Below are positions 1-64,000 of a stretch of 64,000 nucleotides of DNA, in pieces. The notes under the pieces are model-generated. The model saw nothing but the letters and a program-made list of their open reading frames with translations, searched no databases and was not told where the DNA came from. Made by a program: the position numbers and the translations under genes. Location of the stretch: assembly GCA_029778615.1 (NCBI GenBank), contig JAKOPZ010000068.1, positions 1-64,000 of the forward strand, written 5' to 3'. Source of the stretch: Chloroflexota bacterium. GTDB taxonomy: Bacteria > Chloroflexota > Anaerolineae > UBA4142 > SHND01. The first letter of the stretch is position 1. Every line of letters starts with the position of its first letter.

Positions 1-5
1 CTAGC

Positions 6-213
6 TAGGGCAATCGCATTTGGATTCGCGCGGTGGGCATGAAATAGAATTTCATGACTGAAAAAGGGCAAAATGCTCCGCATTACCAATCGCCGCGCGA
101 TTTACACGTTTTTCAGAGGGCGATTTCTAGTCGCTGGAAGCGCGCGAATCAAACGCAAAATTCGAATTTTTCAACATCCCAACAATTAATGTCTTTCAAA
201 TGCGATTGCCCTA
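6..213. mobile_element. MITE copy 1 (IS630/Tc1-like ends, TA duplication)
   Basis: This 208-bp non-coding element has long terminal inverted repeats: CTAGGGCAATCGCATTTG at 5-22 matches the reverse complement of 197-214. The ends sit in CTAG with TA on each side, the target preference known for IS630-type elements. A second, inverted copy lies at 16135-16359 and is nearly identical over most of its length. An open frame runs through it into sucD, but the sucD start is clearly downstream, so that frame is not coding. No transposase is present in the window, so any mobilisation would have to be in trans. Confidence 0.8.
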
Positions 214-218
214 GTTCC

Positions 219-247
219 TTGCTCTCGCGTTGGGAGTGTCATATAAT
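219..247 (+). promoter_or_regulatory. sigma70-type promoter of sucD
   Basis: TTGCTC at 219-224 and TATAAT at 242-247 are separated by 17 bp. The -35 box begins 5 bp after the end of the MITE. Predicted transcription starts near 254, giving a leader of about 40 nt before the GTG start at 294. Confidence 0.7.
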
Positions 248-293
248 CTGCGCGCGGTGTGCGCGTTCTAAATTTATTCTGTGGAGTCATTAC

Positions 294-1160
294 GTGAGCA
301 TTCTGGTTGACAAAAATACTCGACTGTTGGTACAAGGCATCACCGGGCGCGAAGGGCAGTTCCATACAAAAAATTCTATAGAGTACGGAACGAATGTCGT
401 CGCGGGGGTGACACCCGGACGCGGCGGCGAAGCTATTTTGGGTGTTCCGGTTTTCGACACTGTGCAAGATGCGGTGACGCAAACGGGCGCGAACGTTTCG
501 GTTATTTATGTGCCCGCTGCGTTTGCCGCCGACGCGATGTTGGAGGCGAGCAGTGCGGGCATTCCGCTCGTCGTCTGCATTACCGAACGCGTTCCGGTGC
601 AGGACATGATGCGCGTAAAACATGAATTCAATTTGCGCGGCACGCGGCTCATTGGTCCAAATTGTCCCGGGCTCATTTCGCCGGGGCAAGCCAAAGTGGG
701 AATCATTCCCGGCGAAATTTGTACGCCCGGGCATGTGGGGCTGGTCTCGCGCAGTGGCACACTGACGTACGAAGTGGTGGATGCGCTTTCGCGGCAAGGT
801 GACGGGCAATCTACATGTGTGGGCATCGGCGGTGACCCGGTGCGCGGTTTAAATTTTGTAGAAATATTAGAACTCTTCCAACAAGACCCTGACACACACG
901 CGATTGTATTGATTGGCGAAATCGGCGGCACCGATGAAGAAAAAGCCGCCGCGTATATTCAAGCGCATGTGACCAAACCGGTGGTCGCGTTTATCGCGGG
1001 ACAAACTGCGCCGCCCGGAAAACGGATGGGGCACGCGGGCGCCATCATCGAAGGCGGCACGGGAACGGCAGAAGAGAAAATTCATGCCTTTCATGCGGTG
1101 AATGTTCCCGTCGCGCGCTATCCGGTCGAGTGCGCGGAACTTATTCGTAAAGCGTTGTAG
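294..1160 (+). CDS. sucD: Succinyl-CoA synthetase (ADP/GDP-forming), alpha subunit
   Basis: This cytosolic TCA-cycle enzyme interconverts succinyl-CoA and succinate with substrate-level phosphorylation. The protein has 288 residues, normal for the family. Visible motifs are the CoA-binding GITGREGQ near 15-22, GPNCPG at 121-126 and the phospho-histidine loop GHAGAI with His247. The start is GTG at 294, preceded by GGAG at 283-286 with 7-nt spacing. The open frame extends upstream to 54, but that part is MITE sequence. The partner sucC is not next to it, so it would have to lie outside the window. A strong terminator follows, so sucD appears monocistronic here. Confidence 0.95.
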
Positions 1161-1167
1161 CTTGCGC

Positions 1168-1207
1168 GAGCTTGCGCGTCGAAACCGAGCGCAAGCTCTT
1201 TTTTTTT
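1168..1207 (+). terminator. Rho-independent terminator of sucD
   Basis: GAGCTTGCGC at 1168-1177 pairs perfectly with GCGCAAGCTC at 1189-1198 and is followed by nine T residues. Confidence 0.9.
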
Positions 1208-1256
1208 GTCGAGACCCAGCCGGATTTTTGCAACAACCATTTGACGCGCCGGGCAT

Positions 1257-1436
1257 ATGGCGGAAAAACTCAAACCAGACTTGACGGTCTATGCGGGGCA
1301 TTGGGTTGCGCTTGTGCGCGGGCGCGTGGTCGCGTCGGGAACGTCGGCACATGCAACATGGTTGGACTGTCGCGCAATGCGTTTGAAGGACGAACCAATT
1401 CTGCGCTATCTGCCTCCACGCAAAAAACGTCCATGA
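1257..1436 (+). CDS. Small DUF5678-like protein, 59 aa
   Basis: This short ORF starts ATG at 1257 and ends TGA at 1434-1436, overlapping the cca start codon (ATG 1433) in an ATGA arrangement. The product has a core WVALVRGRVVASGTSAHA followed by PILRYLPPR. This fits the pattern of DUF5678-type small proteins: a beta hairpin with 'VALV.GRVV.SG', then a helix, then 'PL...PP'. Function is unknown. The overlap implies translational coupling to the tRNA nucleotidyltransferase. No strong ribosome-binding site is visible upstream. The family assignment is from memory of the pattern. Confidence 0.6.
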   Translation: MAEKLKPDLTVYAGHWVALVRGRVVASGTSAHATWLDCRAMRLKDEPILRYLPPRKKRP

Positions 1437-2863
1437 CATTGTTTGAAACTTTACGCGCGTTTCTTGCCGCGCGCCCCGAAGCAACTTTTCTCACGGGCGG
1501 CGCGGTGCGCGATATTCTTTTGGGACGCGAGACGCATGACCTCGATGTAGCGGTGCAGGGCAGTGCGTCAAAGCTGGCGCGCGCGTTTGCGGACAAAATG
1601 GGGGGCGCGTTTTATTTAATGGATGAAACGTTCGATGTCGGACGCGTGATTTTGGAAAAGGAACACGGCACGCGCGAAATTGTGGACTTGGCGCGGCTGC
1701 GCGGTAATTCGATTACGGACGATTTATCCACGCGCGATTTCACCATCAACGCGTTGGCTGCCGATTTCAAAATCTGGCGCGGCGACGCGGCGGGAGTGAT
1801 TGACCCGTTCGGCGGCGTCGCGGATTTGTACGCCCAACGCGTGCGCGCGGTTTCGGACAATGTGTTTGTCAATGACGCGGTGCGGTTGCTGCGCGCGGCG
1901 CGTATGGAAGCGGAATTGGATTTTGTTTTGGACGAGCATACCACGCAGCTTGTGCGGCGCGATGCAGCATTGCTACGCGCTGCGCCAATGGAACGCGTGC
2001 GCGATGAATTTACCAAAATTCTCGCGGCGAAACATGTTTTGCGCAATTTGCGGCGGCTCGACGCGCTGGAACTGCTCACGCGCGTTTTACCCGAACTCGA
2101 CGCGCTGCGCCAAGTGACGCAATCGCCTCCACACATTTACGACGTTTTTGAGCATACCCTCGCGGCGGCAGCGGCGAGTGAAGAAACCGAACGCGCGGGT
2201 TATACCAATTTGGCGCAGGGCGCGTTCGGCGCGCAGCTGCGCGAACATTTTTCCGCTGAAACGTCGGGCGGACGAACGCGGCGTGTGATGCTGCACCTGG
2301 CATTGTTACTGCACGACATTGGCAAACCCGCGACGCGGACGGTCGAGACGGATGGACGCATTCGTTTTCTCGGACATGAAGAGGTCGGCGCGGAAATGGC
2401 GGAAACGATTTTGCGGCGCTTGAAATTTAGCAATGACGAAATCGCGCGGGTCAAAACAATTATCGCGCATCACTTGCGCCCCATCCTGTTGGCGCAAAAC
2501 GGTATCACCGACCGCGCGGTGCATCGCTTTTTCCGCGCAGCGGGCGACGCGGGTATCGACATTGCAGTCCACGCGTGGTGCGACCAATACGCGACGTATG
2601 GCGCGAGAGCCGAGAGCCAAGAAATGGTTGCGCTGCAAGCGGTCATCGGGCGTTTGCTCGACCGTTATTATCACGCGCACACACAGGTCATTTCGCCGCC
2701 TGTTTTGCTGAACGGAAATGAAGTGATGAGAACGTTGAATCTCGCGCCCGGTCCAAAAATTGGCGTGTATCTCGACGCGCTGCGCGAGGCACAGGTTACG
2801 GGGCAGGTGACAACCCGCGACGAGGCGCTAGAGTTTATCAAAAAATTTGACCCTCGCGGCTGA
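1433..2863 (+). CDS. cca: CCA tRNA nucleotidyltransferase / poly(A) polymerase family with HD domain
   Basis: The predicted 476-aa protein belongs to class II nucleotidyltransferases, which add or repair the 3' CCA of tRNAs. That fits the three tRNAs here, none of which encodes CCA. The N-terminal palm carries GGAVRD (22-27) and the catalytic DLDVA (36-40). STRDFTINAL (99-108) and an RNA-binding helical region follow. A C-terminal HD domain has HD at 294-295 (LLHDIGKP) and a later HH pair. The ATG at 1433 is preferred because the family begins shortly before the GGAVRD loop. The longer frame from 1172 has no family similarity and overlaps the small ORF at 1257. Whether it adds CCA or only A residues cannot be decided from sequence. 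Confidence 0.85.
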   Translation: MTLFETLRAFLAARPEATFLTGGAVRDILLGRETHDLDVAVQGSASKLARAFADKMGGAFYLMDETFDVGRVILEKEHGTREIVDLARLRGNSITDDLSTRDFTINALAADFKIWRGDAAGVIDPFGGVADLYAQRVRAVSDNVFVNDAVRLLRAARMEAELDFVLDEHTTQLVRRDAALLRAAPMERVRDEFTKILAAKHVLRNLRRLDALELLTRVLPELDALRQVTQSPPHIYDVFEHTLAAAAASEETERAGYTNLAQGAFGAQLREHFSAETSGGRTRRVMLHLALLLHDIGKPATRTVETDGRIRFLGHEEVGAEMAETILRRLKFSNDEIARVKTIIAHHLRPILLAQNGITDRAVHRFFRAAGDAGIDIAVHAWCDQYATYGARAESQEMVALQAVIGRLLDRYYHAHTQVISPPVLLNGNEVMRTLNLAPGPKIGVYLDALREAQVTGQVTTRDEALEFIKKFDPRG

Positions 2864-2875
2864 ATCCCCTATAAT
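2847..2875 (+). promoter_or_regulatory. sigma70-type promoter of secDF
   Basis: TTGACC at 2847-2852 and TATAAT at 2870-2875 are 17 bp apart. They overlap the last codons of cca and give secDF an independent promoter with a leader of about 95 nt. Confidence 0.75.
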
Positions 2876-2978
2876 TCCACGTCGCCCGCCAACTCGCTGT
2901 ATGCGGCGGTGATTTTTGTACGCCGCGCGCGAGCGCGGGGCAGGTTTCCATCCTTACTGTAATGTTTGAAAGGTTTCA

Positions 2979-4472
2979 ATGCGTCAACGGACTTTTATTT
3001 CGCTTGCGCTGATTGTTTTGCTCGCCATTGTTTGCGGCTGGCTGGCGCTGAGCAACCCCACCATCACCATCGGCGACACGGTGCGCCAAGTTCAAGTGCA
3101 TTTGGGTTTGGATTTGCAAGGCGGTCTCCGCGTTTTACTCCAAGCCGATGTCCCCGAAGGTACGACGATTGACCCCGATTCGCTCAAAGTCGCGCGTGAC
3201 ATTATCGAACGCCGCGTGAACGCGCTCGGCGTGGTCGAGCCATTGATTCAAGTTCAGGGCGCGAACCGCATCGTCGTCGAACTGCCGGGCATTCAAAATC
3301 CCGACGAAGCAATCAAAGTGTTCGGCGGCACCGGCTTGCTTGAATTTGTGGACGCGGGCAGCAATCCGCCTGCTGAAGGAGAATTGATTGCCACCACCGG
3401 ACCTTCGCCCACAAACTCGTGTTCCAATGTCGTCGCGCAATCGAACCCGACTCCGACACCCACCATCGCGCCGACCGACACAATTTCGCCTACCAACGCG
3501 GTCACCAACACCAACCCCATTACGTCCACGCGCGTATTTACGACGATTATGACGGGCGATTGTTTGGACGCGGCTTCGACGGGCGTTCAATTTGACCAAC
3601 AAACCAGTCAGCCCATTATCGGCTTTGGACTCAAAGGTGACGGCGTAAAAATTTTTGGCGATTTCACAACGGCGAACGTGGGCAAATATTTGGCGATTGC
3701 GTTGGATAAACGCATCATTTCCGCGCCCGTCATCAATTCGCCGATTACGGGCGGCAGTGGTGTGATTCAGGGACGCTTTACGATTCCCGAAGCCAACAAC
3801 CTTGCCGTGCAGTTAAAGTTCGGTTCGCTCCCGATTCCATTGCGAATTGAAACGACAACCAATATCGGTCCCACGCTCGGACAGGATTCCATCAACCGGA
3901 GTTTGATTGCGGGCGCCATTGGAATTGCAATCGTGGCGTTCTTTATGATTTTCTATTATCGGCTGCCGGGTGTGCTTGCCGTCATCGCGCTGACGATTTA
4001 CGGCTTTATCGTTTTCACTATTTACAAAGTGGGCATTCCGGGACTGTTCGATTTTGTCACGCTGACTCTGCCGGGCATTGCGGGTTTCATTCTGTCACTC
4101 GGCGTTGCGGTGGATGGCAACATTTTGATTTTCGAACGCATGAAAGAAGAACTGCGCGACGGCAGACCAATGGCGCTGGCGCTCGAAGCGGGCTTTGAAC
4201 GCGCGTGGCCCTCGATTCGCGATTCCAATATTTCCACGTTGATTACGTCGTTGATTTTGTTGTGGTTCGGTTCCACGTTTGGCGCGAGTATTGTCGCGGG
4301 CTTTGCGATTACTCTGATGATTGGCGTCTTTGTGGGGCTGTTTACATCGGTGTTTGTGACGCGCACGTTCCTCCGCTTTGTGTTGGATATTTTTCCCAAC
4401 ATCGGTCTGTGGTGGTACGGAGTGGGTTCGCTGACTCGTCGCAACAAATCGTTCGCGCCGATGGGAGAATGA
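2979..4472 (+). CDS. secD: Protein translocase subunit SecD
   Basis: SecD works with SecF in the cytoplasmic membrane and uses the proton-motive force to drive late steps of Sec-dependent export. The 497-aa protein has a first membrane segment (about 7-27) and the conserved LDLQGG stretch ending near 49. A large extracytoplasmic P1 domain is interrupted at about 140-180 by a Pro/Thr-rich insert. Five membrane segments fill 300-470. GVAVDGNILIFERMKEE, typical of SecD TM4, is present. The Pro/Thr insert in the P1 head is longer than in textbook SecD. secF follows 8 bp downstream, giving the usual secDF operon. Confidence 0.95.
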   Translation: MRQRTFISLALIVLLAIVCGWLALSNPTITIGDTVRQVQVHLGLDLQGGLRVLLQADVPEGTTIDPDSLKVARDIIERRVNALGVVEPLIQVQGANRIVVELPGIQNPDEAIKVFGGTGLLEFVDAGSNPPAEGELIATTGPSPTNSCSNVVAQSNPTPTPTIAPTDTISPTNAVTNTNPITSTRVFTTIMTGDCLDAASTGVQFDQQTSQPIIGFGLKGDGVKIFGDFTTANVGKYLAIALDKRIISAPVINSPITGGSGVIQGRFTIPEANNLAVQLKFGSLPIPLRIETTTNIGPTLGQDSINRSLIAGAIGIAIVAFFMIFYYRLPGVLAVIALTIYGFIVFTIYKVGIPGLFDFVTLTLPGIAGFILSLGVAVDGNILIFERMKEELRDGRPMALALEAGFERAWPSIRDSNISTLITSLILLWFGSTFGASIVAGFAITLMIGVFVGLFTSVFVTRTFLRFVLDIFPNIGLWWYGVGSLTRRNKSFAPMGE

Positions 4473-4480
4473 AAGGATAG

Positions 4481-5488
4481 GTGCGAACGTGCCACCGATA
4501 TTGCGCGTGGCATGTTTGGACCGTTCGCAACGTGATTGATTTTGTAGGCAAGCGGTATTTGTATTTTCTTTTATCGCTGCTCATCATTGTGCCGGGGATG
4601 ATTGCCACCGGACTGCATTGGGTGCAGTTTGGCACACCGTTTGCGCTCGCGATTGATTTTACAGGCGGCACGAACTGGGAAATTATTGACATTGCGCGGG
4701 TGCCCACCACGGACGAGGTGCGCGCCATTTATGCCAAATACGGAATTCGCGATGCCGTCCCACAGCCCGAAACACTGGAAGGCAGACAGGGCGTTCTGAT
4801 TCGCTCGAGCGAAGTGCGTCCCGAAGTCAAAGAACAAATCGCCGGCGACTTGCGCGCGCTGTTGGGCAACTTTACCGAACTTCGTTTTGAATCGGCAGGT
4901 CCTTCGATTGGGACAGAAGTCTCGCGCAGTGCCGCCGTTGCGGTGGGGCTTGCGTCGGTGGCGATTCTGCTGTTTCTCACGTATTCGTTTCGCAAAGCGC
5001 CGCACGCGTTTCGTTACGGCGTCAGCGCGATTATTGCGATGCTGCACGATGTGCTCGTCATGTTGGGCACGGCGTCCATTTTCAGTTTGGTCTTGGGATG
5101 GCAAGTGGACGCGCTCTTTCTCACCGCGCTCTTGACGGTCATCGGTTTTTCGGTGCACGATACGATTGTGGTGTTTGACCGCATTCGCGAAAATTTGGTG
5201 CGCTTGCGCGGGATGCCCTTTGACAATGTGGTCAATCACAGCATCATGCAAACGCTCGACCGCTCCATTAACACTTCGCTCGTCGTGCTGCTCACGCTGA
5301 CGGCGTTGACGCTTTTCGGCGGCGTGACCATTCAGCATTTTGTGGTAGCAATGTTGATTGGTATTTTTAGCGGCACGTATTCTTCTATCTTTAACGCCGC
5401 GCAAATTTTGGTGGTGTGGGAACATGGTGAGGTCGGAAAGTTTTTCCGTCGCTTGCTCGGCAGGCAGACACAAAAAGCCACCGCATGA
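4481..5488 (+). CDS. secF: Protein translocase subunit SecF
   Basis: SecF is the membrane partner of SecD. The protein has an N-terminal membrane segment and IDFTGGT in the P1 region. Five C-terminal membrane segments include the diagnostic GFSVHDTIVVFDRIREN. The start is uncertain. GTG at 4481 has GAAAGGA just upstream but adds about 17 unusual residues. GTG at 4532 would begin at VIDFVGKRY, where most SecF proteins start. The gene is followed directly by a terminator, so secDF is a closed two-gene unit. Confidence 0.93.
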   Translation: MRTCHRYCAWHVWTVRNVIDFVGKRYLYFLLSLLIIVPGMIATGLHWVQFGTPFALAIDFTGGTNWEIIDIARVPTTDEVRAIYAKYGIRDAVPQPETLEGRQGVLIRSSEVRPEVKEQIAGDLRALLGNFTELRFESAGPSIGTEVSRSAAVAVGLASVAILLFLTYSFRKAPHAFRYGVSAIIAMLHDVLVMLGTASIFSLVLGWQVDALFLTALLTVIGFSVHDTIVVFDRIRENLVRLRGMPFDNVVNHSIMQTLDRSINTSLVVLLTLTALTLFGGVTIQHFVVAMLIGIFSGTYSSIFNAAQILVVWEHGEVGKFFRRLLGRQTQKATA

Positions 5489-5495
5489 GATATTC

Positions 5496-5540
5496 AAACC
5501 TTCGAGGTGCGACAAGAATTTCGCTCTCGAAGGTTTTTTT
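5496..5540 (+). terminator. Terminator of secDF (repeated hairpin type)
   Basis: AAACCTTCGAG at 5496-5506 pairs with CTCGAAGGTTT at 5526-5536, followed by T residues. Stem and flanking loop bases (GGTGCGA ... TCGCTCTCGAAGG) are shared with the terminator at 30436-30476. Confidence 0.85.
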
Positions 5541-5545
5541 GTGAT

Positions 5546-6406
5546 ATGATTCGCCGCGTGAGTGCTGACCCCATTCTCATCCGTCGAGGCAAGGCGGGTG
5601 ACCTCGCACAGGTTGAAAAATTTACACACAATACGTTTAGCTGGGGCGACTATTTGCCGGGGCGCTGGACGCGCTGGGTCAAGGACCAACGCGGCATTCT
5701 CCTCGTCGCCACATGCGACAGCCAAGTGGTCGGCACAATCCACGTCCGAAATTTGGAACATCGCGAAGCGTGGCTGGAGGGCGTGCGCGTGCGTCCGGAT
5801 TTTCGCCAGCGCGGTGTGGCGAGCCAATTGGTCGCGGCGGCGCACGCGGGGGCAAAGGAAATGGGCGCGCGCGTGATTCGCCTCGAAACCGGCGCGCACA
5901 ATTTCGCCGCACAACGCACCTTTGAAAAATTTGGTTATCGCCGTGTGGTGGAATATGTCGGGTTTGAAGGGAACGCGCGTGGCGGTGATTTGAAACAAGT
6001 CCGCCGCGCAAAAATTGCGGATACCAAAGCGTGTTGGGAATTGTGGGAACATTCGCAAACGCGGCGTTCGACCAAAACGGTCGTGCCCGCCGTGTTCGGC
6101 TGGCGTTGGTGGGAATTGACGCGCGCGCGTTTGGAGTTTGATCTACGCGGCGGACGCGTGTGGCGCGCGCCGCACGCGTTTATGGTCTTGCGCGATATGG
6201 ATGACGGTCTCGATGTTATCTTGCTCGTCGGCGCAAAACGCGACGCGCTGCAATTGCTTGACGCCGCGCGCGTGTTGGCGGCGCAAATGACCAAGACCCA
6301 AGTTTTTTGGCTCGCGCCCAAGACGCTTGCGAGTTTTCGCCGGGCAGAAGCGGCGGGATACGCGGTGGATGAACAAGGGATGTTGATTTATGCGTGCACG
6401 TTATAA
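5546..6406 (+). CDS. GNAT family N-acetyltransferase
   Basis: The 286-aa protein has an N-terminal GNAT fold. The acetyl-CoA loop region VRPDFRQRGVASQLV near 85-100 matches motif A (R/Q-x-x-G-x-G/A), followed by ETGAHNFAAQRTFEKFGY, the usual beta4-alpha4 segment. The C-terminal half (about 150-286) is a second, more divergent domain of unknown role. The substrate cannot be predicted. The start is taken as ATG 5546 because the upstream frame is inside the secF terminator; GTG 5558 is an alternative. The 3' end overlaps the next gene by 17 bp. Confidence 0.75.
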   Translation: MIRRVSADPILIRRGKAGDLAQVEKFTHNTFSWGDYLPGRWTRWVKDQRGILLVATCDSQVVGTIHVRNLEHREAWLEGVRVRPDFRQRGVASQLVAAAHAGAKEMGARVIRLETGAHNFAAQRTFEKFGYRRVVEYVGFEGNARGGDLKQVRRAKIADTKACWELWEHSQTRRSTKTVVPAVFGWRWWELTRARLEFDLRGGRVWRAPHAFMVLRDMDDGLDVILLVGAKRDALQLLDAARVLAAQMTKTQVFWLAPKTLASFRRAEAAGYAVDEQGMLIYACTL

Positions 6407-7277
6407 ACCGTTTGTCACCATTGCATTGCTGGTGTGCGCGCTTGTCATACTCGCGCCGCGCGTGAACGCGCAAACGGAAGGCGCGGCGCAAATTCTCCAG
6501 CGCATCAATCAAGCGCGTGCGCAAGCGAATTTACCGCCGCTGACGCGCAATCCCGAATTGGACGCGGCAGCGCAAACTCACGCGCAAGATTTGCTCGAGC
6601 ACGGCGCGGCGTTGGGACATCGCGGCTCGGACGGTTCGAACATTTCACAGCGCATTGCGCGCGCGGGCTACGCGGGTGATGCAGTGGGCGAGAATTGGGC
6701 GTCGTATCGCACGCTCGACAAAATTTTTGAATTTTGGCTGAACGACCCTCCGCACCGCAAAAATATTCTAGAGCCGCGTTATCGCGAAATCGGAATTGGT
6801 GTCGCAATGCGCGCGAACGGCGGCTGGATTGTGGTCACGGATTTCGGCGCGCGGACGGGGAGTGCGAAAGCGGTCCAGGCGGAATCCGCGCCCAAACAGA
6901 AAAAAGCCAAACCAACGCTTGCGCCAACGCGCAAGCCAACACTCAAGCCGACTGTCCCGCCCACGCAAGTTCCGCCGACGCGCAAACCGCAACCCAAGCC
7001 CACAGCAGTGCCTCCGCCCGCGCCGACGACCGCGCCGATTGTACAAGTCGCGGTCGCGCCCGCTGCACCGAAACCAAAAATAAAGCCGCTGCGCGTGCGC
7101 GCGAAAATCGCGCGGGTGAGCTTGCAGGGCAGTGCGGGTGCGTCGCAAGGCAACGCTGCCGCGCGCGGAGACGTGGGGCGAATGCTTTTGGGTGGTGCGC
7201 TTTCGATGGGCGGCGTCATGTTGTTGGGGCTCGCAGTCGTGGGGCAATCTCGCCGCACGCGGCGTTGCTATTTTTAA
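6390..7277 (+). CDS. Secreted CAP-domain (SCP/PR-1) protein with Pro-rich stalk
   Basis: The 295-aa protein starts with a signal peptide (1-28, ending VNA-Q). A CAP domain occupies about 33-155, with IN-x-ARAQANLPPL, H-AQDLLEHGAALGHRG, VGENWA and FWLNDPPHRKNIL, the SCP signature histidine and glutamate positions. A Lys/Pro/Thr-rich stalk runs at 165-215 and a hydrophobic segment near 265-285 may anchor it. Bacterial CAP proteins are extracellular and of mostly unknown biochemical role. The gene overlaps the GNAT gene by 17 bp and lies 5 bp before the sensor kinase, so the three probably form one operon. Confidence 0.85.
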   Translation: MRARYKPFVTIALLVCALVILAPRVNAQTEGAAQILQRINQARAQANLPPLTRNPELDAAAQTHAQDLLEHGAALGHRGSDGSNISQRIARAGYAGDAVGENWASYRTLDKIFEFWLNDPPHRKNILEPRYREIGIGVAMRANGGWIVVTDFGARTGSAKAVQAESAPKQKKAKPTLAPTRKPTLKPTVPPTQVPPTRKPQPKPTAVPPPAPTTAPIVQVAVAPAAPKPKIKPLRVRAKIARVSLQGSAGASQGNAAARGDVGRMLLGGALSMGGVMLLGLAVVGQSRRTRRCYF

Positions 7278-7282
7278 CACTT

Positions 7283-8866
7283 ATGGATGAAACGGACTCT
7301 CTCGTAACGCGTTATATTGAATCGAACGCGCCGTTGCTGCAAGAGCACGCGCGCATCTTGCATCAATTGGGCGCGCAGGTCCTGGACGCGCGTCAAGAAT
7401 TTGTCGGACAGTGGAAGGCAGGAATCGAACGGGACGCGACGTTCGAACGCGTTCGCCCCACACACGAAATGATTGAACGCGCGGCAAGCGTGCTTGTCGA
7501 CGCGTTGGCTGTGGAACGCGATGTCTCCAAGTATTTGCGAGAGGTCGCGGCGTGGAGCGCGGACTTGCACGCGAACGGGATGAATTATCTTGATGCAACG
7601 CAGTGGCTGGTGACATTTCGCCGCGCGCTGTTATCACTGCTTGTGCGCGCGTACGCGACCGGTCCTGATTTGGAATTGGTGTTTCGCGCGCTGGACGCGC
7701 ACGAACGCGCGGTGTTGGGCACCATCGCCGTTTCGGAAATTGAAACCACGCAAAAACAATTGACGCACGGCGCGCATCAACGTTCGGTGGGACGTTTGAC
7801 CGGCGGAGTGATTCACGCGCTCAACAACACGCTTGCCATCATCGTTGGACGCGCACAGCTTTTGGAAGAGCAAGTTGGAGAGGAATCGTTGCGCGACGAA
7901 TTGCGCGCCATTCAAAAAATCGCGCGCGGCGGCGCGGACTCACTGAAACGTCTACAGCAGTTTGCGGCAGAGCGCACCGGGCACGCGCCCGCGCGAATAG
8001 ATGTGAATGTTGTGATAAATGATGTGGTGCAGTTGACGCGCTTTCGGTGGCGTGATGATGCCGAAGCGAGCGGCATCTCGATTGATGTGGTGAAAGATTT
8101 GGTGCCGGTCCCGCCTGTCATCGGACAAGCCCACGCGCTGCGAGACGCGTTGGTGGAATTAATTTTGAACAGCGTCGAAGCGATGCCCTTGGGTGGATTG
8201 GTCACGATTCGTACGGAACAAGCAGAAGACCAAGTGCAAATCGCCGTCGCCGACCAAGGGGAAGGCATGGATACCTTGACTCGAGCGCGCGCGGGTGAAC
8301 CGTTGTTCACAACCAAAGGTTCGGGGCATGTGGGTTTGGGCTTGGCGACGGCGGCAAAGATTGTGCGCGAAATGGGCGGCACATTTTCGCTCGAGAGTTT
8401 GCCCGGCGCCGGCACTACCGCGCGGATTGCGCTTCCGATTGCGCGCGAAATTCAACAAGCGGGCGATTTGCGTCCGGCGCGTTTGGCGCGGTGGGCAAAC
8501 ATTTTGGTTGTGGACGATGAACCGATGGTGCGGGATGTCGCGGCGCGCACGTTTCATTTGCGCGGTTTTCGCACCGTCGCGGCGGATTCGGGTGCGGATG
8601 CGGTGCGTCTGTTCAGCGAACAAGGACCATTTCAAGTCGTCATTGTGGATTTGGGAATGCCGGGGATGAATGGGTTCGACACCGCGCGCGCCATCAAAGA
8701 TTTGAACCCGCGCACGATTGTGATTTTGATGACAGGTTGGGCGGCAGAACTCGATACGAAAAAAATGCGTGAGGCAGGGATTGACCGCGCGATTGCCAAA
8801 CCGTTTGATGTAGACCAGGTGATTCAACTTATCAGCGAGGCATTGGCGATTCAAGAAAAAATGTAG
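7283..8866 (+). CDS. Hybrid sensor histidine kinase with C-terminal receiver
   Basis: The 527-aa soluble protein has an N-terminal helical sensor-like region (1-150). A non-canonical phospho-acceptor helix follows, with His178 in GVIHALNNTLA. The HATPase_c domain has N295 (LILNSVEAM), DQGEGM at 324-329 and GLGLA near 351. The receiver at 405-527 has acidic residues D411/D412, phospho-acceptor D456 and K after SxxT-like positions (AKPFD). No membrane segment is seen, so it likely senses a cytosolic cue. The start ATG 7283 is chosen because upstream codons overlap the CAP gene in another frame. Confidence 0.85.
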   Translation: MDETDSLVTRYIESNAPLLQEHARILHQLGAQVLDARQEFVGQWKAGIERDATFERVRPTHEMIERAASVLVDALAVERDVSKYLREVAAWSADLHANGMNYLDATQWLVTFRRALLSLLVRAYATGPDLELVFRALDAHERAVLGTIAVSEIETTQKQLTHGAHQRSVGRLTGGVIHALNNTLAIIVGRAQLLEEQVGEESLRDELRAIQKIARGGADSLKRLQQFAAERTGHAPARIDVNVVINDVVQLTRFRWRDDAEASGISIDVVKDLVPVPPVIGQAHALRDALVELILNSVEAMPLGGLVTIRTEQAEDQVQIAVADQGEGMDTLTRARAGEPLFTTKGSGHVGLGLATAAKIVREMGGTFSLESLPGAGTTARIALPIAREIQQAGDLRPARLARWANILVVDDEPMVRDVAARTFHLRGFRTVAADSGADAVRLFSEQGPFQVVIVDLGMPGMNGFDTARAIKDLNPRTIVILMTGWAAELDTKKMREAGIDRAIAKPFDVDQVIQLISEALAIQEKM

Positions 8867-8920
8867 AGGGGCGATTCGTGGCTCTGGCTATTTTGAATTT
8901 GGTCTTGCGAATGGAACTCG

Positions 8921-9127
8921 CTACGACTCAACCTCGAACACGCCGCCGGCTTTGTGTCGCTCGTCCTCCACAATCGCGTTAATGTCTGCTGTCACCGTCA
9001 TTAAATCAACCGGATAGAGACGCACCAATTCCGCCGCGTTCATCGGCGCATCGCGTTTGCCGAGCAGGATAAATGTTGCCGCGCCGCGTACATGGGCGCG
9101 GTATTCTTTTTCCAATTCAGGGTCCAT
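8921..9127 (-). CDS. Hypothetical protein, 68 aa
   Basis: I do not recognise the family. The small acidic protein begins MDPELEKEYRAHVRGAAT and has a run of charged residues, with no signal peptide or membrane segment. The ATG at 9127 is preferred over the upstream alternative because GGAG lies 6 nt before it. It is the first minus-strand gene, convergent with the histidine kinase. Confidence 0.55.
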   Translation of the reverse strand: MDPELEKEYRAHVRGAATFILLGKRDAPMNAAELVRLYPVDLMTVTADINAIVEDERHKAGGVFEVES

Positions 9128-9231
9128 TTTTTTCTCCAAACCTTTGCGAGCCAAGCGTTTCCGTTTGCGTCAGCCATCAAGAATTCACGTATTTAGCAGA
9201 GCAGGTCAATATCCATAAAACTTGTTTCTGT

Positions 9232-9600
9232 TCAATCTCGCATCAAACGGTTTCTCGCTCTCGCCTTATCTCTGTCCAGCACGCGCAGCTCTGCCAATTG
9301 CTCCGGTGAATACGCGTTGTCGAGCACTTGTACTTGTTCTGCGGTAATGCGCCAAAGTTGCGCCCAGCGCGAGCGGTGGGGGAGAACGATGGTCGAGCCC
9401 ATACGCGCGCCTTCCTGACGACCTCCGCCAAGCTCGTGGTACAAAGTGCGGACCGCCTCCGCGTCATAGAACGCGACCTCTTGAAATTGAGGATGCAAGC
9501 TGGATGTGCTGGCTTCCGAAGCTTGCATGGTGGGTACCTCTTTGCCCTGAAAGTCCGTTACCAGAATTTCGCGGATGAAGTGCATTTCGTTAATGTTCAT
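9232..9600 (-). CDS. Conserved hypothetical protein, paralogue of the 10939-11181 product
   Basis: The 122-aa product shares its first ~80 residues with the gene on the other side of the AI-2E-type permease. Both have H-x-x-REILVTD-x-x-GK, then E-V-x-F near 40, then L-GG-RR-like G-R-x-x-G-x-R. The C-terminal 45 residues (AQLWRITAEQVQVLDNAYS...) are unique and rich in Arg. GGGGAG precedes the ATG by 4 nt. Function is unknown. Position and similarity suggest a link with the permease between the two copies. Confidence 0.7.
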   Translation of the reverse strand: MNINEMHFIREILVTDFQGKEVPTMQASEASTSSLHPQFQEVAFYDAEAVRTLYHELGGGRQEGARMGSTIVLPHRSRWAQLWRITAEQVQVLDNAYSPEQLAELRVLDRDKARARNRLMRD

Positions 9601-9629
9601 AAAACTCCCCGTTGCGGACCAAATTTTTT

Positions 9630-10898
9630 CTATCGGGCTTGTGCCTCTTGCGCGCGTGGCGCGTTTTGAACGCGTGCGGTAGGTGTGATTGGCGCCTCAC
9701 GCGGCGGTGGGGCTTGGCTCAGAGCTGACTCTGCTGCGCCCGTATCCACCTGCACCATCGCCCCGGCAAGGGCTTCGAGCCGCCGTCGCCTCCCAAGCAA
9801 GAACGCGCCAAAGGTAAAAAAGATTCCCGCGACCGGCACCGCAAAAAACGCGCCCCAGAATCCGCCCACTTGAAAACCAATCAAAAGCGCGACGATTACA
9901 ACCAATGGATGCAAGCCCAACGCTTTGCCGACAATACGCGGAATAATCGCGTTGACCAAGACGGCAGTAAAGACAAACAGCGGGATGATTACCCAGAACA
10001 ACTGCTCGGGCGCGGTGAGCAGAGTTGCCAAGAGCGGCGGAATGAGCGCGAGCAGTGGACCAACGAGCGGAATCAGCATAAACAAGCCCGCGAACAATGC
10101 GGCGACCAACGCGCCTTGAACACCGAACGCGGTCATAATTACGCCGGTTGCCACACCCACTGCCACCGCTTGAAGCAGCTGCGAACGCAAGAAACCGCCA
10201 ACGGCGCGATCAATGGTCACAATCAGAACGCGCGTTTCCTGGCGCACGCTGTCCGGCATCGCATCGAGAAATTTGTCAATAAAGCGCGGACCGTCGAGCG
10301 CCAAAAAGAATGAAAAGAGAATAACCAAGACCACATTGCCCAAAAGGGACAGCACGCCGGATAGCACGCTGGCGGTGTTTTGGAGTAGCGGCGTCGCATA
10401 CGCTTGCAGCCCGTTAATCATATTGCCGACGACTGATTCGACATCCGCCGTGATGTTCAGGCGACTGAGAAACTCTTGTGTCACATTCAGGAGCGCTGCT
10501 TGGAGCAGGGCTACACTGTTGAGACGCGGCGCGATCTCGTTGACTTGCGCGATGGTCGCGGGAATGAATGCCGCGACGACGATGAGGACAAGGATGACCA
10601 AACTCAGATAGACAAAAACAACGGACATGGGGCGCGAAGGATGCCACGCGTTCACGCGTTCGCCCGTGCGTGCTGCGATACTATCTCTGCCGGTTTCGCG
10701 GCGCCAAGTTGGAATCGAGACGCCCTGCAATCCTTGTACCAGCGGTTCGAGCGCATACGCCACCAGTCCCGCGAGAATAAGGATTAGGATGATGCTGGAA
10801 AAGCCGCTCAAGAATTGCAGCAGCGCCTGCACCAGATAGGACGTGGCGATGATGACCAACAAGATGAGAACCAGACGTAACCAAGTTAAGCGTGGCAT
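9630..10898 (-). CDS. AI-2E/PerM family transporter
   Basis: The 422-aa polytopic membrane protein has the AI-2E (formerly UPF0118) layout. Two membrane hairpins lie at the N-terminus, then an extracytoplasmic region (about 130-205) and a C-terminal block of five to six membrane segments with PLVGPLLALIPPLLATL and GKALGLHPLVVIVALLIG. Family members export autoinducer-2 or act as Na+/H+ or general antiporters, so the substrate is open. The ATG at 10898 has GAAGG 6 nt upstream. The C-terminal tail is Pro/Ala-rich. The gene sits between two paralogous small genes in the same orientation. Confidence 0.85.
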   Translation of the reverse strand: MPRLTWLRLVLILLVIIATSYLVQALLQFLSGFSSIILILILAGLVAYALEPLVQGLQGVSIPTWRRETGRDSIAARTGERVNAWHPSRPMSVVFVYLSLVILVLIVVAAFIPATIAQVNEIAPRLNSVALLQAALLNVTQEFLSRLNITADVESVVGNMINGLQAYATPLLQNTASVLSGVLSLLGNVVLVILFSFFLALDGPRFIDKFLDAMPDSVRQETRVLIVTIDRAVGGFLRSQLLQAVAVGVATGVIMTAFGVQGALVAALFAGLFMLIPLVGPLLALIPPLLATLLTAPEQLFWVIIPLFVFTAVLVNAIIPRIVGKALGLHPLVVIVALLIGFQVGGFWGAFFAVPVAGIFFTFGAFLLGRRRRLEALAGAMVQVDTGAAESALSQAPPPREAPITPTARVQNAPRAQEAQAR

Positions 10899-10938
10899 AA
10901 TTACCTTCGGAATCGTCCCGTCAACCCCTTTGCGCGCC

Positions 10939-11181
10939 TCAATCACCCAACTCGGTGAAATCAAAAATCACGTCTACACCGATTCTGCTCCCGTCGCGGC
11001 GTCTGCCGCCCAAACGCAAATACAATTCGCGCGCCAATTTTTGGTCCTTGAACGGAACCTCGACAAAGTTTGGGCGAAAGCGGGAAATTGGCTGGGTCGA
11101 ATATTGCATCGAACCAAGCGGCTTGCCATGTATATCTGTCACTAGAATTTCGCGCAGATGGTGAACATTTTTGAAATCCAT
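10939..11181 (-). CDS. Conserved hypothetical protein, 80 aa, paralogue of the 9232-9600 product
   Basis: The product starts MDFKNVHHLREILVTD and ends with GGRRRDGSRIGVDVIFDF, matching the N-terminal domain of the 122-aa protein encoded after the permease. ATG at 11181 follows AGGAG with 9-nt spacing. No known domain was recognised. It lies 40 bp upstream of the AI-2E-type gene and is probably co-transcribed with it. Confidence 0.7.
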   Translation of the reverse strand: MDFKNVHHLREILVTDIHGKPLGSMQYSTQPISRFRPNFVEVPFKDQKLARELYLRLGGRRRDGSRIGVDVIFDFTELGD

Positions 11182-11207
11182 CAACTTGCTCTCCTATAGA
11201 AAATTGC

Positions 11208-11449
11208 TCAACGCGGTAATCCGCTTGCGACAAAGAACTCGGCGCGCAGTTCCGGACTATTCGCGTAATTGCCGCGCCACACGGTTGTCCGCGTCATGGG
11301 CGCCATGTAGCAGAGGTATTCAAGTCCATGCCAAAAGCAGAAAAAATTTCCGCCGCATAGCGTTCGAATTTTTCAACCTGTTCTTCTGAAACCTCGCGGC
11401 GGTTGGCTTGAATAAATTCCTGTTCCTCGACATTTGTTTCAAACGCCAT
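11208..11449 (-). pseudogene. folE (GTP cyclohydrolase I) with the middle deleted
   Basis: Reading from 11449 (ATG, GAGG 6 nt upstream), 51 residues resemble a FolE N-terminus (EEQVEKFERYAAEIFSAFGM) and stop at 11294. In another frame, 11306-11208 encodes PMTRTTVWRGNYANSPELRA then EFF, like the FolE C-terminus. The catalytic centre with the zinc ligands, roughly 130 residues, is missing. I infer a single internal deletion with frame change. If so, the first enzyme of folate/queuosine precursor synthesis must be supplied elsewhere. The FolE match is from memory of family motifs. Confidence 0.6.
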
Positions 11450-11561
11450 CTTTGTCCTCGCGCAAATGTACATTGCCGCTTTCAACTTGCCTCGACGCGT
11501 TTTGGCGAGCTCGCGCGTTGGATGGTCCACAACACAACAACATCCATTCATTCCGGCTGGA

Positions 11562-11628
11562 AAACCTGACAAGGCAGGAACTGTGCGAACAAGTAGATTC
11601 GATTTGTCGCACCAGCCCCGTCAGGTTT
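11562..11628. other. Large imperfect stem-loop
   Basis: AAACCTGAC at 11562-11570 pairs with GTCAGGTTT at 11620-11628. Inside it GTGCGAACAA (11583-11592) pairs with TTGTCGCAC (11604-11612). It lies between the csbD-like stop and the folE remnant. It could serve as a weak terminator on the minus strand, ending in GGTTTT, or be a structured RNA. No known riboswitch class was recognised. Confidence 0.5.
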
Positions 11629-11642
11629 CATCTGCTTCCAAA

Positions 11643-11879
11643 TTACTTTTTCGGCATCATCGGTTCGGTTTTGACTTGCGCCTTTTCCCACTGCGTGAGA
11701 TGGTCATTCACTTCTTTTTCCGCGCGTTCTTTGGCGTAGCCGTATTTGGTTTGGAGGACGCCCACCAGGTTTTCACGTTTGCCGTCAATCTTGGCAAGGT
11801 CATCGTCCGTCAGATTGCCCCACCATTCTTTCATTTGTCCGTGCAGTTGCTTCCAGTTGCCTTTTAGAATATCGTTCAT
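11643..11879 (-). CDS. CsbD-family general stress protein
   Basis: The 78-aa protein starts MNDILKGNWKQLHGQMKEWW and continues with GNLTDDDLAKIDGKRENLVG and an LQTKYGYAKERAEKEV helix, the CsbD-like signature. CsbD proteins accumulate under general stress; their biochemical role is unknown. AGGAGA precedes the ATG by 6-7 nt. It is flanked by other small stress or envelope genes (YtxH, GlsB/YeaQ). Confidence 0.88.
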   Translation of the reverse strand: MNDILKGNWKQLHGQMKEWWGNLTDDDLAKIDGKRENLVGVLQTKYGYAKERAEKEVNDHLTQWEKAQVKTEPMMPKK

Positions 11880-11896
11880 GATGTTCTCCTGTCATC

Positions 11897-12017
11897 TGAT
11901 ATTACGCAGAGCGGTCATTTCGAGCCGTTCTTGCGAGAAATCTCAGTGGAAAACCGAGATTTCTCACCGAGTTTACCCCGAAGGATTGAGGGGTTCGAAA
12001 TGACAAGCGTAACATCA
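11897..12017. repeat. Palindromic repeat element, copy 1
   Basis: The core reads TCATTTCGAGC ... GCGAGAAATCTC ... GAGATTTCTC ... CGAAATGACA, shared by six loci in the window. The outer inverted ends are TGATATTACGC (11897-11907) and GCGTAACATCA (12007-12017). It separates csbD from ytxH and ends 5 bp from the ytxH stop codon. Confidence 0.85.
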
Positions 12018-12021
12018 GCTG

Positions 12022-12384
12022 TTAATTGACACGCGCTTTGAGGTCTTCAAAGCGGTCCACCACTTCATCCTTGCGGTGTGATGCGGCGTGTTTCCCGGCG
12101 CCAATGGCGTCTTGCAAATTATCCTTTTGGTCTTCAATCGCTCCACCAAGGCGTGCCTGCACATCCGCAACACCCTTTTGCCCTTGCTTTACCAGATTTT
12201 GCACGTCGTGCACTCGGTCATCCCCAAAGCCCTGACCGCGATTCTTTAACGCGACGCCTTCGGCGCGAATCTGGTCACGTGTGTCTTCGCCCGAATAGGG
12301 TGCCAACAGCAACGCGCCTGCTGCGCCAACGATGCCGCCCAACAAGAACCCTCCAATGAAACCAAAACCTCGATTGTTGTTCAT
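12022..12384 (-). CDS. YtxH domain protein
   Basis: The 120-aa protein has an N-terminal glycine-rich membrane segment (FGFIGGFLLGGIVGAAGALL) followed by APYSGEDTRDQIR, the YtxH signature. The long charged helical tail is predicted to be coiled or disordered. YtxH proteins are stress-induced membrane-associated proteins of unknown mechanism. ATG 12384 is preferred over the upstream in-frame ATG because it has a GGAGGAGAG-type site and directly precedes the hydrophobic segment. Confidence 0.8.
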   Translation of the reverse strand: MNNNRGFGFIGGFLLGGIVGAAGALLLAPYSGEDTRDQIRAEGVALKNRGQGFGDDRVHDVQNLVKQGQKGVADVQARLGGAIEDQKDNLQDAIGAGKHAASHRKDEVVDRFEDLKARVN

Positions 12385-12526
12385 GATAATTCTCTCCTCC
12401 AGCAGCCCGTTCAATCTTGAAATTGACCGCCTCTGCCTTTAATCTCCCGCCTCTTGCTTGTTTGCAAAGCGCAAAGTTGATAGGGACGCAATATCCAACT
12501 CGCAAGCATTTACGCTTTGGGGGTCG

Positions 12527-12555
12527 AGCTAGACCGGTTTTTCTCCGGTCTAGCT
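12527..12555. other. Perfect 11-bp stem hairpin upstream of ytxH
   Basis: AGCTAGACCGG at 12527-12537 and CCGGTCTAGCT at 12545-12555 form a perfect stem with a 7-base loop. A second short palindrome, CGTCTAGACG, follows at 12569-12578. There is no T-run on either strand, so an operator or structured leader is more likely than a terminator. Confidence 0.45.
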
Positions 12556-12630
12556 GGTCGCCCGTGTGCGTCTAGACGCGAGAACGGAATATGCAATTCC
12601 GAAATTCACCTGACCGGACGTTGCGATGCC

Positions 12631-12897
12631 TTATAGCGCGCGACGTCCACCGCGCATGAGGAGCCGTGATGCAAAAACGACAATCACAGCGCCCACCGCA
12701 GCGATAACGATGGATTCGATGTTAATCCCGTTTACACTGCCAATTTGGAAGACAGATGTCGCGAGAAAACCACCGACAATTGCGCCGATGATGCCGAGGA
12801 CAATGTCGCCGATGACGCCATAACCTCCACCTTTCATCAGCATCCCCGCCAACCAACCGGCGATTAAACCAACGATGAGCCAACTTATGATACCCAT
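12631..12897 (-). CDS. GlsB/YeaQ/YmgE family membrane protein
   Basis: The 88-aa protein is almost entirely hydrophobic with three membrane segments and conserved glycines (MGIISWLIVGLIAGWLAG, then GDIVLGIIGAIVGGF). This is the transglycosylase-associated/GlsB pattern. Such proteins are induced by envelope or general stress; the enzymatic name is historical. ATG 12897 has AAGGAG 7 nt upstream, so the longer frame to 12924 is not used. Confidence 0.88.
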   Translation of the reverse strand: MGIISWLIVGLIAGWLAGMLMKGGGYGVIGDIVLGIIGAIVGGFLATSVFQIGSVNGINIESIVIAAVGAVIVVFASRLLMRGGRRAL

Positions 12898-13050
12898 AGT
12901 GTTTCTCCTTGTAGATTCCAACATCGTAAATTTGTTTTTTTAGGATGTCGGTAATCTGTGTGACTAGCTTTGTTCCTCTTTGCGCCGCGTGGGCGCAGTT
13001 TATTCATGTTCCGGAGTACCTATATTCACTTGAACACAGGGACACCGATT

Positions 13051-13434
13051 TCAATGTTCTTCCGCTGCATCGGCAGCGGCTTTTGTCTTTTGCACGGTCC
13101 CATCCGGATGCTGGGGCGGTGTATACACGGTGTAGAGCTTGAGCGGTTTGGTGGCGGAGGCGTTGATGACGTTGTGCCGCGTGCCGGCGGGTACAACCAC
13201 CGCGCCGCCTTCGCCGACGAAATGTTCCTCGCTCCGGTTAAGTACAAACTTGGCTCTGCCCTCTTCAACCCGAAAGAACTGGTCAACCTTTTTGTGTACC
13301 TCGCTGCCAATTTCCTCTTTGGGTTGTAGCGTCATCACCACGAGCTGCATGTGTTTGCTCGTGAACAAAACCTTGCGAAAGAATTTGTTTTTTTCTGTGA
13401 TTCTTTCGATAGAGCCGATAAATGGCGTCAGCAT
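13051..13434 (-). CDS. Cupin-domain protein
   Basis: The 127-aa protein is a single conserved beta-barrel. Motif 1 contains E-x(2)-SEVHKKVDQFFRVEEGRA and motif 2 PAGTRHNVINASATKPLKL. The metal-binding His/Glu/His set is present (H in SEVHK, E after QFFRVEE, H in GTRHN). Ligand and reaction are unknown. GGAG is found 6 nt before the ATG at 13434. Confidence 0.85.
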   Translation of the reverse strand: MLTPFIGSIERITEKNKFFRKVLFTSKHMQLVVMTLQPKEEIGSEVHKKVDQFFRVEEGRAKFVLNRSEEHFVGEGGAVVVPAGTRHNVINASATKPLKLYTVYTPPQHPDGTVQKTKAAADAAEEH

Positions 13435-13458
13435 AGTTATCTCCGTGATTGTGTTTTG

Positions 13459-13507
13459 GGGTCTTGCGCTGCGGGTGCTTGTGTATACTCCCGATGCGCA
13501 AGACCAT
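13459..13507. other. Inverted repeat between cupin and membrane-protein genes
   Basis: GGTCTTGCGC and GCGCAAGACC face each other across about 28 bases. On the minus strand the hairpin lies between the truncated membrane protein and the cupin gene. It lacks a convincing T-run. Confidence 0.4.
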
Positions 13508-13546
13508 TTTCCTTGCAGTGTTACAACCGCGCATCTCCTTCGCGGG

Positions 13547-14146
13547 CTACCGTTTCTGAACGCGGCTGAGTGCCGGGACCGCCAACCACAATCCGAGACC
13601 GACAGCCATCAAACCCAGTCCCACCAGCAAGAGTTGGAATTGTGTATCCTCTATCCCATTCCAGCCCGCTGTTGGCACGCGTGTGGGCAACGTCGGTTGC
13701 TTGCTCGCGTCTTGATGAGAGATCAATGTCTGCTCGTTCGCGCCGCCGGCGGGTTTGAAGAGTGCATACTCGGAGACGGTGAACGTAACATCTTGCTGCG
13801 ATGTATTTTTGATTACCATATCTGCCGTCCCATAATACGGCTGGAGCTCCGGGCGAGTGCTATCGGCAATCGGAGCAAAGGTCTCGAACGTGACCTGAAC
13901 GCTCCCGTTTACAACGGCGGCAGCGAGACTGTTCGCGGGCAACGCGGGAACCTCGAGTTTAAGCGAGTCGTTATATATCTGCTCGGCTAGAACATGACCT
14001 GCGCCCGCGACATCGTGAAATGTCCCATCGGCGGCACGCCAAATTGCCAGCTGTGTCTGATACGGGTCCGTTTCGGTCGCCCCGCTCGTAATGGCAGCTT
14101 GAAGCGCTTTTTGCGCGGCTGGGGGTGCGCCATCAATGACTGTCAT
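13547..14146 (-). pseudogene. N-terminally truncated cell-surface protein with C-terminal anchor
   Basis: The 199-aa frame has no signal peptide although its architecture is extracellular. A DPYQTQLAIWRAADGTFHDV segment resembles thioester/TQXA-type domains. A beta-rich region follows, then LPTRVPTAGW, one membrane segment and a basic tail RVQKR, like a surface anchor. Its first codons overlap the stop of the upstream glycosyltransferase by 14 bp. That gene ends in the middle of its family's conserved C-terminal block. I infer that a deletion removed both the 3' half of the transferase and the 5' part of this gene. Confidence 0.55.
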
Positions 14147-15638
14147 CGGAACCCGCGTCTTCCAACCAATTGCGTTGGTAATCCATAAAATTGCGAAAGC
14201 GTCCGGTCTCCGCATTGAACGCATACCAAACAAACGCGAGGTAACGATGCGCGAGGTCGAATGGTTCTCCAAGTTCCTGCATGAGCGTACTCACCATCAA
14301 CGCGCGCGCGTTGTCATCTATCGTATAGCCCTCGCCATAATTCGGCACCGTGAAAAATGCGTGTTGAAAAATGCCGGTCTCGTCCGTCATGTGCCGCAAA
14401 TGCTCGAGCTTGAGCGGCGGCAGTTCCGCCGCGCGTTTGTCGAGGGATTGCACCGCCAAGCCCGACAAACTGACATGATGGCGTTCGACGCGCGCGCGTT
14501 CAAAACTCTGCATGTATTTTTGCGCCACATTCGCCCAAATCATTTCGCGTCCAAACAAATACGCGCGCTTGCGCATCGCGTGACGCTGCGCTTCATTGTC
14601 CAAAAGGTTTATCACCTGTTCCGCGAGCGCGACGGAATCATGAAACGGCACCAGCGCGACGCGTTCTTCGCCGAGCATCTCTTGGGCGTACCAATACGGC
14701 GTCGAGATAATCGCCTTGCCCGCGCCCAATGTATACGCGAGCGTTCCCGAAACAATCTGCGCCGCGTCCTGATACGGCGTAATGTAAATATCTGCCGCGC
14801 CAATGAACTCGACCAATTCTTCCACCGTGACAAAGCGGTTGTAAAAAATCACTTGCCCCTCGACGCCTTGTTCGCGCGCGAGCCACTGCAAAGACAAACG
14901 ATACGTCTCGCCTTCATTGCGCAAAACATGCGGATGCGTCGCGCCGACAATCATGTACACCACGTTCGGATGCTTTTCCAGAATCGCGGGCAGTGCGCGA
15001 ATTACATTTTCGATACCCTTGTTTGCCGAAAGGAAACCAAAGCTCAACAAAACAGTTTTGCCTTCGACACCAAAAAGGTCTTTGTGAAAACTCGGGTCCA
15101 CGAACGGCACATCGGGAATGCCGTGCGGAATGAAATCAATTTTTTCCGCCGGCACGTGGTACACCTCACGCAAAAATTCCGCGCCGCGTTCACTCATCAC
15201 CACGCGGCGGTCCGAGAGCGCGGCGACTTGTTCCAATACACGGCGTTGGTCTGCATCCGGTTCGCGCAAAATCGTGTGCAAGGTTGTCACAATCGACATA
15301 CGCAATTCGCGCAACAACGCGAGAATGTGACTGCCCGCGCGTCCGCCAAAAATCCCGTACTCGTGCTGCAAACAAACAAGGTCAACGTTATTGACATTCA
15401 AAAAGTCCGCCGCGCGGTGATACGACTCGATGTCCTTTTCCGCGAGTTCAAAGCGCACGCGCGAAGGATACGCGTATCCCTCTTCGATGTCATTCACGGG
15501 AATGGCGATGCAGGTTGTATTGCTATATTGCTCCGCGATGGCTTCGGTCAGGTCAGTTGTAAATGTCGCGATACCGCATTGGCGCGGCAAATAATTTCCG
15601 ATAAAGGCGATGCGGTTGAGTGTGGCGTTTTCTTCCAT
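14133..15638 (-). pseudogene. GT4 glycosyltransferase, C-terminal domain truncated
   Basis: Residues 1-400 form a complete GT-B glycosyltransferase of the GT4 family. It has an N-terminal NYLPRQCGIATFTTDL glycine loop, H-E-YGIFGGR, and the donor-site region LGAGKAIISTPYWYAQE. Related proteins continue into a C-terminal helical domain of several hundred residues after a WLE-x-x-GS-(E/D)DSHGR block. Here the frame stops exactly after SDDSH. The 501-aa remainder might still be active as a transferase, but by length it is a truncated family member. ATG 15638 has AAGGA 7 nt upstream. Confidence 0.65.
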
Positions 15639-15710
15639 ATATGTATCCTTGGTCTCGTCCCGTAAAATTTTTGATGCTCGTTGTGCCAAGACAGAACTCG
15701 AGCGCCAAAT

Positions 15711-15754
15711 AAAACAAAAACCGACCCGTTTGCATGTTTAGCTCAAGGTCGGTT
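15711..15754 (-). terminator. Terminator-like hairpin in the glycosyltransferase leader
   Basis: On the minus strand AACCGACC (15754-15747) pairs with GGTCGGTT (15726-15719), followed by TTTGTTTT. It lies about 75 nt before the start codon and downstream of a good promoter, as expected of an attenuator. A second hairpin upstream has TCGGG/CCCGA arms (about 15784-15801). Confidence 0.6.
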
Positions 15755-15904
15755 CAAACGTCATTCGCTGCATCTACTTGACATCGGGAGCATGAACCCG
15801 AGTTACAGAAAACCGGTGATTATGCAGGTGACGAGAAGGATATTCAATTATGCGCGGGAAGGCGTCTAGAGTCGCAATGGTCTAAACATATCTAATCCAA
15901 CCAC

Positions 15905-15932
15905 ATCATAACACCCTTTACTTGCGTGTCAA
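15905..15932 (-). promoter_or_regulatory. sigma70-type promoter of the truncated glycosyltransferase
   Basis: Minus-strand TTGACA (15932-15927) and TATGAT (15910-15905) are 16 bp apart. This implies a leader of about 260 nt containing the hairpin at 15711-15754. Confidence 0.65.
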
Positions 15933-15953
15933 TATCGCGAGCCATGTAGGGCA

Positions 15954-16126
15954 GGGTTGTTGCAAAGTCGGGCGAATGGAATTCGCGGCAACATATAGCC
16001 AATTCGACCTACGTCGAATCAACCTGTTTCAGTCAACGCAGTGCCTGTCCCGAACATCATGAGGGATTGACTTGGTAATGCGTTGCTGCGGTTTCTAACC
16101 GCTTGTCAATGGACTTTGCAACAGCC
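15954..16126. mobile_element. Second small inverted-repeat element (MITE-like), flanked by 13-bp direct repeats
   Basis: GGGTTGTTGCAAAGTC at 15954-15969 faces GACTTTGCAACAGCC at 16112-16126. GCCATGTAGGGCA occurs directly on both sides (15941-15953 and 16129-16141). No ORF of significance lies inside. The TTGCAAAGTC end type is common in transposon termini. Only one copy is in the window. Confidence 0.6.
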
Positions 16127-16134
16127 GTGCCATG

Positions 16135-16359
16135 TAGGGCAATCGCATTTGAAAGACATTGATTGTTGGGATGTTGAAAAATTCGAAATTTGCCTTTGAT
16201 TCGCGCGCTTCCAGCGATTAGAAATCGCCCTCTGAAGAAATGTAACGATGCGCAGCAACGCACAAATCGCGCGGCGATTGGTAATGCGGAGCATTTTGCC
16301 CTTTTTCAGTCGTGAAATTTTATTTCATGCCGACCGCGCGAATCCAAATGCGATTGCTA
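16135..16359. mobile_element. MITE copy 2 (inverted relative to copy 1)
   Basis: TAGGGCAATCGCATTTG at 16135-16151 and CAAATGCGATTGC-TA at 16345-16359 are the ends; the right end lacks two C residues seen in copy 1. The body aligns with 6-213 in reverse complement with few substitutions, plus a ~20-bp internal insertion relative to copy 1 around 16230-16255. The right end lies 1 bp from the stop codon of the S9 peptidase gene. Confidence 0.8.
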
Positions 16360-16360
16360 T

Positions 16361-18304
16361 TCAATCTCTCAGATGTCGTTCAAACCAATCGCACACTCGC
16401 GTCACAATGTCCTTGACGTGCGGCGTCTCGCCTACCGCGTGGGGCTCGCGCGGGTAGACCACCATCTCGGTTTCGATCTCACGGTCTTTTAACGCGCGAA
16501 ACAATTCGTATCCTTGACTCACCGACACATCGCCATCTTTTTCACCGTGCAGGATTAACGTCGGCGTTGTCGCGTTGGCGATAAAATTCATGGGCGAAAA
16601 TTTATCATACACACCGCCGCGTTCGTACGGATTCGCGTTGTAATGCAATTCATCCCAGCGGCAGAGGTAACTGGTGCCATGGAAACTCAACCAATTCGTA
16701 ATCGCCGCGCCCGCAACGGCGGCTCGAAAACGATTCGTTTGGGTGATTGCCCAAGCCGTCAGGTAACCGCCGTAGCTCCATCCGCCAAAACCCATCCGTT
16801 TGGAATCGGCAATCCCGCGTTCAATCAACGCGTCCACGCCTGCCATAATGTCATCGAAATCCTTGCCGCCCATGTCGCCGAGATTCGCTTCGGCAAATTC
16901 AATGCCCCAGCCGGTACTGCCGCGATAATTTGGCATGAATACGGCGAAACCGCGATGGGTCAAGTGATAGACCCAGCGGCCCGGAGAACAAAAATCGTTT
17001 GCCGAAATGCCGGTGGGTCCGCCATGTGGGTTCACAATAAGCGGCAATGGTTTGCCGTTTTTCGCGCCAACCGGTTTCACGAGAATGCCTTGCATGACCA
17101 CGCCATCTATGCTCGTCCACGTGATGATTTCGTGTGTTCCGGTTTCGATGTTTTGAAAAGCCGAGTTAAAGTCGGTGAGTTGTTCCCAGACGAGTGCATC
17201 CGCGTCCGAGTAATCAAGGGTCCAGACTTCGCGCGGCGCGTTGGGTCCCGAGCGCACCACCGCCAAAGTGCCGTTGCGGGCGCGACTGTAACGCGGCGAA
17301 TAACTCTCCTGGAGCGCGCCGTCGCCGCGCCAGATATTTTGTGACGCGCCTTCCGTATCAAACTCGGTTATCGCCGCTTCGCCCTGCAAATATCCGGCGG
17401 TCAATAGCCGCTGCGCATCCAGCCATTCGACGCCGCCAACGGTACCTGCATAACCTTCGGAGAGCACGCGCGTATTTTTGCCATGCGTATCCATCAAATA
17501 CAAATCGCCGCCGATGATGCCGCGATCGCTCCACAGCGACGAAACAAACGCGATATGATGTCCGTCAGGCGACCAACGCGGATGCCCAAGTTGTTTTGTC
17601 GGACGCGCAAAAAGTTTGCGCGGCGTCCCGCCTTTTGCCGCAACACGCGCGAGCCACGCGTCGTACCAACTCCATTCGTACGGCTGCGCGGAGCAGACCA
17701 ACACCAATTCGTTCCCGTCCGGCGACCAATCAAATTCCCACACCTGCACATCGCCGCGCGTGACCACGTGCGCTGTGCGCGTTTTTACATCTACAACGTG
17801 CACGCGCACAAAACGCGGGTGCGCCTCGAAATTTAATTCGTCGAACCCTTCCGCCTTGCGTTTTTGGCTCGCGGCATCCGGCGCGTCTTGCTGCATGTAT
17901 GCAATGCGCCTGCCGTCGGGCGACCATTTGAACATGGAAATATCGCGATACGGCGGATTCACGCTCGGACCAAATGTCAGTTGCTGTGCTTCGCCACCGT
18001 CGCGCGCAATGAGATAAATTTGAAAATCATCCGTGCGCGTGCGGTCTGAAAGAAATGCAAGCGTGTTGCCGTCGGGTGACCAACGCGGGTGCATCTCACA
18101 CGCGTCGGCAGAGGTGAACGCGCGCACTGTATCGTCGCGCGTGTCCGCGAGAAAAATATTGGTGCGCGCATTTTTTCCGCGCGGGTGCGTTAGGTCACCG
18201 ACGGTGAATGCCACGCAGGACGCGTCGGGATGAATCTGCGCGTCCGCGACGACGCGATAGCTGTCAATCGTCTCGATACCGAATTTCCGTAAACGGGCAG
18301 GCAT
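16361..18304 (-). CDS. S9 family peptidase (prolyl oligopeptidase / acylaminoacyl-peptidase type)
   Basis: The 647-aa protein has an N-terminal beta-propeller with repeated WSPDG blades (about 70-350) and a C-terminal alpha/beta-hydrolase. The catalytic triad is Ser510 (GGWSYGGY), Asp590 (HGEKDGDV) and His622 (REPHAVG). HGGPTG near 430 provides the oxyanion hole. No signal peptide is seen, so it is likely cytosolic and cleaves short peptides or acylated N-termini. GAGGAG precedes the ATG at 18304. A MITE lies 1 bp after the stop codon. Confidence 0.92.
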   Translation of the reverse strand: MPARLRKFGIETIDSYRVVADAQIHPDASCVAFTVGDLTHPRGKNARTNIFLADTRDDTVRAFTSADACEMHPRWSPDGNTLAFLSDRTRTDDFQIYLIARDGGEAQQLTFGPSVNPPYRDISMFKWSPDGRRIAYMQQDAPDAASQKRKAEGFDELNFEAHPRFVRVHVVDVKTRTAHVVTRGDVQVWEFDWSPDGNELVLVCSAQPYEWSWYDAWLARVAAKGGTPRKLFARPTKQLGHPRWSPDGHHIAFVSSLWSDRGIIGGDLYLMDTHGKNTRVLSEGYAGTVGGVEWLDAQRLLTAGYLQGEAAITEFDTEGASQNIWRGDGALQESYSPRYSRARNGTLAVVRSGPNAPREVWTLDYSDADALVWEQLTDFNSAFQNIETGTHEIITWTSIDGVVMQGILVKPVGAKNGKPLPLIVNPHGGPTGISANDFCSPGRWVYHLTHRGFAVFMPNYRGSTGWGIEFAEANLGDMGGKDFDDIMAGVDALIERGIADSKRMGFGGWSYGGYLTAWAITQTNRFRAAVAGAAITNWLSFHGTSYLCRWDELHYNANPYERGGVYDKFSPMNFIANATTPTLILHGEKDGDVSVSQGYELFRALKDREIETEMVVYPREPHAVGETPHVKDIVTRVCDWFERHLRD

Positions 18305-18433
18305 GAAAAAATCTCCTCGTTGAGAAAAATGATTGGGCGGGAGCGTTCATCAAATCGTCCCGCCAAGATTATATCGCGCAATGTCTTTTGTATGTTAAGA
18401 TGCTGCCCCAGATTCTAAACATTCAATTTCTAT

Positions 18434-18580
18434 ACTCAATGTGCAACTCTTTCGCGGGACAAATGTCATTTCGAGCCGTTCCCTCAATGCTTCGGGACAA
18501 GTTTTGCGAGAAATCTCATTCGCGCCTTGCGAGATTTCTCGCTCCGCTCGAAATGACAAAAGTGTTGCACATTAGGTTTT
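18434..18580. repeat. Palindromic repeat element, copy 2 (identical inverse of copy 5)
   Basis: 147 bp here are the exact reverse complement of 36649-36795. The outer arms carry AATGTGCAAC and GTTGCACATT. The element lies in the 5' region of the trans-sulfuration gene, ending 17 bp before its start codon. Confidence 0.92.
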
Positions 18581-18597
18581 CTATCTCAAGGTGGGAA

Positions 18598-19770
18598 ATG
18601 CAATCACAACATTTGCAGACGCTGGCGATTCACGCGGGGGAAGAACCTGACCCGACGACGGGCGCGTTGGTGCCGCCGCTTACATTGGCGACGACGTTTC
18701 ACATGGGCTCGACGGAAAATGGCGCGGCGCTATTCGCGGGCGAAAAAGAAGGTTACGTGTACACGCGCTGGGCGAATCCAACCGTGACCGTTTTGGAAAC
18801 ACGCGCGGCGGCGTTGGAAGGCGCAGAGGCGTGTGTGGCAACCGCGTCGGGCATGGCAGCAATTACGACGACGCTGCTCGCCACTTTGCAAGCGGGCGAC
18901 CATGTCGTCGCGGCAAAGGCAATCTATCCAAGCACCTTTGCGGTGTTATCTCAAGATTTCTCTCGGTACGGTATTGAAACGACTTTTGTGGACGCGACAG
19001 ATTTTGAAAATGTCGCCGACGCGTTGCGCCCGAATACGCGCGTGGTGTATATGGAAACGCCGGGCAATCCGTTGCTTGCGTTGTGCGACCTTGAGGAAAT
19101 TGCGCGGCTTGCGCGCGACGCGGGCGCGGTCTCGATTTGTGACAATACGTTTGCTACGCCCATCAATCAACGTCCCATCGAATTGGGTTTTGATATTGTG
19201 CTTTACGCGGCGACGAAATATTTGTGCGGTCACGGCGACGCGGTGGGCGGACTCATTTTGGGGAAAAAAGATTTTATCGAACGGGCGCGCACGCACACGC
19301 TGCGCTATTTCGGCGGCATTCTCGCGCCGTTCAACGCGTACTTGATTACGCGCGGCATCATGACATTGCCTTTGCGAATGAAACAACACAATGACAATGC
19401 AATGCGCGTCGCGGAATTTTTAGAGCAGCATTCCGCGATTGCCTCAGTCGCGTATCCGGGGCTCGCCTCGCACCCCCAGCATCACATTGCCAAAAAACAA
19501 ATGCGCGGATTTGGCGGCATGGTCAGTTTTGAATTAAAGGGCGGATTGGATGCGGGCGCGCGTATGATGGACAGAGTTAAATTGTGCGCGTTGGCAACGT
19601 CGCTCGGTGATGCGCGTTCGCTGATTTCGCATCCCGCGACGACGAGCCATGTTGTTGTTTCGCGCGCGGAACGACTCAAGCAGGGTGTAACCGATGGACT
19701 CGTGCGACTGTCGGTGGGCATTGAAGATGTGAACGACATTCTCGCCGATTTGGAACAGGCGCTGAATTAA
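18598..19770 (+). CDS. Trans-sulfuration PLP enzyme (cystathionine gamma-synthase / gamma-lyase family)
   Basis: The 390-aa fold-type I PLP enzyme acts on sulfur amino acids. Conserved features are the N-terminal TLAIHAGEEPDPTTGA, YTRWANPT, SGMAAI, the DNTFATP loop and the PLP lysine Lys207 in YAATKYLCGHGD. The C-terminal SLISHPATTSH substrate segment is also present. Whether it is a gamma-synthase, gamma-lyase or methionine gamma-lyase cannot be settled from motifs. ATG 18598 is chosen because homologues begin near IHAGE and AAGGTGG lies upstream. The frame before it is repeat sequence. Confidence 0.9.
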   Translation: MQSQHLQTLAIHAGEEPDPTTGALVPPLTLATTFHMGSTENGAALFAGEKEGYVYTRWANPTVTVLETRAAALEGAEACVATASGMAAITTTLLATLQAGDHVVAAKAIYPSTFAVLSQDFSRYGIETTFVDATDFENVADALRPNTRVVYMETPGNPLLALCDLEEIARLARDAGAVSICDNTFATPINQRPIELGFDIVLYAATKYLCGHGDAVGGLILGKKDFIERARTHTLRYFGGILAPFNAYLITRGIMTLPLRMKQHNDNAMRVAEFLEQHSAIASVAYPGLASHPQHHIAKKQMRGFGGMVSFELKGGLDAGARMMDRVKLCALATSLGDARSLISHPATTSHVVVSRAERLKQGVTDGLVRLSVGIEDVNDILADLEQALN

Positions 19771-19776
19771 AAGACT

Positions 19777-19816
19777 GGAGATTCGAGATTCTACGCGCGT
19801 CTCAAGTCGAATCTCC
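19777..19816. other. Hairpin between the trans-sulfuration and tauE genes
   Basis: GGAGATTCGA at 19777-19786 pairs with TCGAATCTCC at 19807-19816. It is not followed by a T-run. CTCCAATCTCCAATCTC direct repeats follow up to the next start codon. Confidence 0.45.
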
Positions 19817-19843
19817 CGTCTCCAATCTCCAATCTCTCTCTGT

Positions 19844-20635
19844 ATGGACACAACTCAACTTATCGGACTGGTCGGTCTCTTTTTTGCCGCGATGGCAGCG
19901 GGCGCCATCAATTCCATCGCCGGCGGTGGAAGTCTCATTTCTTTTCCCGCGCTGGTTGCTTATGGTTCGGTGCATGATATTAGTCAGCGGCTCGCGAATG
20001 CAACCAACAACGCGGGGCTTGTGCCGGGCTCTGTTGCGGGCGTCTTTGGCTTTTGGGATGAAGTGAAACGTTCCAAGCGGCTCGTTGCCTTTCTGGCGAT
20101 TCCGAGCGTGGTGGGTGGACTGCTTGGCGCGTTTCTTTTGGCGAGTACGCCGGAAGAAATTTTTCGCCGCATCGTTCCGTTCTTGATATTGTTCGCAACG
20201 CTGCTGTTTGCGGGACGCGATTACGTCACGCGCTTGACGCGGCGCGGCGCGAGTGAAACGGATGATATTACGCTGACAGGCGGAATCATCGGATTTGTGT
20301 TTCAACTCATCATCGCTACGTATGGTGGTTATTTCGGCGCGGGGCAAAGTCTGATGATGATGGCGGCGTTCAGCATTATGGGTGTGCGCGACATTCACGA
20401 AATCAACGGACTCAAGACGGCTTCGGCGGTCATGGTGAACAGTGTGGCATTAATTTTTTTCGCCACGCAGGGATTGATTGTATGGAACGTCGGGCTGCTC
20501 ATGGCGGCAGGCGCGATTGTGGGCGGATATTTCGCCGCGCGGATTTCCAAACGAATCAATCAGCGCGTTCTCCGTTTGACGGTCATTGCGATTGGGCTGG
20601 TGGTGTCGGCAATCCTTTTTATCCGCTCGTTCTAA
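19844..20635 (+). CDS. TauE/SafE family sulfite/anion exporter
   Basis: The 263-aa polytopic protein has about eight membrane segments in two repeats. It carries the conserved GAINSIAGGGSLISFPAL near the N-terminus and GGYFGAGQSLMMM in the second half. The family exports sulfite, sulfoacetate or other sulfur oxyanions across the cytoplasmic membrane. Its place after a trans-sulfuration enzyme makes a sulfur-related substrate plausible. No Shine-Dalgarno sequence is visible before ATG 19844. Confidence 0.88.
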   Translation: MDTTQLIGLVGLFFAAMAAGAINSIAGGGSLISFPALVAYGSVHDISQRLANATNNAGLVPGSVAGVFGFWDEVKRSKRLVAFLAIPSVVGGLLGAFLLASTPEEIFRRIVPFLILFATLLFAGRDYVTRLTRRGASETDDITLTGGIIGFVFQLIIATYGGYFGAGQSLMMMAAFSIMGVRDIHEINGLKTASAVMVNSVALIFFATQGLIVWNVGLLMAAGAIVGGYFAARISKRINQRVLRLTVIAIGLVVSAILFIRSF

Positions 20636-20636
20636 C

Positions 20637-20669
20637 AAAAAACCGCAGCACGAACGCTGCGGTTTTTTT
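20637..20669. terminator. Bidirectional terminator
   Basis: CCGCAGC (20643-20649) pairs with GCTGCGG (20656-20662), with A-run and T-run on the two sides. It separates convergent tauE and the NBR1-Ig protein gene. Confidence 0.88.
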
Positions 20670-20680
20670 GTGTTTCATCC

Positions 20681-22021
20681 TTAACGAATCCCCAAACCTT
20701 GCCCACATGTCAAGGGACTGCCGGTGCGGTCAACAATACATCCTTGTACAGTCACGGCATTCTGATAACCGCTCGGAACGCTGATAGTGATGGTGGTGAA
20801 TTGTGGCGAGTACGGAATTGCGCCCACGTTCGCATTTCCGACAACTTGGCCGAACCGGTTGTAAGCGGTCAATTGAATCTGCGCGGGCGCGTTCAAATTG
20901 TTGTAAAAGTACTGCACGGGAACGTTCACCGCGCCGAAACCAACTTGCTGCGCGGGCGAGAGGAAAATCGAATTTTGTTGCGAGGGCGGCGGCGTGGGCG
21001 TGGGCGGTTGTGGATTGTTTACGTAAACGGTTGCGACAGAATCCACGCGCTGTCCCAAACAAAACGCGGTCAGTACGTACGATGTGGTCACTTGCGGCGC
21101 GAGCACGGCTTGCCCCGGTGCGGTGACCGGACTGCTGCCCGCGGGCGTCTGCAATTTCACCTGGTCGGAATTGTACACCGCACCCCACACGAGCGTTGTA
21201 GCTTGCCCGCGTTGAATCGTCGAAGGACTCGCGTAAAAATTTGTAATTTGCGGAATGCCATTGCAGCCCGCTTGAGGTACGACAAATTGCGCGTCCACTT
21301 GAGGACCAAACAACGCGCCGTTCGATGCGCGCAGCTGCCATACACTGCGATACGTGCCGGGCTGCTGCGGCGCGACCATGTTGACGCTAATGTTGACCGT
21401 TTGCCCCGGCTGCGTATACGGAATCGAGGAAGGGGAGGATGCGCCAAAGGAACCACCGCCGACGTTGAAAATTCCGTACGTGCTAATCCAAATACACGAA
21501 CCTGTGTTTTGCATTTGCCACGTTTTTTGAAACGCGGTACCCGGCTGAATTTGCGAACCGTCAGGATAATTCACATCGCCGAGAAATCGCGCCCCGACCA
21601 CACACGGATTCGGCGTTCGCGTCGCGCCTCCGCCGCCACCACCAACGTTGATAAAAACGGATGCTTGTCCTGTGACACCCTGCGAGCTGGTGGATTTGAC
21701 AGTGATGGTGTGATAGCCGGGCGTGGTCGTCCAATACTGAATGACAAAAAATGGCGACGTGGGAACGCCGTTCGCCGGTGAACTGGTGGTGATGGCAACG
21801 TTATCTACAAACAATTGGACAAACGCGATACCGCCGGCAGCGCTCGAGGTGGACGCAATGCCGATGGTTTGTCCCGTTTGAAACGACATTCCATTTACGG
21901 GATTGTTGATGACCACTTGCGTCCCGCCGACTTGGAGCGCCGGCGCACCGAACGCCGGAGCGGGCGTGAAAAGGACAAACGCGCACAGCAGCACAACGAC
22001 TAGGACGGGCGATTTGTTCAC
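20681..22021 (-). CDS. Secreted multi-domain Ig-like protein with NBR1-type Ig domain (A)
   Basis: The 446-aa protein has a signal peptide (1-25). An Ig-like domain follows (about 33-130, INNPVNGMSF), then a poly-Gly linker. An NBR1-type Ig-like domain (about 145-250) has QKTWQMQNTGSCIW and PGTYRSVWQLRASNG. A third beta-sandwich (about 262-335) has PSTIQRGQATTLVWGA, and a C-terminal domain closes the protein. The start is GTG at 22021 with AGGG upstream. No catalytic residues are seen, so a binding or adhesion role is likely. It shares domain order with the gene at 22339. Confidence 0.8.
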   Translation of the reverse strand: MNKSPVLVVVLLCAFVLFTPAPAFGAPALQVGGTQVVINNPVNGMSFQTGQTIGIASTSSAAGGIAFVQLFVDNVAITTSSPANGVPTSPFFVIQYWTTTPGYHTITVKSTSSQGVTGQASVFINVGGGGGGATRTPNPCVVGARFLGDVNYPDGSQIQPGTAFQKTWQMQNTGSCIWISTYGIFNVGGGSFGASSPSSIPYTQPGQTVNISVNMVAPQQPGTYRSVWQLRASNGALFGPQVDAQFVVPQAGCNGIPQITNFYASPSTIQRGQATTLVWGAVYNSDQVKLQTPAGSSPVTAPGQAVLAPQVTTSYVLTAFCLGQRVDSVATVYVNNPQPPTPTPPPSQQNSIFLSPAQQVGFGAVNVPVQYFYNNLNAPAQIQLTAYNRFGQVVGNANVGAIPYSPQFTTITISVPSGYQNAVTVQGCIVDRTGSPLTCGQGLGIR

Positions 22022-22122
22022 AAAGTTACCCTGTGGATGAAATGATTACGCTGCGCGAATTATCTAACAAACGGGCAGATAGCGCAATGGGGTTGCGCTA
22101 CGTAAATCTACGTATTTCCGCC

Positions 22123-22160
22123 AAAAAAAAGAGAACCCGTTTTCAAAAAACGGGTTCTCT
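22123..22160 (-). terminator. Rho-independent terminator, minus strand
   Basis: AGAGAACCCGTTTT pairs with AAAACGGGTTCTCT across a 3-base loop and is followed on the minus strand by seven to eight T residues. It terminates the transcript of the NBR1-Ig gene ending at 22339. Confidence 0.88.
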
Positions 22161-22162
22161 GA

Positions 22163-22199
22163 TTTCCTGCGCGCATACGGGTTTCCTGCGCGCATACGG
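22163..22199. repeat. Short tandem duplication
   Basis: TTTCCTGCGCGCATACGG occurs twice head to tail just beside the terminator. Confidence 0.8.
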
Positions 22200-22205
22200 A
22201 AGCAT

Positions 22206-22348
22206 ATTACTCACTCATGTTACGCAGAATTGTCATTTCGAGCGGTCTTGCGAGAAATCTCGGTGGAAAAAACCGAGATTTCTCACAGAGTTTACCCCCG
22301 AAGGATGGAGGGGTTCGAAATGACATGTGTAAGGTGAATTACTCACTC
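22206..22348. repeat. Palindromic repeat element, copy 3, with 11-bp flanking duplication
   Basis: The TCATTTCGAGC/GAGATTTCTC/CGAAATGACA core is flanked by the direct repeat ATTACTCACTC at 22206-22216 and 22338-22348. The right copy contains the stop codon and last codons of the gene that ends at 22339, so the element appears to have duplicated the gene's 3' end on insertion. Confidence 0.75.
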
Positions 22349-23640
22349 GCGCGTTCCAACCCACTGCAAGTAACAATGAGATTTGGCGTCGTCAAACATG
22401 CCTGCACCCAATACGCGTTGCGGATGCCGCCGTTGATTTGGACAAAGATGTTGCGATTCTGTTCTTGATTGACGAACGCGGGCTCGAGCTGTTGTCCTAC
22501 TTGGCTGCCCACCGCGTTGGTTATGGTTATGCGGATTTGCGCGCCGGTCGGTTGATTGTTGTAGAAATAACGCAGGCGCACATTCAACCAGTTATTTCCC
22601 GCGTCTTGGGTCGAGACGACCTCAACGCGATTTCCGGAGACCGGCGGCGGATTGCCGATGGTGACGGTTATCGCGCGCGGATTGATGATGCCGCCACATA
22701 AGGCAACCAAAGTGTATCGCGTGGTTGATTGTGGAGAAACGACTCGACTTGAATTCGCGCTGACGGTTTGATTGCCATCCGGACTTTGCAGTTCCACATG
22801 GTCGGCACCACTCACATTCCATTCCAAGGTGCTGTACTGTCCGCGTTGGATGGTTGAGGGCGATGCCACAAATCTTGAAATCGTCGGGATGCCATTGCAG
22901 CCCGCCTGACCGACAACAAACTGTGCATTCAATACCGGTCCAAACGGAGTGCCGTTGGGAGTGACTAGACGCCAATACGTTATGTACGAACCCGGCTGAC
23001 GCGGCGCAGTCAAATTCACACTCACCAATTTCCCATCGCCCGGGCGCGCCGCTGGAACACTTGAACCGGTGGATGCAATCAAATCGCCTCCTACATTTGC
23101 CAAGAAATAATTGCTGTTCCACGCGCACGTGCCGGTATTTTGCACTTGCCACGTTCTGGCAAACATCGCGCCCGGTAGAATTGGCGAGGCGTCGGAAGCG
23201 GAAACGTACTGGATAAAACTCGCGTCGTTATAGCAAGTCGGCTGGGTTGCTCCAACGTTGATATTGACAGAGGCTTCGCCCTGATTGCCGTCGAATGCCG
23301 TCGCGCGCACGGTAATGGTGAGATTACCCTGAAGGTTCACGTGTCGCCATTCTTGTAAGGCGACCATCGGCGAAGCTTTGTAAGGATTTCCGGTTGTGTT
23401 GTACGCGACCGCATTTCCGTTGACAAAGAACTCGACGCGCGAAATCAATGCAGCCGCGTCCGAGCTCGAGTTGATATGAATGGTGTCGCCGAGCCCAAAG
23501 ACTTGCCCATTGCGCGGCGCACTAATGACGACAGTTGGGCGTGTCGGTTGGAGTGGCGGCGCGGCTTGAATCAGATTGGGGTAAAGCGCGCCCGCAAGCA
23601 TGAACAGTGTCAAGCAGGCGACGAAGGATATTTTTGTCAT
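22339..23640 (-). CDS. Secreted multi-domain Ig-like protein with NBR1-type Ig domain (B)
   Basis: The 433-aa paralogue of the 20681 product has a signal peptide at 1-26. An Ig-like domain follows (ISAPRNGQVFGLGDTI), then an NBR1-type domain (ARTWQVQNTGTCAWNSNYFL, PGSYITYWRLVTPNGTPFGP). The third beta-sandwich has CNGIPTISRFVASPSTIQRG and the C-terminal domain includes an RLRYFYNNQPTGAQIRIT stretch. ATG 23640 has GGAGGG upstream; the longer frame is rejected because it delays the signal peptide. It is likely a surface or secreted binding protein. Confidence 0.8.
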   Translation of the reverse strand: MTKISFVACLTLFMLAGALYPNLIQAAPPLQPTRPTVVISAPRNGQVFGLGDTIHINSSSDAAALISRVEFFVNGNAVAYNTTGNPYKASPMVALQEWRHVNLQGNLTITVRATAFDGNQGEASVNINVGATQPTCYNDASFIQYVSASDASPILPGAMFARTWQVQNTGTCAWNSNYFLANVGGDLIASTGSSVPAARPGDGKLVSVNLTAPRQPGSYITYWRLVTPNGTPFGPVLNAQFVVGQAGCNGIPTISRFVASPSTIQRGQYSTLEWNVSGADHVELQSPDGNQTVSANSSRVVSPQSTTRYTLVALCGGIINPRAITVTIGNPPPVSGNRVEVVSTQDAGNNWLNVRLRYFYNNQPTGAQIRITITNAVGSQVGQQLEPAFVNQEQNRNIFVQINGGIRNAYWVQACLTTPNLIVTCSGLERASE

Positions 23641-23736
23641 GCGGTCCCTCCAGACAAGAAATGTGATGTGGATTATGAGACAAACCACATTCCTTTTCAA
23701 GAGAAAACCGATACAAAAATTCAAATTGTATCGCTC

Positions 23737-25365
23737 TTACGGCAGCCAGTCCGTTGGCACATCGTCCGCCAGCCCGCGTGTGATTTGTTGTAAATTGCCG
23801 CCGCCTACATCGGCGAGAAACACATTCCAGTTTCCGGTCCAGCCCGCCGCGACCAAACGATTGCCGCGCCACGCGACGGGTTGAATCCCATTGTTGGCAT
23901 CTCCGCCCGGAGGCGCGAGAAAAACGCGTTGGTCGGTGCCGCTCGCGTTCATAATCCAACCGCGCCAGTTTTGCCGATTGAGAAAATCTTTGGCGGTCCA
24001 TGCGATTTGTGTGCCGTCGGGCGACCACAGCGGCATTGTGTTGATGAAATCGTTGTCGGTGAGTTGACGTTCGTTGCCGCCGTTCACGTCCACGACAAAA
24101 ATGTTTGGATACAATGCCGCGCCCAGAGTTTTCGCGCGCGCGACCGCGCCGAACGCGATGCGCCCGCCGTCCGGCGACCAACGCGGCGCGGGCGAATAAT
24201 CTGCCACCACGCCTGTCGCCGCCGAAAGTTTGAGCAAGCGTTTCGCGTTGCCGCCGTTCGCGTTCATGGTCCACAATTCCGGCGCGCCCGCGCGCGGCGT
24301 TCGCACAAATACAATGCGCGAACCATCGGGCGCCCAATCCGGGTCGGTGTCCGAAAAATCACCACCCGCGCGCGCGGACACATCCACCAGATTGTTTCCG
24401 TCAAAGTCCATGACGAAAATGTGATTGACCACATTCGGCGCGGTTGAAATCGTTCGATAAAAAACAATGCGTTCACCGTCGGGCGTATAGCGCGCGCCGA
24501 ACGCATTGCCGCCGCGCGACAGTTGGTGGCGCACCACACCGTTTTCGCCGAGCGCGTAAAGGTTGTATGCGCCATCGCGATTTGAAGAGACGAGAATACT
24601 TCCGCCCGTTGGCGCATTGGGCGCGCGCGTGGGACGCGGCACCGCAGTTGGACCCGGCGTTGGTGTCGGCGGCGCTTGCGCGATTTGCATTTGCGCGGTC
24701 GGACCTTCGAGCGTGAGAAATTCCCCGCTCACCCAACCGAGCGTGCCCGAGTCGGGCGGATAATTTGCTTGATACCACGAACCGTCGGGTAATTTTGCAA
24801 CGAGCAGCAAACGCGTTGTATCGGGAATGCGCGCGAGGACTTCGTAACTTGTGCCGGGGCCCGCGCGCATCCGCAGTGGGTCGCCTTCGGTTTTGACCAA
24901 CGCAAACACCGCGCCTTGCGGCGGCTTGGGCGCGACGAATCCGACGGGCAGTGTCGCCACGTCACCGCCCGGTTTCACCACCTCGCCAAAAATCCATCCG
25001 ATGTTGCCCGACGCTTGCGGATATTCAATCGAGAACCATTCGCTGTTCTCTGTGCGCGACAAGAGCAGCACCACTGTATCTTTTTGCAAGCGTCCGAGAA
25101 TGCGCGAAGTGGTGTTGGGTAGTTCGCGCACGCGCAGCGTATCGGTGACGACGGCGGAAATTGGCGCGGGAGTTGCGGAAGGTGAAACGCGCGGCGTGAG
25201 AGTTGGAAACGGCGTGCGGGAAGGACGCGGCGTGCTCGTCGCGGTGGGTCCTGGGGGCGGCGTGGGCGCGGGGGCACATGCCGACGCGACGAGAATGATG
25301 CCCAATACAAAAAAAAGCAAACCCGCACTCGGCAGTACGGGTTTGTTTTGTTTCAACGCTGACAT
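23737..25365 (-). CDS. Lipoprotein with two SH3-like domains and TolB-like propeller
   Basis: The 542-aa lipoprotein has a hydrophobic leader ending LVASAC (lipobox) and a Pro/Thr-rich spacer. Two bacterial SH3 domains follow: VTDTLRVRELPNTTSRILG near 77-95 and DPLRMRAGPGTSYEVL. A WD40/TolB-type propeller runs from about 255 to 542 with repeated WSPDG-like blades (PDWAPDGSRIVF, PRWSPDGGRIAF, PLWSPDGTQIAW). It probably binds cell wall or polysaccharide outside the membrane. A terminator-like hairpin lies inside its first codons. ATG 25365 lacks a clear Shine-Dalgarno sequence. Confidence 0.82.
   Translation of the reverse strand: MSALKQNKPVLPSAGLLFFVLGIILVASACAPAPTPPPGPTATSTPRPSRTPFPTLTPRVSPSATPAPISAVVTDTLRVRELPNTTSRILGRLQKDTVVLLLSRTENSEWFSIEYPQASGNIGWIFGEVVKPGGDVATLPVGFVAPKPPQGAVFALVKTEGDPLRMRAGPGTSYEVLARIPDTTRLLLVAKLPDGSWYQANYPPDSGTLGWVSGEFLTLEGPTAQMQIAQAPPTPTPGPTAVPRPTRAPNAPTGGSILVSSNRDGAYNLYALGENGVVRHQLSRGGNAFGARYTPDGERIVFYRTISTAPNVVNHIFVMDFDGNNLVDVSARAGGDFSDTDPDWAPDGSRIVFVRTPRAGAPELWTMNANGGNAKRLLKLSAATGVVADYSPAPRWSPDGGRIAFGAVARAKTLGAALYPNIFVVDVNGGNERQLTDNDFINTMPLWSPDGTQIAWTAKDFLNRQNWRGWIMNASGTDQRVFLAPPGGDANNGIQPVAWRGNRLVAAGWTGNWNVFLADVGGGNLQQITRGLADDVPTDWLP
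25309..25344 (-). terminator. Terminator-like hairpin inside the 5' codons of the SH3/TolB lipoprotein
   Basis: AAACCCG (25319-25325) and CGGGTTT (25338-25344) form a stem. On the minus strand it is followed by GC and eight T residues (complement of 25316-25309). It falls within about codons 8-19 of the downstream gene. Confidence 0.6.
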
Positions 25366-25444
25366 TTCCCAATGCAACAGATTTGATTCTTTGATTTGCG
25401 TAGTGCATCACGCGTGCGTGACGCGTAACTTGGTTTCCTGGGCG

Positions 25445-26908
25445 TTAGGGCGCGATGGCGAGTTTCGCATACACCCACAAGTCGGGATGTACGTTTGAAT
25501 CTACAATCTTGCGTGCGTCCGTGCCGTTGGTGCGAATGGCAAAAATTGCCCAGCCGAGTCCGCCCTGGTCCGAACGATAAAACAACCATGCGCCGTCGCT
25601 CGACCAAATCGGCATTCCGTGCGTGCCAACGTCGGTGGTAATTTGTTTGCGATTGCTGCCGTCCGCGTTAATGGTCCAAATTTGCGTGTGTCCGTTTGCG
25701 TCCGGCGCCTGAAACGCGATTTGCGTGCCGCTTGGAGACCATGCGCCGGCGGTGCCGTTCGTGATGACGGTGGGATTCTGCGGGTCGCCTTCAAACGCGT
25801 TGATGGTCAACACGGAACCGCAGTCCGCGCCGCCTTTGCATCCGTCAAACAGAACAAAACTGCTTCCGTTCGGCTGCCACGCGGGGCGCCATCCGTCCAC
25901 GACCGCAATCGGTGTATTGTCCGCGCCAACGCCAATGCGGAACACTTGGCTGGTGAGTTGGCTGCCGGGAACGACGTTATAAGCGATATTGTTGCCATCG
26001 GGCGACCAGGTTGGATAACCTGCTGCGGATTCTTCTGTCACCGTGCTGAGGTATGCGCCAGTCGAACTCGCAAGCGCGATGCCCAGACCTCCAACATCGC
26101 GGCGCATTCGATAAGCAATTCGACTGCCATCGGGCGAAAGCGCGGGCTCACTGCCGCCTGCAATCAATTGCTGCAGTCCGGTTCCGTCCGCGCGCACTTT
26201 GTAAATATTGAACGTGCCGTTTTCATACGAATCAAAAAGCAAACTGCCCGGTGGTGTTCCGCCTGCGGCAGGCGGCACAGCGGTTTCGGCAGGTGCGGTG
26301 GTTGGAGGCACGATGGTTACTTCGGCGCCGGGAGTCGCTTCACTTGTTGCGGTTATGGTCGTGCCCGCCGCCGGAGTTTCGGCAGAAGTGGTGACGGTTG
26401 CCTCGACGGTAACAGTTGTTGGAGCGGAGGCGGTGGGTTGAACTGCAACTTGGGTCGCGGCGGTTGTGGGAGCAGCCGCGATGACAGAAGGCAGCGAGTC
26501 CAGATTTGCCGTGGTGTCAATGCGTTCGGCAATCACCCACGCGGTCGTTTGTTCGCCGAGCGGGTAATTGATTTGAAGCCACGTTTTGTCTTCGGTGCGA
26601 CCAACCAGCGTGACAACATCATCCTTTTTCAAAACGCCCAAAAGCGTTGCGCGTGTGGTGGGTTGCTCGCGAACGTTCAGCGTAGATTTCACAACACCGG
26701 TCAACGGCGTGGGCGTTTGTGTCGGTGGTGGAGTATCGGTTGGGGCGACGGTCGGAACGTTTGTTGCCGTCGGTTCGGCTGTCTCGGTGGGAACTTCGGT
26801 GGGAACTTCGGTCGGCGCGGGTGGGGGTTCGGGTGTGGCTGTCGGTTCTGCCGCACAGCCGATGACGATTACGCTCAAAATGAGCAGCAGCGCAAGGATG
26901 CGATACAT
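25445..26908 (-). CDS. Lipoprotein with one SH3-like domain and TolB-like propeller
   Basis: The 487-aa product has a signal peptide with lipobox VIGC-A (Cys18). A Thr/Pro/Glu-rich spacer follows, then an SH3-like domain (about 72-130, VVKSTLNVREQPTTRATLLG), a second low-complexity Thr/Ala spacer, and a propeller from about 220 with LSPDGSRIAY and TWSPDGNNIAY. It is related to the next gene (23737) but has one SH3 domain instead of two. GGAGGAG stands before ATG 26908 and an ideal promoter lies upstream. Confidence 0.85.
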   Translation of the reverse strand: MYRILALLLILSVIVIGCAAEPTATPEPPPAPTEVPTEVPTETAEPTATNVPTVAPTDTPPPTQTPTPLTGVVKSTLNVREQPTTRATLLGVLKKDDVVTLVGRTEDKTWLQINYPLGEQTTAWVIAERIDTTANLDSLPSVIAAAPTTAATQVAVQPTASAPTTVTVEATVTTSAETPAAGTTITATSEATPGAEVTIVPPTTAPAETAVPPAAGGTPPGSLLFDSYENGTFNIYKVRADGTGLQQLIAGGSEPALSPDGSRIAYRMRRDVGGLGIALASSTGAYLSTVTEESAAGYPTWSPDGNNIAYNVVPGSQLTSQVFRIGVGADNTPIAVVDGWRPAWQPNGSSFVLFDGCKGGADCGSVLTINAFEGDPQNPTVITNGTAGAWSPSGTQIAFQAPDANGHTQIWTINADGSNRKQITTDVGTHGMPIWSSDGAWLFYRSDQGGLGWAIFAIRTNGTDARKIVDSNVHPDLWVYAKLAIAP

Positions 26909-26971
26909 ATCTCCTCCCTTTCAAATCATTCAAATACTGTTTTCGAAACGCGTACTTGACGACAAGCGGCG

Positions 26972-27000
26972 AGTATAGGGTGATTCAAAGAGCATGTCAA
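26972..27000 (-). promoter_or_regulatory. sigma70-type promoter of the lipoprotein pair
   Basis: Minus-strand TTGACA (27000-26995) and TATACT (26977-26972) are separated by 17 bp, close to consensus. Transcription would run into the 25445-26908 gene. Confidence 0.78.
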
Positions 27001-27042
27001 CTTTACAGAATGCTGACAATTCCGAACCCACTCACTGTCCCA

Positions 27043-27071
27043 TTGCCGCGCCCGGCGGTTGACGCTATAAT
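27043..27071 (+). promoter_or_regulatory. sigma70-type promoter of the ABC operon
   Basis: TTGCCG at 27043-27048 and TATAAT at 27066-27071 are 17 bp apart. The implied leader to ATG 27214 is about 135 nt and contains a small GGCGTT/AACGCC hairpin near 27122-27136. The region 26909-27213 otherwise holds only the two divergent promoters. Confidence 0.68.
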
Positions 27072-27213
27072 CGTCAAGTTCTAGTACTCTGACTTGATAT
27101 TGCGGGGTTACTTGTGGAGAAAGGCGTTCTCTAACGCCGTTCGAAAGAGTACACACAATGCAATGTCATGTTGGTCGAGCGCGGCTCGGCATGTCTCGTG
27201 CGCTTTCGGAATT

Positions 27214-28167
27214 ATGGAAACATTGATTGCTGTAGAAAATCTGACCAAGCGTTTTGGCAGTAACGGCGGACGCGAACATCTCGCCGTTTCGAACCTGAAT
27301 TTGCAAGTGCGCGAAGGCGAAGTTCTCGGCTTGCTCGGTCCGAACGGCGCGGGCAAAACGACGACGGTGCGGATGCTCACTTCGATTTTGCGCCCGACGG
27401 CGGGACGCGCCACCGTTGCCGGACATGACGTGGTACAAGAACCGCGTTATGTGCGAAGCATTGTAGGGCATCTCACCGAATTTCCCGGATTGTATTTGCG
27501 GATGAAGGCGCGCGAGTATTTGGATTTTTACGGCGAACTGTATGGAATGGAAACGCACGCGCGGCGCGAACGCGCGGACGCGCTGCTCGCGCAATTTGGC
27601 ATTGCCGACGCGCGCGACCGGCGGCTCTCGGAATTTTCCAAAGGGATGCGCCAAAAAGTCGCGTTGATTCGCTCGATGCTGCATTCGCCGCGCGCCCTTT
27701 TTTTGGACGAGCCCACGTCGGCGATGGACCCGCACAGCGCGAAACAAGTGCGGGACGCGGTGGCACAGCTGCGCGGGCAAGGGCACACGGTTTTTTTGTG
27801 TACGCACAATCTGTACGAGGCAGAAACGCTCGCCGACCGTTTGGCGTTGATTCGGCGCGGCGAACTGATTGCGCTGGGGAGCGCACAGGAATTGAAAACC
27901 AAATTTCTCGGCGCGCCGCTCATCGAAATTCGGCTCGCGAAACCTTTGGGGCAAGCGTGGGCGACGTTGTTGGACGCGCCAAGCGCGACGCAAGTGCGAG
28001 TGCAAGAATTCTCTGAAAACCATTTGGTCTATCAAACTCCCAATCCTGCCGCGACGAACCCGCGTTTGCTCAAAGCATTAAACGACGCCGGCGCGGACAT
28101 TGTGACGGTCTCGGCGACAGAGCAAAGTTTGGAACAAGTATATTTGAAATTGGTGGAAAACGCATGA
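27214..28167 (+). CDS. ABC transporter ATP-binding protein
   Basis: The 317-aa ATPase has Walker A GPNGAGKT, a signature-like LSEFSKGMRQK, Walker B ALFLDEP and an H-loop CTHN. It is of the ABC-2/DrrA exporter type with a C-terminal extension (about 235-317) seen in these families. ATG 27214 begins directly at METLIAVENLTKRFG; upstream codons are leader. It overlaps the permease start by 4 bp (ATGA), so the two proteins are translationally coupled. Confidence 0.93.
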   Translation: METLIAVENLTKRFGSNGGREHLAVSNLNLQVREGEVLGLLGPNGAGKTTTVRMLTSILRPTAGRATVAGHDVVQEPRYVRSIVGHLTEFPGLYLRMKAREYLDFYGELYGMETHARRERADALLAQFGIADARDRRLSEFSKGMRQKVALIRSMLHSPRALFLDEPTSAMDPHSAKQVRDAVAQLRGQGHTVFLCTHNLYEAETLADRLALIRRGELIALGSAQELKTKFLGAPLIEIRLAKPLGQAWATLLDAPSATQVRVQEFSENHLVYQTPNPAATNPRLLKALNDAGADIVTVSATEQSLEQVYLKLVENA

Positions 28168-29651
28168 GCGAATACATCCTTGCCGCCCCGGCGGTTTCTG
28201 AAAACCAAGCGGCGACGCGTCTTTCGTTAGGCGAAACACTGCGCGACGCGTTCATCATTACCCGCCGCGAAATTCGCGACTCGCTGCGCGACTGGCGCAT
28301 TGTGGCGCCGATTCTCATTCTCACGTTGATTTTTCCTTGGATTATGAATTTTACCACGCAAGTGGCAATTGACTTTGTGCGCGACTACAGCGCGACGATT
28401 ATTCCCATTCGCCTCATTCCGTTCGGCTTGATGATTGTGGGATTTTTTCCAATCACGTTTTCACTCGTCATTGCGCTCGAAACGTTTGTCGGCGAAAAGG
28501 AACGCAACAGTTTAGAGCCGCTGCTCGGCGCGCCGCTTTCGGACGCCTCGTTGTATTTGGGCAAATTGTTTGCCGCCACCGCGCTGCCCGTGTTTGCGAG
28601 CTATATCGGCATTGCCGCATATTTGACATGGTTGTTTGTTACCATTCGATATGTTTCCGACCCGATTGTTTTGCTGCAAATTTTATTGTTGACGACGATG
28701 GAAGCGTTGGTGATGGTGACGGGCGCAGTCGTCGTGTCGTCACATACGACGAGCGTGCGCGCGGCGAACCTGCTCGCGTCGTTCATCATTATCCCGATGG
28801 CGTTTCTCTTGCAGGCGGAAAGTGTGCTCTTGTTTTGGGGCAACTATGATGTGTTGTGGTATATCATCGCCGCGCTGGTCGTGATTGATTTGATTCTGAT
28901 TCGCATGGGCATTCAAACGTTTAACCGCGAAGAAATTCTCGCGCGCGAAGTGGACGAAATCAGCATTCGCCGCGCGGCGAAAAATTTTGCCCAAGAATTT
29001 CGCGTGAACGGAAAATTTTCGGCGCGCTGGCTCGTGTTCGAAAACGTGCCAAGCATTTTGAAAGCGAATCGCCTGCCCGTTGCCGTGACGGTCGCGACGA
29101 TGGTGGTCACATTTTTTGTCGGTTGGGCGTACGCGGCACAGTATCCGCTGCCTGCCGAATTGATGCAGCCGCTGCGCGTTCAGCAAGATTTTGCATCGAG
29201 CGCGGCGGGCGCCAATCTTTCATTCATGCCGCAAATCAATCCGCCCGCGATTTTTTGGCATAACACGCGCAGTTTGATTCTCTCTTCCATATTGGGCATC
29301 GTTTCGTTCGGAACGCTCGCGCTGATGTTGTTGATGGTCCCGGTGGGGATTGTTGGTTTCCTCGCGGCGGAATTGGGAGGCGCGGGAACGAATCCACTCT
29401 TGTTTCTCGCCGCGTTCATTTTGCCGCATGGGATTTTTGAATTGCCTGCCGCGCTGCTGGCGACCGCGTTCGCGCTGCGCGTTGGCGCGACGGTCATTTC
29501 GGGTTCCGCGCGCAGTGCGGGCGGCTTGATTGGCGCGCTCGCAGATTGGGTGAAAATTTTTGTGATAATTGTGTTACCATTACTCTTGCTCGCGGCGGTC
29601 ATCGAAGCGAACGTTACGCCGCGTATCGTCACACTCTTGTTTGGTGGGTAG
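28164..29651 (+). CDS. ABC-2 permease fused to a SpoIIM (stage II sporulation protein M) domain
   Basis: The first part (about 1-260) of this 495-aa membrane protein is an ABC-2 type permease. It has ETFVGEKERNSLEPLLGAPL, the usual sequence after the second segment, and six membrane spans. The second part (about 300-495) resembles SpoIIM/DUF95. It has a HNTRSLILSSILGIVSFG stretch and an HGIFELPA motif typical of that family. The substrate is unknown. Fusion puts a membrane-remodelling-type domain on an exporter and implies that the two work together. Confidence 0.82.
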   Translation: MSEYILAAPAVSENQAATRLSLGETLRDAFIITRREIRDSLRDWRIVAPILILTLIFPWIMNFTTQVAIDFVRDYSATIIPIRLIPFGLMIVGFFPITFSLVIALETFVGEKERNSLEPLLGAPLSDASLYLGKLFAATALPVFASYIGIAAYLTWLFVTIRYVSDPIVLLQILLLTTMEALVMVTGAVVVSSHTTSVRAANLLASFIIIPMAFLLQAESVLLFWGNYDVLWYIIAALVVIDLILIRMGIQTFNREEILAREVDEISIRRAAKNFAQEFRVNGKFSARWLVFENVPSILKANRLPVAVTVATMVVTFFVGWAYAAQYPLPAELMQPLRVQQDFASSAAGANLSFMPQINPPAIFWHNTRSLILSSILGIVSFGTLALMLLMVPVGIVGFLAAELGGAGTNPLLFLAAFILPHGIFELPAALLATAFALRVGATVISGSARSAGGLIGALADWVKIFVIIVLPLLLLAAVIEANVTPRIVTLLFGG

Positions 29652-29669
29652 ACGGGGGAAAAATTCATT

Positions 29670-30431
29670 ATGGCTCAAGTGATTCTACTCGGCACCGGCG
29701 CCGCGTGGAGCGGACCTGACCGCGAAAATACGTTCATGTTGGTGCGCGGGCATACGACAAATATTTTGATTGACTGCGGGGGAAGTCCTACGCAGCGGCT
29801 CGCGCAGGTGGGCATCAAACCTTCCGAGATTGACCACATCATTCTTACGCACAATCACCCCGACCACGTTTACGGGTTTCCGCTTTTGCTCCTCAACGCG
29901 TGGATGGCAGGACGCCAAACGCCGATTCACATTTACGCGCTCAAGGATACCATTCGTTCTGCGCGCAAAATGTTGAGTGCGTTGGATTTTCGCTTGCTGC
30001 CGAATTTCACGCCCATCCAATATCACACGCTCGTGCCCAACAGCATCATTGCACTGCCGCCGATGGGAGAGTTTGATATTGCCGGCACGCCGACAACGCA
30101 TTTTGTCCCGACGCTCGCGTTGCGTATCACCGAACGCGCGACGGGCAGAGCGTTTGCGTATTCGTCCGATACATCGCCGGATAAAAATGTGGTGGATGTA
30201 GCGCGCGACGTAAATATCTTGCTGCACGAAGCGACCATGCTTGACGAATCGCGTCAAGGACATTCCAGCGCGCTCGAAGCGGGCGCTGAAGCGGCACAAG
30301 CCAACGCGCGCGAATTGATTCTCATTCATGTGCCGCCCAATGTGAAACCGCAAAAATGGCGCGCAGCGGCAAAGCAAAATTTTCGCGGCAAAGTGCGCGT
30401 GGCAAATGATTTTGATGTGATAGAGTTTTGA
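29670..30431 (+). CDS. MBL-fold metal-dependent hydrolase (RNase Z-like)
   Basis: The 253-aa protein has the metallo-beta-lactamase motif THNHPDH at 60-66. Further ligands are in TTHFVPT, SSDTSPD and the late HVPP region. The N-terminus MAQVILLGTGAAWSGPDREN is typical of the arylsulfatase/RNase Z subgroup. It may be a tRNA 3'-processing enzyme or a small-molecule hydrolase; the long RNase Z exosite arm is not evident. It lies 18 bp after the ABC permease and ends at a strong terminator. Confidence 0.82.
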   Translation: MAQVILLGTGAAWSGPDRENTFMLVRGHTTNILIDCGGSPTQRLAQVGIKPSEIDHIILTHNHPDHVYGFPLLLLNAWMAGRQTPIHIYALKDTIRSARKMLSALDFRLLPNFTPIQYHTLVPNSIIALPPMGEFDIAGTPTTHFVPTLALRITERATGRAFAYSSDTSPDKNVVDVARDVNILLHEATMLDESRQGHSSALEAGAEAAQANARELILIHVPPNVKPQKWRAAAKQNFRGKVRVANDFDVIEF

Positions 30432-30435
30432 ACAG

Positions 30436-30476
30436 ACCTTCGAGGTGCGCGATAAACCGTCGCTCTCGAAGGTTTT
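30436..30476 (+). terminator. Terminator of the ABC/MBL operon (repeated hairpin type)
   Basis: ACCTTCGAG (30436-30444) pairs with CTCGAAGGT (30465-30473), followed by TTT. Stem and adjacent bases match the secDF terminator at 5496-5540. Confidence 0.75.
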
Positions 30477-30491
30477 GCCTTTCAGGGGGTC

Positions 30492-30519
30492 TTGAAAATT
30501 TCCGCGCTTTTGTTAGAAT
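30492..30519 (+). promoter_or_regulatory. sigma70-type promoter of the SDR gene
   Basis: TTGAAA at 30492-30497 and TAGAAT at 30514-30519 are 16 bp apart, about 30 bp before the start codon. Confidence 0.6.
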
Positions 30520-30547
30520 GACCGCCGCTTACTTATGGGGGCTCTAT

Positions 30548-31285
30548 ATGAATAATGAACAGGTGGCAGTCGTAACAGGCAGTGGCAAAGGCATCGGGCG
30601 CGCGATTGTGGAACGGCTCGCGCGCGATGGGTATCGCGTCGTCATCAATTACCGTCGCGATGCCGCGTCCGCACACGAAGCGTTGGGCGTGATTCAAAGC
30701 GTGTCGCCCGCTTCCATTGCAATTCAAGCCGACGTGGCAACGCCCGAAGGCGCGCGCGCGTTGATTGACGAAACGCACATGCGTCTCGGACGGCTCGATG
30801 TGTTGGTCAACAATGCCGGACCGTTTCTTGCCAAGCCCGTGTTTGAAACGAGCGTCGAAGAATGGCGCGAAATCGTTGACGGTAATCTTTCGTCCGCGTT
30901 CTATTGTGTGAAAGCGGCGCTGCCGATTATGCGCGCGCAAAAAAGCGGACACATTATTAATCTCGGTTCGCTCAATGCCGAAAACGCACGCGGCGCGCCG
31001 ACGACCGTCGCGTACAACGTGGCAAAAACAGGACTCGTCGTTTTGACCAAATCGCTCGCGCGCAGCGAAGCGCGGCATGGCATTCGCTGCAACATTATCA
31101 ATCCCGGATTTATCGAAACGTACGCGACTTCTGATTCAGACAAACGCGAATTGCCGAGCATCATTCCGCTCGGCGCGCTCGGTCACGAAACCGATATTTC
31201 CAATTTGGTTGCGTACTTACTTTCCGAACAGGCAAGTTACATCACCGGTTCCGTCATCAACGTTCACGGTGGACTGTGGGTGTAG
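30548..31285 (+). CDS. Short-chain dehydrogenase/reductase
   Basis: The 245-aa protein has the classical SDR Rossmann motif TGSGKGIG (10-17), NNAG (88-91), catalytic Ser141, Tyr156 and Lys160, and a C-terminal ITGSVINVHGGLWV. It resembles FabG-type NADPH reductases, but the substrate is not evident and no fatty-acid genes are nearby. ATG 30548 fits the family start; the longer frame begins in the terminator of the previous operon. The M24 peptidase follows after 15 bp. Confidence 0.88.
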   Translation: MNNEQVAVVTGSGKGIGRAIVERLARDGYRVVINYRRDAASAHEALGVIQSVSPASIAIQADVATPEGARALIDETHMRLGRLDVLVNNAGPFLAKPVFETSVEEWREIVDGNLSSAFYCVKAALPIMRAQKSGHIINLGSLNAENARGAPTTVAYNVAKTGLVVLTKSLARSEARHGIRCNIINPGFIETYATSDSDKRELPSIIPLGALGHETDISNLVAYLLSEQASYITGSVINVHGGLWV

Positions 31286-31300
31286 CGAAAGGGCTGGGGC

Positions 31301-32398
31301 ATGAGTCAAGAACGGCTACGGCGTTTGCGCGATGTGATGGCACGGCATGATATTGACGCGGTAGCCGTTGTGCCGTCGGCGAATTTATTTTATTTGACCG
31401 GCGTCTCGATGCACTTGTCGGAACGCGTGACCCTCGCGATTTTTACGCGCGACGAGGCGCATCTCATTGTCCCCGCGCTCGAAGTGGCGCGCGTCGAGTC
31501 GCGCCGACAAATTCCGTTGACCCTGCACGCGTGGAGCGACGCGGACTGGGTGCAAGCGGGTTGGCAGTCATTGAAACGCGCGCTTTCGCTCGACGGAAAA
31601 AATGTGGCAGTGGACTATTACGGCGTGCGCGCATTGGAATTGATGCAGCTCCAAGAATTCGCGCCGACCATGAAATTGTCCGACGCGAGCGCGCTATTCG
31701 CGGAACTGCGGATGACCAAAGATACAGCCGAAGTGGAGGCGATGCGGCGCGCCGCACGCGTGCTGGAAGCTTCGATAGAGGCATTGGTGCCGGAAATCCG
31801 CGCGGGCAAAGCGGAACAAGAAATTGCCGCGCGCTGGCAGTGGCTCATGTTTGAACATGGCGCGGACGGCATTCCCGATGCGCCGATTGTGGCGAGCGGT
31901 CCGAATTCTGCACAACCGCACACGACATCCACCGCGCGCGAAATTCAAAACGGGGACCTGCTCATTCTCGACGGTTGGTGCACGGTCAACGGTTACTATG
32001 GCGATATTACACGCACATTCGCCATCGGCGACATTTCGGACGAACTGCGCGCAGTGTACGAAACGGTGCGTGCGGCGAATGAAGCGGGCAGGGCAGCGGT
32101 CACGCCCGACGCGTTGTGTCAAGATATTGACCGCGCCGCGCGCGCAGTCATTCGCGATGCGGGCTATGGTGAATACTTTTTGCATCGCACGGGACACGGA
32201 CTTGGTCTAGAAGTACACGAAGCGCCGAACATGCTGGAAGGGGACACGCGCGTGCTCAAGCCCGGCATGACCTTTACCGTCGAACCCGGAGTGTATTTGG
32301 AAGGCAAGGGCGGAGTCCGAATTGAAGACGACATTGTAGTTACCCAAGATGGAAATGAGAGCTTGACCGTGTCGTCGCGCGAATTACGCGTGCTGTAG
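31301..32398 (+). CDS. M24 family Xaa-Pro aminopeptidase
   Basis: The 365-aa 'pita-bread' metallopeptidase removes an N-terminal residue preceding proline. All five metal ligands are present: Asp224, Asp235, His299, Glu328 and Glu342. An N-terminal creatinase-like domain covers about 1-135. It is probably cytosolic. It is transcribed with the SDR gene (15-bp gap), though no metabolic link is obvious. Confidence 0.9.
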   Translation: MSQERLRRLRDVMARHDIDAVAVVPSANLFYLTGVSMHLSERVTLAIFTRDEAHLIVPALEVARVESRRQIPLTLHAWSDADWVQAGWQSLKRALSLDGKNVAVDYYGVRALELMQLQEFAPTMKLSDASALFAELRMTKDTAEVEAMRRAARVLEASIEALVPEIRAGKAEQEIAARWQWLMFEHGADGIPDAPIVASGPNSAQPHTTSTAREIQNGDLLILDGWCTVNGYYGDITRTFAIGDISDELRAVYETVRAANEAGRAAVTPDALCQDIDRAARAVIRDAGYGEYFLHRTGHGLGLEVHEAPNMLEGDTRVLKPGMTFTVEPGVYLEGKGGVRIEDDIVVTQDGNESLTVSSRELRVL

Positions 32399-32402
32399 GC
32401 GC

Positions 32403-33452
32403 ATGGCAAGAGGCACGGATTCGCGCATGTCAGCTAATCGCCGCTTCAATCTTTGGCGAACACTCATCGCCATTTTCATTTCGCTCGTCGCGATTTGTTT
32501 TGCTGTACCGCTCCTTTACGATTTGACGGGGGTCCGACGAAATTTAGAAGACACGATTGCGCCCACACTCGCGGCACAGCTCACGCGCCGCACGCGTATT
32601 CCACCTACCGCCACACCGCGCGCGACTGCTTCTCCCCCCCCCGCCAGTATCGCCACGCGCGTACCGCACACACCCGCGCCAACCGTTTCCGCGCTCAACG
32701 GAATTCCCATTCAGCGGCTCGTTCTCATTTCCGATTCCACGCGCGCACACGTGCGCGATATTTTTGCGCTGGGACAATCGCTCGGGCGCAACCCACGCGC
32801 GGTTGCCAAAATCGGCGACAGCACCATGGTCTATCCGCCGTTTCTGTCAACGTTCGACCGCCGAAATTATCAGCTGGGCAAATTCGAATACTTGCAAGAA
32901 ACGATAACGTATCACGCGGGCTCGTTCGGGCGCGAAAGCGTCGCCGTGAAAAAAGGAATGCACACCTGGTCGCAATTTGACCCCGCGTGGGCAATTCCTG
33001 AATTGTGTGCCCCATCAGAAGGACCGCTCGAATGCGAATTGCGCTTGCAAAATCCGAGCATCGCGATAATCCGACTCGGCGCGAACGATACAGAGTTTCC
33101 ATCGCTCTTTGAACAGAATCTTGGCGCGATTGTGAAATTCTGTTTGGCGCGCGGCATCATTCCTGTATTGGGCACTAAACCGGACCGCTACGAAGGCGCG
33201 TCAAACCTCATCAACAATTTGATTCGCAAAACTGCATCGGCGTACGATGTCCCGTTGTGGGACTATGATTTGATTGCGGGGACGGTGCCGGGGCGCGGAC
33301 TTGAACCGGATGGTTTGCACATGCGCGGCGGCGGCACGCGCGACTATCGTTCGTCCGCCGCGTTGAGCGCGGGAGATGCGTTGGAAGATTTGACGGCGTT
33401 GATGATGTTGGACGCAATCCGCAGAGAAATCGGCGCGGCAGAATCTAAATAA
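32403..33452 (+). CDS. Membrane-anchored SGNH-like hydrolase
   Basis: The 349-aa protein has one N-terminal membrane segment (about 18-38) and a Thr/Pro-rich linker (65-95). The SGNH-like domain has block I KIGDSTMVYP, block III RLGANDTE and block V EPDGLHM, so it is predicted to be an extracytoplasmic esterase or acetyl hydrolase. The start is uncertain: ATG 32403 lies 5 bp after the M24 stop, while ATG 32427 (MSANRRFNLW) is an alternative. A palindromic repeat follows the stop codon. Confidence 0.75.
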   Translation: MARGTDSRMSANRRFNLWRTLIAIFISLVAICFAVPLLYDLTGVRRNLEDTIAPTLAAQLTRRTRIPPTATPRATASPPPASIATRVPHTPAPTVSALNGIPIQRLVLISDSTRAHVRDIFALGQSLGRNPRAVAKIGDSTMVYPPFLSTFDRRNYQLGKFEYLQETITYHAGSFGRESVAVKKGMHTWSQFDPAWAIPELCAPSEGPLECELRLQNPSIAIIRLGANDTEFPSLFEQNLGAIVKFCLARGIIPVLGTKPDRYEGASNLINNLIRKTASAYDVPLWDYDLIAGTVPGRGLEPDGLHMRGGGTRDYRSSAALSAGDALEDLTALMMLDAIRREIGAAESK

Positions 33453-33604
33453 CAGGACTTGCGCTCAGATGTCGTTTCGAGCCGTTCCCTCAGTGCTTCG
33501 GGACATGCTTTGCGAGAAATCTCAGTGGTACAGTGCGAGATTTCTCACAGAGTTTACCCCGAAGGATTGAGGGGTTCGAAATGCCAAGCGCAAGTCCTAA
33601 ATAA
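33445..33604. repeat. Palindromic repeat element, copy 4, with 8-bp flanking duplication
   Basis: AGGACTTGCGCT (33454-33465) and AGCGCAAGTCCT (33587-33598) are perfect ends around the shared core. CTAAATAA occurs directly at 33445-33452 and 33597-33604. The left copy contains the stop codon of the SGNH gene. Confidence 0.8.
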
Positions 33605-33641
33605 AAATGCTCGCGGTGTTGAACGCCGCGAGCATTTTTTT
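33603..33641. terminator. Bidirectional terminator
   Basis: AAAAATGCTCGCGG pairs with CCGCGAGCATTTTT. It lies between the plus-strand SGNH gene and the minus-strand acyltransferase gene and serves both. Confidence 0.88.
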
Positions 33642-35844
33642 ATGGATTCGCCTGGTCAATGTATTGGGCGATGAGGTTGACATACACTTGTGCGCCTTCG
33701 GGACGCAAATGAATGCCGTCATTCCAAAACCACTCGATATGTTCATTGCTCGCGGCGTTCCAATCAATGAGCATGGCGTTTGGATATTTCTTGACGCCTT
33801 GCACAAGCGCGGTGTTGTTGGGGTCTTGCCATTTGCGCGGAACTTTGGTATTGAGAAAAATCACGCGCGGCACGTCGTGCAGGACTGCCATCATTTCATC
33901 AAATTGTTTGGCAGTAAACGTGCCGTTGTTGCCCAAATGAATCAACACGACAGGCGAGAGCAAGTTGGCATCTTTGCGCGTTTTGAGCAGATTAATCGCC
34001 GTTGAAACCTGACGCCCGATTTTGGCATCTACATCCACATCCAATCCGATTTTGCGAAAATAATAACTCGCGCCCAACATGACCGAATCGCCAATTGCCA
34101 AAATCGGCGCGGGTCCAACGCGCGGATTCGAGATGGGAGCCAAAGCCGTTTTGGGGATGACGGGCGTCGGTTTTTGATTCGCGCGCGTCCGCGCGGACGG
34201 CGTCACCGCGCGCACAATCCCCTGTTTCATGTCCAAGAAATCCAGACGCGTTTCGCACTGCGCGTCGCAGCGCGCGCTGCTGCGCGTAATCACCGCATTC
34301 GGCGTCGCGCGGCGCAGGCGCCAATTTTCCGCGTCGGCTTGCAGGGTGTTCACGAGTGGTTCGCGCTGCGCAATGCGCGCGCGCAGCCAACTGTCTTGGG
34401 CGTACAGGAACGCGGAACTCGACGCGTGCGGTGTTGATTCGGTCGTATCGAGAATCACGTATGACACCGGTGATAAATCCGATGCCATTTCTTGCGTCAC
34501 TTCTGTTTGCTCGATTTCTGTTGGCGCAATAGTCTGCGCGACGGCGTCCGTTTCAAATTGTTCGGGGTCGAGTACGAAATCGGGCTGCGCGGGTGGCTGC
34601 GCGTTCAACACAACGCTGCCGAGCGCAAAGGCGCCGGCAAAGAAAAAAACCGCGAGCGCGATTCCGAGCGCGCTCAAGCCAAGGCGTCGCTTGCCGCGCG
34701 ATGCCTGCCACGCGTTCCATGCTTGACCCAACGCGCCATTCCGAATCGGCGATTCAATCACGCGGTACGAAAGTTCGGCGGCAGCGAACGTGACCGCGAG
34801 CCGCAATACCAACAGCGGCGTACCTTCGAGCGTCGTATCGAGCTGTGGACGCGTTACCATGAAAATGGGCCAGTGCCACAAATACAAACTGTAGGAACGC
34901 AGACCAATCCAACGCAGTACGGGGTTTCCCAAGATAGCGGAAAAAATCGGCGAATACGGGGAAACCACTGCTGCGATGACAAACGCTGTGGCAGCGGCGA
35001 CGAGAAGCATTCCGCCTTGATAAAGGAACGCGTCGAACTCGCTCAAGAACAAACACGCGGCAAGCAGACCGCCAAGCGCGGCGACGCCGACCATATCAAG
35101 CGCCCATCTTGACATGCGCGAGGTTTGGACAATGTTCGCGCGTGACCACACGAACGCGAGCGCGGCTCCAATGAGCAGACCTGCGGCGCGCGTATCGGTG
35201 CCGTAATAAATGCGCGAGGGGTCGGCATCCGGCTGATAGAGCAGCCCCATCCATACTGCGGACAGTGTCGCACAAAACATCAACAGCCATAACGCGCCGC
35301 GCGTTTTCAAACGCGTCAACACAAACGCAAAGACCAGGGGCCAGACCAAATAAAATTGTTCTTCGACCGCGAGCGACCACAAATGCAAAAGGAGCGAGGG
35401 ACGCCCCATCGTTTCGAAATAACTCTGCTGCGCGAAAATCAAATACCAATTGGTGATGTACAGAAACGCTGCACCCGCATCGCCGCGCAAGGATGCCACT
35501 TCATCGGGCAAAAAGATGACCGAGTAAATCAGTACCGCAAAAATTGTCGCAAACAACCCGGGCAGCAAGCGCCGCGCCCGACGCCGCCAAAAATTTTTCA
35601 ATTGGATGGAATTGCGCGTGCGATATTCGGCGAGCAGGAGTGAGGTGATGAGATAACCGCTGACGACAAAGAAAATTTCGACGCCAAAGAAACCGCCGGG
35701 CAGCCACACCACATCGGCGTGATACAAGAGCACGGCGAGGACCGCCAGCGCGCGCAAACCGTCCAACGCGGGGAGATAGGTGAGATTCCAAGATTTGCGC
35801 GTGGGTTTTTCCGGGGAAAGCGCGGGCAGATTCAAATTGGACAT
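33640..35844 (-). CDS. Acyltransferase 3 with C-terminal SGNH domain (OatA/OafA type)
   Basis: The 734-aa membrane protein has an N-terminal acyltransferase-3 domain of about ten membrane segments, with LPALDGLRALAVLAVLLYHA and FFGVEIFFVVSGYLI. A linker follows, then a C-terminal extracytoplasmic SGNH domain from about 560 (AIGDSVMLGA, HLGNNGT, NDGIHLRPEG). OatA-like proteins O-acetylate peptidoglycan or other surface glycans. The target here is unknown. It is convergent with the other SGNH gene at 32403. Confidence 0.88.
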   Translation of the reverse strand: MSNLNLPALSPEKPTRKSWNLTYLPALDGLRALAVLAVLLYHADVVWLPGGFFGVEIFFVVSGYLITSLLLAEYRTRNSIQLKNFWRRRARRLLPGLFATIFAVLIYSVIFLPDEVASLRGDAGAAFLYITNWYLIFAQQSYFETMGRPSLLLHLWSLAVEEQFYLVWPLVFAFVLTRLKTRGALWLLMFCATLSAVWMGLLYQPDADPSRIYYGTDTRAAGLLIGAALAFVWSRANIVQTSRMSRWALDMVGVAALGGLLAACLFLSEFDAFLYQGGMLLVAAATAFVIAAVVSPYSPIFSAILGNPVLRWIGLRSYSLYLWHWPIFMVTRPQLDTTLEGTPLLVLRLAVTFAAAELSYRVIESPIRNGALGQAWNAWQASRGKRRLGLSALGIALAVFFFAGAFALGSVVLNAQPPAQPDFVLDPEQFETDAVAQTIAPTEIEQTEVTQEMASDLSPVSYVILDTTESTPHASSSAFLYAQDSWLRARIAQREPLVNTLQADAENWRLRRATPNAVITRSSARCDAQCETRLDFLDMKQGIVRAVTPSARTRANQKPTPVIPKTALAPISNPRVGPAPILAIGDSVMLGASYYFRKIGLDVDVDAKIGRQVSTAINLLKTRKDANLLSPVVLIHLGNNGTFTAKQFDEMMAVLHDVPRVIFLNTKVPRKWQDPNNTALVQGVKKYPNAMLIDWNAASNEHIEWFWNDGIHLRPEGAQVYVNLIAQYIDQANP

Positions 35845-35901
35845 GGGACGCGTGTTTTGGGTGCGTTTATTATACGACGATTCAATTCAAAAAAGTGTTG
35901 C

Positions 35902-35937
35902 AAAAAAATAAAAAGGGGTCGAAAAAATTTTCGACCC
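35902..35937 (-). terminator. Terminator of the DUF1269 gene
   Basis: GGGTCGAAAA and TTTTCGACCC form a stem that on the minus strand is followed by CTTTTTATTTTTTT. Confidence 0.8.
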
Positions 35938-35944
35938 ATCTCCT

Positions 35945-36514
35945 TTATTCTTCTTTGACCGGCGACGCCATCCCGCCATCGGCGAGCGCGTCACCCAGTT
36001 TGAGCGCTTGGAGCGCCACGTCATGTTCGTGCCCCAACTTGTGCGCCGCCTTGGCATCCATTTCTTCGGACAAGACTTGGAATTCGCCGCCGCCGATTAC
36101 ATCCTCGATAAATTCTACATAACCTTCTTCCGTCAGCACGACGAGCGCGGCAGTGTCCGTCGAAAGAGATCTGCCAATTTCCTCCAGCCGCTTGTGCGGG
36201 ATGCCCGTGTCCAACATATTCGCCGCTGCGCCGCCAATCACCGCGCCCAAAGCGGCTCCGGCAACGAGCCCGGGCGGACCTGCGAGCAAGCCCAGCACGC
36301 CGCCGAGAATGCCGCCAACCGTCGCGCCGCGTCCGCTCGTCACGTCAACGGTCTCGTGAATCTGCAAGGTCCCGTTGGGATTGCGGCGAACGACTGCCGC
36401 GTCCGTTACCTGAACGCCCTGATTTTGCTGTGCCGCGCGCAATTTTTTGAGCGCCGCCTCGGCGGTCTGGAAGGTTGGATATTTTGCAATTAGGATTTGT
36501 ACAAGCTCTGCCAT
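35945..36514 (-). CDS. DUF1269 family protein
   Basis: The 189-aa protein has an N-terminal ferredoxin-like region (AELVQILIAKYPTFQTAEAA). A Gly/Ala-rich hydrophobic hairpin follows (about 65-105, GATVGGILGGVLGLLAGPPG). The C-terminal half is conserved, with LEEIGRSLSTDTAALVVLTE. DUF1269 proteins are small membrane-associated proteins without a known activity. AAGGAGG stands 4 nt before ATG 36514. Confidence 0.8.
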   Translation of the reverse strand: MAELVQILIAKYPTFQTAEAALKKLRAAQQNQGVQVTDAAVVRRNPNGTLQIHETVDVTSGRGATVGGILGGVLGLLAGPPGLVAGAALGAVIGGAAANMLDTGIPHKRLEEIGRSLSTDTAALVVLTEEGYVEFIEDVIGGGEFQVLSEEMDAKAAHKLGHEHDVALQALKLGDALADGGMASPVKEE

Positions 36515-36648
36515 CACTCCTCCTTTGCTCAGTTTTGCAACGCGCGTTCCTGCGACGCATACGGTTGCAATTCCAGTATAGCATTTTCTCGCGGTGGTAT
36601 CAAAGGAGATTGCTGGGCAGGGTGCCGCCTTCCTTTAAAAACACTAAC

Positions 36649-36795
36649 AAAACCTAATGTGCAACACTTTTGTCATTTCGAGCGGAGCGAGAAATCTCGC
36701 AAGGCGCGAATGAGATTTCTCGCAAAACTTGTCCCGAAGCATTGAGGGAACGGCTCGAAATGACATTTGTCCCGCGAAAGAGTTGCACATTGAGT
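36649..36795. repeat. Palindromic repeat element, copy 5 (identical inverse of copy 2)
   Basis: These 147 bp are identical in reverse complement to 18434-18580. The arms carry AATGTGCAAC and GTTGCACATT. The element sits 14 bp from the stop codon of the next gene (36810). The rest of the 36515-36809 intergenic region holds nothing recognisable. Confidence 0.92.
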
Positions 36796-36809
36796 TAACA
36801 AAGTGTTTC

Positions 36810-37877
36810 TTAGCAAAACGTCAACATGGTGGCGAAATTACCGCGATTGGTATTGGGCAAAAAGAAACGCCCGTTGTCTAGCAGCCGCCGCGCGACCAAC
36901 GCCTGCAAGGTCACGCACGGTCCGCTGCTCGTCACAGGAATATAAACGAGCGAGAATTGACTTGAGCCGGGGGGCAGGTTGATTCCCACAAGCTGCGACT
37001 GCCCCCAATCTTTATTGCGTCCCTGTTTTGCCAAATTCAAAAACACCACGCGCCACTCCATGCCGACCGGTTGCGGGTTGGTATTCAGGAATGTGGCGGT
37101 GAACGTAATTTCTTGTCGCTGACGCGGCGGATTTGGCGATACTTGCAGGTTGGTCACATACACGTCGGGCGGCAGCGCGGTGTCTATGTTGGATTCCGGT
37201 GACGCGTCCGTGAACGCGGTTTCATCCAATTCTGCTTGTGCGGACGCGTCATTTGAAACGGCTGCGCCGGGCGTGATGGTTGGAATGGTTGTTAATGCCG
37301 GTCCGGTTTTTGTTGGTTCGATAACGAGGACTTTCGGTGTCTCGGTAACCGGCTGCTGCGTCGCATTTGGGTTGAGCGTCGCCGTGCGCGAAGGGGTTGC
37401 CGTTGGTGTGGGCCAACCCGTTGGCTCGAGTGCGACGAAAGTTATCGGCGCAATGCGCGTTGGCAAAGCGTCCGCGCTCACCAAATCTGCCGATTGGATA
37501 TTGAATACAAAATATGCCAACGCCGCGACAATGAGGAGGATGAGTCCACTCGCCAGAAATGGCAGCGCAAGACCGCGCCCTGAGGGCGATTCTTGAATTG
37601 GCGCAACAGACGTTGGCTCGCTCGCGGCGGTGTTTTCTTGAGGCGGTGGAGACATTCGAGTGCCGACGCGATACGGATTCCCTTCCACCCAATCGGCGCC
37701 ATCATAAAAATACCAGTTGCCGGTATTCGCACCAATCATCCAATATTGCCCCTGCGGGTCTTGAATAACCAAGTCATGCAGCGCCGCGTCAAATTCGCTT
37801 TCGCTTAACCGTCCGACAGAGAAGCGTCCCCGCAGTTTATAGTATTCTTCTTCAACGTGACGAAATTTGTCGTACAT
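36810..37877 (-). CDS. Membrane protein with N-terminal cytoplasmic domain and extracellular Ig-like domain
   Basis: The 355-aa protein has a cytoplasmic N-terminal domain (1-75) with a short helix and an aromatic-rich segment (YWMIGANTGNWYFYDGADWV). One membrane segment follows (about 104-124), then a Thr/Pro-rich spacer and a C-terminal beta-sandwich (about 238-355, VTNLQVSPNPPRQRQEITFT). I do not recognise a named family. The architecture suggests a bitopic surface protein. It follows PBP1A on the chromosome but is transcribed downstream of it. Confidence 0.65.
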   Translation of the reverse strand: MYDKFRHVEEEYYKLRGRFSVGRLSESEFDAALHDLVIQDPQGQYWMIGANTGNWYFYDGADWVEGNPYRVGTRMSPPPQENTAASEPTSVAPIQESPSGRGLALPFLASGLILLIVAALAYFVFNIQSADLVSADALPTRIAPITFVALEPTGWPTPTATPSRTATLNPNATQQPVTETPKVLVIEPTKTGPALTTIPTITPGAAVSNDASAQAELDETAFTDASPESNIDTALPPDVYVTNLQVSPNPPRQRQEITFTATFLNTNPQPVGMEWRVVFLNLAKQGRNKDWGQSQLVGINLPPGSSQFSLVYIPVTSSGPCVTLQALVARRLLDNGRFFLPNTNRGNFATMLTFC

Positions 37878-37934
37878 GTTGGTGCTCCGATCTCAAGTCG
37901 AAAGACTTTTTTTTTTCAAAATTTTCCAGCCACA

Positions 37935-40301
37935 TCAATTCGATGCGGGTTGCGCGCACGGACTGTATTCGCTCGGCACCCGCGCGAGACGGTGCGCTTT
38001 GATCCATTCCGCCACTTTGCCCGAAGCCATTCGCACATCTTGTTCCGGATTTTTCAAGTAATAGCGCGTCTCGACAATTTCGGGAGGGCAGCCGGGACCT
38101 GCGCGCAAACCATTGGTTTTATCAATTGCGACGGCTACCAAGCCATCATCCACTTGATGCGGCGTTTGTTCGGCGAGAAAAATTTCGGTCACGCGGTCCT
38201 GACAATTTTTTGTCGCGAGCCGTCCGGTGGATTTGCAGACGGTCGCTTGCACCAGTCCTGTGGGAATGCGAAACGGGTGCGGGGCAACAGATTGGAACGG
38301 TTCGCGTTCTTGATAGATGCGCGCCATCACATTATGCCAAATCGGCGCCGCGCCGGTCACGCCGGTGCTGTGCTGCATTTCTTCATTGCGCGGATTCCCC
38401 ACCCAAACGCCGACCACGAGCTCGGGCGTATAACCCATTGTCCAATTGTCGCGAAAATCGTTCGTCGTTCCCGTTTTGACGGCGGCGGGACGAATTTGGT
38501 CTGGCTTGCAAGTGGACGTTCCATCCGCGCACAACTTGAGCGGACTGTTTTGTCCAAACGCGGGCGCGCGCGCAGTATTGTCCGAAAGCACGCTCGTAAT
38601 CAAATAGGCATAGCGCGGGTCAATCACTTGCTGCCCTAACGTCTTGTGCGACGGAATGTCAAAGATGACCTTTCCATTGCTGTCAACGATTTTTGTGAAC
38701 GGTGTCAAGGGCACGCGTTCGCCTTCATTGGCAAATACCGCATACGCGCCGGTCAATTCAACCAATGTCACCTCGCCGCCGCCGAGTGTAAGCGCAAGTC
38801 CATAACGCATGGGGTCGCCGAATGTCGTAATGCCAAACCGCTGTGCGCTGGCAATCATGCGCGGCACCGTGACATAGTAAAGCGTTTTGATAGCGGGGAT
38901 GTTGTACGAATTTGCCAACGCCGTCCGCACTGTGACGATGCCGTGTTCTTTTTCGTCGTAATTCACCGGCACGTATGGTTTATCGGTATCGGGAAATTCG
39001 GTTTTCGCGTCAAGAATCGGCGTGGCCAGAGTCCATCCTTTCTCCAACGCGGTAACGTAATTGATGGGTTTGATGGACGAACCCGGCTGACGCAAACGAT
39101 TTGCAACGTTCACCTGTCCGTCAATGGACTTGTCGTAAAAATTTACGCTGCCGACCATCGCGTAAATTTCGCCGGTCTGCGGATTCGCGACGACAACCGC
39201 TGCGCTCCGCACATTCTTGTTTCGAATCAATTCGATTTGTTTGCGTGCTTCCTCTTCGGCAATCGCCTGAATTTGGGGGTCAATGCTTGTGTACACTTGC
39301 AGCCCGCCGTTATAGACCATTTCCGGTCCGTAAATCGTTTCCAATTGTTCGCGCACGTACTCGACAAAATGCGGATACTTTTGGGCGATTCCCGCGCCGC
39401 AGTGTTTTTGGAATTCTTCGGATTGGAGCAACTGCGCGGTTTGCGCGGAGGCGGTATCCGCCTGTGCGTTCGTCAAATACGCTTCGCGTACCATCGAGGC
39501 GAGCACAACTTTTTGGCGCGCGAGCGCGGCTTCGGGGTTTCGACACGGGTCGTATAGATACGGGGCTTGGGGCAACCCGGCAAGCAAGGTCGCCTCGTTC
39601 AAATTCAGGTCGCGCACATTTTTTCCGAAATACGATTGCGCGGCGGCTTGTACACCATATGAAAGATTCCCGAAATTAATCGTATTCAAATACATGGCGA
39701 GGATTTCGGGTTTGGAATACCGCTTGGTCAGTTCCAATGCATAGAACGCTTCGCGCAATTTCCGCGTGAGCGTCACTTCCGGCGACAGCACCGTGTTCTT
39801 CACAACTTGTTGGGTGATGGTCGAACCGCCAACGCTTGGACGTCCATCTCGATAGAAATAATAAAACGCGCGCGCAATGCCCTGTACATCAATGCCCGGG
39901 TTATCGTAAAAGGTCGGGTCTTCGGTTGCAATGGTCGCGTCTTTTAAAACTTGCGGAATGTCTTGTGGGGCAACGAGTGTGCGCCGCCCCCCATTAGGGT
40001 CAAAGACCTCAAACAGCAAATTGCCGTAGCGGTCGTAAATTTTTGTGGACTGGGTAACTTGAATGGGTTTCAAATCGCCATTCTGTGGCAGCAAACTCGC
40101 AACATACATGTATCCGGCTGCGGGAACGGTGGTCACGCCGCCGCAGATAAAAATCATCACCAGCCAAAAGGATGAAACGAGCCCCAGCAAAACGTTGCGC
40201 ACTGCATGACTATTGTGACGCGCGGCACTGCGTCGCCTTCGAATGCGCGCATAATATGCCGCCAGCGGCGGATTCGGTTCGAGGTCGGAACGATATTTCA
40301 T
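37935..40301 (-). CDS. Class A penicillin-binding protein (PBP1A type)
   Basis: The 788-aa bifunctional murein synthase has a basic cytoplasmic tail and one membrane segment (about 37-68). The GT51 glycosyltransferase domain has ATEDPTFYDNPGID and GGSTITQQ. The transpeptidase domain has active-site SxxK (PGSSIKP), SYN (ANSYN) and KTGT (KTGTTND). A cysteine-containing C-terminal tail follows. ATG 40301 is preferred over an upstream TTG. It indicates a peptidoglycan-containing envelope and lies among surface protein genes. Confidence 0.93.
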   Translation of the reverse strand: MKYRSDLEPNPPLAAYYARIRRRRSAARHNSHAVRNVLLGLVSSFWLVMIFICGGVTTVPAAGYMYVASLLPQNGDLKPIQVTQSTKIYDRYGNLLFEVFDPNGGRRTLVAPQDIPQVLKDATIATEDPTFYDNPGIDVQGIARAFYYFYRDGRPSVGGSTITQQVVKNTVLSPEVTLTRKLREAFYALELTKRYSKPEILAMYLNTINFGNLSYGVQAAAQSYFGKNVRDLNLNEATLLAGLPQAPYLYDPCRNPEAALARQKVVLASMVREAYLTNAQADTASAQTAQLLQSEEFQKHCGAGIAQKYPHFVEYVREQLETIYGPEMVYNGGLQVYTSIDPQIQAIAEEEARKQIELIRNKNVRSAAVVVANPQTGEIYAMVGSVNFYDKSIDGQVNVANRLRQPGSSIKPINYVTALEKGWTLATPILDAKTEFPDTDKPYVPVNYDEKEHGIVTVRTALANSYNIPAIKTLYYVTVPRMIASAQRFGITTFGDPMRYGLALTLGGGEVTLVELTGAYAVFANEGERVPLTPFTKIVDSNGKVIFDIPSHKTLGQQVIDPRYAYLITSVLSDNTARAPAFGQNSPLKLCADGTSTCKPDQIRPAAVKTGTTNDFRDNWTMGYTPELVVGVWVGNPRNEEMQHSTGVTGAAPIWHNVMARIYQEREPFQSVAPHPFRIPTGLVQATVCKSTGRLATKNCQDRVTEIFLAEQTPHQVDDGLVAVAIDKTNGLRAGPGCPPEIVETRYYLKNPEQDVRMASGKVAEWIKAHRLARVPSEYSPCAQPASN

Positions 40302-40379
40302 ACCTTTCGGAATCCTACGCAAGAGAGTGTCGGATGTGAATCGGCGGAATTCGCAAAGTTATGTCAGAATTATTCTTAC

Positions 40380-40418
40380 AAAAAAAAATGCCCGCGCCAT
40401 CGCGCGGGCATTTTTTTT
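40380..40418. terminator. Bidirectional terminator after ribY
   Basis: TGCCCGCGC (40389-40397) pairs with GCGCGGGCA (40402-40410) with long A and T runs on either side. Confidence 0.9.
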
Positions 40419-40429
40419 GTAAGGGTTCG

Positions 40430-41422
40430 TCACGGAACGAATTCGTTGGTGAATGCTTTTTGCACGTCCACCTCGTCCGCAATGAATCCGGCAGCGCGCA
40501 TGAATTTTTCCATCGCCTGCCAATCGGCGAGCCGCGTTTCGCCGAGCCGCGTATTTTTCCACAAGGGAATCGAAGCGTTCAACACGGCTTTGCTTGTGGT
40601 CAAATTTTCGCCGCCCGCTTCGGGCACGCGCTTGACCGTGATTTGCAATGCTTCATCCGGGTTATTCAACGTATCTTGAACTCCGCGCAACAACGCGTGC
40701 ACGAAACCGCGCGCCACGTTCGGGCGGTCCGCGCGTGTTGTTTCATTGGTGGCAACCCCATTGCCGACCAACTGCGCGTATTGCCACGTGTTGATTTGGT
40801 TCACGGCTTTGCCCGCGAGCTGCAACTGCACGGGCTCGTTGTTGGCGTACACCACAGCCGCGTCCACCGTGCCTTGATTCAACGCTTGGGCTTGCGTAAA
40901 GCCGATATTTTCGACGTTCACGCTTTGCTCTGTGATGTTCTGCGTGTACAACAGCGCGCGCCACGCCGTGTACGATGCGCCAAACAGACCGGGCAGTCCG
41001 ACTTTTTTGCCGACCAAGTCTTGCGGTGTCTTTATGTTTTTCTCGGCGAGCGACGCGACGGAAATTGGAAACGCGTTGTACCAATTTCCGATATACACGA
41101 GGGGGATGTTTTGTGCGCGCGCTTGCAAAATTTGGTCGCCGGTGACGATAGCAAAGTCCGCTTGATTCGCGCCCACGAGTTTTACCCCGTCGAATTCAAA
41201 CCCCCAATTGTAGTTGACCTTGATGCCCTCTTGCGCGAAATATCCTTTTTCGTCTGCAACAAAAAACGGCGCGTATTGGACATTGGGAATATAGCCCATC
41301 ACAACCGTCACCTCCGTCAATGGCGGTGTCGTCGGTGTAGGCAATGGCGCTGCCGCACATGCGGTCATGCCAAAGAATGCCGGGATGCAAAGGAACAACA
41401 GCACAACTCCAACTCGTAACAT
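40430..41422 (-). CDS. ribY: ABC transporter substrate-binding lipoprotein, RibY-like (NMT1/THI5 family)
   Basis: The 330-aa lipoprotein has a signal peptide ending MTAC-A and an NMT1/THI5-like periplasmic-binding fold (VMGYIPNVQYAPFFVADEKG YF, GDQILQARAQ). The FMN riboswitch directly upstream assigns it to flavin uptake. RibXY systems with such proteins are known from Chloroflexota. ATG 41422 has GGAGGA upstream; the longer frame is riboswitch leader. The permease ribX lies upstream on the same strand, but the ATPase is not in the window. Confidence 0.85.
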   Translation of the reverse strand: MLRVGVVLLFLCIPAFFGMTACAAAPLPTPTTPPLTEVTVVMGYIPNVQYAPFFVADEKGYFAQEGIKVNYNWGFEFDGVKLVGANQADFAIVTGDQILQARAQNIPLVYIGNWYNAFPISVASLAEKNIKTPQDLVGKKVGLPGLFGASYTAWRALLYTQNITEQSVNVENIGFTQAQALNQGTVDAAVVYANNEPVQLQLAGKAVNQINTWQYAQLVGNGVATNETTRADRPNVARGFVHALLRGVQDTLNNPDEALQITVKRVPEAGGENLTTSKAVLNASIPLWKNTRLGETRLADWQAMEKFMRAAGFIADEVDVQKAFTNEFVP

Positions 41423-41460
41423 GGGAATCCTCCGCGCGAGCGTTCGCTCGCAAATAAAAT

Positions 41461-41484
41461 TGCCCCGAATACGGATTCGGGGCA
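41461..41484 (-). other. Second hairpin in the ribY leader
   Basis: TGCCCCGAAT and ATTCGGGGCA form a perfect 10-bp stem between the riboswitch terminator and the ribosome-binding site. On the minus strand ATTTTATTT follows. Its arms share CCCCGAA with the terminator at 41517-41550, so the two hairpins could exchange strands. Confidence 0.5.
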
Positions 41485-41516
41485 CGGGATAACGCAGAAC
41501 AACGCACGCCGATTCA

Positions 41517-41550
41517 TAAAAACAAACCCCGAACAAAAAACTGTTCGGGG
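41517..41550 (-). terminator. Riboswitch expression-platform terminator
   Basis: CCCCGAAC (41550-41543) pairs with GTTCGGGG (41534-41527), followed by TTTGTTTTT on the minus strand, 60-odd nt after the FMN aptamer. Confidence 0.82.
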
Positions 41551-41613
41551 CGTTGATACAAATTGGTGCGCGGACGCGCACAGCCGAAACGCAAAACGCG
41601 CGTGCGGCTGCTT

Positions 41614-41780
41614 TCACCTCTTTCATCCGGACTATACCGTCGGCTCTGGATTTTCACCAGAATCATGTCGCGCTTCGATGCGAGAGCAAAGAATCGCAAC
41701 TCGTGGGCTTTACCACCGATCGGGAATTTGTGTGACGCGCCGTGTTGGGCGCCTCACTCATCACCCTGCCCCGAGGTGTA
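41614..41780 (-). promoter_or_regulatory. FMN riboswitch (RFN element) of ribY
   Basis: Reading the minus strand, P1 is CACCTC/GAGGTG (41778-41773 with 41620-41615). Conserved blocks follow in order: CGGGGCAGGGTGA, AAATTCCCGATCGG, TGGTAAAGCCCACGAG, TCTGGTGAAAATCCAGAGCC and GACGGTATAGTCCGGATGAA. These are the hallmark of FMN aptamers. About 30 extra nt are inserted in the P2 loop. With FMN bound, the downstream terminator should form and ribY should be off. Confidence 0.95.
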
Positions 41781-41814
41781 TTCGATTAGAGTTCATCACG
41801 CGATGAACGAGCTC

Positions 41815-41842
41815 ATTTTACAAAAATGACGCGACGCGTCAA
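41815..41842 (-). promoter_or_regulatory. Promoter of the ribY riboswitch transcript
   Basis: Minus-strand TTGACG (41842-41837) and TAAAAT (41820-41815) are 16 bp apart, immediately after the ribX stop codon. A GTTCATC/GATGAAC hairpin lies at the predicted transcript 5' end (41791-41808). Confidence 0.62.
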
Positions 41843-41845
41843 ATT

Positions 41846-42670
41846 TCAAACCTGCTCATTTTCAACTCGCCACGGCATCAACACGCGCTGCATCACCGCA
41901 ACCGCAACATACATGGACAAATTCATCAGAATCAACGCGAGAATGCTCGCAAACAAAAGTGGGGTATCGAATGTGCCGCGCGCAAAGTTGAGCAGAAATC
42001 CAAGTCCCCGGTCTGCCCAAAACAATTCGACGACGAGAACCCCAATCACCGCTAGCGTAATTCCAACGCGCACACTGCCGAACAAATAAGGCAGCGTCGC
42101 GGGGACTTCGAGCTTGGTAAAAATTTGACCGATGGTCGCGGCGCATGAATACATGAGGGCGCGCTGCTCTGCGCTGATGTTGCGCAACGCCGCAATCATG
42201 CTCACGAGCATCGGAAAAAATGCGACCAGCGCGCCCATCAGAGCATTCGACCAAAAGCCATTGCCAAGAATGATGAGGACGAACGGCGCGATGGCAAAAA
42301 TGGGCAGCGACTGGGAGGCGACGATAAACGGCGAAACGATTTTTTCGAGCAGCGGCGATTTCGCGAGCGCGTAGCCGAGCGCGGACGAAAAAAGAAAAGC
42401 GAGCGCAAACGCGACCAATGCCTCGGACCACGTGACCGCGATGTGGCGCGGCAGGGTGCCGTCACTCCACGCGACCACAAAACGCTGTGCGATGTCGGAA
42501 GGTTTTGGGAGGAAAAACGGCGGAATGTTTTGCGCGCGCGCAATGCCTTCCCACGCGAGCAAAACAAACACGACCACGCCAAGCACGATGAATGCTTGAC
42601 GCGCCGCGTCTGTGAGGGGATGGCCCGGCGCATTTTCGATGGCGCCTTCGCCGCGTTCAATGCGTTCCAT
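41846..42670 (-). CDS. ribX: ABC transporter permease, RibX-like
   Basis: The 274-aa permease has about six membrane segments and the BPD-transport loop with ALMYSCAATIGQIFTKLEVPATLPYL, like the EAA motif of SsuC/ThiX/RibX permeases. It is adjacent to the FMN-regulated binding protein, hence the flavin assignment. It has no visible Shine-Dalgarno sequence. The T-run of a tRNA terminator ends 1 nt before ATG 42670. How it is expressed is not clear from the sequence. Confidence 0.8.
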   Translation of the reverse strand: MERIERGEGAIENAPGHPLTDAARQAFIVLGVVVFVLLAWEGIARAQNIPPFFLPKPSDIAQRFVVAWSDGTLPRHIAVTWSEALVAFALAFLFSSALGYALAKSPLLEKIVSPFIVASQSLPIFAIAPFVLIILGNGFWSNALMGALVAFFPMLVSMIAALRNISAEQRALMYSCAATIGQIFTKLEVPATLPYLFGSVRVGITLAVIGVLVVELFWADRGLGFLLNFARGTFDTPLLFASILALILMNLSMYVAVAVMQRVLMPWRVENEQV

Positions 42671-42706
42671 AGAAAAAGAAAATAGACCTCGCGACCGAGG
42701 TCTATT
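42671..42706 (-). terminator. Terminator between tRNA-Arg and ribX
   Basis: AATAGACCTCG (42681-42691) pairs with CGAGGTCTATT (42696-42706); on the minus strand TTCTTTTTCT follows and runs directly into the ribX start codon. Confidence 0.78.
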
Positions 42707-42736
42707 ATTGCTGTTGACAACGCGCTGTCAACACAG

Positions 42737-42809
42737 CGCCCGCGGAGGGGCTCGAACCCCCAACCTTTTGTTCCGAAGACAAACGCTCTATCCGTTGAGC
42801 TACGCGGGC
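42737..42809 (-). tRNA. tRNA-Arg, anticodon TCG
   Basis: The minus strand gives GCCCGCG at the 5' end pairing with CGCGGGC, a D-arm with AGCTCAACGGATAGAGC, anticodon stem TTTGT/ACAAA with loop CTTCGGA (anticodon TCG, reads CGA/CGN), and a T-arm GGGGGTTCGAGCCCCT. CCA is not encoded. Confidence 0.92.
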
Positions 42810-42854
42810 AATGTACTGCGCCCGATGATAACGGAATTCACGCGCTTGGTCAAT

Positions 42855-43289
42855 TTATCTTCGCGCCGCTTGCTTTTCTTGTTTCTCCAAGAGCAGCGCG
42901 TAGGCGCCGTTCCACGGCGTGCCCCAATCGCGTTTGGGCACGTTCACATTTTGCAAATGTTTTGCCATCTCTTTGACGACGGCGGGCACGAGATTCCATT
43001 TGTTTTCCATCACCGCTTGCTGCAATTTCGCTTCTGCCGTTTTTGTCCAAAACCAATCGTTGCGAAAACGGTCGGCTTTAATCCAATAATCGCGTTTCTC
43101 CCACGCCTTGCATGTTTCGTCAATCGTTTCGTCAATTTGATGCAGGGTGAGGACAATGAACGCGGTCAGGTCGCGCACTTCATCGTCTACTTTTTTCTTG
43201 TTCACCAATTCGCGCATCGCCAACACTGTCGCTTTGGTGTAGCGGTCGCGGCGCTTGCCGGCATTGTCGGGATTAATCAGATTGCCCAA
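42855..43289 (-). CDS. Conserved hypothetical protein, 144 aa
   Basis: The soluble, basic, mostly helical protein begins MGNLINPDNAGKRRDRYTKA. The start is TTG at 43289 with AGGAG 8 nt upstream; no ATG fits. It has no signal peptide or membrane segment and no motif I can name. It is located between two tRNA genes, which might suggest an RNA-related role, but this is only context. Confidence 0.6.
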   Translation of the reverse strand: MGNLINPDNAGKRRDRYTKATVLAMRELVNKKKVDDEVRDLTAFIVLTLHQIDETIDETCKAWEKRDYWIKADRFRNDWFWTKTAEAKLQQAVMENKWNLVPAVVKEMAKHLQNVNVPKRDWGTPWNGAYALLLEKQEKQAARR

Positions 43290-43338
43290 TTTCGAAACTC
43301 CTGTTGAGGATTAGACCATTTGTTCGTTTTGATGTTCC

Positions 43339-43367
43339 AAAAGGAGCGAGCTGTTTTGCAGCTCGCT
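43339..43367 (-). terminator. Terminator after tRNA-His
   Basis: AGCGAGCTG (43345-43353) pairs with CAGCTCGCT (43359-43367); CCTTTT follows on the minus strand. It lies 10 bp after the tRNA. Confidence 0.65.
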
Positions 43368-43376
43368 ATTTCGTAG

Positions 43377-43449
43377 GGTGGCTGAAGGGTCTCGAACCCT
43401 CAACCTTCTCATCCACAGTGAGACGTGGTACCCTTCCACCACAGCCACC
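43377..43449 (-). tRNA. tRNA-His, anticodon GTG
   Basis: The sequence has G at position -1 (43449) and C73 (43377), the histidine identity pair. The acceptor is GTGGCTG/CAGCCAC, the anticodon loop CTGTGGA with GTG, and the T-arm GAGGGTTCGAGACCCTT. CCA is not encoded. It lies 47 bp downstream of hisS on the same strand. Confidence 0.93.
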
Positions 43450-43496
43450 ATTTCGCAAGCAGTATAGCATAGCTAATTCACTCATCAAAAAATCTA

Positions 43497-44819
43497 TCAC
43501 GCGTGTTCTAATTTTTCTCGAATGCGTTCCACCAACTCGCCGCGCGCGATTTGCTGTTGTTCACCCGTTGACAAATCGCGGAGCGTGACGATGTTCGCGG
43601 CGGCTTCATCCGGACCGACGATGATGACGAGCGGAATTCCGCGCGCCGACGCGTATTTCAATTGTTTGCCGAGCGCGTCAAGGTCGTACCATACTTCGGT
43701 GTTAATGTTCGCCGCGCGCAATTCCATTGCGACCGCAAGCGATGCAGCGCGGCGTTCTGCATCGAAAACGCTTACGAAAACGTCAACCACCGTTTTTCCC
43801 AAATCCGGCGGATACATGTTCAACTCGTCCATCACGTCAATGATACGTTCGATGCCAAAACTGGTGCCTGTCGCGGGCAACGAATTTTTGCTAAACAGAC
43901 CGATGAGTCCATCGTAACGCCCGCCGCCGGTGAGCGAACCAATTTTTGGTTCTGTGACCACCGTTTCAAAAATGGGTCCCGTGTAATATTCCAGACCGCG
44001 CACCATCGTCAAATCAATTTGCAAACGTTCGGCTTGAACGCCCATGTCGCGCGCGAAAGCGGTCAACTGCTCCAATTCGTTAATACCTTCGACGCCGCGC
44101 GGATAGACGCGGAATTTTTCGCGCCACGCGTTCAAATCGTCTACGGGTAATGCGATGAGTTCAAAAATCTTGGCAATGGTTTCGGCTGAAATTTCCGCGC
44201 GCTGCATTTCCTCACGCACGCCGTCCTGTCCAATCTTTTCGAGTTTATCAATCGCGCGATACAGATTCGGCAGCAGGGCAGGGGCGACGCCGGAATATTC
44301 GCCGAGCGCGGTCAACACTTTGCGATTGTTGAGTTTCGTCACGAATTCGCGGAATCCCAACTCGCTCAAAATAGTAAAAATCATCGCGACGATTTCGGCA
44401 TCGGCGAGCATGGACGATGTGCCAACGATGTCGGCGTCGCATTGGTAAAATTCGCGATACCGTCCTTTTTGCGGACGCTCCGCGCGCCATACCGGCGCGA
44501 TTTGGTAACGCTTGAACGGTTTCACCAATTCGGGATTCATGGCGACGACGCGCGAAAGGGGCACGGACAAATCGTAACGCAATGCAAGGTCTTCTTTGCC
44601 TTCCCGATGCCGCGCGTCATAAATCAGTTTTTCCGCGTCGGGTCCGTACTTGCCGAGCAGCGTTTGCTGCAATTCGAGCACCGGCGTTTGCAGCGGCTCG
44701 AAACCAAAGCGTTCAAAGACGCGCTCCACGACGCCGATGACATAACGGCGCTGCAACATTTTTTGCGGAAGCATGTCGCGCATTCCGCGCGGCAGACGAG
44801 GTTCGACAAGGGTTGCCAT
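43497..44819 (-). CDS. hisS: Histidyl-tRNA synthetase
   Basis: The 440-aa class II synthetase charges tRNA-His. Motif 1 lies in LPRGMRDMLP and the following helix. Motif 2 is in PVWRAERPQKGRYREFYQCD. The HisRS-specific LDLTMVRGLEYYTGPIFE appears as the variant IDLTMVRGLEYYTGPIFE with GGGRYDGL and motif 3 GTSFGIERI. A C-terminal anticodon-binding domain follows. ATG 44819 has AAGGA 6-7 nt upstream. Its cognate tRNA gene follows on the same strand. Confidence 0.95.
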   Translation of the reverse strand: MATLVEPRLPRGMRDMLPQKMLQRRYVIGVVERVFERFGFEPLQTPVLELQQTLLGKYGPDAEKLIYDARHREGKEDLALRYDLSVPLSRVVAMNPELVKPFKRYQIAPVWRAERPQKGRYREFYQCDADIVGTSSMLADAEIVAMIFTILSELGFREFVTKLNNRKVLTALGEYSGVAPALLPNLYRAIDKLEKIGQDGVREEMQRAEISAETIAKIFELIALPVDDLNAWREKFRVYPRGVEGINELEQLTAFARDMGVQAERLQIDLTMVRGLEYYTGPIFETVVTEPKIGSLTGGGRYDGLIGLFSKNSLPATGTSFGIERIIDVMDELNMYPPDLGKTVVDVFVSVFDAERRAASLAVAMELRAANINTEVWYDLDALGKQLKYASARGIPLVIIVGPDEAAANIVTLRDLSTGEQQQIARGELVERIREKLEHA

Positions 44820-44850
44820 GCGATTCCTTTTTCGTTTCGGAATGACAAAC

Positions 44851-44879
44851 AAAAAAAGGCGTGGAAAAAAATCCACGCC
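44851..44879 (-). terminator. Terminator between hutH and hisS
   Basis: GGCGTGGA (44858-44865) pairs with TCCACGCC (44872-44879) and seven T residues follow on the minus strand. It could end the hutH transcript or attenuate hisS. No T-box sequence is present. Confidence 0.82.
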
Positions 44880-45019
44880 AAATTTTCATATCACAAAAAA
44901 TCACAAACTCAATTGGCGCGGCAAGAAAACATCATTCGATGATGTGTGTGGTGAGGGTGAGAAACTACGCGCGCCATGATTGGCACAGATTCTACCACAA
45001 TCTCAAAGGCGCGCAAAAA

Positions 45020-46582
45020 TCAAGAGCCGAGATGGCTCAACGCGCGTTCGCGGACGAGCTGCGCCGCTTTTTCCAAGTCGTGATGCAGCACCCGGTCCGT
45101 ATCCAAATAAGGCACATCTTGGCGCACGCGTCGGAAAATTCTGCGCGTGCCGTCACCCAACAGCTCGTCGCCTTTGCCTTGATTCCGCAAACGCAAATCA
45201 ATCGCTTGCGCGGCGGTTACGAGTTCGATGGCGAGAATGTGTGTGGTGTTCCAAACAATTTCGCGCAAATGGCGCGCGGCATTCGCCGCCATCGGCACGT
45301 GGTCTTCTTGATTCGCGCTCGTCGGAATGGAATCGAGCACATCGGGATGCGCGAGTGTTTTGTTTTCGGAAACGAGCGCGGCGGCGGTCACTTGTGCCAT
45401 CATCAAGCCGCTGTTGATTCCGCCGCGTTCAATTAACATCATCGGCAAGCCATCATTCAATTTGCCATCGAGCATCCGAAACGTGCGTCGTTCGCTGATG
45501 CTTCCGACTTCGGCAACCGCAATCGCCAACAGCGCGCTTGCTAACGCCACTGCCTCGCCGTGAAAATTTCCGCCGGACAGTGCCGCGCCGTTCTCGCCCT
45601 CGACAAAAATCAACGGGTTGTCGGTTGCCGCATTCAGCTCTTCTTCTACACGCGCGACCGCATACTGTAAAGCATCGAGCGCCGCACCCACCACTTGCGG
45701 GGCGCAGCGAATGGAATACGCGTCCTGCACGCGCTGTGCCTTGTCCACGAGCTGACTGCCGCGCGTCAATTCGCGTACGCGCGCGGCAATTTCTTTTTGC
45801 CCGCGATGACGCGATGCGTCATGAATGCGCGCATCAAAGGCGTGCGACGCGCCGCGCAGCGCTTCGAGCGTGAGCGCGACCGCGAGCGCGGAATGTTCAA
45901 TCAAGTTTTGCGCGTCGTGCGCGGCGAGCGCGACAAGGGCAGTCGAAATCGCGGTGCCGTTATTGAGCGCGAGTCCTTCCTTCGCCTCCAGAATCAAGCG
46001 CGGAATGCCGGCGCGCTGCATTGCCACTTTGCCGCTTGTGCGTTCGCCCTGAAAAATTGCCTCACCACTCTCGCCGTCGAAATCATTTTCATCTGTTGCA
46101 AGCACGAGCGCGAGATGCGACAAGGGCGCGAGGTCGCCGCTTGCGCCGACCGAACCTTTGGCGGGAATGATGGGATGCACGCCGCGATTCAACATTTCGA
46201 GCAGCGTTTCGACAATTTCAACGCGCACGCCTGAAAATCCCTGCGCGAGCGCGTTCGCGCGAATGAGCATTGCCGCGCGCACAACTTCTTGGGGCAATGG
46301 TTCGCCGACACCCACCGCGTGACTCACAATCAATTTACGCATGAGCTCGCGCGCCTGCGCGGCAGAGACAGGCACGTTGGCAAAAATTCCAAAGCCGGTG
46401 TTGATGCCATACGTCATCGGTTCGCCGCGCGCGACGACGCGCTCGACCCACGCGCGACTCGCGGCGATTCTGGCGCGCGCAGCTTCTGCCAGCGTCACCG
46501 GAACATTTTCGCGCGCGACGCGAACGACATCTTGAAGCGCAAGAGACCCACCGAGCGGAATGAAATTTTGGGGCGTTTCCAT
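45020..46582 (-). CDS. hutH: Histidine ammonia-lyase
   Basis: The 520-aa enzyme converts histidine to urocanate and ammonia. The MIO-forming Ala147-Ser148-Gly149 is seen in GSVGASGDLAPLSH. Other conserved blocks are YGINTGFG (58-65), NGTAIS, the GNFHGE loop and SANQEDHVPM. The remaining hut genes (hutU, hutI) are not in the window. ATG 46582 is used since upstream frame runs into tRNA sequence, although no Shine-Dalgarno sequence is visible. Confidence 0.94.
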   Translation of the reverse strand: METPQNFIPLGGSLALQDVVRVARENVPVTLAEAARARIAASRAWVERVVARGEPMTYGINTGFGIFANVPVSAAQARELMRKLIVSHAVGVGEPLPQEVVRAAMLIRANALAQGFSGVRVEIVETLLEMLNRGVHPIIPAKGSVGASGDLAPLSHLALVLATDENDFDGESGEAIFQGERTSGKVAMQRAGIPRLILEAKEGLALNNGTAISTALVALAAHDAQNLIEHSALAVALTLEALRGASHAFDARIHDASRHRGQKEIAARVRELTRGSQLVDKAQRVQDAYSIRCAPQVVGAALDALQYAVARVEEELNAATDNPLIFVEGENGAALSGGNFHGEAVALASALLAIAVAEVGSISERRTFRMLDGKLNDGLPMMLIERGGINSGLMMAQVTAAALVSENKTLAHPDVLDSIPTSANQEDHVPMAANAARHLREIVWNTTHILAIELVTAAQAIDLRLRNQGKGDELLGDGTRRIFRRVRQDVPYLDTDRVLHHDLEKAAQLVRERALSHLGS

Positions 46583-46657
46583 GAAGGAGAAAAAGCGATT
46601 GCGCCGCGTAAGGATTGCTTCTATAATGCGGCGCGTCCTTGGGGAGTGAATTTGTGA

Positions 46658-46730
46658 CGCCCCCGGCGAGACTCGAACTCGCAACCTGCGGATTAGAAGT
46701 CCGTCGCTCTGTCCTTTGAGCTACGGGGGC
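46658..46730 (-). tRNA. tRNA-Arg, anticodon TCT
   Basis: The acceptor is GCCCCCG/CGGGGGC and the D-arm AGCTCAAAGGACAGAGC. The anticodon loop CTTCTAA gives TCT (reads AGA/AGG), and the T-arm is GCGAGTTCGAGTCTCGC. CCA is not encoded. Confidence 0.92.
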
Positions 46731-46791
46731 ATTGGTTCGTTCCGATTTGTATTGTAGACAATTCAGCAGGTGCGTCAAGGAGTTTGAGATT

Positions 46792-47391
46792 GTGAAACGG
46801 ATTTTCGCGTTTGTGCTGTGCCTGCTGGTCAGTCTGGCAGCGGGCTGTACCGCGGGGACTGCCGATTTGTCGCCCACGCCGACGGTGGCGGTGCCGCAGC
46901 CCACTGCGGAAACGCTTGACGCCTTGCGCGTGCAGCTAAACAGCGGCGAAGGCATTTCGCGCGTTTCGACCATTGCCAAGCTGGAGCAAAATGGTTCAGC
47001 AGAGGCAGTCGCAATTCTCGGCGAATTTTTTATGAACGCCGATGTGACGGAACGTTATAACGCGGCGCGCGCGTTGGTGCGTTTGAACACGCCGGAAGCA
47101 CAGCAATACATTCGCGCGGCAATGGCGGACAAGCCGCTCACGGCGCGACGACAGACCGCGATGCAGGCGCTTGAGGCGAACGACGAGGCAGCGTACCCGT
47201 TTTTGCAAACCTTGCTGCGCGATGCAGATGAAACGGTGCGGTTGAATACGGTGCAGGTGATTCAATTTATTGGCACGGCACAGGCGCGGACGCTGCTTCA
47301 AATCGCGCTGCGCGATGCTTCACCGGCAGTGCAGCAAGCGGCAAAGAATGCGTTGGAGGGTCTTGGCTTTGCGCCCTCGCCAACGCCTTGA
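46792..47391 (+). CDS. HEAT-repeat lipoprotein
   Basis: The 199-aa protein starts GTG at 46792 with AAGGAG upstream. It has a signal peptide with lipobox LAAGC-T, a short Thr/Pro spacer, then about four HEAT-type helical repeats (AVAILGEFFMNADVTERYNA, VRLNTVQVIQFIGTAQAR). HEAT repeats form a scaffold for protein interaction, so a surface scaffold role is likely. Divergent to the tRNA-Arg gene. Confidence 0.78.
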   Translation: MKRIFAFVLCLLVSLAAGCTAGTADLSPTPTVAVPQPTAETLDALRVQLNSGEGISRVSTIAKLEQNGSAEAVAILGEFFMNADVTERYNAARALVRLNTPEAQQYIRAAMADKPLTARRQTAMQALEANDEAAYPFLQTLLRDADETVRLNTVQVIQFIGTAQARTLLQIALRDASPAVQQAAKNALEGLGFAPSPTP

Positions 47392-47410
47392 ATTTTGACA
47401 AGGACACATC

Positions 47411-48550
47411 ATGACGATTGAGCGAATTGAATTACGATTGATTGCTATGCCGTTGGTCGCGCCATTTGAAACATCGTTCGGTATCGAAACGGTGGAAGAA
47501 CATATTATCGTGCGCGTGGACGGCGACGGAATCACGGGGTGGGGCGAGTGTGTGGCATCCGAAGGTCCGTGGTACAGCTACGAGACCAATCAAACCGCGT
47601 GGCATGTCCTGCGCGATTTTTTGATTCCACTCGTTCTTGAAAATGAATTGCGCGCGCCACAAGATTTTCCGGGACTCGCCGCGCGCGTGCGCGGACACAA
47701 CATGGCGAAAGCGGGGCTCGAAGCCGCGTTGTGGGACTGGTTCGCCAAAGCGCAAAACAAATCGCTGGCGGAAATGTTCAATGCGGCGCAGCAGGTTGAT
47801 GCCACTTATGTTTTGCCTCAAGAAATCACGGTGGGCGTCAGCGTTGGGTTGCAGGCGACGCCCGCCGCGTTAGTGGAACAGGTGCGCGGCTTTTTGAGTG
47901 AGGGCTATACGCGCATCAAAATCAAAATCAAACCACAACGCGATGTCGCGCTCGTGCGCGCGCTGCGCGCAGAATTTCCGACGATTCGTTTACAAGTGGA
48001 TGCGAATTCCGCATACACGTTGGCGGACGCAGATATTTTTCGCGCGATGGACGATGCGAATTTGTTGCTCATTGAGCAGCCCCTCTCGAACGATGATATT
48101 TTTCAGCACATCAAGTTGCAGCGCGAATTGAAAACGGCGATTTGTTTGGACGAGAGTATTCATTCGGCGGAGGATGCCGAAGCGGCGCTGGAGTTGGGCG
48201 CGTGCCGCATCATCAACATCAAGCCCGGACGCGTGGGTGGTTTCACGCAAGCAATAAAAATTCATGACCTCGCCGCCAAGCACAACGCGCCGGTGTGGTG
48301 CGGCGGCATGTTGGAAAGCGGGATTGGACGCGCGGGCAATGTTGCTATCGCGTCGCTGCCAAATTTCACGCTGCCCGGTGATTTGTCTGCGAGTCGGCGT
48401 TATTACCAAACGGATATTGTCGAACCGGAATTTCAGGTGAACGCGCAAGGCAAAATGCGCGTGCCGACCGGCGCAGGCATCGGCGTTGAGGTCGTGCAGA
48501 AAAATTTGGATGACGTCACGATTTCGACACGAATGTTTCGCAAAAAATAA
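47411..48550 (+). CDS. o-Succinylbenzoate synthase / N-acylamino acid racemase family (MenC-type enolase)
   Basis: The 379-aa enolase-superfamily protein has the KIKIKP catalytic lysine pair and metal ligands in VDANSAY, IEQPL and LDES. The KPGRVGG second catalytic lysine and an N-terminal capping domain are also present. The family includes menaquinone-pathway MenC and N-acylamino acid racemases, often in one bifunctional enzyme. No other men genes are adjacent, so the physiological role is open. Confidence 0.85.
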   Translation: MTIERIELRLIAMPLVAPFETSFGIETVEEHIIVRVDGDGITGWGECVASEGPWYSYETNQTAWHVLRDFLIPLVLENELRAPQDFPGLAARVRGHNMAKAGLEAALWDWFAKAQNKSLAEMFNAAQQVDATYVLPQEITVGVSVGLQATPAALVEQVRGFLSEGYTRIKIKIKPQRDVALVRALRAEFPTIRLQVDANSAYTLADADIFRAMDDANLLLIEQPLSNDDIFQHIKLQRELKTAICLDESIHSAEDAEAALELGACRIINIKPGRVGGFTQAIKIHDLAAKHNAPVWCGGMLESGIGRAGNVAIASLPNFTLPGDLSASRRYYQTDIVEPEFQVNAQGKMRVPTGAGIGVEVVQKNLDDVTISTRMFRKK

Positions 48551-48575
48551 AGAGCCGCGCTCACCGCGCGGCTCT
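48551..48575. terminator. Terminator between convergent genes
   Basis: AGAGCCGCGC (48551-48560) pairs with GCGCGGCTCT (48566-48575), followed by TGTTCTATTT. Confidence 0.75.
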
Positions 48576-48596
48576 TGTTCTATTTCCTTGAATGCT

Positions 48597-49817
48597 CTAA
48601 TCTTGCGCGAGCGGCAGGGTTAGATGGAACGCGGCGCCTCTGCCGGTTTCGCTTTCTGCCCAAATGCGTCCGCCGTGCAAGCGCACAATTTCGCGGCAGA
48701 TGGCAAGCCCCAAGCCCGAACCTTTGTCTTCGACTTGTTCTCCGCGCTTGAGACGATAGAACCGTTCGAAAATTTTTTCGGTTTCCTCCGGTTCAATTCC
48801 GACGCCCGTATCGCGCACCTCAATTTCAACCTGGTCTTTTCCATCCGTCGGAAACGCGCGCAGTGTGATTTGTCCGCCTTCCGGCGTGAACTTGAGCGCG
48901 TTCTCGATTAAATTGGAAAGTACCTGATTCATTCGCAGCACGTCTGCAGAGACCAATGGCAAATCATCACAGGGTTCAATTTGAATGGTAATGTTGCGCG
49001 GCGCGGCTTGGGCGCGAAACGCGACGCGCGCTTGGTGCAGCATCATTCCCACTTGCGTCGGTTGACAGTCAATATTGTAGTACCCCGCGTCCATGCGCGA
49101 AAGGTCGAGCACCTCATCCACCATTTCGGCAATGTGGCGCATCTCTTGTTCCGCGACCTGAACATAGCTCTGCGTTTCGTCACTCAATTCTTCCGTGCCG
49201 GTGCGAATCAATTCCAAGTATCCTTTGGCAACCGCAATCGGATGACGCAAGTCATGCGAGACCATCGAGAAAAAGGATGCTTTCGCTTTGTCTAGTTCTT
49301 TCAAGCGTTCGTATGCCGTTTGCAGCTCGGCGTATTGTTGCGCGAGTTGTTCATTTTTCAAACGCAGTTCGGTTTGCAAACGTTGATTCTCGCGACGCAG
49401 AATCGCTTCGGTGACCGCGCGTTTGACGACTTCGCGTACTTCGGCGGCGTCAAAGGGGCGCTTGTTGATGATGTAATCGTTCACGCCGGCGCGAATGGCG
49501 GTGATGGCGATTTCCTCCGAGCCGTACGCGGTGGTGAGAATGACCATCGTTTCGGGAAGTTCGCGTTTCAGAATTGCGAGAACGTCGGTGCCCATGATGC
49601 CGGGGAGAACAAGGTCGAGCAGTACCAAATCGGGTTTGAGGCGGCGCGCTTTTTCCAAACCCGATTCGCCATCGGCGGCAAAATGAAGAGCATATCCCTC
49701 GCCGTGCAAAATGTCGGTGAGAATGTCCTGATTCAGCGGTGTGTCGTCAATAACGAGAACGGTACCGCGCACGGAATCTTCTTCAGAATCGTTTCGCGTA
49801 GTGAAAAAACTATCCAT
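48597..49817 (-). CDS. Response regulator - histidine kinase hybrid
   Basis: In this 406-aa cytosolic protein a receiver comes first (about 18-135; D24/D25 cluster and phospho-acceptor D68 in LLDLVLPG). A coiled-coil helix follows (about 140-178), then HisKA with His188 (FFSMVSHDLRHPI) and HATPase_c (N-box LSNLIENALKF, DTGVGI, GSGLGLAI). The order Rec-HK without a membrane sensor suggests it relays a phosphate from an upstream kinase or is gated by its receiver. Confidence 0.9.
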   Translation of the reverse strand: MDSFFTTRNDSEEDSVRGTVLVIDDTPLNQDILTDILHGEGYALHFAADGESGLEKARRLKPDLVLLDLVLPGIMGTDVLAILKRELPETMVILTTAYGSEEIAITAIRAGVNDYIINKRPFDAAEVREVVKRAVTEAILRRENQRLQTELRLKNEQLAQQYAELQTAYERLKELDKAKASFFSMVSHDLRHPIAVAKGYLELIRTGTEELSDETQSYVQVAEQEMRHIAEMVDEVLDLSRMDAGYYNIDCQPTQVGMMLHQARVAFRAQAAPRNITIQIEPCDDLPLVSADVLRMNQVLSNLIENALKFTPEGGQITLRAFPTDGKDQVEIEVRDTGVGIEPEETEKIFERFYRLKRGEQVEDKGSGLGLAICREIVRLHGGRIWAESETGRGAAFHLTLPLAQD

Positions 49818-49879
49818 AGTGAAACAGTGGAAAAACTCAAAGAGAAAAAGATGCTATGCGAAATGATGAACCCGCAAAA

Positions 49880-50758
49880 TTATTCGCCCAAATATTTGCC
49901 GACGAGTAAATTCAGACGCTCGCGCGTTTTTGGGGGAATCAACGCGGGATTGGTGACAATCGCGTTTTCGAGCGCATGATGGCAGCTGCAATCGTGCAGG
50001 CGCGCGTTCGCTTCCGGCAGGGCAGCGCGCAAAATTGCTTTACCTGTTTCGGCATTTTGCAAAAGATTTCTCACCACCATCTCTGCGGTCACTGCTTCAT
50101 GTGAATCATGCCATACATCATAATCGGTCACCATCGCAATCGCGGAATATCCGATTTCGGCTTCACGCGCGAGTTTTGCTTCCGGAATCGCTGTCATGCC
50201 CACAAGGTCGCAACCGAGCTGCCGATTGATACGCGATTCGGCGCGGGTCGAAAACATCGGTCCTTCAATCACAACCAGCGTTCCGCCATTGTGCACGCGC
50301 GCGCCGGACTTGAGCGCGGCGTCGTACAAAACGGCATTGAGCTCGAGACAAAACGGATTGGCAAAACCGACATGCGCGACCAGTCCCTCGCCAAAAAATG
50401 TGTACTCGCGTTCGCGATTGCGCGTGCGGTCAAACAGTTGGTCGGGAATGACGATATCGAGCGGTGCGTAATCTTGACGCAGCGAGCCAACCGCCGTGAC
50501 CGAAATCAGATATTCAACGCCGAGAGATTTAAAGCCGTAAATATTCGCGCGCGCGTTCAATTCGCTCGGCGTAACACGGTGACCGCGTCCATGACGCGGT
50601 AAAAACGCGACGCCGACGCCATCCAACGTGCCGGTGATAAATACATCACTCGGTTTACCGAACGGGGTATCGAGTTCGATTTCTTGAACATTCTGCAACG
50701 CTTCGATATTGTAGACACCACTGCCACCGACGACACCAAAACGAATCGGCTCTGTCAT
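49880..50758 (-). CDS. mtnP: S-methyl-5'-thioadenosine phosphorylase
   Basis: The 292-aa purine-nucleoside phosphorylase-family enzyme converts MTA and phosphate to adenine and methylthioribose-1-phosphate. Visible are GVVGGSGVYNI, LPRHGRGHRVTPSELNARAN, the EGPMFSTRAES loop, LVGMTAIPEAKLAREAEI and the VTDYD segment. These fit MtnP rather than PNP. ATG 50758 has GAGGAG 7 nt upstream. It serves methionine salvage. It is the last gene before the tmRNA locus. Confidence 0.92.
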   Translation of the reverse strand: MTEPIRFGVVGGSGVYNIEALQNVQEIELDTPFGKPSDVFITGTLDGVGVAFLPRHGRGHRVTPSELNARANIYGFKSLGVEYLISVTAVGSLRQDYAPLDIVIPDQLFDRTRNREREYTFFGEGLVAHVGFANPFCLELNAVLYDAALKSGARVHNGGTLVVIEGPMFSTRAESRINRQLGCDLVGMTAIPEAKLAREAEIGYSAIAMVTDYDVWHDSHEAVTAEMVVRNLLQNAETGKAILRAALPEANARLHDCSCHHALENAIVTNPALIPPKTRERLNLLVGKYLGE

Positions 50759-50890
50759 GGAAAGCTCCTCTAAATTTTTCAAAATGAATGCGGCCTAATT
50801 ATAAACGCGACACCAACGCGCGACAAGCAGAAAGTTTGGTTACACAAGAAAACATTTTGTGGCGATAGGGTGAAAAGAGAGGGCAGAGGT

Positions 50891-50925
50891 AAAAAGAAAC
50901 AGCGCGAACAATTTCGCGCTGTTTC
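50891..50925 (-). terminator. Terminator of ssrA
   Basis: GAAACAGCGCGAA (50896-50908) pairs with TTCGCGCTGTTTC, followed on the minus strand by TTTTT. It begins about 5 nt after the tmRNA 3' end. Confidence 0.9.
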
Positions 50926-50950
50926 TACAGGTGGAGCTGGCGGGAATTGA

Positions 50951-51642
50951 CACTTGCCTCCTTGATTTTCATCAAGGCGTTGACTATCTCTTGAACTTGC
51001 ATGACATTTTATTTATACTTCATCGCAAGTTCCTCGGCGTATTGTAAGGAGTTCAAGAATATGACAGAAACTGAACTGGCTTATGCAGCTGGTATTTTAG
51101 ATGGAGAAGGTTCAGTCTGCCTCATCAAGAGCAGAGCCGGACGACTCCCTTCACCACAAGTTTCTGTCGTTTCCACTGACCAAGAGCTTGTAAATTGGTT
51201 CAAAGCACGTTTTGGTGGAACCATCGTCTGCAAGAAAAGACGCAAAGAACATCATTCCGATGCATACGATTGGAGACTGATTGACCGTCGCGCTCTCGGT
51301 TTTCTTGCGTCGGTTCGTCCCTATCTCACGATTCAACGAAAGATTGCGCGTGTAGATTTGCTTTTGGAAGCATATCTTGACGCAACCCCACGAAACGGGA
51401 GATATGACCAAGAAACCTATGCAAGAAAGATTGAACTAATCGAAAAGTTCGCCTCCTTACCCTAGTACTCCGTGCATCCATCGTTTAGGAGCCTATGAGT
51501 CGATGCAGGGCTTATTCTTTCGAAATCACCCCTCAGGATTAGCATGACCTTTGCGAGTTGCGAATAGGTTTTAGCATTTCCTGATAAAGCCGAGTTGTTC
51601 CTAGCAGATTTCTCCGATAGGGGGCTCGTCCCGTTTAGACAA
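50951..51642 (-). mobile_element. Group I intron in the tmRNA T-loop
   Basis: The 692-nt intron splits the T-loop between the exon ends GCGGGT and TCAATT. The exon ends in U and the internal guide GCCC (complement of 51625-51622) gives the usual U.G pair. Visible core elements are AATCCTGAG (Q-like), the R strand with GACTCATAGG (complement of 51506-51492), and the S strand AAGAGATAGTC (complement of 50992-50976). R and S pair as P7 through GACT/AGTC. The intron ends in G. It should self-splice to give intact tmRNA. Sequence between R and S, the P8 region, carries the endonuclease gene. Confidence 0.88.
51061..51465 (+). CDS. LAGLIDADG homing endonuclease, antisense to its host intron
   Basis: The 134-aa single-motif protein has AAGILDGEGSV near 9-19, the LAGLIDADG helix, so it would act as a homodimer. 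It then has TDQELVNWFKARFGG, YDWRLIDRRALGFL and a helical C-terminus. ATG 51061 has AAGGAG 9 nt upstream. The predicted role is cutting an intronless tmRNA T-loop to spread the intron. It is encoded on the strand opposite to tmRNA transcription, inside the P8 region, so it needs its own promoter. Confidence 0.88.
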   Translation: MTETELAYAAGILDGEGSVCLIKSRAGRLPSPQVSVVSTDQELVNWFKARFGGTIVCKKRRKEHHSDAYDWRLIDRRALGFLASVRPYLTIQRKIARVDLLLEAYLDATPRNGRYDQETYARKIELIEKFASLP

Positions 51643-52071
51643 ACCCGCGTCCGAAAAGTTGAACCGCAAGTGACTACAAGCTTATCCAGTCTTTGGGGAT
51701 GGGCGGCTAACTTGCGTTAGCAGCGCATCTTACTTGCGCAAACGGACTCGACTGTCAGAGTTGCTTGCGCCGAGCCGATGGTTGACATGATTACATGTCT
51801 TCGTCAGATGCTATCGGCATCGCATCCGAGATACCCCAACTTGGTGACGCCCGGCATACGCGTTTTGGGGGAACCCGTATGTGGACGCCGCAGATTTAAC
51901 TGCGGACCTCTAGGTTATCCTATTCGCTTATGCAGCGAGCGGGAGCGCCGCGAGGTTGGTGCGGTTGTTCGCACGTACAGTTGTGTCCGTTTTATGGTGG
52001 TCAGACGCCACCGCTTGCCACTTGTAATCTTCCCTCCCCGTCGAAGCCGTGCAGCCCCAAATGTCAGAAAC

Positions 52072-52077
52072 ATTATA
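52072..52077 (-). promoter_or_regulatory. -10 box of ssrA
   Basis: TATAAT on the minus strand, 13 bp before the mature tmRNA 5' end; processing by RNase P would remove the few extra bases. The -35 region is weak. Confidence 0.6.
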
Positions 52078-52106
52078 GCATGATTTCTTACCGTCACTGG
52101 CTGAGC

Positions 52107-53240
52107 TCATTGAATTTCCCACAAAATAATTTCCGGCGCGCAATTAAATCTCATGCGCGGCGCGCCGCCGCCTTCCAAACCAATCCCGCGCGAAACGTAC
52201 AGCGTCAAATCTCCAACTTGGCGTCGTCCCGATTCAAATTTTTTTCCGTACAACGATGCCGCGTACAGCGCGCCGTAAAATGGAATTCGCAGCTGTCCGC
52301 CGTGCGTGTGTCCCGACAATTGCAAGTCCATTCCCGCTCTGGCAGCTTCGGGCGCGAGGTCGGGCGTGTGATACAAAAAGATACGAAACGTTCCCGGTCC
52401 ACTGCCGTTCAATGCGTGGAGCATTTTCGGCGCGTCGAGGAATGGCTTGTGTGTACAATCAATGCCGATGATTTCGATGCGCTTGCCTTCGTGTTCAATC
52501 ACCGCGCTTGACTGACGCAGCCAGCGGATATGGTCCATCCCCTCCAATAATTTTTCCACCACTTCCGGCGGGTCAACGGCGGGACTGCCGCTCACCGCAT
52601 ACACGCCGAGCGGCGCGTCGAGTTCTGCCAAGACAGCACGCGCGTGTTCTTGTGCGAGCGCGTCTTGCGTGTACGACAAATTCAAAAAATCACCAGAAAA
52701 CAAAATCAAATCCGGTGCAATGGCTTTTACCGATTCAAGCAGCTCGCGTTCGCGCGTCGTGAGGCGTTCCACGTGAATATCCGCGAGATGCAAGACGCGC
52801 AGCGGTTTTTTGAAACCGAGTTTCGGCGATTGCAATGTTTGATGCGTAAGGGTGAGCCGATGCGGTTCAATCCAAAAACTGTAAATCACCAATGCGGTGC
52901 CGATGAGCTGAACAGCCGTCCACCATGGAAACGGAATGAAAAATGTGAACGGCGCGCGCAAGAGCGCGAGCAAAAACACGGGCGGCTTGGGTGGACCGAA
53001 CGATTTTCCGCGCCGCGGCAAAAGCGACAACAAGAGCCAGTCGCCGAGATAGAAACAATATAGAATTGCCGCTTGCGCCAAATCGAAACGCGCGGCGACA
53101 AACGCGAGCCCGAACAACAACAGCGCAAAGAGCGGCGCAATCAAAGACTGCATCGCATCAATCGGCGCGAACACCAGGTCAAAATTGTTTCCCGCGTTGC
53201 CTGGAAATTTTTTGCGTTGAGTAAAGTCTTGAGGTTCCAT
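52107..53240 (-). CDS. Membrane-anchored metallophosphoesterase lacking the GNHD motif
   Basis: The 377-aa protein has four hydrophobic segments in the first 135 residues and a calcineurin-like phosphoesterase domain (YkuE/YaeI type). It has DxH in HLADIHVE, the GD of FSGDFLN and the late GHTH in LSGHTHGGQ. The block normally reading GNH(D/E) is here SGSPAVDPPE, so two canonical metal or catalytic residues are absent. Activity may be altered or use other ligands. The -10 box lies 9 bp before the ATG, implying a near-leaderless mRNA. Confidence 0.82.
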   Translation of the reverse strand: MEPQDFTQRKKFPGNAGNNFDLVFAPIDAMQSLIAPLFALLLFGLAFVAARFDLAQAAILYCFYLGDWLLLSLLPRRGKSFGPPKPPVFLLALLRAPFTFFIPFPWWTAVQLIGTALVIYSFWIEPHRLTLTHQTLQSPKLGFKKPLRVLHLADIHVERLTTRERELLESVKAIAPDLILFSGDFLNLSYTQDALAQEHARAVLAELDAPLGVYAVSGSPAVDPPEVVEKLLEGMDHIRWLRQSSAVIEHEGKRIEIIGIDCTHKPFLDAPKMLHALNGSGPGTFRIFLYHTPDLAPEAARAGMDLQLSGHTHGGQLRIPFYGALYAASLYGKKFESGRRQVGDLTLYVSRGIGLEGGGAPRMRFNCAPEIILWEIQ

Positions 53241-53248
53241 ACATCCAA

Positions 53249-53277
53249 ATTATATGTTTGCTCCAACCCACGCGCAA
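53249..53277 (-). promoter_or_regulatory. Promoter of the metallophosphoesterase gene
   Basis: Minus-strand TTGCGC (53277-53272) and TATAAT (53254-53249) are 17 bp apart. The predicted start is near 53242, two bases before the ATG at 53240. Confidence 0.7.
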
Positions 53278-53286
53278 TGTTAGAAT
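53258..53286 (+). promoter_or_regulatory. Promoter of the PhoD-like gene, interleaved with the divergent promoter
   Basis: TTGCTC at 53258-53263 and TAGAAT at 53281-53286 are 17 bp apart. This promoter and the divergent one for the metallophosphoesterase share the same 38 bp, so one polymerase would exclude the other. Confidence 0.65.
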
Positions 53287-53307
53287 AACTTGCTCACGCC
53301 CGAGTTT

Positions 53308-54729
53308 ATGATAATGAAACAACAGTTTGTGCGCCTTTGTGTTTTGTGCGCGGCGATTTTTCTCTTTGCCTGCGCCCCCACCGCAACTCCCGTTCCCACT
53401 ACCGTTCCCACTGCCGTTCCCACGCTTGGTTCCCCGACCGTTATTCCCAGCGACACGCCGCCGCCGCCAGCAGCTGCTGAAATGACGCACGGTCCGCTCA
53501 CCGGCGCCGTCACGGCGACGACCGCGCAAGTTTGGTTGCGCACCAATGAACCCGCGCGGGCAAAAATTCAATACGCATCTTTGACGGACGCGCCGCAATT
53601 TTCAAGCGAACTGGAATCGAACGCCGATTCAGATTTCACCTTGCACATTCCGCTCGAACATCTCAAACCTTCCACCGAGTACACCATTACCGTATTCGTC
53701 AATGACAAGGCACAAGCACAAACCGGTCGCTTCAAAACATTCCCGGATGAAAGCCAAGCGACTCCGTTCAAAATGGTTGTGCTGACCGACTTTGCATACA
53801 CCGGCGCGCTGCGCGTGCGAACGTTTGACTTTGCCGATGCGGAAAACCCCGACCTTGTTTTTATCGGCGGCGATTTTGACCATCGCAATCCGCAGCTGCT
53901 GCCGGACAAACGCCAAATGTTTCAAGACTTGTACGCGGACGACGCGCAATCGCCGGTGGCGGATTTTGTAAAATTGATTTTGCATCGTTATCCGCTCGCG
54001 CATCAGTGGGATGACCATGATTACGGCGGCGATAATTCGGACCGCACCGCTGCGTGGCGCGAAACCGCGTTACAGGTCTACAAGGAATATTTTCCTTATT
54101 ATCCGCTCGGCAAGTACGGCATTTATCAATCGCTCCGCTATGGAAAAAATGTCGAACTCTTTTCACTCGATTCGCGTTCGCAGCGCGATCCAAACAAAAC
54201 GCCGAACGGTCCTGATAAATCCATGTTGAACGGCGAGCATCATCCCGATGGGCAATTGCAGTGGCTGCTCGACGGCTTGAAAAATTCCACCGCGACGTGG
54301 AAACTGGTCATGTCTCCTTCCGCGTTGAACGATACGCTGGCGAAAGGGGACTCGTGGGCAAACTTTGCCGACGAACGCGACACCATTCTGCAATTCATTC
54401 GCGACAACAAGATTGGCGGTGTCATTTTCATCGCCGGGGATTTGCATGGCGGCGGACTGGACGACGGGCGCAATGCGGGCATTCCCTCCGTCATAGTGCC
54501 CGGCGCGAATTTACCCGTCTGCTTTTCTGTCCCTCAACCAAAATTAGGTGAATGGTCGAATGGAGTCTATGGCAGCGCCGCGCACGTGGACAATCATGTT
54601 CCCTGCGCCGGTTATGGTGTGATTTCCATTGACGGCGATAAAGCCCGTATCGAAATCAAAGACGATAACGGCAACCTCAAACTTGAAATGGAGCTGGACC
54701 CGAGCGCAAGTTACCTGACCAAATCATGA
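53308..54729 (+). CDS. PhoD-like phosphatase lipoprotein
   Basis: The 473-aa protein starts MIMKQQFVRLC with a lipobox FLFAC-A and a Thr/Pro spacer. A fibronectin-like PhoD N-domain follows (about 60-155, GAVTATTAQVWLRTNEPARA). The metallophosphatase domain has GGDFDHRN, WDDHDYGGDN, MSPSALND and AGDLHGGG. This is an extracellular alkaline phosphatase/phosphodiesterase likely used for phosphate scavenging. ATG 53314 is an alternative start. It is divergent from another phosphoesterase, with overlapping promoters. Confidence 0.85.
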   Translation: MIMKQQFVRLCVLCAAIFLFACAPTATPVPTTVPTAVPTLGSPTVIPSDTPPPPAAAEMTHGPLTGAVTATTAQVWLRTNEPARAKIQYASLTDAPQFSSELESNADSDFTLHIPLEHLKPSTEYTITVFVNDKAQAQTGRFKTFPDESQATPFKMVVLTDFAYTGALRVRTFDFADAENPDLVFIGGDFDHRNPQLLPDKRQMFQDLYADDAQSPVADFVKLILHRYPLAHQWDDHDYGGDNSDRTAAWRETALQVYKEYFPYYPLGKYGIYQSLRYGKNVELFSLDSRSQRDPNKTPNGPDKSMLNGEHHPDGQLQWLLDGLKNSTATWKLVMSPSALNDTLAKGDSWANFADERDTILQFIRDNKIGGVIFIAGDLHGGGLDDGRNAGIPSVIVPGANLPVCFSVPQPKLGEWSNGVYGSAAHVDNHVPCAGYGVISIDGDKARIEIKDDNGNLKLEMELDPSASYLTKS

Positions 54730-54737
54730 CGCAACAA

Positions 54738-54763
54738 AAACGACGCCTCCCCAAGGCGTCGTT
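54738..54763. terminator. Terminator-like hairpin between convergent genes
   Basis: AAACGACGCC pairs with GGCGTCGTTT across TCCCCAA. The T-run is short. Confidence 0.6.
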
Positions 54764-54765
54764 TG

Positions 54766-55191
54766 CTAGTCTCGATTCATCATCCACAGCGAAAAACCGC
54801 TGAGGAACTCGCGAAATCCTTCCAAGTGTTCCGGCGGAAACTGATAGCGTTCCGTCGCGTGTTGTAACACGCGTTCAAAGCACGCGAGCCATTCGTCGCG
54901 CGCCGCGCGGTTAATCGGCAAGGGGAGATGACGCGCGCGCATCATCGGATTGCCGTAACGCTGATGATACAGCGGCGGTCCGCCGAGCAAGCCGACAAAA
55001 AATGCAGCCGATTTTTGCGCGGAGAATTTCATGTCACGCGGGAACATTTCACGAATGGACGATTGTTCCAACTCGGCGTAAAAATCCTCAATCATGCGCG
55101 TAATATTTTCTTCGCCCATCGTCTCGTAAATCGCGCGGCTCGGCGAGACGATTTGCTGCGGATTAATCGGTGGCGTAAAGACCGGACTCAT
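54766..55191 (-). CDS. Truncated hemoglobin (globin family)
   Basis: The 141-aa protein fits the bacterial truncated-globin pattern: AIYETMGEENITRMIEDFYA at the N-terminus and SAAFFVGLLGGPPLYHQRYG. The proximal histidine is in MRARHLPLPI, before RDEWLACFERVL. It would bind haem for O2 or NO handling in the cytosol. It ends next to the phosphatase terminator and lies 26 bp downstream of smpB. Confidence 0.85.
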   Translation of the reverse strand: MSPVFTPPINPQQIVSPSRAIYETMGEENITRMIEDFYAELEQSSIREMFPRDMKFSAQKSAAFFVGLLGGPPLYHQRYGNPMMRARHLPLPINRAARDEWLACFERVLQHATERYQFPPEHLEGFREFLSGFSLWMMNRD

Positions 55192-55217
55192 TTTTCATCC
55201 CATCGTACACCGCGCGG

Positions 55218-55682
55218 TTACGCGCGCTCGCGTTCCTTGATGGCGCGTTCGATTTCACGACTCGCATCGCGTTTCGAAATCGCATCGCGTTTGTCGTACT
55301 GGCGTTTGCCTTTGACGAGCGCGATTTCCACTTTGGCGCGATGATTTTTTAAATAGATTCGCAAGGGCACTATGGTCAATCCTTTTTCCTGCACGCGCCC
55401 CATCAAGCGATTGATTTCCTTGCGATGCAGTAACAATTTGCGCGTGCGATACGGGTCCACGTTGAAACGATTGCCCGCCTCGTATGGCGAAATGTGTACG
55501 TTCTGCAAAAGCATCTCGCCGTTTTGCACCGTCGCGTAGGCGTCGCGCAGATTCACCGCGCCCGCGCGCACCGATTTGATTTCGGTCCCCGTCAGCGCAA
55601 TGCCTGCCTCGTGCGTTTCTTGGATAAAGTAATCGTGATACGCTTTGCGATTCGTCGCCACGACTTGGATTTCGTCTGTCAT
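55218..55682 (-). CDS. smpB: SsrA-binding protein SmpB
   Basis: The 154-aa RNA-binding protein is the essential partner of tmRNA. It has [58 protein letters not shown] and the C-terminal [16 protein letters not shown], as in the family. ATG 55682 lacks a Shine-Dalgarno sequence. A stem ATGCGT/ACGCAT followed by T residues lies just before it (about 55690-55715). It lies about 3.2 kb from the ssrA gene on the same strand. Confidence 0.94.
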
Positions 55683-55756
55683 GTTCGGAAAAAAATGCGT
55701 CGTCCCTTGCGGAACCACGCATCATTTTAATACAACTCCTACGGATACAAAAACGC

Positions 55757-57127
55757 TTACGCGTGCACGCGCGGCGTAAAGAAATTGAATGCAAGCCATT
55801 CGCGCAGGTCTTGCAGCAGACCGGTCTCGCCAACGGGAGCGGCGACGTGGGGCGTAATCAATTGCGAGCTCTTGCCGGTAGACGCGGGTTTTTGGATGTC
55901 GCCGTTCTTTATCATGTCAATTGCTTTTTGCAGCTGTGGGTCAACACCGCGCGAACGTTCAAAATCGGTCGGGTCCGGAATTTCCACATCCGGCGTCACG
56001 CCGACGTGATTGATAGTAATGTCATCCGGGCTGTAAAAGTTCGCGATGGTCACGCGCAGCTGCGATTGGTCCGAAAGTTGGTGGGTCGTCTGCACGGAAC
56101 CTTTGCCGAACGTTTTTTGTCCCACAATCACCGCGCGTTTGTGGTCACGCAGGGACGCCGCGAGAATTTCCGACGCGCTCGCCGAACCTTCGTTGACCAG
56201 CAGCACGAGCGGAATTTTGGTCGCGACGCCGCCGCCTTCGGTCTTGTACAATTTCTGGTCGCCGTTCTTGAATTTTTCAATCAGCACCACTTGGTCCTGG
56301 TCAATAAATTCGCTGGCGACTTGAATGGCAATATGCAAATATCCGCCGGGATTGCCGCGCAAATCGAAAATCAACGCTTTCGGATTTTTCGCCAACGCTT
56401 CGACCAACGCCTTGCGTAATTCTGTCGGCGCCTTGTCGCCAAACTCACTCAATTCCACATACGCGATGCTGTCGTCTTCGAGCATCTTGGCAGTGACTTC
56501 GGGAACGTTGATGGTGTTGCGCGTAATCGTCACGTCGAACGCGGGCTGTGTGCCGCGTTGGACTTTGAGATGTACGTCTGTGCCTTTCGGTCCGCGAATG
56601 AGCGAGATGGCTTGCATCACGTCCATGTTTTGGATGAGCGTGTCATCCACTTGCAAAATCACATCGCCCGCTTGCAAACCGGCTTGGTCGGCAGGCGTGC
56701 CTTTGATGGGCGCAATAATCGTCAAGCGTCCGTTCACCATTTCGACCGTCGCGCCGATGCCTTCAAAGGAACCTTGCAGCTGCTGCTGCAAATACGCCGC
56801 GCGCTGCGGGTCCACAAACGCAGTGTGCACATCGCCGAGCGAGTCCACCATGCCGCCGACCGCGCCGTATGTCATTTTTTCCTGGTCAATGGGCTGCTTG
56901 TAAAAATTGTTGTTGATGATTTGCCACGCTTCCCAAAAGACCGGCATGTCTTGTTTGAATTCGGGCGGTGTATCGTTCGAGAGCGGTGCATTGGCTGAGG
57001 CGGTGACCGGCGCCGGTGCATTCCCTTGAACCACCGCGCGACTCACGGCAAAGCCAAAGAAAAACGCGCCGCCGACAATCAGGACCGCGACGACTAGCAT
57101 GAGCAAGATACGAGCAATCGCTTTCAT
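55757..57127 (-). CDS. C-terminal processing peptidase (S41), copy 1
   Basis: The 456-aa protein has an N-terminal membrane anchor (about 4-30) and a PDZ domain (about 120-205, IIAPIKGTPADQAGLQAGDV). The S41 protease domain has catalytic Ser in EGSASASEIL and Lys in GQKTFGKGSVQ. It degrades or processes extracytoplasmic proteins. ATG 57127 has GAGG 5 nt upstream. A paralogue lies immediately upstream on the same strand; this copy has a longer tail. Confidence 0.92.
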   Translation of the reverse strand: MKAIARILLMLVVAVLIVGGAFFFGFAVSRAVVQGNAPAPVTASANAPLSNDTPPEFKQDMPVFWEAWQIINNNFYKQPIDQEKMTYGAVGGMVDSLGDVHTAFVDPQRAAYLQQQLQGSFEGIGATVEMVNGRLTIIAPIKGTPADQAGLQAGDVILQVDDTLIQNMDVMQAISLIRGPKGTDVHLKVQRGTQPAFDVTITRNTINVPEVTAKMLEDDSIAYVELSEFGDKAPTELRKALVEALAKNPKALIFDLRGNPGGYLHIAIQVASEFIDQDQVVLIEKFKNGDQKLYKTEGGGVATKIPLVLLVNEGSASASEILAASLRDHKRAVIVGQKTFGKGSVQTTHQLSDQSQLRVTIANFYSPDDITINHVGVTPDVEIPDPTDFERSRGVDPQLQKAIDMIKNGDIQKPASTGKSSQLITPHVAAPVGETGLLQDLREWLAFNFFTPRVHA

Positions 57128-57157
57128 TTCGTCCTCACAATTTTCCAAAACCTTATA

Positions 57158-58366
57158 TTAATTTCCGGTGTTCAAATATTGAATCGCGCGGTCCAACTGC
57201 GGGTCCAACCCTTTGGCAGCATCTTCGGGCGTCAGCGGAATTTGAATGTTGGGTTTCAAACCAACGCCGTCAATCTCTGTGCCGCTCGGCGTCAACCATT
57301 TCGCGGTGGTGATATGCAAAACCGATTTATCCGATAACGGGTACAGTCCTTGCACCGAACCTTTGCCAAATGTTTTCTCGCCAATCAAAACAGTCTTGCC
57401 GCTGTCGAGAAACGCGCCCGCGATAATTTCCGCCGCGCTGGCGGTGCCGCCGTTGACCAGCACGACAAATTTCAAATCGCGCGCGCCGCTCGCAGAATTG
57501 GCGTTGTACGTTTTCTGTGTGCCATCGCGATATTTTTCGGTGACGACGGGAACACCCGGTAAAAATTGCCCGACGATGTCGAGCGCGGGGTTGGGAAAGA
57601 GTCCGCCGGGATTGTTGCGCAAATCGAGAACGATGCCTTGCACACCGCTTGCTTTTAACTCGTTCAAGGCGCGTTCAAATTCTTTCGACGTGTCGGCGCT
57701 CTCTAGCGTAACTTGGATATAACCATACGGCGCGTTATCCAATTTGCGATACTGCACAGTGGGAATATTGATTTCCTGACGCGTAATTTCGACGACGATG
57801 TCGTCCGGAGCACCAATCCGCTTCAAGGTGAGTTTTACCTTGGAACCCACTTCGCCTTGCAATTTGTTTTGCACCGAATCGGGCGTGTCTTCGGGTTTCA
57901 ATTCTGTATCATCAATTTTGATAATTTCGTCGCCCGCGAGAATGCCCGCTTTGGACGCGGGGCTGTCGGGGAACGGCAAGAGCACCATCACGCCTTTGCG
58001 TAAATCCACTTTGGCGCCGATGCCGCCGTAATTGCCTTGCAAGTTGGTGGCTTCTTGCTGCGCGGGCGCGGGTTCCACGAGGACCGAATACGGGTCGCCT
58101 AACGATGCAAGCGAGCCGCGAATCATGCCGTGTACCATTGCGGTTTGCGCGGGAATGTCATAATAGAATTCGTCTTTCAAGATGCGCCACGCTTCCCACA
58201 TCAAGCCAAATTTTTCGGGTGGTTGTGCAGAAGAAGCGGTGTTCACGGTCACCGGCGCGGTGTTGCGGCTGTAATAGACATTCGCGCCAAAGCCGGCGGC
58301 GAACGCGAGAATCGCTACAAAGAGCGAGAGGATAATCAAAACAACTGCTTTGAGAAAACCTGCCAT
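57158..58366 (-). CDS. C-terminal processing peptidase (S41), copy 2
   Basis: The 402-aa protein has a membrane anchor (about 5-32), a PDZ domain (PFPDSPASKAGILAGDEIIK) and an S41 catalytic domain. The nucleophile Ser is in GGTASAAEIIAG and the Lys in GEKTFGKGSVQGL. It shares the domain order of the copy 30 bp downstream, so the pair arose by tandem duplication and is co-transcribed. It starts ATG 58366. Confidence 0.92.
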   Translation of the reverse strand: MAGFLKAVVLIILSLFVAILAFAAGFGANVYYSRNTAPVTVNTASSAQPPEKFGLMWEAWRILKDEFYYDIPAQTAMVHGMIRGSLASLGDPYSVLVEPAPAQQEATNLQGNYGGIGAKVDLRKGVMVLLPFPDSPASKAGILAGDEIIKIDDTELKPEDTPDSVQNKLQGEVGSKVKLTLKRIGAPDDIVVEITRQEINIPTVQYRKLDNAPYGYIQVTLESADTSKEFERALNELKASGVQGIVLDLRNNPGGLFPNPALDIVGQFLPGVPVVTEKYRDGTQKTYNANSASGARDLKFVVLVNGGTASAAEIIAGAFLDSGKTVLIGEKTFGKGSVQGLYPLSDKSVLHITTAKWLTPSGTEIDGVGLKPNIQIPLTPEDAAKGLDPQLDRAIQYLNTGN

Positions 58367-58482
58367 ATATTTCTATTCCGTCCTGTGAAACTTGCCGCAA
58401 TCCGCGCGAGAGGGTGTGCGCGGACCGGGGCGACATATTGTAACACGTACTGAAAGTTACGTTCCGCCAATCAAATCAGATT

Positions 58483-59514
58483 CTACAATTCACTTTCGTT
58501 TATTTTTTCGGCGGCTTGCTCCGGCGAAAGAGTTGTGCGTTCAAAGATATTGCGGATCGAGGGCTTGGAATAGTGAGCATACACGCGCCGCGTGGTGCCG
58601 ATATCGCTGTGCCCGAGAATTTCTTGAATCGCTTCGAGCGGCGCGCCTTGCTCCAACATCTGCCGCGCGCGAAAATGCCGAAAGTCGTGTGGTGAGACGT
58701 CCATTCCTAATTTTTTGGCAGCGCTCTTGACCGTGTTCCACAGCATTACGTGGCTCAAACGTTTGCCATAATTACGCGCGTGGGAAATGAATAGCGGCTC
58801 GAACGCATCCTTGCGTTGGTTTATGTACGCTGCAATTGCTGCACGCGCATCGGCGGTGATAAAGATGAATCTTTCTTTGTCGCCTTTGCCAGTGACGATT
58901 GCTTCTTTTCGCCGTCCATCCGCAACATCTTTGCGATTCAGTGCAGCAACTTCGGCGAGTCGTCCTGCGGACGAATACAACAAGTGCACGAATGCACGGC
59001 TGCGCAAAATTTGTAAGCGTTTGCGTCGGGCTTTTTCATCATCGCCTTCAGGAGTCTCCAGTTCGTCATAGTATCGAATCAATCGGGGCAACGCGGGGTC
59101 GGGGCGCGGAATAGGATACGAACCGCGTCGTGTAACCTGTTTCAGTTTTTTGCGCGCGCGTTCTAAAGAAAAAGACGGGGGCAGCCAATCTTCGCCCAGC
59201 GCGTAATTCAAAAACGCGAGAACGCCTGCGAGGTACGTCTTGTGCGAAAATCGCGAGTACTCGTTTTGCCCAAGCCATACATAAAAATCTTGCAGAACAT
59301 TTGTGTCAATCGAGTTGAGCGTTAGCGTCGTACCAGGTAGGGCAGAGGCATCTTTTTCTTGGCGCGCCTTTGCGCGGTCGTTCAAAAAATTTTCAAAAAC
59401 GCGCAGACCCGTCTCATAAGTATGATGGGTGCGCGGACTTGTCAACAAACGCCCAAGAAAAACCGCAATTTGTTCAGAGAGCGGAGGGAAGGAGGGATGC
59501 GCTACCGGTTTCAT
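58483..59514 (-). CDS. Tyrosine recombinase (XerC/D-like integrase)
   Basis: The 343-aa recombinase has an N-terminal SAM-like core-binding domain (about 12-115). The catalytic domain has Arg in SSAGRLAEVAAL, Lys in TGKGDKERF, HxxR in HDFRHFRAR, His in LGHSDIGTT and the nucleophile Tyr in VYAHY. An unusual basic linker (about 115-165) precedes the catalytic domain. Whether it is a housekeeping Xer or a mobile-element integrase is not clear. No element boundaries or phage genes are nearby. Confidence 0.88.
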   Translation of the reverse strand: MKPVAHPSFPPLSEQIAVFLGRLLTSPRTHHTYETGLRVFENFLNDRAKARQEKDASALPGTTLTLNSIDTNVLQDFYVWLGQNEYSRFSHKTYLAGVLAFLNYALGEDWLPPSFSLERARKKLKQVTRRGSYPIPRPDPALPRLIRYYDELETPEGDDEKARRKRLQILRSRAFVHLLYSSAGRLAEVAALNRKDVADGRRKEAIVTGKGDKERFIFITADARAAIAAYINQRKDAFEPLFISHARNYGKRLSHVMLWNTVKSAAKKLGMDVSPHDFRHFRARQMLEQGAPLEAIQEILGHSDIGTTRRVYAHYSKPSIRNIFERTTLSPEQAAEKINESEL

Positions 59515-59519
59515 AGTAT

Positions 59520-59543
59520 TTAAGATAATGATGATTATCTTAA
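59520..59543. promoter_or_regulatory. Palindromic operator-like site before the recombinase
   Basis: TTAAGATAAT (59520-59529) is the exact reverse complement of ATTATCTTAA (59534-59543), separated by GATG. It lies 6 bp before the start codon of the recombinase. It is AT-rich in a GC-rich context and could be an autoregulatory or regulator-binding site. Confidence 0.55.
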
Positions 59544-59750
59544 GTTTGAAAGATGCCTTATTTTAAGCCCTTTTTAGCCAATGTCAATCCTTCTAACCAA
59601 AATGCGCATCTCCCCTACTCCAAATCATTCAAATTGGCATGTACAAAGAAAACATGTTGTATGGTATTTTTCGCCGTTAAATACAAGATGATAACTCTAT
59701 GAGAGATTTCGATTTTGTTTCGCAAACCGTCACCGAGTGCACAGGTGAAA
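59544..59750. other. AT-rich intergenic region
   Basis: Between the recombinase promoter and hflX stop there is a base-composition shift to AT. Beyond the palindrome I see no gene, terminator or RNA. Confidence 0.6.
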
Positions 59751-61136
59751 TCAGCCACTCACCCGATATTCTTCAAACTCGCGCGCCAACGCCAACGGAA
59801 TTTTTCCCTGAATCAATGTCCCGCGCGGCGAATAGTCCTCGCTCTCGACAATGCCCTTGCGATGAAATGTGTTGACCAATTCCGTCGCGTTATACGGAAT
59901 CCGCACGCGAATCTCTACCAGCCCCGAACCCAAAACTTGTTCCACGCGTTCGAGCAGCGCATCCAGTCCCACGCGTTCCCGCGCGGAAATCGGCACCGCA
60001 TCCGCATATTCCTCCATCCACTGCCCTAACAGATTCTCTTCACTCTCCTCGCCGTCAAAATTATTCTTGTGTAACTCGGAACCGAGCGCTTGGTCAAGTT
60101 CATCTATCTTGTTGAACGCCATCACGACAGGTCTTTCTGTCACGCCGATTTCTTCTAACGTCTCTTCCACCGCGCTCACCTGTTCCGTCGCGTTCGGATG
60201 CGTTATGTCAACGACGTGCAATAGAACATTAGAGTCAATTATTTCCTCCAGCGTCGCGCGAAACGCGGCAATCAGCTGCGTCGGCAATTTTTCGATAAAG
60301 CCCACCGTGTCGCTAAACAAAACTTCTTGCCCGCTCGGCAACTTGACGCGCCGCGTCGTGGGGTCGAGCGTGGCAAACAATTGGTCGGCGACATACACAT
60401 CAGAATTTGTTAACGCGTTGAGCAATGTAGATTTTCCCGCGTTCGTGTACCCCACAATCGAAATCACCGGCAGCCCTTCCCGCTTGCGTTTGCGCCGCTG
60501 TTCGCCGCGCTGTTTGCGGACGCGTTCAATTTCGGTTTTGAGATGTGCGATGCGCGCGCGAATTTCGCGGCGGTCCAATTCCAACTGCCGTTCGCCCGGT
60601 CCGCGCAGCCCTACCCCGCCGCTGCCGCCGCGTCCCGCCGCGCCGCCCGTTTGTCTGCCCAAGTGCGTCCACATGCGCGTCAAGCGCGGCAAGCGATATT
60701 CGTATTGCGCGAGTTCCACTTGCAGCGCGCCTTCGCGCGTGCGCGCGTGCTGCGCGAAAATATCGAGAATGAGCGCGGTGCGGTCAAGAATTTTGATGTC
60801 GCGTCCATCTTCGGACTCGGCAAACATTTCTTCCATCGCGCGCTGTTGATTCGGATGCAGTTCGTCGTTGAAAATCAAAACGTCGTAATTCAATTCCGCG
60901 CGCTCGGCAATAATTTCTTCCAACTTGCCTTTGCCAATCATGGTCGCGGGATGCAAGCGCGCAACTTTTTGGATGGCTTGTCCGACGATGGCGAGTCCAT
61001 CCGTATCGGCGAGCCGTTCCAATTCATTCATCGAATCTTCAATCGCGAACGCGCCGGGCTTGCCTTTTATTTCCACGCCGACGAGATACGCGCGTTCGAT
61101 GGGTGGTGTGGTGGAAAATGTTTCGGGTTTTGACAT
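59751..61136 (-). CDS. hflX: GTPase HflX
   Basis: The 461-aa ribosome-associated GTPase has an N-terminal HflX domain and a Gly-rich linker (GRQTGGAAGRGGSGGVGLRG then GERQLELDRR). The TRAFAC G-domain has G1 GYTNAGKST, G3 DTVGF and G4 NKID. HflX splits stalled 70S ribosomes under stress. Together with ssrA and smpB nearby, it is a ribosome-rescue function. A tandem AGCAGGT repeat lies upstream of the start. Confidence 0.94.
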   Translation of the reverse strand: MSKPETFSTTPPIERAYLVGVEIKGKPGAFAIEDSMNELERLADTDGLAIVGQAIQKVARLHPATMIGKGKLEEIIAERAELNYDVLIFNDELHPNQQRAMEEMFAESEDGRDIKILDRTALILDIFAQHARTREGALQVELAQYEYRLPRLTRMWTHLGRQTGGAAGRGGSGGVGLRGPGERQLELDRREIRARIAHLKTEIERVRKQRGEQRRKRKREGLPVISIVGYTNAGKSTLLNALTNSDVYVADQLFATLDPTTRRVKLPSGQEVLFSDTVGFIEKLPTQLIAAFRATLEEIIDSNVLLHVVDITHPNATEQVSAVEETLEEIGVTERPVVMAFNKIDELDQALGSELHKNNFDGEESEENLLGQWMEEYADAVPISARERVGLDALLERVEQVLGSGLVEIRVRIPYNATELVNTFHRKGIVESEDYSPRGTLIQGKIPLALAREFEEYRVSG

Positions 61137-61146
61137 GAGGGAAAGA

Positions 61147-61213
61147 GTAGCAGGTAGCAGGTAGCAGGTAGCAGGTTTCGTCCCTACTACTTGCTGCCTA
61201 CTACCTTCTACCT
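61147..61213. repeat. AGCAGGT tandem repeat forming an inverted structure
   Basis: About four to five AGCAGGT units are followed by an imperfect reverse complement (ACTACTTGCTGCC, ACTACC). The region is about 65 bp and lies upstream of hflX, downstream of the STAND remnant. Confidence 0.75.
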
Positions 61214-61214
61214 G

Positions 61215-61914
61215 TTATCCTATTTTGTCCATATCTTTCAATTTCGCTTTCAATTCTTCCAAATGCGCATGATAAGTTTTGGCATGAAGGCTCCCTATCT
61301 TCACCCAAATCTCCATTGCACGGTTGCACCATTCAAATGCACGCGCAAAATCATTTTGTTCCTCGTACACCCTGCCCAATCCCCAATAATTGTTTGCACA
61401 AGTTACAACATCCCCAATTTCCAACACGCGCAGCGCGTCCATCACATCCGCTTCGTGCAGCCCTTCGCCGCCGTGCAAACGCGGACCGAAATAGTTTGCG
61501 AGTTCGCAATAATACGTCGCCATCCGCAATTCCGCGTCATCCAACGTTTCGCCGCATTGTTCGCGCGCAAAATCGCGCAGCAGCGAATGGAGCCGATAAC
61601 GTCCCGCGCGGCGTCCCGTTTGCGCCATCGAGAGGTCGAGCAGATGTTCGAGCATTTTTTCGGCGGCTTTTGTCATTTCGAGCCGTCCTTGCGAGAAATC
61701 TCTGTCGGCAGAATTGAGATTTCGCCGATCAAGCGGACGCAGTTCGTCCGATGCATCGGACACTCCGTTCGAAGACATTTTCCTCCCCCAGCGCCACCGC
61801 TGCGCTTGCGGCAATGTCAAAATCTTGTCCCGCGAACGCGCCGAGTTGGTTGAAAAATGTTTGCTCGTGCAATGTTCCTGCCCGCCGCGACTTGATGCGC
61901 CTGCGCGCCTGCAC
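61215..61914 (-). pseudogene. STAND/NB-ARC-type regulator remnant with inserted repeat
   Basis: In one frame (61914 to about 61790) FNQLGAFAGQDFDIAASAAV resembles the start of the winged-helix region in NB-ARC-type regulators. In another frame (about 61670 to 61215) LEHLLDLSMAQ and AGRYRLHSLLRDFAREQC match the end of that region. Helical repeats follow with GLGRVYEEQNDFARAFEWCN (TPR-like). The ATPase part is missing and the frames do not join. A palindromic repeat lies at the break. It is a degraded fragment, not a working gene. Confidence 0.65.
61671..61725. repeat. Palindromic repeat element, copy 6 (partial, inside the pseudogene)
   Basis: TTGTCATTTCGAGCCGTCCT, GCGAGAAATCTC and GAGATTTCG remain from the family core. 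The right half is degraded. It lies at the break point of the STAND remnant. Confidence 0.75.
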
Positions 61915-61920
61915 CCATGT

Positions 61921-62056
61921 TAATTTCGTTGGAATTGCTCATACGCGTTTGTTTGTTGCGTTAGAACATCGCATGAAATTTCATCGAATAAGATTTCTGA
62001 AAAAAGACAAAAACAAAAACAAAAAAGAAAAATCACCCGTTCACCCTGTCACCCGT
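61921..62056. other. Non-coding stretch with simple repeats
   Basis: The stretch holds an A-rich run (AAAAACAAAAACAAAAAAG) and CACCC-rich repeats (CACCCGTT.ACC.TGTCACCC) that extend up to the stop codon of the M28 gene. No gene or RNA is recognisable. Confidence 0.6.
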
Positions 62057-63184
62057 TTACCTTGTCACCCCCTCATTCTCCACCCACGTCTCCACCACCC
62101 GCCCCACTCTCTCCAAACTTTCCGCACTCACCTTGTCTGCCGTGTCTTGTGTAGTATGCCAATATGGATAGTCAAAGTCAATGAGGTCTATCGCGCGAAT
62201 TTGACGCTGCAAAAATGGCGTATGGTCGTCGGTCATGCTCCAGCGAAATTGAGGAATGAACCACTGGCGATAGCCGAGCTGCGCGGCGATGCCCCACAAT
62301 TCTTGTTGCAGTTGCTTGTCGGAATTGTATTCGTAATAAATGTTCTGGTCCGCGTCGCCAATCATGTCCAGCACAATCACCGCGACAGGTTTTGTCGGCA
62401 AATTGTCCGCGACGTGAATCGCGCCGATGCTCCACGTCCACGGCGTCGTGTCACACACACCTGTCGTCGCCGTTTGCATTTCCACCACGCGCAAATCACA
62501 CGCGTTCAAATCGCCATTGTCTTCCGCGTCAAAGAACGCGAGCCAAATTTCATTTTTCAATTTCGTTTTGTCGAGCGTGCGCGCGAGTTCGAGCAAGACT
62601 GCGACGCCGCTCGCGCCGTCGTTCGCGCCCAAAAGCGGAGCAGTCGGATTTTCTTTATCCTGGTCGGCGCGCGGACGCGTATCGTAATGCGCGCCGAGAA
62701 TGATTAAATCCCCTGCCCCAAATTTTCCGATGATGTTGCGAATCGGGATGCCGCGATAATCAAACTCTTGCGTTTCCACTTGCCAGCCGCTTTTTTTCAA
62801 TTCTTGAATGATGTAATCGCCGGTAACGCGCAGCGCTTTTGAACCTGCGGGGCGAATGCCAAATTTCATTTGTGCCAACAGATATTCGTCGTACGCGTGT
62901 TTACCATCAAAGCGCAATGACGCTGGGCTGGGAGTGGCGCGAGCTTGTGTTGGCGAGATGGGAGATTGTTCCGGGGCAAGAGTAATTGAACGCGTCGGGC
63001 TCGACGTGGGTACAAGAGTTGGCGGCGCGGCGGAACACGCGGCAACAAGAAACGCAAACCATGACAGCGCGAGAAAAATGCGCGGCGCAAAAATTTTGCG
63101 CGGGGTGTTGGTTTGCGTTTTGGGAATTTCTGTTTTCAATTTCTTGGCGCATAGCGTTTGCGCTATGCGAAATAAAATTTGCAA
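62057..63184 (-). CDS. M28-family metallopeptidase lipoprotein (glutaminyl cyclase-like)
   Basis: The protein has a leader with lipobox LVAAC-S and a Thr/Pro-rich spacer. The M28 zinc domain has ligands in LGAHYDTR, LGANDGASG, FDAEDNG, DMIGDAD and YPYWHTTQDT. The set also fits animal-type glutaminyl cyclases of this fold. The start is uncertain: TTG 63184 and TTG 63139 are possible, and no ATG precedes the signal peptide. GCATAGCG/CGCTATGC forms a hairpin in the first codons. Confidence 0.8.
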   Translation of the reverse strand: MQILFRIAQTLCAKKLKTEIPKTQTNTPRKIFAPRIFLALSWFAFLVAACSAAPPTLVPTSSPTRSITLAPEQSPISPTQARATPSPASLRFDGKHAYDEYLLAQMKFGIRPAGSKALRVTGDYIIQELKKSGWQVETQEFDYRGIPIRNIIGKFGAGDLIILGAHYDTRPRADQDKENPTAPLLGANDGASGVAVLLELARTLDKTKLKNEIWLAFFDAEDNGDLNACDLRVVEMQTATTGVCDTTPWTWSIGAIHVADNLPTKPVAVIVLDMIGDADQNIYYEYNSDKQLQQELWGIAAQLGYRQWFIPQFRWSMTDDHTPFLQRQIRAIDLIDFDYPYWHTTQDTADKVSAESLERVGRVVETWVENEGVTR

Positions 63185-63220
63185 AAAAAATTTTGCTCAC
63201 GCGGCAGGGACCACAATTTC

Positions 63221-64000
63221 TCAGTCCCAGACTACGTGTTTGCGCGCCTCGATGATTTCTGCATACAACGCCATCGTCGCACGCGCGATGTGGTCCCACG
63301 CGTAATCGCGGCACACCACATCATACGCGCGTTCGGCGCGCTGATGCGAAGCGTGTGAATTATCCAGCACATACGCCAGTGCGTCCACCAAAACATCGAG
63401 ATTGTACGAAGGAATCTTGACGCCGGTGACCTCGCTCTCTACCACATCGCCCAAGCCGCCGACGTCGCTCACAATCACCGGACAGCGCGCTGCCATCGCT
63501 TCCAACGCGACGATGCCGAACGGTTCATACAAAGAAGGAAACACCGCCACATCGGCGACACAGTACAAACAATCACGCACGAAATCGTCAATGTATCCGG
63601 GCAGCAGCACACGCTCTTGCAGTCCAAGTTCCGCGACGCGCTGACGCAAGGGCGCGAGCATGGCGCCTCTGCCGGCGAGGATGAATTTCACGCGTTCGCC
63701 GCGCAAAAGCAGTCGGTGCGCCGCTTCCACGAGCAAGTGGAACCCTTTTTCGTACTGCATCCGTCCGACGGCAAAGACAATTTTTTCGTCCGGCAGCGCC
63801 CATTCGTCACGCAGCGCGCGCAAATCTTGCATTTGCAATTCGTCAAAGCGCGCGGGATTGACTCCGTTGGGAATGATACTGATTTTGTCGGTGGGCAATG
63901 TAAAATACGCGCGCACTTCGTTCGCCATAAAGCGGCTGGTGGCAATGACGCGCCATGCTTCAAACGTCAGCCACCACTCGGCGCCGTTAATCGCTTCCGA
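63221..64000 (-). CDS. GT4-family glycosyltransferase, 5' end outside the window
   Basis: The frame covers the C-terminal 259 residues of a GT-B transferase. The first visible residues are SEAINGAEWWLTFEAWRVIA, and the donor half begins near IIPNGVNPARF. The nucleotide-sugar site has VGRMQYEKGFHLL and PSLYEPFGIVALEAMA. It most resembles bacterial glycogen synthase/sucrose synthase-like GT4 enzymes. The gene runs off the window, so start and full domain set are unknown. Confidence 0.85.
   Translation of the reverse strand, partial: SEAINGAEWWLTFEAWRVIATSRFMANEVRAYFTLPTDKISIIPNGVNPARFDELQMQDLRALRDEWALPDEKIVFAVGRMQYEKGFHLLVEAAHRLLLRGERVKFILAGRGAMLAPLRQRVAELGLQERVLLPGYIDDFVRDCLYCVADVAVFPSLYEPFGIVALEAMAARCPVIVSDVGGLGDVVESEVTGVKIPSYNLDVLVDALAYVLDNSHASHQRAERAYDVVCRDYAWDHIARATMALYAEIIEARKHVVWD

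Follow-up and report, generated by a model that had tools for sequence, protein, structure and literature searches.

Group I introns of tmRNA genes were reportedly described by Williams in 2002. A 2025 catalogue counts 883 intron-form tmRNAs in 21 phyla, with insertions at four T-loop subsites (PMC11915505). Its main text places position-2 introns almost exclusively in the Anaerolineae, gives a maximum intron length of <700 bp, and reports endonuclease genes in 36 introns, lying in the P7.1 region in 19 of the 23 studied first; the orientation of these genes is not given there. Endonuclease genes read in the sense direction clash with the folding of structured-RNA introns, as ribosomes would disturb the ribozyme. 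Homing-endonuclease genes antisense to their introns are described for the myxomycete nuclear rDNA introns Dir.S956-2 and Dsq.L2066 (PMC9548176, PMC3679873). Our search of the open-licence literature returned slime-mould nuclear rDNA as the only setting and no bacterial antisense endonuclease gene within a group I intron, and neither "antisense" nor "opposite" occurs as a word in a review devoted to group I introns of bacteria (PMC3984707).

Here, we analysed a 64,000-nt stretch of a Chloroflexota contig (JAKOPZ010000068.1; the window). Very probably, the sole ssrA gene of this genome carries a mobile-type group I intron whose opposite strand is a separate gene for a single-motif LAGLIDADG endonuclease that homes. 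Read one way, a single stretch of DNA appears to specify an RNA enzyme and, read the other way, a mobility protein. The intron itself is of a recently catalogued kind, and its position-2 site has already been reported. A preliminary description of the locus had called such introns very rare and known from few bacteria, a view overtaken by the catalogue, whose main text includes the same subsite in Anaerolineae (PMC11915505). What appears to be new is the conserved antisense endonuclease gene, with a predicted ribosome-binding site made from a ribozyme hairpin. An opposite-strand gene that draws its translation signal from such a hairpin would be a compact solution to the folding conflict, and its host RNA is the single-copy bacterial tmRNA needed for ribosome rescue.

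Table. Features of the interrupted ssrA locus, in window positions
Feature	Position	Strand	Evidence or remark
ssrA intrinsic terminator, 14-bp stem and T-run	50895..50926	-	
tmRNA 3′ exon: remaining T-arm, acceptor 3′ strand CAGCTCC (50939-50933), discriminator A	50932..50950	-	Sequence; in-silico splicing
Group I intron, 692 nt, T-loop position 2 (between U54 and U55), with P7.1/P7.2	50951..51642	-	RF00028, covariation, uninterrupted congeners
Alternative -35 box TTGACT, complement of P7 3′ strand	50980-50985	+	
Candidate antisense promoter TTGAAC-17-TATACT, across P7/P8	50991..51019	+	Weak consensus match
P7.2 hairpin arm, intron RNA CUCCUUAC	51044..51051	-	Pairing of 98% in this helix; U-A replaced by C-G in L013, a compensatory change
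Putative Shine-Dalgarno AAGGAG, 9 nt before ATG 51061; bases double as P7.2 arm	51046..51051	+	
Predicted LAGLIDADG homing-endonuclease gene, 134 aa, in P7.2 hairpin loop, antisense to intron and tmRNA	51061..51465	+	Conservation, selection, profile match
P7.2 second arm, intron RNA GUAAGGAG	51453..51460	-	Plus strand gives the endonuclease's last codons, Ser-Leu-Pro
tmRNA (ssrA) 5′ exon, acceptor stem to U54 of T-loop	51643..52058	-	RF00023, 66.7 bits; sequence; single copy in genome
ssrA tag frame, ANNRTNLAALPLAA	51972-51931	-	Stop TAA 51930-51928
smpB, tmRNA partner protein	55233..55661	-	PF01668, 210.9 bits

The whole interrupted gene spans 52058-50932 on the minus strand. The ends, resume codon, tag and broken T-arm of a tmRNA, all named in the preliminary description, can be read directly: GGGGCTG begins the gene at 52058, the resume codon GCG stands at 51972, GCGGGT closes the 5′ exon at 51643, and TCAATTCCCGC opens the 3′ exon at 50950, from where the read-out past the splice site is TCAATTCCCGCC. 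The Rfam tmRNA model (RF00023) exceeds its cut-off of 47 bits. ARAGORN found no tmRNA in the unspliced window, nor in any of the 11 unspliced genes; once the insert was removed in silico, it called one in the window and at 8 of the 10 homologous loci tested. A second intact ssrA, which would have counted against the earlier reading, was sought with the covariance model, the exon sequence and the T-arm pattern and is absent from this 95%-complete genome (6.0 Mb). Since smpB is also present, we may fairly infer that ribosome rescue would rely on splicing. The ssrA 3′ end reads ACCT (50929-50932), with CCA incompletely encoded; among congeners, CCA is encoded in L027 and not in L028 or L029. Elsewhere, the window contains an FMN riboswitch (41611-41782, minus strand, 88.4 bits).

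The insert measures exactly 692 nt (51642..50951), follows a U and ends in G, as had been described. Against the Rfam group I model (Intron_gpI, RF00028) it scores 38.5 bits (E 5.4e-8), where the gathering score is 50 bits, so that of the two covariance-model searches proposed earlier, that for the tmRNA passed its threshold and that for the intron gave a match beneath it. This shortfall is probably due to the inserted gene: gene-bearing forms of the intron fall under the gathering score, and the 283-nt gene-less intron of a congener at the same site (genome G237, locus L031) reaches 54.6 bits.

Structural conservation was assessed on 11 homologous introns with the endonuclease gene removed, using a 57-pair model of P1-P7, P7.1, P7.2, P8 and P9. 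Pairing holds in 96% of cells, and 19 pairs show two-sided changes; none of 500 shuffles matched these values, and sliding the partners abolished them. P8 is misaligned in 8 of the 11 sequences, and its pair counts were excluded from the evidence. The P3-P7 core shows covariation. The splice-site U pairs with a G in P1 (GGGU/GCCC), a U.G pair noted previously and invariant in all 11 introns, each of which also ends in G. Insertion falls between loop nucleotides 1 and 2, and the class is presumably Anaerolineae; in three congeners (L027-L029, from G217, G071 and G171) the T-arm at this place is unbroken and reads GAGTTCAATTCTC. Together, the covariance-model match, the covariation, the splice-site rules, the uninterrupted congeners and the absence of a second ssrA support the assignment of the insert as a T-loop group I intron of the sole ssrA gene. 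This much the preliminary description had recognized; it overlooked the antisense homing-endonuclease gene that fills most of the insert, which is a mobile-type intron rather than a bare one.

The antisense frame probably encodes a single-motif LAGLIDADG endonuclease acting as a homodimer. Its motif helix reads YAAGILDGEGS, sequence and profile comparisons matched I-MsoI and I-CreI (best E 1.1e-6, to I-MsoI), and both the acidic E/D16 and K94 are conserved; the motif helix with its acidic residue and the kinship to solved enzymes place the protein in the LAGLIDADG family. The Pfam model LAGLIDADG_3 (PF14528) gives the window protein 14.2 bits against a curated cut-off of 22.5 and matches all ten members weakly (best E 2.2e-4). 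Such genes may escape full counting, given that the window protein falls short of the Pfam cut-offs. A Pfam Ycf54 match to the window was dismissed as chance, an open-reading-frame start at 51001 was dropped for 51061, as both homology and the Shine-Dalgarno start at the latter, and an AlphaFold2 model from two sequences was uninformative (pLDDT 45).

Among 396 genomes of the class, a protein search yielded nine more close relatives of the endonuclease. A pattern search, run separately, recovered ten more introns at the same site, nine gene-bearing and one gene-less; by the pattern used, the intron form occurs in 11 of the 396 genomes. One additional pattern match (G081) was left out of this count. 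In all ten gene-bearing introns, the window's included, the gene is antisense to the tmRNA, across four families. The ten sequences contain no indel across 134 codons, 57 of the 134 residues are invariant, and dN/dS is 0.06-0.13 where estimable, indicating purifying selection. Variable columns are concentrated at third codon positions (78/56/128 by position). In view of the conservation, lack of indels, dN/dS and codon-position bias, it is very unlikely that the frame is open by chance. Furthermore, the bulk of the frame sits in an insert wholly missing from the gene-less sister intron.

The two strands interlock at P7.2. Read on the plus strand, its first arm is GTAAGGAG(G), the putative Shine-Dalgarno, which lies 5-9 nt ahead of an ATG, GTG or TTG in nine of the ten gene-bearing introns; the remaining one, L014, is without a well-spaced start codon. 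The other arm reads CCTCCTTAC and codes for the final Ser-Leu-Pro before an invariant TAG. In the gene-less position-7 intron of genome G180, the equivalent hairpin is apparently GTGGATCC/GGATCCAC, which argues that the ribozyme itself does not fix the P7.2 sequence. The gene-less intron L031 retains the Shine-Dalgarno and the codons TTT TCC TCC TTA CCC TAG around a short loop, and it nests inside gene-bearing introns on the core tree. This state fits gene loss, given both the remnant signals and the nesting.

Evidence for an antisense promoter in the P7/P8 region is suggestive only. For the window's own pair of boxes, one match was found where shuffling predicts 1.2, which by itself is chance level. 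The P7 3′ strand is invariant and reads TTGACT on the plus strand, and a -10-like hexamer (at least four matches to TATAAT) follows exactly 17 nt past it in seven of the 11 introns; the other four lack it, including the window's, which has a different box pair. Shuffling the P8 segment gave p ~0.0008 for hexamers at this spacing, a value obtained on related sequences, and because of that relatedness we treat the pattern as suggestive. It is tentative, and in our estimate not quite an even call, that the opposite strand forms a complete conserved expression cassette, in which the P7 complement supplies the -35 box, the P8 loop the -10 box, and the P7.2 arms the Shine-Dalgarno and last codons. 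Expression from such a cassette would be uncoupled from tmRNA maturation and potentially antagonistic to it, since the endonuclease mRNA would be complementary to the ribozyme core.

From these features we infer the following course of events. Sense transcription would yield a pre-tmRNA, from which the ribozyme (P1 with its U54-G pair, P3-P9, terminal G) would excise itself and restore the T-arm. On the opposite strand, a promoter in P7/P8 and the Shine-Dalgarno doubling as a P7.2 arm may direct synthesis of the endonuclease. Cleavage of intronless ssrA at the T-arm by this enzyme would be followed by repair that copies in the intron together with its endonuclease gene.

The distribution of the intron bears on such mobility. 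Families f2 and f23 lie in different orders; between them, identity is 58-61% for tmRNA exons, 72-79% for intron cores and 73-80% for endonucleases. For f1 and f2, which share an order, the corresponding figures are 65-67%, 63-67% and 56-60%. Because cross-order identity of cores and endonucleases exceeds that of the exons, intron and endonuclease appear to have a history different from the exon's, as expected for homing, and to have spread horizontally. On the tmRNA-exon tree, the intronless G171 groups with two introned congeners, indicating that the insertion is polymorphic within the genus. One genus holds empty, intron-only and intron-plus-endonuclease states, which makes the homing cycle, and any antisense cost to the tmRNA, directly testable. 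We also considered the T-stem sequence GCGGG as a mark of exon co-conversion; within the genus it occurs in introned genes and not in intronless ones, and the case is weakened by its presence in most intronless f2 genes as well.

Several other explanations of these data deserve consideration. The assembly is of metagenome type with many contigs, and the break could in principle be an artefact, or ssrA a pseudogene with a non-functional intron. We regard this as highly improbable, given that site and structure are common to eleven genomes and show compensatory changes, that the gene is the genome's only ssrA, and that smpB and the terminator are intact. Alternatively, the intron may be real and the antisense frame merely an overlap with ribozyme conservation, or a decaying remnant, rather than an expressed endonuclease. 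The sub-threshold Pfam score and the near-chance promoter match in the window alone would suit such a frame; the low dN/dS, the 134 codons kept free of indels in ten genomes, the third-position variation and the properly spaced Shine-Dalgarno in nine of ten would not, nor would the location of most of the frame in an insert absent from the gene-less sister intron, and we give this explanation little credence.

A different function for the protein is also conceivable. In Thermotoga, a LAGLIDADG protein belonging to a 23S intron shows maturase-like activity (PMC3984707), and the window protein might likewise be a splicing helper or a regulator rather than an active endonuclease. Conservation of the acidic motif residue and the core lysine argues against this, horizontal spread and the empty/occupied polymorphism fit homing, and a gene-less intron persists in the same genus; a maturase or regulator is unlikely on these grounds.

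Relatives of the protein occur in other settings. Free-standing phage LAGLIDADG proteins (PHROG 5046; Sphingobium phage Lacusarx) reach at most 42% identity over 88% of the query, and a profile scan of viral contigs recovered only relatives at 25-39%. No phage relative exceeded 42% identity and none from viral contigs 39%; an exact-peptide scan of the viral contigs gave no match, and we saw no tmRNA-intron setting there. PHROG 5046, labelled "HNH endonuclease", matches window positions 51061-51462 nearly full length (E 1.5e-24); phage records call the same relatives HNH or LAGLIDADG, and the HNH label is probably wrong. Distant relatives in sense orientation lie within 23S rRNA genes (L021, L094, L095) or downstream of tmRNA genes (L020, L022, L023). 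In L020 (G180, ~770-1960), the tmRNA contains a position-7 group I intron that carries no gene. After it come a free-standing LAGLIDADG gene in sense orientation, 34% identical, and then the tmRNA 3′ end once more, with CCGCCGCCTCCACCAATT at ~1405 and ~1937, as if the endonuclease gene had been inserted with target duplication. In two genomes of one genus (L022 and L023, both 1501-1770 with flanks), the tmRNA appears uninterrupted and is followed after ~300 nt, on the same strand, by a LAGLIDADG gene with two motifs (ORF of 287-301 codons).

I-CreI and I-MsoI sit in algal organellar 23S introns. The window protein resembles them in its single motif, similar length, profile match, and conserved acidic residue and lysine, and differs in target and orientation. 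With the catalogued tmRNA introns, the window intron shares the T-loop site, the -1 U paired with G, and the terminal G, and its site and insertion region agree with those in the catalogue's main text (PMC11915505). In contrast to that text, which leaves orientation unstated, all ten genes here can be assigned as antisense. To the CCA-equivalent end, the window gene measures 1130 nt; it falls between the longest (1152) and second-longest (1116) genes reported there and so seems absent from that list. Like the myxomycete introns, this locus places an endonuclease gene opposite a group I ribozyme, and for both a separate internal promoter has been proposed. The myxomycete case, however, involves eukaryotic rDNA, His-Cys enzymes, insertion in peripheral stems, P9 among them, and the presence of spliceosomal introns and poly(A), whereas here the setting is a bacterial tmRNA, a probable LAGLIDADG enzyme, P7.2, and a putative Shine-Dalgarno built into the ribozyme hairpin.
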